The notes under the pieces: model-generated
What the model was told of the DNA's origin: nothing
Database searches by the model: none
Seen by the model: the letters and a program-made list of their open reading frames with translations, nothing else
Position numbers and translations under genes: made by a program
Shown: positions 1 through 31,634 of the stretch, in pieces
Numbering within the stretch: the stretch's first letter is position 1
Layout of the letters: every line of letters begins with the position of its first letter
Virus record (IMG/VR): IMGVR_UViG_3300035701_001471
Coordinates: 1-31,634 of that record
DNA length: 31,634 nt
Source of the DNA: a virus
Strand: one strand, 5' to 3'

Positions 1-2
1 CT

Positions 3-413
3 GTATCTAAAGTCACGACTTCTGCTTTAGCTATGACAGCTTTTGATACTACTAATCTACGTATCACGTTTACAGCCCCTAGTTCTGGTAATGTGTTAGT
101 TAGAATTAGATGCCCTGTGCATGGTGCAACTACCTTTCCACAAGTGCTATTTGGGGTACTAGATGGCTCAACAGTTAGAGCTAGAACAACTCCTATTGGT
201 GGTCTAAAGACTACTGCGGTAGCCACAGCACTACTTACATTAGAAAGCGAGGCAATCGTTACTGGTCTTACTCCTGACGCTAGTTATACATGGGATGCAG
301 CTTACGGAGTTGAGACAGTTGTGGCTTCCACAGGTCTAAAATATGGTGGTCCTAACAACACTACTACCGATGATGCTAGGGGCGCCATAAGTTATGAGAT
401 TTGGGCTATCTAG
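3..413 (+). CDS. C-terminal part of a beta-rich virion or appendage protein (5' end outside window)
   Basis: The reading frame is open from the first bases of the window. An internal ATG at 33 exists, but codons upstream of it stay open and there is no ribosome-binding site in front of it, so this is most likely the 3' end of a longer gene. The visible 137 residues are rich in Thr, Ser, Val and Gly with alternating hydrophobic positions. They look like a beta-sandwich, with a fibronectin-like stretch VTGLTPDASYTW in the second half. There are no Cys pairs or membrane segments. It stops with TAG at 411-413, directly inside the ribosome-binding site of the next gene, so the two are transcribed together. 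A surface or tail-appendage role is inferred only from composition and from the repeat fibre that follows; I do not recognise the family. Confidence 0.6.
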   Translation, partial: VSKVTTSALAMTAFDTTNLRITFTAPSSGNVLVRIRCPVHGATTFPQVLFGVLDGSTVRARTTPIGGLKTTAVATALLTLESEAIVTGLTPDASYTWDAAYGVETVVASTGLKYGGPNNTTTDDARGAISYEIWAI

Positions 414-422
414 GAGGATTAG

Positions 423-3098
423 ATGCCTGTTGGCGAGCTTGTTCTACTTCAGCTAAATGATACGGCAGTTGCCAGTCGCAAGTCTGGTTATATTGCTGGT
501 CTTTCTACTCATGTAGGAAGTAGACTCGCCTATTTATGTGGTGGTATTGTACCTACGCCCTCTAGTAAGGCTGCATATCTAAAGGGTTCATCTACAACAC
601 TAGAGAGTAAAGCGTCATATCTCAGCGGTAGCAGTACAACAGTAGCCAATAAATTCGCTTTTCTAAAGGGTGGTATCACTTCTACTTCAAGCAAATCAGC
701 ATATCTAAAAGGTAGTTCTACAGTAGTTGCACAAACCCTTGCTTATTTGCAAGGGCAATCTAGTGGAGTTAGTTCTAAGCCCACATACCTAAATGGGAAG
801 GCAGATATAGTAATAAGCAATGCTGTATATCTGAAAGGGCAATCCACCTTACTAGACAGTAGATCAGTGTACCTCAATGGATTGTCTACTGATCTTGTTT
901 CCAAACCCGCTTATCTACGTGGCAGTATTCAAGTTGCTAACTCCTCTTCTGCTTTTATACAAGGGAAGTCATCTGATCTTTCCAGTAATCCCACATATTT
1001 ATTAGGAGGTGCGGGTTATGGGCAATCAAATCATACCTCATACATTCACGGATGGCTATCAACAATCTCTTCTATACTTGGATACATCAAAGGGTGGTTA
1101 TCTACTGCTGACTCTAAACCAGCATACATTAGGGGATCAACAGTCGCCAGTTCTAATAAGTCTGGTTATCTTGCGGGTATTCCATCAGGAACAGAAATAT
1201 CATCCCAGGTTCCAGTCTATCTTGTAGCTACAGGAAATGCAGATCCAGCAGTTACTTTTATTACCTTTATTGTTCCTGGTGAATTAGGTACTTTATCAAC
1301 AACAAATACTCATGCTTACCTAGTTGGAGAGAGTTCTACTATTTCTAGTAACACTGCTTTCCTACAGGGAAGGGAAATCTCATCCGGTTATTTACCCTCT
1401 TACCTAAAAGGACAAGACTATGGACAATCTACTATCCACGCCCTTGCAAGTGGGTTGGATACTAACTTATCGAACCTACACGCTTTTACTAAAGGTAACT
1501 CGGAAACAACTCATAGCATTGGATCATACCTTCGAGGTCAGAGTATTGTCATTGACAATCAGCAAGGATACCTCCGGGGCTCTTCTTCCATTCAGAACTC
1601 AACGCCTGCTAGCACTCACGGTCAAGCATTAGCCAATACATCTACTAATGGTTTCTTGGTTGGTGGGATAACTCAAACTTCAACAAGGTCTGCCTTCCTA
1701 AAAGGACATAATACTACAGCTAGTCAAATTCCTGTTTATGTTCAAGGTTATTTGACTAATGTAAGCTCAGTAATAGCCTTCCTAACTGGTAGGGCTAATG
1801 TAGTAAGCAATAAAACTGCGTTTATTATTGGGCAGATACTCTCAAATATTAGTGTTTATATTAGAGGTAGTACAGATGTCAATATACTTCAAAGCGCCTA
1901 TACCAAAGGGCTTGATTATGCAATATCGTACATATACGCTTATAGTAGAGGTAGTCAAGAAATACAAGACTCTCTATGGGCATTTATTTCAGGTAGACAG
2001 TCTGCACTTCACAGTTTGCAAGGATATATCAAGGGGCAAGAAGAAGTTCAAGATACAACGTCTGTCTACTTACGAGGGCGAGATAGTACAGTAACTAGTA
2101 AAACAGCTTTTATTAGTGGTAAGTCTGGCCAGACTATAACTCAACAACCTGTATATTTACATGGTCAAACTAGTGGTATCTCAAGTCATATAGCCTTTAT
2201 AGTTGGTAAAGCTTATGCACTAGCACAACAGATAGTATACATTTTAGGTCGATTATTCGATATAAATAGTAAATCTGCATTTATACAAGGGAAGGATAAT
2301 AGCCTATCAAGAGTTGGTGTATATCTTTACGGTGATGGCAAAGCTAGATTAGTAGTTACAGCTTACATAAAGGGCTATCTCCCAAATGCTAGTAGTGCTC
2401 GGGCATATCTTGTAGGCAAATCGTTAGGTAATTCCTTACAATCTGCATACTTAAGTGGTGGTATTAGATCTTCTTCTAGTGCCCATCTTAAAGGTAGTAT
2501 CAATCCTATTGCTTCACACCAAGCATACACTAAAGGTAAAGCTTATGCTAATGCTCAAACATCATCCTTCCTTCGAGGCTCTAATGTATCATCTTCTTCC
2601 CATCCCGGATACCTGAGAGGGTCAAACCACCTGGTCAGTGTGGTCCACGGATACATGGCTGGAAGGAACATATCAAGTAGTTCCTTGGCCTCCTATCTAC
2701 AAGCCTCCTCCAAGGCAATCAGTAGTAAGGGAGCTTTCCTACAAGGAACAGAAGTACGCTCTTCACAAACAGCATACATTAGAGGTGCGATCACTGCAGA
2801 AAGCTCTAAGTCAGTCTACATGCGCTGCGAGGACGTTGCACAAAGCTCGCAATCAGCTTATACACAAGGCTTAGGAGAAGAAGCACGTTCATCTTCTAGT
2901 GTATATCTTAGGGGTGAATATGACAACCTTATCTATTTCAATGGCTCATTCTTGTTATACTATACTATCAATGGTGAGCATCGTTTCCAAAGCAATTTCA
3001 ATGGCACATTCCTCGAAGAATACCACCTTTCTGGCCTCCACAATGTGGAGGTTTATGTTGCAGGAGAGTGGAAAATAGTATATAATAAGGATGGTTGA
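423..3098 (+). CDS. Giant tandem-repeat fibre or surface protein with about 55 copies of a 14-residue repeat
   Basis: A perfect AGGAGG lies 5 nt upstream of ATG 423. Of the 891 residues, about 24 to 830 are degenerate tandem copies of a 14-residue unit with consensus [AVSG]-[YF]-[LI]-x-G followed by a Ser/Thr-rich nine residues (for example AYLKGSSTTLESKA). The aromatic, the aliphatic and the Gly are nearly invariant; the rest drifts. The last ~60 residues differ and hold a duplicated FNGSFL / FNGTFL motif. Such regular short repeats suggest a fibrous or beta-solenoid rod; the terminal piece may be a trimerisation or capping domain. There is no signal peptide, no membrane segment, and no catalytic motif. 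Its place just before the capsid genes suggests a virion appendage. The C-terminal coding region contains copy 1 of the recurring CTCCAC palindrome. The family is not recognised; a fibre role is inference. Confidence 0.7.
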   Translation: MPVGELVLLQLNDTAVASRKSGYIAGLSTHVGSRLAYLCGGIVPTPSSKAAYLKGSSTTLESKASYLSGSSTTVANKFAFLKGGITSTSSKSAYLKGSSTVVAQTLAYLQGQSSGVSSKPTYLNGKADIVISNAVYLKGQSTLLDSRSVYLNGLSTDLVSKPAYLRGSIQVANSSSAFIQGKSSDLSSNPTYLLGGAGYGQSNHTSYIHGWLSTISSILGYIKGWLSTADSKPAYIRGSTVASSNKSGYLAGIPSGTEISSQVPVYLVATGNADPAVTFITFIVPGELGTLSTTNTHAYLVGESSTISSNTAFLQGREISSGYLPSYLKGQDYGQSTIHALASGLDTNLSNLHAFTKGNSETTHSIGSYLRGQSIVIDNQQGYLRGSSSIQNSTPASTHGQALANTSTNGFLVGGITQTSTRSAFLKGHNTTASQIPVYVQGYLTNVSSVIAFLTGRANVVSNKTAFIIGQILSNISVYIRGSTDVNILQSAYTKGLDYAISYIYAYSRGSQEIQDSLWAFISGRQSALHSLQGYIKGQEEVQDTTSVYLRGRDSTVTSKTAFISGKSGQTITQQPVYLHGQTSGISSHIAFIVGKAYALAQQIVYILGRLFDINSKSAFIQGKDNSLSRVGVYLYGDGKARLVVTAYIKGYLPNASSARAYLVGKSLGNSLQSAYLSGGIRSSSSAHLKGSINPIASHQAYTKGKAYANAQTSSFLRGSNVSSSSHPGYLRGSNHLVSVVHGYMAGRNISSSSLASYLQASSKAISSKGAFLQGTEVRSSQTAYIRGAITAESSKSVYMRCEDVAQSSQSAYTQGLGEEARSSSSVYLRGEYDNLIYFNGSFLLYYTINGEHRFQSNFNGTFLEEYHLSGLHNVEVYVAGEWKIVYNKDG
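480..2925 (+). repeat. Degenerate 42-bp coding tandem repeat (14-residue unit, about 55 copies)
   Basis: The unit is conserved at protein level ([AVS][YF][LI]xG plus nine polar residues) but strongly diverged at DNA level, so it is not a recent expansion. Spacing between successive aromatic-L/I-x-G cores is mostly 14 residues, with occasional one-residue indels and one disturbed patch around 1200-1300. Long open frames in the other frames (about 1009-1227, 1420-1632, 1828-2094) are by-products of this periodic composition. Confidence 0.85.
3035..3051. repeat. CTCCAC palindrome, copy 1 (CCTCCACAATGTGGAGG)
   Basis: Eight-base arms flank one central base. It lies inside the coding end of the repeat fibre gene, read as G-L-H-N-V-E-V. 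It is one of five sites in the window sharing CTCCAC-ARN-GTGGAG. The sites inside genes are read in different frames, so the conservation is not explained by protein sequence. Confidence 0.7.
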
Positions 3099-3240
3099 TC
3101 TAAAACAGTTATTACAACGGGGAAACTATTACTATTTCTATGTAGATTGACCACTCCCATCCAATTCCAATAACAATGACCATGAGGCGCAACTGTTTAG
3201 GTTCGCGCTTTATCCTTTCTCATATTCACAGGAGGTCATT
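3099..3240 (+). other. Intergenic leader before the capsid genes, with a long-range inverted repeat
   Basis: This 142-bp gap is the second largest between genes in the plus operon. CTAAAACAGTT (3100-3110) can pair with AACTGTTTAG (3191-3200) with one bulged base, which would close an RNA domain of about 100 nt. A possible -35 TTGACC (3147-3152) is followed after 18 nt by a poor -10 TAACAA, so a promoter is not well supported. AGGAGG at 3231-3236 serves the next gene. I see no coding capacity. Confidence 0.35.
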
Positions 3241-3687
3241 ATGTCTCTGACAGCAGGGCAACCTAAGATCCGCTATGCAGGACATTTCAATCCAGGTGAT
3301 ATTTCGGGTCTATCCTATGTTCCGAAAGTGATTACAGTAGAGAAAGCTCTAAGTGGCTCGGCAGCTGAGACCTTCATGGCTATGCCTGCTCAAGCCTTTC
3401 TGAGCAAAATCACTGCTGTAATTACTGAAGTGTCGGCATCGACAGACGCGACAATCGTCATCGGACTTGACGGTGATACTAGTGAGTTTGTTACTGGAAC
3501 AGATTTTACTGCTGATACCGTAGGCAATTTTGCGATATTCAACACGGGTTACTTCTTCACTCAGGCAGATAACATGGCCTTTGAAGTAACTGGTCACACT
3601 GTAACCAATGGCGAACTCAAAATTATCGTTGAGTATTATGAACTAGCCGAAATGTTCCAAGTCGGTGGGGTTCACGTTTCACTATAA
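3241..3687 (+). CDS. Small beta-rich virion protein next to scaffold and capsid (possible decoration protein)
   Basis: The start ATG has ACAGGAGGTC 5-9 nt upstream. The 148-residue product is soluble, acidic and Thr/Val/Ala rich with predicted beta alternation throughout (for example KITAVITEVSASTDATIVIGL). There are no Cys residues, coiled coils or membrane helices. Gene order (this gene, scaffold, major capsid) is where many phages encode a head decoration or head fibre protein, and the size fits. That assignment is from position and composition only; I do not recognise the family. Leader structure upstream (3100-3200) may control its expression. Confidence 0.6.
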   Translation: MSLTAGQPKIRYAGHFNPGDISGLSYVPKVITVEKALSGSAAETFMAMPAQAFLSKITAVITEVSASTDATIVIGLDGDTSEFVTGTDFTADTVGNFAIFNTGYFFTQADNMAFEVTGHTVTNGELKIIVEYYELAEMFQVGGVHVSL

Positions 3688-3711
3688 ATCTTCTAATATG
3701 GAGTAATTAAA

Positions 3712-4368
3712 ATGACAGACCAAACGGACCTTGAGAAGAAAGATACTCCGACCCCTGATCCCAAAGACCAGGTTACGGACTCTAAATCTCAACAGTCATC
3801 TACCTCTGGCGGGGAGGATTGGGAAGCCCGTTATAAAGGGTTGCAAAAGACAGCCGCGAAGAAAGACTCAACAATTGTGGAACTCCAAGAGAAACTTGAC
3901 AAAGCAATAGTAGACATTGAAGAAGTACGTACATCTAGTACGACTACAGCTGCACAGAAAGCTGTTGCTGAGAAAGCCAAGACTGACTTGGAAGCACAGT
4001 TGAACCAAGTTAAATCTGAGCGAGATGCAATGCAGAAAACCCTTTCCCAACAAGCAATTATTGTCAACGAGTTTTCTCACCTGGGTAAGCTTTCGAAGTA
4101 CATTCCTAAAGCGGAGGACGACGAAACTTTCAAACAAAATGCGACAATCTTTGCAACGGACATTGAAGAAGCTGTCCAAGCAAGAGTCAAAACCGTTATG
4201 TCTGGTGCGACTCCACCGCAGCCGAAAGGCAAACAGGAAATGGCTACTGAATCTGAAGAAGAAGCTTTATACCACAGGGTGACTAGCCTCGCTGGTATAG
4301 CAGGTAAGGAAGCCGAGTTCGAAGAAGCACGTAAGAAATACGTGACTCTTATGCAAAACAAATCTTAG
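3712..4368 (+). CDS. Capsid scaffolding protein
   Basis: The 218-residue protein has the usual scaffold architecture. A disordered, charged N-terminus (residues 1-40, rich in Asp, Lys, Pro, Ser) leads to a long coiled coil (about 45-125, with heptads such as IVELQEKLDKAIVDIEEV). Then come a short helical region and a basic/acidic helical C-terminus (about 175-218) that could bind the capsid protein. There are no Cys residues and no protease motif, so it looks like a pure scaffold rather than a protease-scaffold fusion. GGAG lies 8 nt before ATG. It sits immediately upstream of the major capsid gene, as expected for the proteins that co-assemble into the procapsid. The role follows from established gene order and composition; I rate it highly. 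Confidence 0.85.
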   Translation: MTDQTDLEKKDTPTPDPKDQVTDSKSQQSSTSGGEDWEARYKGLQKTAAKKDSTIVELQEKLDKAIVDIEEVRTSSTTTAAQKAVAEKAKTDLEAQLNQVKSERDAMQKTLSQQAIIVNEFSHLGKLSKYIPKAEDDETFKQNATIFATDIEEAVQARVKTVMSGATPPQPKGKQEMATESEEEALYHRVTSLAGIAGKEAEFEEARKKYVTLMQNKS

Positions 4369-4382
4369 TATTGAGGTGAAAT

Positions 4383-5765
4383 ATGGCAACAGGTGATTTC
4401 GATCTTTATTACACCGATAATCCTTGGGAAGCCATCGACAAGAATCAGCGCACCTGGTACGACCCCGATCTAATTGCGCTATTCCGTCAAAAAGCACTGT
4501 TTACCCCTACCATCCAGTTCACCAAGAACCTGGGTGACGTACGAGCTACCAAGATGGTGCTCTCACAGTTGCTTGATCCCCATCCCGATTACACAGCTTT
4601 AGCTGTGCGCCAAATCTGGATGCCAGCTTCCCATATCGACTCCCGCCAATGCGAGATTACGTTCTCTCGTTATGGTGGAAAGGTCGCCTATACCGTCTAT
4701 GACGATATGGTGACTTACTGGAAGCAGAACGGTTCAGAAGGTATCAGACGTATCATGAAGGGTGCTCTCGGGCAACACATGATTGACGTTATGGACCTCT
4801 TGGCTCGTAATGCTTATATCAAAGGTGCTCTTGACTCAGGCTATGTCCTGTATCAAGGTTCCTCTAATGTATCTTTTGGAGATCTGGCATCGACTGATCT
4901 ATTTGATATTAAAGTTGCTATGGAAATCTGGCTTGGTATGTCATTACGTGGTGTTGCAAGCGCCATGGGTGAGTCTGGTGCAGCCAATAGCATTGTCTGC
5001 TATACCAGTCCTTCAGTTATCTATGACATTCAATCTGCCACAGGTGGCGAGTGGATTTCCGTCAATCAGTATCAAGGTCTACCTTCTCTAATCAAGTACG
5101 AAGTTGGATCCTATAAGAACGTACGCTTTGTCCAATCACCTAAGCTGGTGCTTTGGAACTGTGGCGAACTTATTGCTCAGGCTCCAATTGCTGTAGCTGT
5201 TCATGCTGGTGATGGTGCTCCTGATCCTTCAACAACTAAAGTTGATGGTGTCTGGCAGGTTGGTCAGGAAAGTAATGGTATCGTGAACTACATCACTCCT
5301 GGCGCCTTTGGTACTGGCTCAATCGCCAATATCGCAGTTAACGATATTGTCAGTATCCATCTTGGTCGTACGAGCGCATACGATGTTACGAATGGAGTTA
5401 ATCCCTTCGAAGGCACTATGTGCAACCGCCGTATCGTACAGAAGCTAACAACCCCCGATCGTTTGGTCTTAGACCAACCCATCATGATTGATATGGCAAC
5501 TGCCGTATCACCTGGTGTGTTCGGTTATATCTCCAAAGGCACCAATGTACATGCGTCTATCTTTGTTGGTGGACCTAATGGCATTGTGTCCGGTGTTGCA
5601 GCTCCTCCTCGCTTCCATGCGCCACCCCCGGTTGATGACTTCGAGATGGTTCAACGGTTCTCATGGGATGCTTACATGGGATACCAAGACTATGCTCCTG
5701 AAGTATTCGAAGTCGTATTCTCGGCTGGTACAACCCGCGTGAAGGGCAATAAGGTAAATCAGTAA
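4383..5765 (+). CDS. Major capsid protein, HK97-fold, N4-gp56-like
   Basis: At 460 residues this is the right size and place for the shell protein, right after the scaffold and before neck genes. The pattern resembles the N4-gp56 capsid family as I know it: an early FTPTIQFTKNLGD region, a basic RRIMKGALGQH helix, a long spine-like helix DVMDLLARNAYIKGA near residue 140, and a KYEVGSYKNVRFVQSPK strand near 240 that matches the family's G-x-x-x-x-VRFVE-type segment. Residues about 275-395 form a Gly/Val/Thr-rich stretch that looks like an inserted beta domain, ending before the C-terminal strands (AYMGYQDYAPEVFEVVFSAG). GAGGTGA precedes ATG. No N-terminal cleavage site is evident. The stop overlaps the next start (TAATG). 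Confidence 0.85.
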   Translation: MATGDFDLYYTDNPWEAIDKNQRTWYDPDLIALFRQKALFTPTIQFTKNLGDVRATKMVLSQLLDPHPDYTALAVRQIWMPASHIDSRQCEITFSRYGGKVAYTVYDDMVTYWKQNGSEGIRRIMKGALGQHMIDVMDLLARNAYIKGALDSGYVLYQGSSNVSFGDLASTDLFDIKVAMEIWLGMSLRGVASAMGESGAANSIVCYTSPSVIYDIQSATGGEWISVNQYQGLPSLIKYEVGSYKNVRFVQSPKLVLWNCGELIAQAPIAVAVHAGDGAPDPSTTKVDGVWQVGQESNGIVNYITPGAFGTGSIANIAVNDIVSIHLGRTSAYDVTNGVNPFEGTMCNRRIVQKLTTPDRLVLDQPIMIDMATAVSPGVFGYISKGTNVHASIFVGGPNGIVSGVAAPPRFHAPPPVDDFEMVQRFSWDAYMGYQDYAPEVFEVVFSAGTTRVKGNKVNQ

Positions 5766-6409
5766 TGGCTACCTTGGAAGAACTTCGCAATCAGATATAT
5801 AGGCTCTTGGGAAGCCCTGATGGAACTGGTTATACAAACGAACTGGTGATAGATTCTATCAACATGGCGTTTGATGCCATTCTTCCTTGGGTACCTAAGA
5901 CAGAAACAGTCACGATCGTAGGCAGTGAAAACTCAGTAACCTTTACTCTTCCTGAGCATACCTATGAGGTTGAGGCTGTTATAAATAATGATGGCGAGGT
6001 TCTACCAAGATCATTTCTATTACCTGGACAACATATAGGAATACGGTCCGAGAATATCAATGACTGGATGGAATACCCTGAAGGCTCAATAACATTTTCC
6101 AAAGCATTGAATACAGGGCAAATCTATACGGTCTACTACTTGGCGCATTGGAATAAGCCAACAACCTCTACTGAAAAGACAACCATTATGGAACCTCCTG
6201 AGAGGGCTACTATTGGTATCGCTCTTTATGGTGCTGCTTATTGTTTACTCCCTAGTGCTGTAGGGGCATCAGAGATAAGACAATTTGGTACTCGTATCGA
6301 CAGTGGCACTCCGGAACATAACCCAATGCAGAAAACAATGTTGTACTTGCTGGACTTATTCCAGCGTGAAATGAGTCGTCACCCCAAACATCAGAAGGCG
6401 GTTAAGTAA
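5765..6409 (+). CDS. Head-tail connector / adaptor protein
   Basis: The start ATG shares one base with the capsid gene's TAA stop, so translation is coupled. The 214-residue protein begins with a helical segment (TLEELRNQIYRLLGSPDG...IDSINMAFDAILPWVP) typical of phage neck adaptor proteins, in which N-terminal helices bind the portal ring. A beta-rich middle (about 45-130) and further helices at the C-terminus (ALYGAAYCLLPS, LLDLFQREMSR) follow. Position between capsid and tail terminator supports a gp6/gp15-like adaptor role. The exact family is not recognised, so the call rests on order and fold-like pattern. Confidence 0.6.
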   Translation: MATLEELRNQIYRLLGSPDGTGYTNELVIDSINMAFDAILPWVPKTETVTIVGSENSVTFTLPEHTYEVEAVINNDGEVLPRSFLLPGQHIGIRSENINDWMEYPEGSITFSKALNTGQIYTVYYLAHWNKPTTSTEKTTIMEPPERATIGIALYGAAYCLLPSAVGASEIRQFGTRIDSGTPEHNPMQKTMLYLLDLFQREMSRHPKHQKAVK

Positions 6410-6984
6410 TGACCGACCAACAGATTTTCAACGAGGATGTTCCCACACAGATAGTGCCTATGATACTAATGGCTCTAAGGCTGCACCTTGATACCACAAT
6501 GGTAGAAGAAGTGCCAGACACAAATCCAACACAGGCGATTCTGGTAAAAGTGGGCCGATTTCAGGATAATCCTCTAAATAAGAACGTGTCAGTATCAATA
6601 TCTGGCGGTGACTACGAAGATCCAAAATACATTGATGCTCGCATTGACAATCCAAATCAAGAGAACTTCGGTATCAAGAACCTTCCTGTAGGTGAACTTG
6701 GTGGTGGTTCTTATTGGTGGAGGCGTGGAACAATAAACTTTCAAGCCTTCTTTGTGCGCCAAAACTTCAACGAAGAAGTAGCTATGCAATATGCCTATGA
6801 CTTTTACGGTAGGTTACTCAAGAATGTAGAAGATTACAATTTGGGTAACCTCCAAGACGACTATGGAGAGGGTGTTGCGTCAACCCTAATACTTGAAGGT
6901 GCCACATTCTTTGAGAGTGGTGGTAAAGACAAGTTTATTTGGCGTGGCAAACTCTACTGGCGTATCTTAACTTGGCGACCCTAG
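6409..6984 (+). CDS. Tail terminator or neck completion protein
   Basis: It is coupled to the previous gene by TAATG. The 191-residue alpha/beta protein has an N-terminal helix (VPMILMALRLHLDTTMVEEV), a mid-region strand set (AILVKVGRFQDNP, VSVSISGGDYEDP), the strand INFQAFFVRQNF, a helix (EVAMQYAYDFYGRLLKNV) and a C-terminal strand pair. This order resembles phage tail terminators (lambda gpU type), which cap the tail tube and join it to the head. It lies directly before the tube protein, the usual location. I infer the role from order and secondary-structure pattern; no diagnostic motif is visible. Confidence 0.55.
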   Translation: MTDQQIFNEDVPTQIVPMILMALRLHLDTTMVEEVPDTNPTQAILVKVGRFQDNPLNKNVSVSISGGDYEDPKYIDARIDNPNQENFGIKNLPVGELGGGSYWWRRGTINFQAFFVRQNFNEEVAMQYAYDFYGRLLKNVEDYNLGNLQDDYGEGVASTLILEGATFFESGGKDKFIWRGKLYWRILTWRP

Positions 6985-6993
6985 GAGGTTTGT

Positions 6994-8097
6994 ATGGCTA
7001 TTACTGCTCAAGCTGGTGTTTTCGCTTTTGGGCCTCAGGAAGCTAAGGGTACAATTGCAACCGATTTCTTCAAGCATCGTGCATCTGATGTTGATCTAGC
7101 AACTGTTTCAGATGACCGTTTGGGTCCACCCGAAGTGGGTGGTATTCCAACACCTACCATTCCCTACCGCGCTGGCGTGATGGCAACTGGTGGTGCTCTA
7201 ATTAATCCCCGCTTGGAAAGTACTCTCGGGTGGCTACTCTATGGTGCTTTGGGTGCTGTGAATACTTCCAGCAACAAAGACGTATTAGGTGCGACTGTTA
7301 CTGGTATGTACGCTCACCAGTTCCTTTTCGCAACCGATGCAGGTTATGTACCATGGATGAGTTTCCGTAAATATACCCCAGGTGGTGGAGATGACGCAAA
7401 CTCTTTAGGTGAAACCTTTAGAGATTGTAAAATCGTTGCTTTGACCCTTGCATTGCCCAATGACGGGCTTATCAATGCTCGTGTCGATGTTCTCGGTCTT
7501 GGTGGTACAGACGAGACTACTTTCACGCAATTCGAAAGTGATCCTGACTGGAATACTACCTACGAAAATACCGAGTACGAAGATTACGAGTCCATCCCAA
7601 TCGGCTCCGTGGCTGGTGGGTATTTACAGGTACCAGGCTTAGGCTCTGGTGATCTTCCTGTTGTTCAAGCAACCGTAACCCTGCAGAACGCTCCACTCGA
7701 TATTCGGCAGGAAAAGGTATTCGGTAGTCCTTTCCTTGAGGATGTTACTATCATTGGTCGACAGATGACTGTTGATATGGTTCTCAAGTGGCGTGACCCT
7801 GAACTATACCGCGCTATCTTAACCGGAACGACTACAGGCACGAAATGGGTGCCAACGCCCTTTGTTGATGATCTTGACATTGTGGCACAATCCAGTGTTC
7901 TTTGTGGAACGACCACAAAACCCTATGGTATCCGTATCAAGGCAGCTAACGTTATGTACCAAGTTCAGGGTGGTATTCGTTTAGCTGGTGGACAGGCTGT
8001 GATGCTCCGTGTAACTGGCACTGCTATTGCGGGTACTGGTACGTATGCGGAGATTTGGATTGGTAACAACACTACAGCATATACCTGGCCTACCTAA
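6994..8097 (+). CDS. Major tail (tube) protein
   Basis: ATG 6994 follows an ideal AGGAGG. The 367-residue protein is beta-rich with Gly/Thr-rich loops and has no membrane segments. It starts with a typical tube-protein pattern, TAQAGVFAFGPQEAKGT, meaning a small N-terminal strand followed by a loop about dose of difference from a reference state. It then runs through a duplicated pair of beta blocks (about 50-190 and 200-367), both containing strands followed by DVLGLGG or VMYQVQGGIRLAGGQ. Position between the terminator and the chaperone/tape measure genes is diagnostic for siphovirus tail tube proteins. The length exceeds lambda gpV (246 residues), suggesting an extra domain. Confidence is high for the role, moderate for domain limits. 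Confidence 0.8.
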   Translation: MAITAQAGVFAFGPQEAKGTIATDFFKHRASDVDLATVSDDRLGPPEVGGIPTPTIPYRAGVMATGGALINPRLESTLGWLLYGALGAVNTSSNKDVLGATVTGMYAHQFLFATDAGYVPWMSFRKYTPGGGDDANSLGETFRDCKIVALTLALPNDGLINARVDVLGLGGTDETTFTQFESDPDWNTTYENTEYEDYESIPIGSVAGGYLQVPGLGSGDLPVVQATVTLQNAPLDIRQEKVFGSPFLEDVTIIGRQMTVDMVLKWRDPELYRAILTGTTTGTKWVPTPFVDDLDIVAQSSVLCGTTTKPYGIRIKAANVMYQVQGGIRLAGGQAVMLRVTGTAIAGTGTYAEIWIGNNTTAYTWPT

Positions 8098-8136
8098 GTC
8101 CAGTAGTAGTGTCAACCTAAACCACATCGAGGTGAT

Positions 8137-8160
8137 AGGGTGGGAGTTACCTCTCACCCT
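8137..8160 (+). other. Hairpin after the major tail gene
   Basis: AGGGTGGGAG (8137-8146), loop TTAC, CTCTCACCCT (8151-8160) form a 10-bp stem with one G-U pair. No U-tract follows, so it is not a standard intrinsic terminator. It could protect the 3' end of the abundant tube-protein message or attenuate read-through. It is immediately followed by palindrome copy 2. Confidence 0.5.
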
Positions 8161-8161
8161 C

Positions 8162-8180
8162 ACCTCCACAGTGTGGAGGT
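8162..8180. repeat. CTCCAC palindrome, copy 2 (intergenic)
   Basis: ACCTCCACAGTGTGGAGGT has nine-base arms around one central G. It lies in the 212-bp gap between the tube gene and the chaperone gene. Its right arm provides a GGAGG 7 nt before a GTG (8187) that is in frame with the chaperone gene, so it could also act as an RNA hairpin hiding a ribosome-binding site. Confidence 0.75.
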
Positions 8181-8309
8181 TATTGAGTGAAACATGGAAT
8201 ATATCGAAGTTTATATAACCACTTGCTCTTGCGGTTTCATCTACATAACTATCTTAGACGCGACTACAGGCGCGGTCATATCCTGTATAAATACCATTTA
8301 GGAGATGCT

Positions 8310-8765
8310 ATGCCTATTAAATTACTCTCACCTATTTATAAAACATTTGAACTCACTCGTGCTGATTTGAAATATGGTAATGAAGGTGAAACAACAACCG
8401 TTACTATTAAACAGGCACGACAACATGAACACCAAAGACGACAAGACTTATTCAAACGTCTTGAGCGTCAATGGAATACAGCAGATGATCCTAATGATAT
8501 TCATCTTGTCCAAGAAGTTTCAATGGTTGAGGTATATCGAGAAGAAGCTCGTATGACAATGGTAGAGTGCAATATCATGGGTCCAGATGATAAGATTTTA
8601 TTCACAAGCCGATCTGGTAAGGAGGGTCATCCTGAACTTGCTATGAGCAAGCAACAATTTGACGAAGCCTGGGGTCAATTATTTCCAGATATTGCAGAAG
8701 AGATTGTTGAGAAGATACATGATGTAAATCTCTTGTGGGGTGGACCACAGGGGGAAGCAGTGTAG
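8310..8765 (+). CDS. Tail assembly chaperone, short form (lambda gpG-like)
   Basis: This soluble, charged 151-residue protein lies between tube and tape measure genes, where nearly all siphoviruses encode chaperones that coat the tape measure during tail assembly. I chose ATG 8310 because AGGAG lies 5 nt upstream; the frame is open back to a GTG at 8187 (also with GGAGG), which would add 41 basic residues. The protein has an N-terminal beta segment (ELTRADLKYGNEGETTTVTIK), a basic helix and a helical C-terminus (FDEAWGQLFPDIAEEIVEKI). Its end overlaps a second frame in the -1 register with a frameshift signal, which is the hallmark of this gene pair. Sequence family not directly recognised; role inferred from order plus the frameshift. 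Confidence 0.7.
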   Translation: MPIKLLSPIYKTFELTRADLKYGNEGETTTVTIKQARQHEHQRRQDLFKRLERQWNTADDPNDIHLVQEVSMVEVYREEARMTMVECNIMGPDDKILFTSRSGKEGHPELAMSKQQFDEAWGQLFPDIAEEIVEKIHDVNLLWGGPQGEAV

Positions 8766-9028
8766 CTCAGGGAATAGAGGCATTGCGGGAGGCACTATAT
8801 GAATATTATGGTGCTATCTCTGAGCTAAAGATGCTGAGTGAGTCTCAGCCACATCTCGCCTCAACAGTCAAGATACCGGATAAGCCAGAGGCATTAGTCC
8901 TTTGGGAGAAATGCCAGGCACTAAATCTACCCTTGGTAGCAGGAGGTCTGATAGATCAGCCTCATCTATGGCTTGAAGAAATTTCTATTGTGCGTGAAGT
9001 TGTCAATACTTTTAGTATGGTGAAATGA
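8735..9028 (+). CDS. Tail assembly chaperone extension (T domain), probably made by -1 frameshift
   Basis: This frame has no usable start: the first candidate is GTG 8735 with no ribosome-binding site, and the frame opens only at 8723 after a TGA. It is in the -1 register of the preceding gene, overlaps it, and ends 7 nt before the tape measure start. The fusion made by slipping at 8750-8756 would be about 239 residues, close to the size of lambda gpGT (279). The extension is helical (EALREALYEYYGAISELKML) with a possible second helical bundle (WLEEISIVREVVNTF). The T domain usually contacts the tape measure protein. An alternative is re-initiation at TTG 8783, which has a weak purine-rich upstream. 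Confidence 0.7.
   Translation: MGWTTGGSSVAQGIEALREALYEYYGAISELKMLSESQPHLASTVKIPDKPEALVLWEKCQALNLPLVAGGLIDQPHLWLEEISIVREVVNTFSMVK
8750..8827 (+). promoter_or_regulatory. Programmed -1 ribosomal frameshift signal (slippery GGGGGAA plus stem)
   Basis: Slippery heptamer G-GGG-GAA (8750-8756) lies in the reading frame of the short chaperone. After a 6-nt spacer, TAGCTCAGGGA (8763-8773) pairs with TCTCTGAGCTA (8817-8827) as an 11-bp stem with one G-U, and a 43-nt loop that may fold further. Spacer length and stem are those of known stimulatory structures. On slippage Gly re-pairs perfectly, while Glu pairs with one G-U. Confidence 0.65.
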
Positions 9029-9035
9029 GGCTATT

Positions 9036-12000
9036 ATGGTAGATGAAACCAATTTTGCTAACATGCCTTTGGGTGACTTAGAGGCATTATTCAAAGTTGC
9101 ACAAGCTTCTATGCAGAGCATAGGGTTTACTTCTAGCAACGATCCGGCGTTATTCAAAAGATACCAAGATATATCCACTGAGCTACAAAGACGCAATCAA
9201 TTAACTGCTGACCAGAATGTAGTTGCAACCAAAGGCGCAACAATACCTATCCAGGGATGGAAATCACCTAATAAACCTGGCGAAATTCCACAGACAACCT
9301 CTCCTGCTGTAACTGGTTCTGCTATAAAGTCGAAGCTTGAATTAACTGGAAAGCCAACCAATCCAGCTCTAGTGGGTAGGGGTCCAACTACGGGGCATGG
9401 AATACCCCCAGATAGTAATCAGCCCCCGAATAATCCAACTGGAGGAAATTGGGTATATCCAACCGCTCCAAGACGTGGCCGTAATCCTTATGCACCCCCA
9501 AGTATGGAGGCATTTCAAGCTAGTCTTGAAACATCTCTAAGAACTACACTTGGTGGCCCCAATAGATATGCCATAGACTATACTCAAACTGAAGCTGGTG
9601 CTCTACGTCTGTCTATTTCTCAGGTTGGTAGAAAAGGAGCTAAAGGTCCAGCCTTAGTAACAGATCTAACTCCTGGTTACAATACTCCCTTTGGCGCCTC
9701 AGTCAATCTTTTTAATCCATCAGGATGGCATGGTGTTATTAGCCCTGAAATTATAGTTAATCAACTTGGGGTACCTGGGGGTACACAAATACGTTCTCCT
9801 ATGGAAGCTTTCTCTCAATATGTTAGAGCAACCTTTAGTCCTGAAATGGCTAAATATGAGAGAAATCCTAGTAATAGATTTACTGCATTACTTGCAAAGG
9901 GAAATCGTATCGGATCGCCCGGGACTCCCTTCGGTGAAGCAATGCAACAATATCCTATAGCTGGCGGTATGGAGTGGATAGGTCCCGAAGAAACTGAATA
10001 TGGACAGGCTGCTTTTGCTAATCGTATTGCTGTTAGTATCAACCCTGCTCTAAAAGATCAGGGAGCAGTTTTGCAGAACATCTACAATCAAATTGTTGGT
10101 GGACGAGCTGCAACCAAAATGGGTATAGCTACTTCTGAGCAAATGCAATGGGCTAAAGGATATGGTTACGCTCCTATTCTTGATGAACAAAGCCGTATGC
10201 GTTTAGCTCTATTTGGGTATGAAGGTCCAGATGAAACTATTGTTGCTCCTGGTAAAGATGCTGGAAACATAATCAAACGTTTACGTATTAGACCAGTTGC
10301 TCGACCAGAAGCAGATATGATACGACTAAATGATGAAGGCCGACCAATAAAGGCTGCACCACTTCCATTAGGTGTAAATTATGAAACTGGCAAAATAGAT
10401 ACCGAAAGTATGAAAGCTCCCTACAGAGCTGGTTATCGTATCCTTGGCGCTCCTCCTGGTACCAATCAGCCTCTAGTTGGTTATGTTCAACCAGCAACTT
10501 TGTTTAGAGAAGGACCTTATTCTGGTGGCAATTTTACTTATGTAGATTTTCTCAAGAAACAAGGAATAATAGCTGCCGGGGCTGCTACAAGAATAGAACC
10601 TGATATTCCCAATCTATCTATGAGTCAATTAGCTAATGCTGAGTGGGAGTTTGGACAATACAAAGAGACTCCAGGCGAGGCTGGCGCACCGTCTACATTT
10701 GAAAGAACTAGTAACGAGCTACCTGCAGGAATGGAAGCACATTCTTCAGCTATATTAGGTTTATTGAAATACACTAATGCGGAGAACATTCCACAAACTG
10801 TACCTTTGAGATATTCTACCGAGCGTCCTATCTTCTTTACAGGGAAACCACAACTTTCTGTTGCTAGTTTTTGGAGTCCAAGCACAGGTGTAGGATTATC
10901 TGGTATGCATGAGGGAGGTAAACAACCAACTGATATTCAACAAAATGTACTTGCTGGTCAAATTGCACAAAAATTTATGCAGGGTGGTGGTGGAGTTGTA
11001 AATACTGGTACATCAGGTGAGACTCAATTTCAAATTCCTATTACGACTGAAACCGCTGTATCTGCTAAAGGTATAGTAAAAGGGCCTCTGCTTCCAATAA
11101 CCACTCAGAAGAAAGGTGATTATGATCAGCGTATCCGTATTATGCTTGACCAACAAACTGAGGTAGAACGACAGATATACGGTATAACTAACTCGCTAAA
11201 ACTTCCTGATGATCGGATGATGGGTCACTTCCTAGCTGCTACACCAACTGTAAGAGAGAAACTTGTATCTACTTTTGGGGAAACAAACCCACAACTAGCA
11301 GAAGGATTGCGCCGATACTTACGCTTCAACCAGACACAAGGAACAGCTTTTAATTATCATGGTCAAGCACTTGCAGCTACAGGGTTACCACAATCTGAAA
11401 TGATGGGGCAGATATATGCTAAGTGGACAAATCAACCATATCAATGGGAAGTATCTGCTAATCAAATGTATGGTGCTATGCGTCAAAATGTTGAGGCATT
11501 ACCACCGAGAGAACAACTACAAAGGTTCGAGTATTTAGGTAAGGTTCCAGAACGGCCCGATGCTCCCAATATGGTCAATCAGGGTCTAATGGGTTGGGGT
11601 GATCGTTATAGCTGGCAGCGTTCTATTATGCAAAGTCTTATCCAGCAACAGCAAGAAACTAATCAGATTGATATTACCACATCAACTGGTCGAAGAGCTT
11701 TTCGACAAATCTATGGCAAGAGTCCTACGCAAATATCGGAACGATTTATGCAATGGGAACCAACTAATCTGCGTGGTCAAGTTAGCTCACAATTCCCCAA
11801 GGGTGAGCCTATCTACAACTGGAAAACAGGGGGGCCAGCTGCATTTGGTACAATGGTAGCCCCTTTAGTAGCTGAACACATGGGAAGAAATGTACGACTG
11901 AATTATGAAACAATTGCTGCTCTAAATGCTGTATATCCTCAAACCGCCGATATGCTTGGTCTCGGAGTAAAACAAAAATATATTGGTGGTGAGTCTCCTA

Positions 12001-15000
12001 CAGGATACACACCCAAGGATATTCGAGCCTGGCGTGAGGTTGGAGAAGTTTCATCCTTATTGTCATCTGAGACTAACATAAATACACCACCCTTCAAATA
12101 TACAGAGCTTGACGAAAACGTAAGAGGACAAATACTTGGATGGGGTGGTACAGATTTAGGAGAACTAGATAAACTTATTGGTGGCGAAGGCCCTCTTTAC
12201 GACCCGAAATCTAAGGTTTGGTTAGAAAGACCAAGCACAATTCAGTCTATTAGTACTGTGGGTTTTCAAGGAGATATGGATGTAAAGACAGCTCTTTCAA
12301 GATGGGCTAGTTATTATCCTACAGCTATAAAGGGTATGGCGCAGGGTATGACACCAAATCTAGATCAAGGAGCAACTGAAGGAGAATATGCTCTTGGTCA
12401 AATCTACCAACATAGGGCTACTACATTTAGCTCAAAGCGTGGTGGTGTTATGCGTGATATTGCTTCAAGATATTTGGCTCAAGCTGAATATATGCGCTAT
12501 GGTGCTATCACTGGCCTTCCCTATGGTGGTGTAGCTGTTAATCGTCAGACCATAGATAGCACTCTTAGGCAATTAGCTCGCTATTCTCCTGCTATGAAAG
12601 AAGCTGGTCTTGGACCAAATTCTAAAATAGAAGATCCAAATGACCCCAATAAACGTATTAGATGGATTGATCTTGCAAAACGCCAGCTATCAGAAAATAA
12701 TTGGTTTCCTGGAATGGTAGCACGTTCACCAACAGATATACGTGAGGGTGGAGCACTAATGGCGCCTGTATTTACTCAGGAAGGTTTAGCTAAAATGGGT
12801 ATCAATTACCCACAATCCACCATGATACGAGGTAACCAAATCTCACCAGGAAGTCCACTTACTACGGGTACATTCCAGATGGGTGCTGGACAAAGTGTAT
12901 TTGGAGGCGACTTCGACTTTGATCCGGCCACAATCGCAGCTGTCATGAGTGCTGGACCTCAAGGACTAAACTTCCTTCAGGGTGGTGAAGCTGGCTTTAC
13001 TGAGTTAACCAAATACTTTGCCATGACACCAAAACAACGTGTAAGAGAGTATGAAGCTCTTCAAGCAACGGTAGGAGGTAGGGGTATTATTCCCGGCAAC
13101 GAGTTCAATCAAACTGCCAAAGAAGCTACAGACTCTATGAAGAATATACTCCTAGAAAGAGTGCTTGGTAGAAATCCTAATGCGCCAATTCCTGGTGGCT
13201 CTACTGGTATTGAGGCTGGTGCACCAGGTACGAGATCACGATACCAGGCTGCTGTTCCATATTCTGATTTATGGAATGAGGCCTCAACAGTACTTAAATC
13301 TGGTGTAAAGGGTTCATGGCAAGCATACTTACCAGCTGAATTATTCGAGTCTACTGCTGCTGGTTTAGGATGGAGTGATAAGGAAACTAATAAAGCTAAG
13401 TCTGAGCTTGGGTACTTCTATCGTGGCTACCTAGAGTCTAGTACAGGCAAATGGAAACAACGTGGTGGTCCAAATGCCATTGAAAGTATGCTACAAACTT
13501 CTATCTTCGGTGTTACTCCTTCTGGTGAATATAGATTGACAGGTAAAGAACGAGCATCAGCAGGTTGGTCAAACTTTTGGTATGGTGGCAAATCTTCTAA
13601 GGGTTGGGGGGAAGCTGGTCAAAGTTTACTTCGTAATTCAATAGGCAGACGTATGACTGGTGCCATAGCAGAAGATATTGCTAGTATGTCTACTCCATCT
13701 TATCACTTAGCCTCCTATCTAACAGCTAGTCGAGAAGAAGATGTTCCAGCTCTTCAGACGAAAATGGAGACCCTTGCTCAGCAACCAGGAATGAATCCTC
13801 AACGTGCTATTCAAACAGCACTATGGGGGCCTGGTAATGATATTGTAGGACCAGAAGCTTACTATAAGAATAACGACCCAACAATGTCGATCGGTGTAAC
13901 TTCCCTTACTCTATCAATGCTTGGTAAGAGTATGGGCTGGCTAGGTCATGGTGCGCGTACTTGGACTAATCCAGAAACAGGTGTAACTTCCTTGAGTATG
14001 CAACAAATACAGAATGAACCTATATGGTTTCATGGAAAGGTGCAATCTGTACAAGGATTGTGGCAATCACCACCCATGCAAACATCACAGATACTCTATT
14101 CCATGCTTAGAAATCAACCATCCAGACTCGGTGAAAACTATCAGAGAATAAGTGCTAACTTTTCTCCTGAGCAAATTGCTGGTGTAGAAAACTTTAGAAC
14201 TGGATTAGAAGGTCAGGGCAAAGAACCTTCTGGTTTATTGAACTACTTTTCTTCTCAATTTAGTGGCACACCATGGGCAGCAAATGAAGATATAGTAAAA
14301 GGTCAGCTTGAAGCCGATCGGTTACTCAATATAATACAAGGTAAACGCGTAAGTACCAGAGAGCAACAAGAAAATCTTGATGCTTATATAGCTGGTCATC
14401 CAACTCTTCATACAGAAGATATAGCTATGCCTGCAAATCAAGCTAGTCGAGAGATATTGGCTAATACTGAAATTCCGCTTAAGAATCTAACCAGTATACG
14501 TAGACAGAGAAGACGTGAAGAAACGATACTCAAGAAACAAGCTTCAGCAGCACCTATTGTCGAACCTGAACCTTATAAGCCATCACCTACAATATTGCAA
14601 ATGGAACAAGAAACAAAAGGTATTAGAGAGGCATGGAGTGTTGCTCCGGAAAACTCACAACAACGTGCAGACCTACTAGAAGAATATAAAATAAAGAGTC
14701 GGGCTACGGTTGAAGCACGTAGGGTTGAATACACAGCCTCAGCTCAGGGTAAATCTGATATTGAAATTGCTAATCGAGTTCAGGCTATTAGAACAGCTCG
14801 TATAGATGCTGGTCAAACTATTCCCGAGGATCTTAGTAGTATATCAATGCAAATGACAGGAGCGAAAATAGATGCTAGACCATTAACAACCGAGCAAAAG
14901 ACTAAGGCTCGTGAAACAATTGCCAAGTATGGTAATGTACAAGGACAGCCACCAGTAAGTGGCGTTGGAGCAACTATAGCCACGGCCCCACCACAAACTC

Positions 15001-18000
15001 CTACACCTCCAGTTGATCAGTTACCTACCGCTCCACTTCAAGAACCTCCACAGGGTGGAGCTGATGTATTCCCAATGATGAGGCAAAACAAAAAAGGGGA
15101 ATGGGTACAAACAGGTAAGGGTATCTCAAACCTCTCAACTGCTGGTAATTTGCTTTCAGCTCGTGGTGGTAGTGGATTAGGTGGTAGAGACTTTGAGAAT
15201 ATGAGCGTAGAAGAGCTAGCTGCTATGAGACCCGGTAGCCAGGCTACTGTCAATGTGATTCATCAGTGGGCTAATACTTCTCCGCCTGATATGTTTTCTC
15301 AAAGACAAGTAATCCAGAAGGGAATGACCGCTTTAGCAGGTTGGGTAACCAATCCAGCTGCCATGGACTTAGACAAGAATCTTAGGCAAGAGTTAAGTGC
15401 ACTTACTGGAGCTACTGCGGAGCAAGCATCAGCTAAAGATATTCCTCAATTATGGGAAGAAGGATTCAATGCTAATCGGGGTAAGGCTACTGATATTTGG
15501 CGTAAGTATCAAGGATTGATACAGACTGGTTCTAAGGTAAGTTCATCTGTAATGGCTGCTCTCAATGCTAATATAAAAGTACGAACCAATGATCCTAATA
15601 TCAATCAAGTTATTGCTGCAACAGGTCTAAATCCTGCAGATCCATTTGTAGAACAGAAGTTTGGTGCTGTTAGAAGTGGTAATGCTCCTGCTGAAGGAAT
15701 GGAGTTATATAATCAAGCAGCTGGACCACTTAACACAGCTACTATATTGAATAAAATAGGGCAAGTGTATGGTCTTAGTAAAGAGAAAATGAGTGCCGTT
15801 TCTGCTGAGGATATGGAGAAATTCAATAAAGGTCTCAGAGAAGCCTCAAGGTTGATGGAAGTGTATCAAAAGGTACAAAATGACGCAACCAAATCTGTAG
15901 AAGCGCATACCTATGCCTACGAGAAAGAGAAGGAAGTTCTACTTAAACAGAAAATACTTCCTACAGCTACAATGGCACTTGCAGAAGCAAGAGCTGATGT
16001 TAGAGCTGCCGAAGCTGAAGGTTCTGGTAAAACACCCTCAGAGATATATGCTGCACAGAGAAAACTAACTGCTGCTGAGAAGGCATATGGTACTGCGAGA
16101 AAGGCAGTACAGAGATTAGAAGCAGGAGAGGTTACAGCAGAAGGAGCGGTATCTGAAGCGGAGGGTGAAGGGGGAAGAGGTATAACTACCGAGGGTGTTG
16201 GCAAAATGTCCAGACGCTTACTTGGTGGTTTTGGTCTGATGTATTTGAAGTCTATTGCTGGCATTATCATGCAACCTACACAGATGGGTTATGCTGAGCA
16301 ACTTCAAGAACAACAAGCAGTCCAGCAAGGATATGGTAAGCGCTTTGGTGGTGTAGTACCATTTGCAAATCCAGAACAGCAATACCAACGCGCAGCTGCT
16401 ACATATGGCGGTATAGGCTGGTCACAAATCAGGCAGACACAAGCTCAAATCATGCGTGAGCAACCAAGTGTTCAGGGTGCTATTGGTATGGGTGAAGCTG
16501 GCATTGGTGCTGGTGGTCTTGTAGCTACTTTAGGATGGATGGCTGGCACACCAGTGTCATGGCCTGCCCTAGCTGCTGTAGCTGCCACTGCCGGAGTAGT
16601 TTCGGCTGGTATCAATATCTATGGTGCTAAGAATCAACCAGAAAAGAACGCAATTACTTTAGCATCTCAAGAAGCTTCAGGAGCTAATCCAACACCTGGA
16701 TACTGGGATTTCAAACAAATATTTAATTGGTCTAACTATGGATTTATGCAAGATAAAGAACGTCAAACTCCTATGGTTGATATGCTTAGAAAGATGCGTC
16801 AGTATCAAGAAGGTGGTGGTGCTGATCTACGAGGTTTCTTAGCACAGGAAGGGGTTGAAGGGAATATTGATACCAATAAATATATGGCTATGTATCAACA
16901 AGTACAAGCTTCACAGTATCCTAATATACCAATGGAGGGATTAGTTGGAGCACAGGGATTACAAGATCAATATAAGATGATGCTTACTGAGGGTGACTAT
17001 GGTTCTCGTGCGATACTTGCAACTGGCATAGCCCAGGGTATACCCTATGAACAAACTGCAATGCTTGCAGCTTACTCGCCTAGTAGAACCTTTGAGCAAC
17101 AACAACAAGCTGTTGGTCAAACTATACAGAACTGGCTTACACAAGCTCAGGGTCTAACTCAATCTGAGATAACTAAAACCGAAATTGGGGCAAAACGTTT
17201 CCAGCAGTTGGGATTATTTGCACCTAGGTTCCCCGAGCCTACACCAGAAAGAACATATACAGTTCCTAGTTATGGAAAGTCTCGAGAAGATGTAATTCGT
17301 GAACAAGCAACTCGACAGCAACCGCTATCCAATGCAGCATATAACCAAGCTGAAGCTTTGAGATTAGGAGCTGGTCCACAAACCTTTGGTCAAGTAATGA
17401 GCAATGAATATCCCAATAAGTATATGCCTGGATATGGTACTGCTACTGCACCAGCCCCAACAGCAATAGAGATAGCACAATTCAAGGCAAATGCTCAAGA
17501 GTGGCAAGCTGCTCAACCATCATGGCAAGGGGTTCCATTCATAAATAAAACAGAAGTAAGAATTCCAGCTCGTGATTTACAGAAAGAGTATCAAGATATA
17601 TTAGCAAATCTTCCTGAATATCAAAATACACTCATACAGGCTGATTGGGCTAGATATACCTCTCGTAAAGTAATGGGGCTTCCCGAAGTCTCTCCTGCTG
17701 CAACTACAGAAGAACTTACACAGAAATATGGTGGTACTCTAACAGAAGAAGAGATAGCAACTCGGATGCGTGAGGATCAGAGACAAGCTTTACGCACCCA
17801 GGCACAAGAACAGGTATGGGGTGGATGGCAGGCACTTGGCGTTACAAATCCAAATATGATGCCGACTGAAACTGCAACTTACGGACAACTACAACAGCAG
17901 ACGGCACAATTGCAGTTTGGTAATGCCTTCTCACAAACTATGATGAGTGGTGGCATGGAAGCCACACTAGCACAAGGTTTTGGTGGCGCTTTTGGTCTTA

Positions 18001-19949
18001 TGGCACCACAACAGTTTGAGCAATATAAAGCACTAGCCAATCTATCACCTCAACAATGGGGAGCTTATCTGCTAAAGAATCCACAAATAGCAGCTCAGTT
18101 ACCTGGTATGGTTGGTGGTATTGGTGGTCAGGTTAGTACTCAATCTATTGGTATGGTTGATGTAAATGCCCAAGGTGGTCTTACTGGAATGGGTTGGGGC
18201 ACATCAACTTTGGCTACACCGCAGATGGTCGGTCAGATACAAGCTGGTGGTATCATGACTCCAATGGGGATACAATCAATTAGTCCTCAAATGGCTACTA
18301 CAATGGCAAGTCAGCAAATGGCAAATAAGATATGGGGTCAAGGTTATCAAGGTCGTACTGATATATCTCAGGGTGCGGCAGCTGCTATGGTATCTGGTGG
18401 TACATTTGGTTTAGCACAATATCAACAAACTCTAAATGTAGATTATCAGAAACAAATGGCTGGCAATCAACTTGCTATGCTCAATCTTCAGGGCGAGTAC
18501 ATGCCTAAATTCTGGAATATTGAAGATCGCCAACGTTCCTTACAGAATCAACAGGCACAATGGGGATTTCAGATGCAGGAACGACAGATGGGCATGCAAC
18601 GTGGACAGTTCTATGAAAATATAGGACTAAACCAACAGCAAGCTCAAATGCAACGTGGCTGGACACAGCAAGATTGGCAGTATCAGAATCAGACACGTAA
18701 TCTACAATGGGGTTGGAAGCAAGAAGATTTCGGAGAACAACTTCGCTTTATGACAGGACGTGACCGCCGATTAGCCGAGCGTCAAATGGGTCGTGAGACT
18801 ACTTTACATGACTTAGAGAGTGAGCAGATCACCAAGACACGTGACCGCCAAAAGGAATTGTGGGCGCTTGAGGATCAACGCTTTGCCTTACAGAAGAAAC
18901 AGTTTGAGGAACAAATGGCTCTTCAGCAAGAGAACCTAAATAAACAGAAGGAGTTCTATACACAAGGTAGAGCACTTCAGGAAGAACAGGTCAAATTACA
19001 GCGAGAGTACTGGAAAGCTCAGCATGAACTTCAATTAGCTGCTGGTGGTGCAGCTGCAAAGTATGCTACAGAACAAGGAAAGGTAAACCAGCTCATGCTT
19101 GAGTTTTCTCAATTCTCGACCTTGGCTTCAGCTAAAGGTAATCTATTCAATTCCGAAACTATTAAGGCTCTTATCACAGCGATCGCAGAACTTGATCCAG
19201 TCTTTGCTCATCTACTTGAGCAAGCACTTAATTTACAACAGTATACAGGTGGTGGTGGTTGTTTCGTTGCTGGCACAAGTGTATCTACATGGGCTGGTGT
19301 TAAGGATATCGCGGATATAAAAGAAGGCGATATTGTAATGTCTTATGACGAAGAAAGTGGATGTAATGTACCTAATCGTGTGACTAGAATATTCCAGCAT
19401 CCTCAAATGTCTGTTGTAGAAGTGAAGACCGAGCATGGTGTAGTCAAATGTACACCTAAACATACATTCTGGACTGGTGATAAGGGCTGGAAGTCTGCCT
19501 GTAATCTTGAAGAAGGTGAAACAATCAAGCTAATTGATGGACACTATACCCAGGTTATTTGTGTCACTGATGTAATTGGAAGCTATTGGGTATATAACCT
19601 ATCTATTGAGCATGACCATACATATTATGTAGAAGAGATGCTAGTACATAATACGGCTGCTAAGAACGCAATTGGTGGCCCTACTATCCCAGGACAATAT
19701 CACATAGTAGGAGAAAATGGTCCTGAGTTGATTAACACACCCTATTCTGTAAGTGTTATGCCTAATAACGAGCTAAAGGCTCGAATGTATAACTCAGAAT
19801 ATAATTCAAGTTGGGCTAGTACAACCATTAATAATCAGCAAGCCAAAGAACCATTTGTCCAAAGACTTACAATACCAATTTATATTGGTAATGAATACAT
19901 AGAAGATATGATTGTCGAGATTGTAGATGGAGAAGTGAGGAAGATCTAA
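9036..19949 (+). CDS. Giant tape measure protein containing a mini-intein and a large N-terminal inserted region
   Basis: GAGG lies before ATG. The 3,637-residue protein follows the chaperones, the fixed place of the tape measure. Order: short helical start (1-60); Pro-rich linker (70-150); Gln/Gly/Pro-rich block 150-1980 with a candidate DxDxD site at 1292-1296; Pro linker near 1985-2010; helices 2010-2380; hydrophobic stretches near 2395-2412 and 2485-2530 that could enter the host membrane; Gln/Arg-rich coiled coil 3156-3350 with repeated Q-W-x-x-Q/E-D motifs; mini-intein 3409-3539; then GGPTIPGQYHIVGENGPEL, the C-terminal motif common to tape measure proteins. At about 0.15 nm per residue, the full spliced chain would set a tail of about 525 nm. 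If the 150-1980 block is globular, the length-setting part is nearer 240 nm. The stop overlaps the next start (TAATG). Confidence 0.9.
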   Translation: MVDETNFANMPLGDLEALFKVAQASMQSIGFTSSNDPALFKRYQDISTELQRRNQLTADQNVVATKGATIPIQGWKSPNKPGEIPQTTSPAVTGSAIKSKLELTGKPTNPALVGRGPTTGHGIPPDSNQPPNNPTGGNWVYPTAPRRGRNPYAPPSMEAFQASLETSLRTTLGGPNRYAIDYTQTEAGALRLSISQVGRKGAKGPALVTDLTPGYNTPFGASVNLFNPSGWHGVISPEIIVNQLGVPGGTQIRSPMEAFSQYVRATFSPEMAKYERNPSNRFTALLAKGNRIGSPGTPFGEAMQQYPIAGGMEWIGPEETEYGQAAFANRIAVSINPALKDQGAVLQNIYNQIVGGRAATKMGIATSEQMQWAKGYGYAPILDEQSRMRLALFGYEGPDETIVAPGKDAGNIIKRLRIRPVARPEADMIRLNDEGRPIKAAPLPLGVNYETGKIDTESMKAPYRAGYRILGAPPGTNQPLVGYVQPATLFREGPYSGGNFTYVDFLKKQGIIAAGAATRIEPDIPNLSMSQLANAEWEFGQYKETPGEAGAPSTFERTSNELPAGMEAHSSAILGLLKYTNAENIPQTVPLRYSTERPIFFTGKPQLSVASFWSPSTGVGLSGMHEGGKQPTDIQQNVLAGQIAQKFMQGGGGVVNTGTSGETQFQIPITTETAVSAKGIVKGPLLPITTQKKGDYDQRIRIMLDQQTEVERQIYGITNSLKLPDDRMMGHFLAATPTVREKLVSTFGETNPQLAEGLRRYLRFNQTQGTAFNYHGQALAATGLPQSEMMGQIYAKWTNQPYQWEVSANQMYGAMRQNVEALPPREQLQRFEYLGKVPERPDAPNMVNQGLMGWGDRYSWQRSIMQSLIQQQQETNQIDITTSTGRRAFRQIYGKSPTQISERFMQWEPTNLRGQVSSQFPKGEPIYNWKTGGPAAFGTMVAPLVAEHMGRNVRLNYETIAALNAVYPQTADMLGLGVKQKYIGGESPTGYTPKDIRAWREVGEVSSLLSSETNINTPPFKYTELDENVRGQILGWGGTDLGELDKLIGGEGPLYDPKSKVWLERPSTIQSISTVGFQGDMDVKTALSRWASYYPTAIKGMAQGMTPNLDQGATEGEYALGQIYQHRATTFSSKRGGVMRDIASRYLAQAEYMRYGAITGLPYGGVAVNRQTIDSTLRQLARYSPAMKEAGLGPNSKIEDPNDPNKRIRWIDLAKRQLSENNWFPGMVARSPTDIREGGALMAPVFTQEGLAKMGINYPQSTMIRGNQISPGSPLTTGTFQMGAGQSVFGGDFDFDPATIAAVMSAGPQGLNFLQGGEAGFTELTKYFAMTPKQRVREYEALQATVGGRGIIPGNEFNQTAKEATDSMKNILLERVLGRNPNAPIPGGSTGIEAGAPGTRSRYQAAVPYSDLWNEASTVLKSGVKGSWQAYLPAELFESTAAGLGWSDKETNKAKSELGYFYRGYLESSTGKWKQRGGPNAIESMLQTSIFGVTPSGEYRLTGKERASAGWSNFWYGGKSSKGWGEAGQSLLRNSIGRRMTGAIAEDIASMSTPSYHLASYLTASREEDVPALQTKMETLAQQPGMNPQRAIQTALWGPGNDIVGPEAYYKNNDPTMSIGVTSLTLSMLGKSMGWLGHGARTWTNPETGVTSLSMQQIQNEPIWFHGKVQSVQGLWQSPPMQTSQILYSMLRNQPSRLGENYQRISANFSPEQIAGVENFRTGLEGQGKEPSGLLNYFSSQFSGTPWAANEDIVKGQLEADRLLNIIQGKRVSTREQQENLDAYIAGHPTLHTEDIAMPANQASREILANTEIPLKNLTSIRRQRRREETILKKQASAAPIVEPEPYKPSPTILQMEQETKGIREAWSVAPENSQQRADLLEEYKIKSRATVEARRVEYTASAQGKSDIEIANRVQAIRTARIDAGQTIPEDLSSISMQMTGAKIDARPLTTEQKTKARETIAKYGNVQGQPPVSGVGATIATAPPQTPTPPVDQLPTAPLQEPPQGGADVFPMMRQNKKGEWVQTGKGISNLSTAGNLLSARGGSGLGGRDFENMSVEELAAMRPGSQATVNVIHQWANTSPPDMFSQRQVIQKGMTALAGWVTNPAAMDLDKNLRQELSALTGATAEQASAKDIPQLWEEGFNANRGKATDIWRKYQGLIQTGSKVSSSVMAALNANIKVRTNDPNINQVIAATGLNPADPFVEQKFGAVRSGNAPAEGMELYNQAAGPLNTATILNKIGQVYGLSKEKMSAVSAEDMEKFNKGLREASRLMEVYQKVQNDATKSVEAHTYAYEKEKEVLLKQKILPTATMALAEARADVRAAEAEGSGKTPSEIYAAQRKLTAAEKAYGTARKAVQRLEAGEVTAEGAVSEAEGEGGRGITTEGVGKMSRRLLGGFGLMYLKSIAGIIMQPTQMGYAEQLQEQQAVQQGYGKRFGGVVPFANPEQQYQRAAATYGGIGWSQIRQTQAQIMREQPSVQGAIGMGEAGIGAGGLVATLGWMAGTPVSWPALAAVAATAGVVSAGINIYGAKNQPEKNAITLASQEASGANPTPGYWDFKQIFNWSNYGFMQDKERQTPMVDMLRKMRQYQEGGGADLRGFLAQEGVEGNIDTNKYMAMYQQVQASQYPNIPMEGLVGAQGLQDQYKMMLTEGDYGSRAILATGIAQGIPYEQTAMLAAYSPSRTFEQQQQAVGQTIQNWLTQAQGLTQSEITKTEIGAKRFQQLGLFAPRFPEPTPERTYTVPSYGKSREDVIREQATRQQPLSNAAYNQAEALRLGAGPQTFGQVMSNEYPNKYMPGYGTATAPAPTAIEIAQFKANAQEWQAAQPSWQGVPFINKTEVRIPARDLQKEYQDILANLPEYQNTLIQADWARYTSRKVMGLPEVSPAATTEELTQKYGGTLTEEEIATRMREDQRQALRTQAQEQVWGGWQALGVTNPNMMPTETATYGQLQQQTAQLQFGNAFSQTMMSGGMEATLAQGFGGAFGLMAPQQFEQYKALANLSPQQWGAYLLKNPQIAAQLPGMVGGIGGQVSTQSIGMVDVNAQGGLTGMGWGTSTLATPQMVGQIQAGGIMTPMGIQSISPQMATTMASQQMANKIWGQGYQGRTDISQGAAAAMVSGGTFGLAQYQQTLNVDYQKQMAGNQLAMLNLQGEYMPKFWNIEDRQRSLQNQQAQWGFQMQERQMGMQRGQFYENIGLNQQQAQMQRGWTQQDWQYQNQTRNLQWGWKQEDFGEQLRFMTGRDRRLAERQMGRETTLHDLESEQITKTRDRQKELWALEDQRFALQKKQFEEQMALQQENLNKQKEFYTQGRALQEEQVKLQREYWKAQHELQLAAGGAAAKYATEQGKVNQLMLEFSQFSTLASAKGNLFNSETIKALITAIAELDPVFAHLLEQALNLQQYTGGGGCFVAGTSVSTWAGVKDIADIKEGDIVMSYDEESGCNVPNRVTRIFQHPQMSVVEVKTEHGVVKCTPKHTFWTGDKGWKSACNLEEGETIKLIDGHYTQVICVTDVIGSYWVYNLSIEHDHTYYVEEMLVHNTAAKNAIGGPTIPGQYHIVGENGPELINTPYSVSVMPNNELKARMYNSEYNSSWASTTINNQQAKEPFVQRLTIPIYIGNEYIEDMIVEIVDGEVRKI
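12720..12960 (+). other. Candidate RNA-polymerase-like catalytic segment (DxDxD) inside the tape measure gene
   Basis: Residues 1230-1247 (RSPTDIREGGALMAPVF) align by eye with the RAPT-x-x-R-x-G-x5-P-V segment of bacterial RNA polymerase beta-prime. Sixty-two residues on, GGDFDFD (1290-1296) resembles the NADFDGD metal-binding loop, and more so the DFDID variants I recall in phage single-chain polymerases. The spacing is about 26 residues longer than in bacteria. The lysine-bearing first barrel is not securely found (weak candidates K678/K682 and K1134). Hypothesis only. Confidence 0.35.
15045..15060. repeat. CTCCAC palindrome, copy 3 (in tape measure gene)
   Basis: CCTCCACAGGGTGGAG lies in the Pro-rich linker coding region and is read P-P-Q-G-G, a different frame from the copies in other genes. 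The core CTCCAC-AGG-GTGGAG spans 15046-15060. Confidence 0.55.
19260..19652 (+). other. Mini-intein / HINT domain in the tape measure protein
   Basis: Residues 3409-3539 form a 131-residue HINT domain without homing endonuclease. Block A is CFVAGTSVST, with the nucleophile Cys at position 1. Block B is KCTPKHTFWT, with the T-x-x-H signature. Block F is HDHTYYVEEML, and block G is VHN followed by Thr at +1. All splicing residues (Cys1, block B Thr/His, penultimate His, terminal Asn, +1 Thr) are present, so splicing looks possible. The N-extein ends in GGGG and the C-extein begins TAAKN, both flexible; joining them gives a normal tape measure C-terminus. The compact size also fits bacterial intein-like domains, some of which mainly cleave. 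Confidence 0.9.
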
Positions 19950-20365
19950 TGGCTAACTATATTACCCTAACCACTAGTAATAGTTCTCTTTCAAAGCGCT
20001 TCAAAGCACTTGAGATGAACACGCCACTACTACGTATGGATACTTTCGACTTTACGCTTGGTGGAAAGACAGATAAGCAAGCTGGTCCTGTAATAAGACA
20101 GTGGAAATATTTATTTAGAGTACCAATTGATACAGCTGAGGGTACAGAATATGGTACATATTCGGACTTTGCTACTTTCTTTGCACTTGGCAATGCTAAT
20201 GCTACTCCATCAGATGTAATTACTATGACAGACCATTGGGGAGGTACACAACATACCTTCTCGGTTTACTTTGAGGGTGATGCTATACCTACACCATTGA
20301 CCACACAAATAACAGGTGGCAATGCCTGGTACACCATTCCAGTAAGTTTCTTGGAGAAGAACTAA
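19949..20365 (+). CDS. Small tail-tip protein after the tape measure
   Basis: It is coupled to the tape measure stop and to the next start by TAATG. The 138-residue protein is beta-rich, with strands such as FDFTLGGKTDKQ, KYLFRVPID, HTFSVYFEGD and AWYTIPVSFLEKN; the last is a typical closing strand of tail tube-like or distal-tail folds. In siphoviruses, genes right after the tape measure encode distal tail or minor tail proteins (lambda gpM/gpL position). There are no motifs that fix the identity. A tube-fold adaptor joining tube to hub is a reasonable inference. Confidence 0.55.
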   Translation: MANYITLTTSNSSLSKRFKALEMNTPLLRMDTFDFTLGGKTDKQAGPVIRQWKYLFRVPIDTAEGTEYGTYSDFATFFALGNANATPSDVITMTDHWGGTQHTFSVYFEGDAIPTPLTTQITGGNAWYTIPVSFLEKN

Positions 20366-23300
20366 TGGCTCGTACTCTTACTACTGCACTACGAAATGCC
20401 ATTGATATTGATGGCAGCTTCAGGATGCGTATAAAGGCTGAGATATATCCTTCACGTATTTACTTCGAGGCTATTACAAGTGACTATCCTACATCAGTCC
20501 ACGATGAAGTTGGTCTACCAGATGATCCTGTAAAGCAAGATATTGCTTACTCATCAGTCGATGGTGGATTAGTAACCTTCTATGTAGATGATAGTACCTT
20601 GAGATATGCTAAGCAGGGTTCATCTTCAGGAACATCTACAGGATATTCGGCAGACTCAAAGCCTGGTGTAGTTGGCTCGACACTCTTTGCTTGCTATGGC
20701 AGCACGCTTACACGGTATTCGATAAACTGGTCAGGTCCAAGTCTATCACCAGCTACCTCAATTACACCTGATTACACAGTATATGCTGTCCATGCTATTA
20801 GCTCGACTGAATGTATAGCGTTATGCTCTGATCAGGGTGGGCTTCGTGTGCTCTACCTTAGTGGCACCACGGAGAAGTATAGCCCTGGTCGCTTCATGTT
20901 TCATACAGCTATAAAACCTACGCCAAAGACTGATAAAGAAATAAGAGAAGGAAAAGTAGACGATACTCGTACTCTACTGCAGAAGGCTATACACTCTGGA
21001 GCTGCTAAACTAGGCACCAAGATATTTATTTATATAACCAATGCTTTTAGTGGAATGGTAGAGGGATGCTATTATGATACAGATACAGGAACTTGGAGCA
21101 CAATCTTTACTGTATTGGCAACAGATTTACAAGTATCTTTATGTGAGTTTCGGATTTCTAATGCTTTCGAACGTAATGGCACTATCTTTATGGCTGGACA
21201 GTTTCGAAGAACAGATAGCCTAGACGATACTATTCAACCACATTCTCTTGTTCTCTTCTCTACTAATGGTAAGACCTTTAGCGTCAATCGCAATACTCTT
21301 GTTAGCGATATTGGATACCGATTCTTAGCAACAGTTGGAGCTGATGGGAACTTCTATTTAGGAAATTGCAATCGTGTCTGTCATACACCTGTAACATGGG
21401 TATTTGATGGATTGAATGGTACAGTAGGAACTAAGGTAGATATTAGTGAAGATAATATAAAGGGGTATGGAGATGGTGATCTTGCAAAATGTACTTCATT
21501 TGCTCTTCGTTCTGGACTGTTTGAATACTTTCCAATAAACAATCCTAGTGTGATACAGGGAGCTCGTCTAGTTGTTTATGCTGGCTACGATGTAGCTGTC
21601 TCCACAGAGTGGAGCAAGTATGCTACTTATATCATTGATGGTATTGATTACCAACTAGGTGTAGGCAAACGTGGTACTGTTATCAATGCTACCAATGAGG
21701 CCGTATGGAATCTCACTGGTCTATCTATGCCTTTCTATGCTGAGATACTAGGAAAATCATGCCAGTTTGACCCCATGCTCGAAGGTGTTTCAATGCTTTC
21801 AAGCGTAGGAAATGGATGTATAGCTAGATCTAGTTTATCAGTAGACTTTTGGGATAGTGTAGGATACACAAATACAACTGAAGGTATTGCTGGTATTGAT
21901 ATGATGGTAGGTGGTGGTGTTGATTACTATATAACTTCAACAACTACGGATCACTATCTAGGTATCATTACCCGTTCAGAGCTTGCAGAAGCCTGTGGTC
22001 TTAGCGAGAACCCAACTATTACTGCTACAACTATAGCCCTAAAGATATATGGCTGGTCGGTTGATACTATAGCAAACGATAATGATGCTGTTTACCCTAT
22101 TATTATTACAGAAGATGATGAAGGAAATGAGACAACACATATTGCTAATTCGGATAGTTATTGGCCTTGTACCTATACAACAACTGAGGGTGGTCAAGAG
22201 CCTATATCAATATCAATGCCAATGGGTACTACCTTTACTATTGGACATAAGATAAAGAAGGTAGGTGTTGCATTTTGGCAAGATCATTGCACATATTTCA
22301 ATATTGCTAGAATTGATATTGTTTCAGGAATAAAAGCTTACTACCCATTATATGGAGCCGATTCACCGTGGGAAACTCAAGAGAAGTGGGGTTACTATAA
22401 GCTTCCTCGAAGGGGGAAGCCATATATAATGATTGCTTCCGGACCATACAATGCTTTTAACTTCTCATTAGCAGGACGCTTTAAGGATAGCCACAGTAAT
22501 ATTGATGGCTATATTCATAGTTATTGTGGTATTGTCGGCCATTGTGAGGATGGACTTAATTATACAGTTGCTCGGTATTGTAGACAGCATAACAAAGTTC
22601 AACTTATTCAATGTAGAGATGGAACAGAAACTCAGCTAAAGGAGTCTGCCACTATTCCTTTCACTGTCAATGAAACCTATCAGATACGTTTCGACCATAA
22701 AGATGGTTACTACGAGATATATCTATTCGATGATGCTACTGGATACTTCAAAGAGGTTTTAGGTGGATATTATTGGCTTACTGCTAATGGGTATATGTTT
22801 ACCAGCGATATTGTTTCAATGCGTTCTGGCATTTATGGTTACGTAGCTACGCCAATGGCGCGTATTACTGGTTACTGTGAAGTGGGGGATGAAAGTGGTG
22901 TAACAGCAGATGGTATTCCATTTGATCCATTGTGGGATGTTTATGATTGGCCTTCTTCTGGTAGAGCCAAGATAATGGATAATATCTATGAGTATTATAG
23001 TATAGTGACTCAACCAACTATTCCTCGAGGTCCTTATCAGTTTCGTCAAATGGCAGATTACTCACAAATAGATACACCTCATGGACTTATGGGTGATGGG
23101 CCTGGCCTAGATGCTAGAGATTTCGATTGGACAGGTGAAGTCGATCACTCCACACTCAATGATGGTTACATAATAGCTATAAATAGTGGTGCTAACTTTA
23201 GATGCAATGGTACTGAATGGCAAGTATGGACTGACAATGCTGGTTCACAAGTCTTTCTTCGCAATCGTATGCGCTATTACTCAGATAATCCTATGATTGG

Positions 23301-24603
23301 CAAAACGTATAGTTCTCTTGCTAATAAAGTTTGGATTGTGGGTGGATTACTTGGCGACTATACTAATCCTACTAGTCCTATAAAAGTAACACTCAAAGAG
23401 GGCGAAAAGATGACCCATGGAGAAGGTAGTTTTGTAACCTATGAACCAGTTGTGAATGGGGAAATATTATGTTACTGGTATATTGGTTCTGGTGGAGAAG
23501 ATGATGCTACAGTAGAAGATTTGATACAAAGAATATGTGATTTATCTGGTGCCAGGTGTAACTTCCCGGGTGACTATACTGTTTCCTCTTTAGGTATTAG
23601 TGGAAGTCCACAAACTATAGTTACTACACCTTACGCAGAAGGTTTTGACCTGAGCTTTGAGATAGCCAGCTTTACTTCGGGTAGCATAAGCATCAGGTTT
23701 AATGCTACTCTCAATCCAGATAACTATGAGAATAAGGCTAGCTTTGTAGATGATACTCATCTTATAGTAAATATTGCAGCTCTAGGTTCAGGTGGGTTTA
23801 GATATACCCTTAGTAGTTATGACTCCAATACAGTTATATATAGTTCAAACTGGCTTTCTGGTACTAGTGCTCAGAAGTTTAGAGTAATGTGTATGAAAGA
23901 TAATATCGGACTATATCAAAATGGAGCATGGGTTACTACCATTCCAACCGATGAGATTGTCTATGGTCCAGAATTGGATATTGAAATATATGCTAGTGGT
24001 TCCATGACCTTGACAAACATTAGGGAAACAGACTTAAGCGATTGGCGCGAGGCAATCTATCTTGATCTTGAAACTGATGGTATGAGTGCACTAGGTTCTG
24101 TAATTCAGCAACGACCAGTAGAGATGATGGCTAAATCTGATGGCTCATTCAACTTCATGTATGACCCAATAAGGCATACTATAACAGCTATCAGACAACC
24201 AAGAGTACATAGATATGTATATTCTGTTCCTTCAGATGGTGCTAGTGATGCAATTATTTATGGACTTAAAGATGTAAAGACTATTATCAATCTTTACTTT
24301 GCCAAGGTGTTGGGGTTCGCAACAAAGCTAATGCGTATGCCTGATCTTGGTGTCGGTGCTATTCGAGCTGCACATATTATTTTACAAAGAACACTTGAGA
24401 ACTATCGCAAGCATAATCTCTCCATCCGACCAGATTTAGAAGTAGAACCAGGAGATATATATTCCTTTAGTTATGCAATAGCTGGTTCCACTCATGTAGA
24501 AACAGCAGATATTATTGTGGAGTCTGTAAGTTTTGATTTTAGAGCATCTGGTACTAAGATAAAAGCTACCATGGACCTGATAGGTAGAGAGGTGTATCCA
24601 TGA
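20365..24603 (+). CDS. Large tail hub / tip protein with propeller-like and lectin-like insertions
   Basis: The 1,412-residue protein starts with a short hub-like beta region (1-55, RIKAEIYPSRIYFEAITSDYP). Then come Ser/Gly/Tyr-rich repeating strands that look like a beta-propeller (about 60-380), a mixed middle, and a region around 690-815 (from LAGRFKDSHS to YEIYLFDDATG) with the pattern of a LamG/concanavalin-like jelly roll, often carbohydrate binding. A second jelly-roll-like block lies around 1085-1215. The C-terminal part (about 1220-1412) ends with an RPDLEVEPGDIYSFSY segment followed by a final beta strand, a pattern I associate with tail hub domains of the gp27/Tal type, where x-x-GD precedes a strand. 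It would cap the tube and carry receptor-binding modules. It overlaps the next gene by ATGA. Domain calls are by eye. Confidence 0.65.
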   Translation: MARTLTTALRNAIDIDGSFRMRIKAEIYPSRIYFEAITSDYPTSVHDEVGLPDDPVKQDIAYSSVDGGLVTFYVDDSTLRYAKQGSSSGTSTGYSADSKPGVVGSTLFACYGSTLTRYSINWSGPSLSPATSITPDYTVYAVHAISSTECIALCSDQGGLRVLYLSGTTEKYSPGRFMFHTAIKPTPKTDKEIREGKVDDTRTLLQKAIHSGAAKLGTKIFIYITNAFSGMVEGCYYDTDTGTWSTIFTVLATDLQVSLCEFRISNAFERNGTIFMAGQFRRTDSLDDTIQPHSLVLFSTNGKTFSVNRNTLVSDIGYRFLATVGADGNFYLGNCNRVCHTPVTWVFDGLNGTVGTKVDISEDNIKGYGDGDLAKCTSFALRSGLFEYFPINNPSVIQGARLVVYAGYDVAVSTEWSKYATYIIDGIDYQLGVGKRGTVINATNEAVWNLTGLSMPFYAEILGKSCQFDPMLEGVSMLSSVGNGCIARSSLSVDFWDSVGYTNTTEGIAGIDMMVGGGVDYYITSTTTDHYLGIITRSELAEACGLSENPTITATTIALKIYGWSVDTIANDNDAVYPIIITEDDEGNETTHIANSDSYWPCTYTTTEGGQEPISISMPMGTTFTIGHKIKKVGVAFWQDHCTYFNIARIDIVSGIKAYYPLYGADSPWETQEKWGYYKLPRRGKPYIMIASGPYNAFNFSLAGRFKDSHSNIDGYIHSYCGIVGHCEDGLNYTVARYCRQHNKVQLIQCRDGTETQLKESATIPFTVNETYQIRFDHKDGYYEIYLFDDATGYFKEVLGGYYWLTANGYMFTSDIVSMRSGIYGYVATPMARITGYCEVGDESGVTADGIPFDPLWDVYDWPSSGRAKIMDNIYEYYSIVTQPTIPRGPYQFRQMADYSQIDTPHGLMGDGPGLDARDFDWTGEVDHSTLNDGYIIAINSGANFRCNGTEWQVWTDNAGSQVFLRNRMRYYSDNPMIGKTYSSLANKVWIVGGLLGDYTNPTSPIKVTLKEGEKMTHGEGSFVTYEPVVNGEILCYWYIGSGGEDDATVEDLIQRICDLSGARCNFPGDYTVSSLGISGSPQTIVTTPYAEGFDLSFEIASFTSGSISIRFNATLNPDNYENKASFVDDTHLIVNIAALGSGGFRYTLSSYDSNTVIYSSNWLSGTSAQKFRVMCMKDNIGLYQNGAWVTTIPTDEIVYGPELDIEIYASGSMTLTNIRETDLSDWREAIYLDLETDGMSALGSVIQQRPVEMMAKSDGSFNFMYDPIRHTITAIRQPRVHRYVYSVPSDGASDAIIYGLKDVKTIINLYFAKVLGFATKLMRMPDLGVGAIRAAHIILQRTLENYRKHNLSIRPDLEVEPGDIYSFSYAIAGSTHVETADIIVESVSFDFRASGTKIKATMDLIGREVYP
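21600..21614. repeat. CTCCAC palindrome, copy 4 (in tail hub gene)
   Basis: CTCCACAGAGTGGAG has six-base arms. In frame it is read V-S-T-E-W-S, again unlike the other coding copies. It is the weakest of the five because flanking bases do not extend the arms. Confidence 0.45.
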
Positions 24604-25106
24604 GCAGAATAAGTAAGGATATACGAGCTAATATAAAGGTTGGAACTAGTATTCCAGCTACAGTCACCGATGTGCTATTCGGAAGAGCAAGTGTAAGGAT
24701 GCTTCGTAATGGAGCTAGGCTACGTAATCTTCAAGTGATTGGAGGACCAGTGGTAAAAGGTCAAAGTGTAAGAGTAGACTTTACTACTGCTGTTCCTACT
24801 ATTATTGTTGTTGGTAAACAGGGAATTACTCAATACGAAGTACAGGGTATTGTAAATGCCGAGAATAACGATCCTTATATACTTCCGACACAAGCTGCTG
24901 CTGCTGCTGGTGGCCATATTATTAAGCATAATACAGAAACTTTACCAGCCGAGCCTAATCTAACTTTTGTAGGTAACCAATCGGAGGTTACAGATAGTAC
25001 TACTTCTGGTGGCGAAACTATTGTATCTTATACATTTGCCATTTATCACAATAATAGTAATATTACAAATGATGCCAAAGGCATCAGATTTGAGGATACT
25101 CCCTAA
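24600..25106 (+). CDS. Tail-tip protein with an OB-fold-like N-terminal domain
   Basis: The ATGA overlap couples it to the hub gene. Residues about 10-75 hold alternating beta strands (SIPATVTDVLFGRASVRML, RLRNLQVIGGPVVKGQSVRVDF, PTIIVVGKQG) that look like a small OB barrel. Such barrels appear at the centre of tail hubs and spikes (gp5/gpV N-domains), where the phrase 'V-x-x-G-x-x-V-x-V-x-F' recurs. The C-terminal half is polar with an Ala-rich turn (TQAAAAAGGH) and strands (VSYTFAIYHN). At 168 residues it is short for a spike. The role as a hub plug or spike adaptor is inferred from position and fold pattern. Confidence 0.5.
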   Translation: MSRISKDIRANIKVGTSIPATVTDVLFGRASVRMLRNGARLRNLQVIGGPVVKGQSVRVDFTTAVPTIIVVGKQGITQYEVQGIVNAENNDPYILPTQAAAAAGGHIIKHNTETLPAEPNLTFVGNQSEVTDSTTSGGETIVSYTFAIYHNNSNITNDAKGIRFEDTP

Positions 25107-26767
25107 TGCCATCCTTTATAGTTGGGGTCGATCCCTCGCTTGATAATCATGTAAAAGTTGAAGTCCAGATAGACGGAGAGACTGTTCCTCTTACTATTAC
25201 CCATACTGATGGTATTACCAAAATTAAGGCTCCACCTAACTATAGATGGAAACTTAGAATTTGGGGAACTCATATGATGAATGTAATGCTTATACCATCA
25301 CTCTGGTTAAATGCATTTCTTTCGGGTCCTACTCTCCATAGTTTTATGGCATTTCTTAAGGGATATGGTGGTGAGATGTACCATGCTTTTCTAGCTGGCA
25401 AGGGTGGTAAATTCTTTGGTTCTTTTCTGGCTGGTATAGGAGGTAAATACTTTGGTGCATTTATGTATGCTATAGGTGGTAGATTCTTTCCTGCCTATAC
25501 TAAAGGACCGCGTTATTGTCCAGTACGTAATGGACCTCCTATTGAAGAAGGAACAGATCGTACTTACGAAAACATGAGAGGAAACTTCAATCTTATAGGA
25601 TACCAAGAAGATTTCTATCCAGGTCCACCTAATGGAACTTGGATTGATAGTAGTCAGTGTTGTTCAGAATCATATATCTATTATCTAATAATGCCAGTGT
25701 CCGTTGCTGAAGTACCTATTACTGTATATGAATATGAATTAGCTACTGGTAGTATAAGATCAGTAGAGCTTTATTCTGACCCTGAAGCCAATGGATGGAT
25801 TGGTTATATAGCTTTTCTTGAGGACAGAAAAGTTCTTTGTTATCCAGGTAATGACATGACAGAGCTTTTGTATATTGTAGACTTTGAAGATCTATCAAAG
25901 ACCGATATAAACGATGGCTTCTATATATATAGTGTAAATGCTATAGAACGTGAGAATGGAGATATATATATTATTGTCAATGAGAGTGGTACTGTATATA
26001 TAAAGAACTACACTGAAGATAGCTCATGGGAAAGTGTTAGCACCAATGGGGGATGGCTGTACTATGCCTTTGTTCAGGATAGATATTGGGTCTTACCATC
26101 TGATGGCGGTACTAGTATGAACGCAGATATTATTGATATAGTAGATGCTACCGTTGAAACAACTGGCAATGTAACACTAACCCAAAATGCACACGGCGGG
26201 TGGCCAACACTCGGTGATTGCCAAGGAGATTACGAAACTGGTTGCGTCTATTGTTTTGTAGGTGCGACTACATATGACAATATCTATTTTCCAGATCACA
26301 ATGCTTCCGTAGTTATATTAATCAAAATAGATCCAGTAGCAGCAACAATAAGCACAGTACTGACTAATAATTCCGATGATCCTCCTAATCCATTTTCAAG
26401 TTATTGGGGAAGAATATGTTCTAGCAAGAATTATGCTTATTTCTTTGAAAATACTCCTACTGGTACTGGAGATATTATAAGATGCCACGATCTTAGTACC
26501 GTAGGAAACTTTACGCAATACTATAACTCATTTTATGTAGCAGCATTATTGAATGATGACGAGAGTTATTGGTATGTGGACCGTAGTAGCGATACCGTAA
26601 AACATAGTACTGCTAGTGGCAGTGTAATTGGTTCTTATAGTATTCCGCATCGACTACATCCATATACTCCATGGATAGACAATCTTAGCAATGCTACAGT
26701 ATATGGAGATAATATGCAACAAAGTTCTTCCTATAATCATTGGTACCACATATATTTAATAACATAA
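25106..26767 (+). CDS. Tail adhesin: 12-residue repeats followed by a propeller-like domain
   Basis: It is coupled to the previous gene (TAATG). Of the 553 residues, 1-55 form a small beta domain. About 68-135 hold five tandem 12-residue repeats of the type AFLAGKGGKFFG. About 150-553 are rich in Tyr, Asp, Ser and Thr in repeating four-strand-like blocks (for example IGYIAFLEDRKVLCYPG, VYIKNY, YWVLPSDGG), suggesting a six- or seven-bladed beta-propeller. Two Cys pairs (SQCCS; DCQGDYETGCVYC) may form disulfides outside the cell. The repeat core (A-F-L-x-G) resembles the AYLKG core of the 891-residue fibre at 423-3098, hinting at a shared building block. A receptor-binding role is inference from position in the tail-tip cluster. 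Confidence 0.55.
   Translation: MPSFIVGVDPSLDNHVKVEVQIDGETVPLTITHTDGITKIKAPPNYRWKLRIWGTHMMNVMLIPSLWLNAFLSGPTLHSFMAFLKGYGGEMYHAFLAGKGGKFFGSFLAGIGGKYFGAFMYAIGGRFFPAYTKGPRYCPVRNGPPIEEGTDRTYENMRGNFNLIGYQEDFYPGPPNGTWIDSSQCCSESYIYYLIMPVSVAEVPITVYEYELATGSIRSVELYSDPEANGWIGYIAFLEDRKVLCYPGNDMTELLYIVDFEDLSKTDINDGFYIYSVNAIERENGDIYIIVNESGTVYIKNYTEDSSWESVSTNGGWLYYAFVQDRYWVLPSDGGTSMNADIIDIVDATVETTGNVTLTQNAHGGWPTLGDCQGDYETGCVYCFVGATTYDNIYFPDHNASVVILIKIDPVAATISTVLTNNSDDPPNPFSSYWGRICSSKNYAYFFENTPTGTGDIIRCHDLSTVGNFTQYYNSFYVAALLNDDESYWYVDRSSDTVKHSTASGSVIGSYSIPHRLHPYTPWIDNLSNATVYGDNMQQSSSYNHWYHIYLIT
25309..25510 (+). repeat. Coding repeat: five 12-residue AFLxG units
   Basis: The units AFLKGYGGEMYH, AFLAGKGGKFFG, SFLAGIGGKYFG, AFMYAIGGRFFP and a terminal AYTKG are in register with a 36-bp period. 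DNA identity between units is high in the GGTGGTAAATTCTTTGG-type parts, suggesting duplication. Confidence 0.8.
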
Positions 26768-26779
26768 GGAGAGTGTAAT

Positions 26780-27382
26780 ATGGCGACATATAATTGGGAA
26801 ATGTATCTTGGGTCGGCATGGGTTGATATTGAAGCCAATACTTTAGTATTTTCTGGCGATCCTGATGATTTATCAATAGCCATAAATGTAGATGAGTTCA
26901 ATAGTGGTACTCATCTTGGTAGTAATGATCCTGGTACAGATCAGTGTGGTACTACACATAAATACAATATAAAATACGCCTCTAATACACAATTCTTTGG
27001 TGGTACATCAACAACAGCAGAAGTTATTAGTAACACAACTCTTGCGACAACAGAAGCTACGATACGTCTAAAGTTTGTCGATACTTCAGCAGTATCTATA
27101 ACTACAGGATATTTCTTCTGCTTTGATGGTGTTGCTGAAACTGTTGAAGCAGTTGGAGTTCATGTATATGCGATTGAAGTAGGTAAAGCAAATACTACTT
27201 GGGTAGAGATAAACAAGGACTCTGATAGTATTGGCGGTAACAACAGCGGCGAAAGATTAGATCTTGCTTCCCAAACAACAGCTGCTACAGATCATTATTT
27301 CTATCTTGCTATAACTGCTGGTCCTGAAACCTATGGTCCTAAGACACAGTTCGATTTTGGCGTAGCACTTACCTATTCATAA
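26780..27382 (+). CDS. Hypothetical virion protein, beta-rich
   Basis: AAGGAG lies upstream of ATG. The 200-residue protein begins TYNWEMYLGSAWVDIEAN, a beta start common to phage tail and head appendage proteins that describe a sample-like domain. It continues with Thr/Ser-rich strands and two isolated Cys residues. No membrane segment, coiled coil or catalytic motif is seen. It lies between the adhesin and the endolysin, so it may be a last tail-tip component or a receptor-binding accessory. I do not recognise the family. Confidence 0.5.
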   Translation: MATYNWEMYLGSAWVDIEANTLVFSGDPDDLSIAINVDEFNSGTHLGSNDPGTDQCGTTHKYNIKYASNTQFFGGTSTTAEVISNTTLATTEATIRLKFVDTSAVSITTGYFFCFDGVAETVEAVGVHVYAIEVGKANTTWVEINKDSDSIGGNNSGERLDLASQTTAATDHYFYLAITAGPETYGPKTQFDFGVALTYS

Positions 27383-27393
27383 GGAGAATAACA

Positions 27394-28143
27394 ATGGAAA
27401 CTTTATTTGATGTATGGGAAGGAAGTCTCGATATTGATGAAGAAGTTATTCATAATGGTGGCATAGTTGGATTATTTATCAGACTCAATCACATGAGTGG
27501 TGGGCATCATATGGATGCCAACTTTACTACTCAATGGATACAATCTCAAAACTTCTTACGAGCACCATACTTTGTCTATAATCCATGGGTAGATGGTAAA
27601 ACAAACTTTAGATGGTTAATGGCAAATTTACCAAAGAATGATGTGACTGTAGTTGCTACTGATATAGAGGTAAAGTATCCAGACTATTCAGCAGAAGTAT
27701 ATGCAGACGAAGTACAGATATTTACAGACCTCACAAAGGCACAAGTTCATTTGATAATCTATACTGGTCAATGGTTCTTGCCAACCCTAACCCACTGGCC
27801 AACTAATGTAGGGTATTGGTGGGCTAGGTATCCAGATAAATTCTATCCCACACCATCTGAAGTATGGAATTACGAGAAACTTGAAGTAGAGACTGAGCGA
27901 TATGGTTTCTATCCAGATCCACAAAAGAAATGCCCTGGTCCAATAGAAGTATGGCAGTGTTCAGGTGATAGACTCAAGCTACCAGGTTGTTGTGGTCGAG
28001 CAGTTGATGTAAACTTAGTGAATAAGACATTACCAGCTCTAAAGGCATGGTGGGGAGTACAATCTCCACCAGTACTAACATGCGAGCAGAAAGTAGATAT
28101 ACTATGGGCTAAAGCTAAGACTATGGGATGGACATTACCATGA
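27394..28143 (+). CDS. Endolysin, GH25-type lysozyme (muramidase)
   Basis: AAGGAG lies 8 nt before ATG. The 249-residue protein follows the GH25 TIM-barrel pattern: first strand with Asp6 (FDVWEGSLDIDEEVIHNG), second strand GLFIRLNHMSGG, a Y-x-V-Y-N-P strand at 59-64, the catalytic pair D90-I-E92 in VVATDIEVKYPDYS, IIYTGQWFLPTL, and the WWARYP strand typical of this family. The region ending at residue 210 has CPGPIEVWQCSGDRLKLPGCCGRAVDVNL, matching the usual W-Q-x-x-x-x-x-x-x-G-x-x-x-D-x-N ending. A short C-terminal motif (TCEQKVDILWAKAKTMGW) recurs in phage proteins and may be a wall-binding or partner tail. There is no signal peptide, so release needs a holin. The reaction is cleavage of the MurNAc-GlcNAc bond of peptidoglycan. 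Confidence 0.85.
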   Translation: METLFDVWEGSLDIDEEVIHNGGIVGLFIRLNHMSGGHHMDANFTTQWIQSQNFLRAPYFVYNPWVDGKTNFRWLMANLPKNDVTVVATDIEVKYPDYSAEVYADEVQIFTDLTKAQVHLIIYTGQWFLPTLTHWPTNVGYWWARYPDKFYPTPSEVWNYEKLEVETERYGFYPDPQKKCPGPIEVWQCSGDRLKLPGCCGRAVDVNLVNKTLPALKAWWGVQSPPVLTCEQKVDILWAKAKTMGWTLP

Positions 28144-28176
28144 CGATGAAACCAATCCTACGTAGGAGTGTGTAAT

Positions 28177-28392
28177 ATGGCAACAAAGAAAGCACCAAAA
28201 GGTAAGTCGAAGATCTTTATCAAGCCATCTAAGCGAGGTACATTTACTAAGGCTGCCAAGAAATCTGGAAAGAGCGTTCCCGGCAAGGCAACCGAGGTAC
28301 TGAATGATCCTAATGCCTCACCCGAGATGAAGAAGAAAGCAAACTTTGCACGTAATTCCGCAAAGTGGAAGAAGGGCAAGCGCAAGAAATGA
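28177..28392 (+). CDS. Small basic conserved phage protein
   Basis: I place the start at ATG 28177 (AGGAG 8 nt upstream) rather than the GTG at 28168. The 71 residues are very lysine-rich. The core FTKAAKKSGKSVPGKATEVLNDPNASPEMKKKANFARNSAKW matches, from memory, a small phage family with the pattern FTxAAxxxGxSVxxxAxxVLxNxxxxSPxMxKKANFAxNAxKW whose function is unknown. The basic C-terminus KWKKGKRKK suggests binding to nucleic acid or to acidic partners. Its stop overlaps the HNH nuclease start (ATGA), so the two are coupled. Confidence 0.7.
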   Translation: MATKKAPKGKSKIFIKPSKRGTFTKAAKKSGKSVPGKATEVLNDPNASPEMKKKANFARNSAKWKKGKRKK

Positions 28393-28850
28393 CAACCAAT
28401 AATCCTGATTATATGCGCCAATGGCGTAAGAACAATCCAGATAAAGTAAAACGCAATCGGCAACGGTACAAAAACACAGACCGTTATCGCCAGCATGCTC
28501 GTGAATATTACGCAGACAATCGAGAAGCCAAAAGAGTTTATGCTAAGGCTTATAGACTTGCTCACAAAGCACAGATAAAAGCTAGCAAGATAAAGCATCT
28601 ATATGGTGAACTCGACTACAACCTAATATTCGAGGAACAGAATGGCTGTTGTGCTATATGTGGAAGGCATCAGTCGCAACTCAGTCAATCCCTCTGCGTA
28701 GATCACGACCATAAGACAGGTGAGATCAGAGGATTGCTTTGTTCGGATTGTAACTTAGGTCTTGGCTGTTTTCAGGATAGTGCTGTCAATCTGAAGTATG
28801 CCCTTTCTTACACACAGAGGTGGAAGAAAGGAGGTAAGAAGAAGAAATAG
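28389..28850 (+). CDS. HNH nuclease of the recombination endonuclease VII type
   Basis: I choose ATG 28389, which overlaps the previous stop as ATGA; the frame stays open to an upstream ATG at 28365. The 153-residue protein has an N-terminal basic helical region (about 1-70, rich in Arg, Lys, Tyr) and a nuclease core: CAIC (88-91), VDHDHKTGEIRG (104-115) and CSDCNLGLG (118-126). This matches the endonuclease VII family, with four Cys binding structural zinc and the DHDH/N residues forming the catalytic beta-beta-alpha metal site. T4 endonuclease VII resolves branched DNA before packaging; similar free-standing enzymes in phages can also be homing-type nucleases. The Lys-rich end (RWKKGGKKKK) echoes the previous protein's tail. 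Confidence 0.85.
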   Translation: MTTNNPDYMRQWRKNNPDKVKRNRQRYKNTDRYRQHAREYYADNREAKRVYAKAYRLAHKAQIKASKIKHLYGELDYNLIFEEQNGCCAICGRHQSQLSQSLCVDHDHKTGEIRGLLCSDCNLGLGCFQDSAVNLKYALSYTQRWKKGGKKKK

Positions 28851-28886
28851 ATGGGATGCAAAAAAGGAAAGAAGAAGAAGAAATAA
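28851..28886 (+). CDS. Possible 11-residue lysine peptide ORF
   Basis: ATG 28851 directly follows the HNH stop and encodes MGCKKGKKKKK, then TAA. AAGGAGG (28828-28834) is 16 nt away, too far for strong initiation, and the downstream gene's ribosome-binding site overlaps its end. It may simply be a relic of a duplicated lysine-rich 3' end. Low confidence as a gene. Confidence 0.2.
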   Translation: MGCKKGKKKKK

Positions 28887-28898
28887 GGAGGTATCCTT

Positions 28899-29051
28899 AT
28901 GCCATACAGACTGAACCCTAAGAATAAACGTCAGGTACAAGTCAAGCAAGGTGCTAAATGGACCAAGAAGAAAACTTACCGGAGCAAGAAGAAAGCCCTA
29001 AAGTTACAGAGGGCGCTGTACCTGAACGTGACAGCCAAGGGCAAAGGGTAA
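28899..29051 (+). CDS. Small basic protein (50 residues)
   Basis: AAGGAGG lies 7 nt before ATG 28899, one of the best ribosome-binding sites in the window. The 50-residue product starts MPYRLNPKNKRQVQVKQGAKW and has a central lysine cluster (TKKKTYRSKKKALKLQRALYLN), which looks like a short basic helix. There are no acidic residues, so it probably binds nucleic acid or an acidic partner. It overlaps the next gene by 94 nt in another frame. It belongs to the run of four basic products between endolysin and holin. Confidence 0.6.
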   Translation: MPYRLNPKNKRQVQVKQGAKWTKKKTYRSKKKALKLQRALYLNVTAKGKG

Positions 29052-29197
29052 TCCTCAAGTCTCTTGGGGCATTACTTATCGAGTCTAGCCTAGCGGGAGA
29101 TAGTCCTACTCCCTATCCTTCATACTGTGCTCTTATGGATAACTCCGAACAGTTCTGGCTAGAGAACCAAGACAAACTTTTATATAATCCTAATTAG
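28958..29197 (+). CDS. Small acidic protein overlapping the basic gene (79 residues)
   Basis: ATG 28958 lies inside the preceding basic ORF, in the -1 register relative to it, with AAGGTG 5 nt upstream. The N-terminal half is strongly acidic (MDQEENLPEQEESPKVTEG). The second half has a short hydrophobic patch (LKSLGALLIESSLAG) and an aromatic tail (EQFWLENQDKLLYNPN). The 94-nt shared DNA encodes a Lys/Arg-rich chain in one frame and an Asp/Glu-rich chain in the other. No family is recognised. It ends 9 nt before the holin candidate, whose ribosome-binding site lies between them. Confidence 0.5.
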   Translation: MDQEENLPEQEESPKVTEGAVPERDSQGQRVILKSLGALLIESSLAGDSPTPYPSYCALMDNSEQFWLENQDKLLYNPN

Positions 29198-29206
29198 GAG
29201 AATGAT

Positions 29207-29521
29207 ATGCCTATCAAAATTACTTTTGAATTACTGCCAATTGTGGCAGTGTTACTTGTACTTGCAGCTTGGTACATACCAAAGTTCAAAGATTGGTATG
29301 GCGCCCTGGCCCCGGAACGCAAACAATTATTCATGGTTGGAGCAATGTTCGTTGTTGTCTTGTTCGCTGTTGCTGGAAGCGCACTTGGTTTCTTAGCAAT
29401 CTACACGGGCCCAACCTGGCGTGAATGGTTATGGTATCCACTTATAGACTTTGTTGCCGCGATCATGGTCAATGCTGGTGTATACAAGGGCACCAACTAC
29501 ATGCTTGGACCAAAAGCATAA
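29207..29521 (+). CDS. Holin candidate, three membrane segments
   Basis: AGGAG lies 7 nt before ATG. The 104-residue protein has three hydrophobic stretches: about 8-24 (LLPIVAVLLVLAAWYIP), 41-64 (MVGAMFVVVLFAVAGSALGFLAIY) and 75-92 (YPLIDFVAAIMVNAGVYKG), joined by a basic loop (KFKDWYGALAPERKQ) and a short GPTWREW turn. This size and topology fit class I phage holins, which make pores that let the endolysin reach the wall. The endolysin gene lies four small genes upstream in the same operon. It is the last gene before the terminator. Alternative: another small phage membrane protein. I do not place it in a named holin family. Confidence 0.65.
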   Translation: MPIKITFELLPIVAVLLVLAAWYIPKFKDWYGALAPERKQLFMVGAMFVVVLFAVAGSALGFLAIYTGPTWREWLWYPLIDFVAAIMVNAGVYKGTNYMLGPKA

Positions 29522-29540
29522 GCCTCCACAGTGTGGAGGC
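29522..29540. repeat. CTCCAC palindrome, copy 5 (after the holin candidate)
   Basis: GCCTCCACAGTGTGGAGGC has nine-base arms around one central G. It lies immediately after the last plus-strand stop and just before the terminator hairpin. The core is identical to copy 2. Confidence 0.75.
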
Positions 29541-29548
29541 AGATATAA

Positions 29549-29585
29549 AAGTACCCCATTCTTACGAGTGGGGTACTTCTGTTTT
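29549..29585. terminator. Bidirectional intrinsic terminator between convergent operons
   Basis: AAGTACCCCATTC (29549-29561), loop TTAC, GAGTGGGGTACTT (29566-29578) form a 13-bp stem with one G-U. TTCTGTTTT follows on the plus strand, and on the minus strand the stem is followed by TTTTATAT. It therefore can stop transcription from both sides, fitting the plus operon that ends at 29521 and the minus cluster that ends at 29657. The loop TTAC matches the hairpin at 8137-8160. Confidence 0.85.
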
Positions 29586-29656
29586 AGGAGGATGCCTGCT
29601 TGGTACAGGCACCCTGGGAGGGAATACGCGTCAAGAGGAGCAGCTTGACCTATTAA

Positions 29657-30202
29657 TTATAGCACAGCTTCATTGATACGAACAAGACTATCTGGTAGTC
29701 TATCTTTCTCGAAGTCAAAATAAAGACCGCTCAAATATTCTCTTGACATAGCAGCTTTATCTTCATACCTCTTAGTCATACTATTCCATATATGCTCTAC
29801 AAGATACCATCTTGGTTTATAAAAGTATGGTATCCAAAACATACCAGTAAGAGATTGATTAACTAAAGCATAGGCGCATAAGGGAAGATCATAAGGTTTT
29901 ATAAAAGCGTGCCTGTAGCTATCAATAAATATTCGATTGGTATTATAGGGCCGATAACCATTTAGACTACGATAGTCATAGGTTTGATTATGCTTAGCTT
30001 CAACTCTTCCTAGAATACCATTTATATTTATCCTTATATCGCCAGGGTCAATGTAGTTATCCACTATTTCATATGTAGCTGTAAACTCTACATCATATTC
30101 TTGTCTATGTAAGTACATAAAGACAGCCCTCTCGCAAGGTTCAGCATCTTTGAGCCATATTGCGAAGTTATTTTGTTCTTCCTTTGTGTATATGCTCATC
30201 AT
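29657..30202 (-). CDS. Hypothetical protein with a possible PD-(D/E)xK nuclease-like core
   Basis: AAGGAG lies 8 nt before the first of two adjacent ATG codons. The 181-residue protein has a helical start (1-35) and then a strand-rich core: DPGD at 52-55, INGILGRVEAKHN with E68-A-K70, and later strands (CAYALVN, MFWIPYFYK). Asp52/Asp55 followed by Glu-x-Lys after a hydrophobic strand is the layout of PD-(D/E)xK fold enzymes, which act on DNA. The match is by pattern only and the flanking elements are not conserved enough for certainty. It starts with an ATGA overlap on the tiny membrane ORF upstream, so it is the last gene of the minus-strand cluster. Confidence 0.6.
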   Translation of the reverse strand: MMSIYTKEEQNNFAIWLKDAEPCERAVFMYLHRQEYDVEFTATYEIVDNYIDPGDIRININGILGRVEAKHNQTYDYRSLNGYRPYNTNRIFIDSYRHAFIKPYDLPLCAYALVNQSLTGMFWIPYFYKPRWYLVEHIWNSMTKRYEDKAAMSREYLSGLYFDFEKDRLPDSLVRINEAVL

Positions 30203-30270
30203 GTATTCTTCTCCTTACGAGATGCTATAAAATATACTATTAGTAAGCAAACTACAATAAAGAAATCCAT
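30199..30270 (-). CDS. Tiny single-span membrane protein (23 residues)
   Basis: This ORF starts with ATG at 30270-30268, sharing one base with the stop of the upstream gene (TAATG), and stops with TGA at 30201-30199, overlapping the next start (ATGA). It encodes a hydrophobic helix (DFFIVVCLLIVYFIA) with a basic tail SRKEKNT, the arrangement of a small type I or II membrane peptide with its charged end in the cytoplasm. Both junctions are the same coupling types used throughout this genome, which supports a real gene despite the weak ribosome-binding site. Function unknown. Confidence 0.5.
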   Translation of the reverse strand: MDFFIVVCLLIVYFIASRKEKNT

Positions 30271-31013
30271 TATCTTACCGGAGTATGATTAGCTACACGG
30301 AGTAGCTCTTCAGGAGCGTTCTTCAAGTAAAGCACCTGAGTTGCAAGCATATCGCACATAGGTACATCACGAGTGACTACACAATGCTCTATGATGCGCT
30401 TGCCAGTTTTGGGATCGTACTCATGCACGTTGTGGGAGCTTAGGTTCTTCAAGATAAACTTGGGGTGTCTGAAACCAGCCTCGTATAAAGAGATCTGTTT
30501 CTTCTCTTTCCATTCCTTGCGCTGTCGGCGGTTTAGGATAGACAGTAAAAGGTCCTCAGCACGTACTGTGGCTTCATTAGCCAGCCTTATACGCTCAAGT
30601 TCTCTTACTCGCTCTGCCTCTCTACGTTGAATAGCTTCGGCAGCAGCTTGTGCTACAGCCTTAGCAGCCGCGGCAATCTCTTCAGGAGTTTTGACCGGAG
30701 CCTGATATTCGCCAAGAACTATTGTGCTGTAATCAAGAGGATTAGGAGTAGCAACACGGTAACTACCAACAGGTGTCCAGGCTCCCCAAATAGTAGCTGT
30801 ATCCCAAGCAGAAGTGCTTGGAGTAGCCTGAATACCACCAGTAGTACCATTGGGGGCTTGCCAATATACCCATACCTTCTGAACTTCATTGGTAGACGTA
30901 GAAGATGTCACCTTATAGGTAACATTCCAATCACCCCAACAAGTGCCAGCACTATAGTAACTAGCTGTAGTATCGCCATATGCAGTAACATTATAATTAT
31001 CACCGCAAGACAT
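30270..31013 (-). CDS. Modular protein: beta N-domain, Ala/Glu helix, conserved phage C-terminal domain
   Basis: GGAGG lies 7 nt before ATG. Of the 247 residues, 1-107 are Thr/Ser/Trp-rich strands with two Cys (MSCGDNYNVTAYGDTTASYY), like a small beta-sandwich. About 108-160 form a charged helix (AAAAKAVAQAAAEAIQRREAER...). About 160-247 match a C-terminal domain I recall from many phage-related proteins: LLLSILxxxQRxEW, then a basic strand, HNVHEYDPKTGKRI, a Cys/His segment, and the ending CDMLATQVLYLKNAPEELLRVANHT, where ML-x-Q-x-L-x-L-x-x-x-x-E-x-x-L-R-x-A-N is the family signature. Its function is not known to me. The neighbour downstream on the mRNA is the tiny membrane ORF; upstream is the 102-residue protein. 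Confidence 0.65.
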   Translation of the reverse strand: MSCGDNYNVTAYGDTTASYYSAGTCWGDWNVTYKVTSSTSTNEVQKVWVYWQAPNGTTGGIQATPSTSAWDTATIWGAWTPVGSYRVATPNPLDYSTIVLGEYQAPVKTPEEIAAAAKAVAQAAAEAIQRREAERVRELERIRLANEATVRAEDLLLSILNRRQRKEWKEKKQISLYEAGFRHPKFILKNLSSHNVHEYDPKTGKRIIEHCVVTRDVPMCDMLATQVLYLKNAPEELLRVANHTPVR

Positions 31014-31014
31014 A

Positions 31015-31323
31015 TCAGCCTCCAGAGATAGGTGGTACTAAAATTATCTTCTCCATCTTAGGATCAAACTCCGTAATCTTTTCTCCCTGGGCTCCACCTT
31101 TCTTGACAGAGAAAGCTACATAGCGTTTCTTGGTCAAGCGGTCAAACGTTTCACGAGCTGCATCCACTTCGTCTTTACTATCGCTATCCCAAATTATCTT
31201 CTGATCACCAGAACCATCCATTATTCTCATTGTACCCATATCTTCTCTCCTTCTAATGTTGCGTTCCAGTTGGAACGTTAGTAGGTCAGCTAGCCACGAG
31301 GCATCACTATAAAACTTAGTCAT
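31015..31323 (-). CDS. Small conserved phage-associated protein ending in Gly-Gly
   Basis: It overlaps the upstream gene by ATGA. The 102-residue protein matches a family I recall with the order MRIxDxxG, xxWDxDxxDEVxxARxxFDxLxxKxYxAFxV, then a G-rich hairpin, ITEFDPxxEKIILVPPxxGG. Here this starts at MRIMDGSG (about residue 32) and ends PPISGG. The N-terminal 30 residues are an extension (WLADLLTFQLERNIRRRED). It is an alpha/beta fold with a terminal diglycine, and family members often sit beside the downstream gene's C-terminal domain family. Function not established; the GG end is noted because ubiquitin-like proteins end that way, without other evidence. Confidence 0.65.
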   Translation of the reverse strand: MTKFYSDASWLADLLTFQLERNIRRREDMGTMRIMDGSGDQKIIWDSDSKDEVDAARETFDRLTKKRYVAFSVKKGGAQGEKITEFDPKMEKIILVPPISGG

Positions 31324-31610
31324 GTAACTTCTTCAAGAAACTTACCGCAAGCCATCCACTTCTTACGCCAATCAGTACCAGCTCCGTTACTATCACCATA
31401 TAACTCACACTTAAAATAGTTGTGATTATGGCCTTCTTTTATGAGAAGATGAGCACAATCACCACATTTCTTACCATTGATTCTATTGTGACTACGCCAC
31501 ATAATGGCAAGTCTTTGAGGTACTGGCTCAGTAGTAATTGCAGCTTGTTTATGAAATTCCCAGGGATTAGTCATGATATATAATCGACAGTCCTTGACGT
31601 TTGCAAGCAT
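31320..31610 (-). CDS. Small zinc-ribbon-like protein
   Basis: The 96-residue frame starts at ATG 31610; MTNPWE at 31574 is an alternative start, but neither has a strong ribosome-binding site, so the start is uncertain. The C-terminal half has KKCGDCAHLL, YFKCELYG and TDWRKKWMACGKF. The CxxC...C...C arrangement with the DWRxxWxAC ending matches a small family I remember from phage and bacterial genomes, likely a four-Cys zinc site. Basic and aromatic residues suggest nucleic-acid or protein binding. It is the first gene of the minus cluster visible here and overlaps the next by ATGA. Confidence 0.65.
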   Translation of the reverse strand: MLANVKDCRLYIMTNPWEFHKQAAITTEPVPQRLAIMWRSHNRINGKKCGDCAHLLIKEGHNHNYFKCELYGDSNGAGTDWRKKWMACGKFLEEVT

Positions 31611-31634
31611 TTGCCTAGTTTAGTCATTCAATAT

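Follow-up and report, generated by a model that had tools for sequence, protein, structure and literature searches.

A putative two-barrel RNA polymerase within the giant tape measure protein of a family of uncultured siphophages

The closest described system is gp96 of Thermus phage P23-45 (PDB 8H2M, 8H2N), an experimentally proven virion polymerase fused to a tape measure protein (Nat Commun 2024, PMC10770324). This protein of 5,002 residues carries DFDGD at residues 779-783, has an active fragment spanning residues 327-1124, is found in virions and transcribes the pre-early genes from promoters of its own; delivery through the tail and early transcription have been shown or proposed for it (PMC10770324). 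The first-pass annotation of the locus studied here suspected a polymerase inside a tape measure and stated that such a fusion had not been seen described, which gp96 refutes. Beyond P23-45 and its relatives, we found no other tape-measure polymerase fusion in the freely accessible journal papers searched. The crAss-like phage phi14:2 likewise encodes a single-chain two-barrel phage RNA polymerase (gp66, PDB 6VR4), and in crAss-like phages the virion RNA polymerases form part of large fusion proteins (PMC10770324), but their partners are proteins of unknown function and not a tape measure as in our locus. The virion RNA polymerase of N4 is also a virion polymerase injected with the DNA (PMC7824862), although it has a T7-like palm fold and is unrelated.

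We analysed a stretch of 31,634 nucleotides of viral DNA (IMG/VR record IMGVR_UViG_3300035701_001471), called here the window, in which the tape measure and its neighbours are the following:

4383-5765, plus strand: major capsid protein (phrog_1357, E 1.2e-10), used as bait for relatives
6994-8097, plus strand: tail tube protein (Pfam Phage_tube_2, E 1.3e-6; phrog_290)
9036-19949, plus strand: giant tape measure protein of 3,637 aa, one uninterrupted ORF
19254-19652, plus strand: mini-intein / Hint domain, residues 3407-3539 of the tape measure (PT-HINT, E 2.2e-9; intein structures in PDB)

The ORF at 9036-19949 can fairly be read as a tape measure, since it is located after the tail tube gene and has a VGENGPEL segment at its C-terminal end with a weak match (E 0.058) to a PHROG of tape measures. 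The gene order (capsid, tube, small ORF, tape measure) is similar to that of P23-45, and the tube protein gp94 and the tail tube of the window both belong to phrog_290, whereas the P23-45 capsid falls in another PHROG than the window capsid. Like gp96, the window protein would combine an N-terminal two-barrel RNA polymerase with a giant tape measure, and it has a DxDxD motif with an R-x-P loop upstream. The motif reads DFDGD in gp96 but DFDFD in the window protein, and neither tblastn nor HHalign gave significant similarity between the two. Polymerases of the gp96 type are flat and have no clamp, and their connector is short: it comprises 67 disordered residues (613-679) in gp96 against about 420 in the window, where the predicted structure is of low confidence. 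Polymerase activity is proven for gp96 and predicted for the window protein.

The Hint/intein domain (residues ~3407-3540) is the sole firm match of the window tape measure to Pfam, PHROGs and PDB sequences. This mini-intein, near the C-terminus, looks complete (CFVAGT ... TPKH ... VHN/T); one relative, L056, has the intein flanks without an intein at the equivalent place, and among the fetched loci the intein start pattern occurs only in copies of the window. The intein is inserted in the tape measure and lies outside the polymerase region. Elsewhere in the window, an 891-aa protein upstream of the capsid genes (423-3098) is made of dozens of degenerate short repeats (SSxxxYLxGxS-like), and a recombination endonuclease VII-type protein is encoded at 28365-28850 (Pfam Endonuclease_7, E 6e-19). 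ARAGORN also reported a tRNA-Leu at 7603-7681, within the tail tube ORF, which is probably a false positive.

The polymerase reading started from two short motifs of the tape measure:

12723-12734, plus strand: R1230-S-P-T1233, counterpart of the RAPT of beta-prime, with R and P conserved
12903-12923, plus strand: GGDFDFD, the putative catalytic loop with D1292, D1294 and D1296, a unique DxDxD conserved in relatives

Both lie where they had been annotated (RSPT at residue 1230, DNA 12723; GGDFDFD at residue 1290, DNA 12903), with PV at residue 1244 (DNA 12765) and the D1292 codon at 12909. Across its 3,637 residues the protein has no DxDxD other than DFDFD.

Relatives of the window phage were found by a search with the major capsid protein and then by capsid alignments, one genome contig being included; the polymerase region used as a query found only a near-identical contig. 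With the capsid as bait, 22 further tape-measure ORFs were recovered, which share ~12-31% identity with the window across the part that was modelled. We counted motifs in the first 1,700 residues of each of the 23 ORFs at the tape-measure position (window plus 22 relatives), a sample that includes L065, a short ORF, on account of its motif and excludes L008, whose ORF ends before the motif. DxDxD was present in 23/23 (shuffled sequences gave a mean of 3.7 and a maximum of 8), and [GA]DxDxD in 18/23, compared with 0.9 expected by shuffling (maximum 4). A 22-sequence alignment built without anchoring on the motif shows D1294 and D1296 in 22/22 and D1292 in 21/22; the sole miss was L058, which is misaligned there and has its own GDFDGD at residue 1590. 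The Asp conservation proposed as a check on the polymerase hypothesis is therefore borne out. P1232 was kept in 21/22 and R1230 in 18/22 of the same sequences. Conservation is lower at T1233 and for PV as an exact pair. The R1230-S-P-T and D1292-x-D1294-x-D1296 motifs are not chance.

The loops of the relatives vary around the three Asp (GDWDAD, GDIDAD, GDIDKD, GDFDLDQM, GDFDGDE, GDYDKD, EKDWDVD and others). Upstream, the R-x-P loop is comparable in gp96 (FRNPVMGHGGALLQARV), in P23-45 gp64 (NRRPDLPTGQSAVELTYV) and in the window protein (ARSPTDIREGGALMAPV); R1230-S-P-T occupies a place comparable to that of FRNPV in gp96, NRRPD in gp64 and SREP in ME3_36, a protein of Acinetobacter phage ME3. 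The block was present in all recovered tape-measure ORFs of sufficient length, and its absence from relatives had been named as a point against the hypothesis. Two loci were considered as motif-less relatives and rejected. L040 is not a counter-example because its ORF, downstream of the capsid gene, encodes a repetitive structural protein, different from the one in the window, and not a tape measure; in L047 the actual tape measure is encoded farther downstream, and it carries QGDFDLD. In the relatives as in the window, the polymerase block and the tape measure form one polypeptide, with the block on the N-terminal side.

Sequence searches gave a different picture. No polymerase came up when the window protein was compared with Pfam, PHROGs and PDB sequences, the last also by phmmer and hmmsearch, and profile comparisons by themselves do not reveal one. 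The T7-type Pfam RNA_pol (PF00940) matched neither the window protein nor 11 records, and the control set was likewise without a match. A tblastn search of three family members against 50,697 phage records gave no match. HHalign against gp96, gp64 and ME3_36 was not significant; with the DPBB-A region alone (the second barrel, below), its best local columns fell at the DxDxD loop for gp96 and ME3_36 and at the R-x-P loop for gp64, again none of them significant. This failure is consistent with the fact that many RNA polymerase families have no significant similarity beyond the DxDxD region (PMC10770324).

Structure prediction allowed the region to be divided as follows:

10575-11195, plus strand: probable first double-psi barrel (DPBB-B, beta-like), residues ~514-720, from the AF2 model and VIA matches
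11067-11081, plus strand: K678 and K682, conserved candidate active-site lysines of DPBB-B, their role assigned by analogy with Pol II
11199-11201, plus strand: K722, conserved lysine of a TGExKS motif after the first barrel
11196-12461, plus strand: long, mostly helical inter-barrel connector, residues ~721-1142 (AF2 secondary structure, mostly of low confidence)
12462-13085, plus strand: predicted second double-psi barrel (DPBB-A, beta-prime-like), residues 1143-1350, from Foldseek and VIA
13308-13445, plus strand: conserved segment after DPBB-A (family consensus G..YN..R..EA ... YQ.YLD), from alignments A5 and A7

The AlphaFold2 model of residues 472-1622, built with 21 sequences, had a mean pLDDT of 62, with both barrel regions mostly at 70-92; it leans on the motif, because the segments of its alignment were cut at a fixed distance from it. 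Foldseek of this model against PDB returned RNA polymerase structures in all of the best 50 rows, at largest-subunit (beta-prime/Rpb1-type) chains, with a best E of 3.3e-3 and probabilities up to 0.99; the E-values are modest and the TM-scores low, since the matches involve individual domains within a long model. By VIA-align the best structural match was QDE-1, the RNA-interference polymerase, which has both barrels on one chain (Z 9.2, rmsd 3.9, 182 aligned residues) and covers model residues 24-890, that is both barrels in order, although it is a eukaryotic cellular enzyme and the identity is 12%. It was followed by beta-prime/Rpb1 chains (Z 7.2-7.6) at model residues 672-879, corresponding to window residues 1143-1350. 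A barrel of the beta-prime/QDE-1 type is thus predicted at the motif, in line with a check set by the first-pass annotation, and DPBB-A contains the DxDxD triad of the two-barrel (DPBB) RNA polymerase superfamily. Neither P23-45 gp96 (8H2M/8H2N) nor phi14:2 gp66 was among the fold matches listed. In the segment that follows DPBB-A, the model places helices at window residues ~1409-1443 and ~1448-1468, with low confidence, and this conserved helical stretch is a candidate bridge helix / trigger loop.

Among predicted viral structures (BFVD), the best match was a protein of Acinetobacter phage ME3 (E 1e-5), followed lower down by the beta-prime of RP31 and weakly by P23-45 gp64 (E 0.24). The top match, A0A172Q021, is probably ME3_36 (L095:33172-37983, 1,603 aa), annotated as hypothetical and encoded among the tail genes, a short distance past that for the tail chaperonin. 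ME3_36 has SREP ... MGGDHDQDQAAVLG, closely resembling the catalytic loop of the window family, and is possibly another virion polymerase, in a myophage.

The first barrel, which could not be placed from the sequence at first reading, is probably formed by residues ~514-720. A separate AF2 model of residues 498-765 had a core pLDDT of ~85-97, and its best VIA rows, apart from a C-terminal helical match, were beta/Rpb2/Rpa135 at the barrel region (Z 3.3-4.1, ~91 residues, rmsd ~4 A), which is a weak match, while Foldseek of the same model gave no significant match. The predicted fold matches RNA polymerases at the second barrel, and for the first barrel the match is weak. Two lysines of DPBB-B are assigned to the active centre (PMC4996933; PMC7824862), K979/K987 in Pol II (PMC4996933), and on this basis K678 and K682 may have the same role. 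In the window they belong to a loop between strands, SAKGIVKGP; near relatives have KGGGxK there and L029 has GAKVAGLGLK, while the L042 group has LVAxKHxxKxGMSG and then GVDxVLAPNE, ~490 residues before its DWDVD. K678 is kept in 12/14 sequences of alignment A8, two more being shifted by two columns, and the K682 column in 18/22 of the unanchored alignment; K722 is invariant in the 14 A8 sequences and kept in 16/22 of the unanchored ones. By eye, these lysine loops resemble GDKMAGRHGNKG of beta, which is a lead. A beta-like barrel together with a beta-prime-like barrel is the pattern expected of a single-chain two-barrel polymerase.

We consider it very probable that a two-barrel polymerase domain occupies residues ~470-1620 of the tape measure, and probable that this domain is a single-chain RNA polymerase delivered by the tail and transcribing the first phage genes; that it is an active virion polymerase is likely. 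The beta-like barrel (~514-720) would provide the lysines K678/K682, perhaps also K722, and the beta-prime-like barrel (1143-1350) the residues D1292, D1294 and D1296, which would hold the catalytic magnesium ions. Being one polypeptide with the tape measure, the polymerase would, by analogy with gp96, be located in the tail tube and exit through the tail during infection. Transcription of the first phage genes may then begin before the DNA enters or while it does so, without the host polymerase. The hypothesis of a polymerase inside the tape measure was thus largely right.

Other features of the relatives were also recorded. The tape measures of L042, L045, L050 and L060 have nucleic-acid-binding Rho_N domains (Rho termination factor, N-terminal) near the N-terminus, ahead of the polymerase-like region. 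The best E is 1.7e-6, the Pfam cut-off is passed by L045 alone, and the domains agree indirectly with the polymerase reading. No second, non-virion polymerase was found by motif in two 82-kb relatives, and a crude k-mer search for phage promoters in three relatives gave nothing above shuffles, both of which are weak negatives. The other DxDxD ORFs followed up in the two 82-kb relatives were DnaB-like helicases or a conserved unknown protein, TOPRIM-like by eye. This is a ~560-aa protein (L082:3806-5515, minus strand; L087:7216-8880, minus strand; 39% identical) with VEKDS...SGKGK...SDxDxDG, of TOPRIM / topoisomerase VI A type by eye and with no Pfam or PHROG match. In L059 (L059:9774-15566), residues ~1406-1457 of the tape measure weakly match an M78-type metallopeptidase, which recalls the metallopeptidase domain of P23-45 gp96. 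L058 (JAAUTG010000001.1), a 71-kb contig with the canonical loop GDFDGDE, is binned in a bacterial genome labelled Saprospiraceae MAG, a weak hint at the host.

The alternative that survives best, itself improbable, is that the region descends from a two-barrel polymerase and no longer polymerises, its role in the tape measure being structural or that of binding DNA. The extreme divergence of the sequence would fit such a descent, as would the unusual loops of some relatives (RDDDKD in L048, IDADKD in L066); however, few residues remain unchanged even at ~12% identity to the window, and the three Asp and P1232 are among them, which is hard to explain without catalysis. Somewhat less probable is a two-barrel enzyme of another activity, for example one that works on the incoming DNA as a primase or as a PolD-like DNA polymerase. 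The two-barrel fold is also that of archaeal PolD (PMC4996933) and a fold match does not by itself show which product is made, but PolD retains only two of the three Asp positions (PMC4996933), all of which the window family keeps, and the only characterised tape-measure fusion, gp96, makes RNA (PMC10770324). The best single-chain match, QDE-1, argues in the same direction. Least probable of all, and strongly disfavoured, is a coincidental or calcium-binding loop in a structural protein: DxDxD-type loops are common in such proteins and profile searches gave no polymerase, yet the motif occurs in every one of the 23 ORFs with the R-x-P conserved upstream, the fold-search lists consist of RNA polymerase largest subunits, and the other barrel matches the second-largest subunit.

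In conclusion, a polymerase fused to a tape measure was already known from P23-45 gp96, and what is new is a separate family of probable fusions of this kind. This family is widespread and without significant sequence similarity to gp96, with another capsid family, a long helical connector and Rho_N domains in some members, and the fusion architecture was found in every testable member of what is a large and diverse group of uncultured siphophages. The evidence leaves evenly balanced the broader proposal that the fusion is a widespread route of polymerase delivery among long-tailed phages, and not an oddity of Thermus phages, the window family having arisen independently or the fusion being very old. 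The family offers a test set for how a cellular-type polymerase may be threaded through a tail tube and for early transcription that does without the host enzyme. Since little more than the Asp triad and a few further residues is invariant, it also offers one for the minimal conserved core of two-barrel polymerases.
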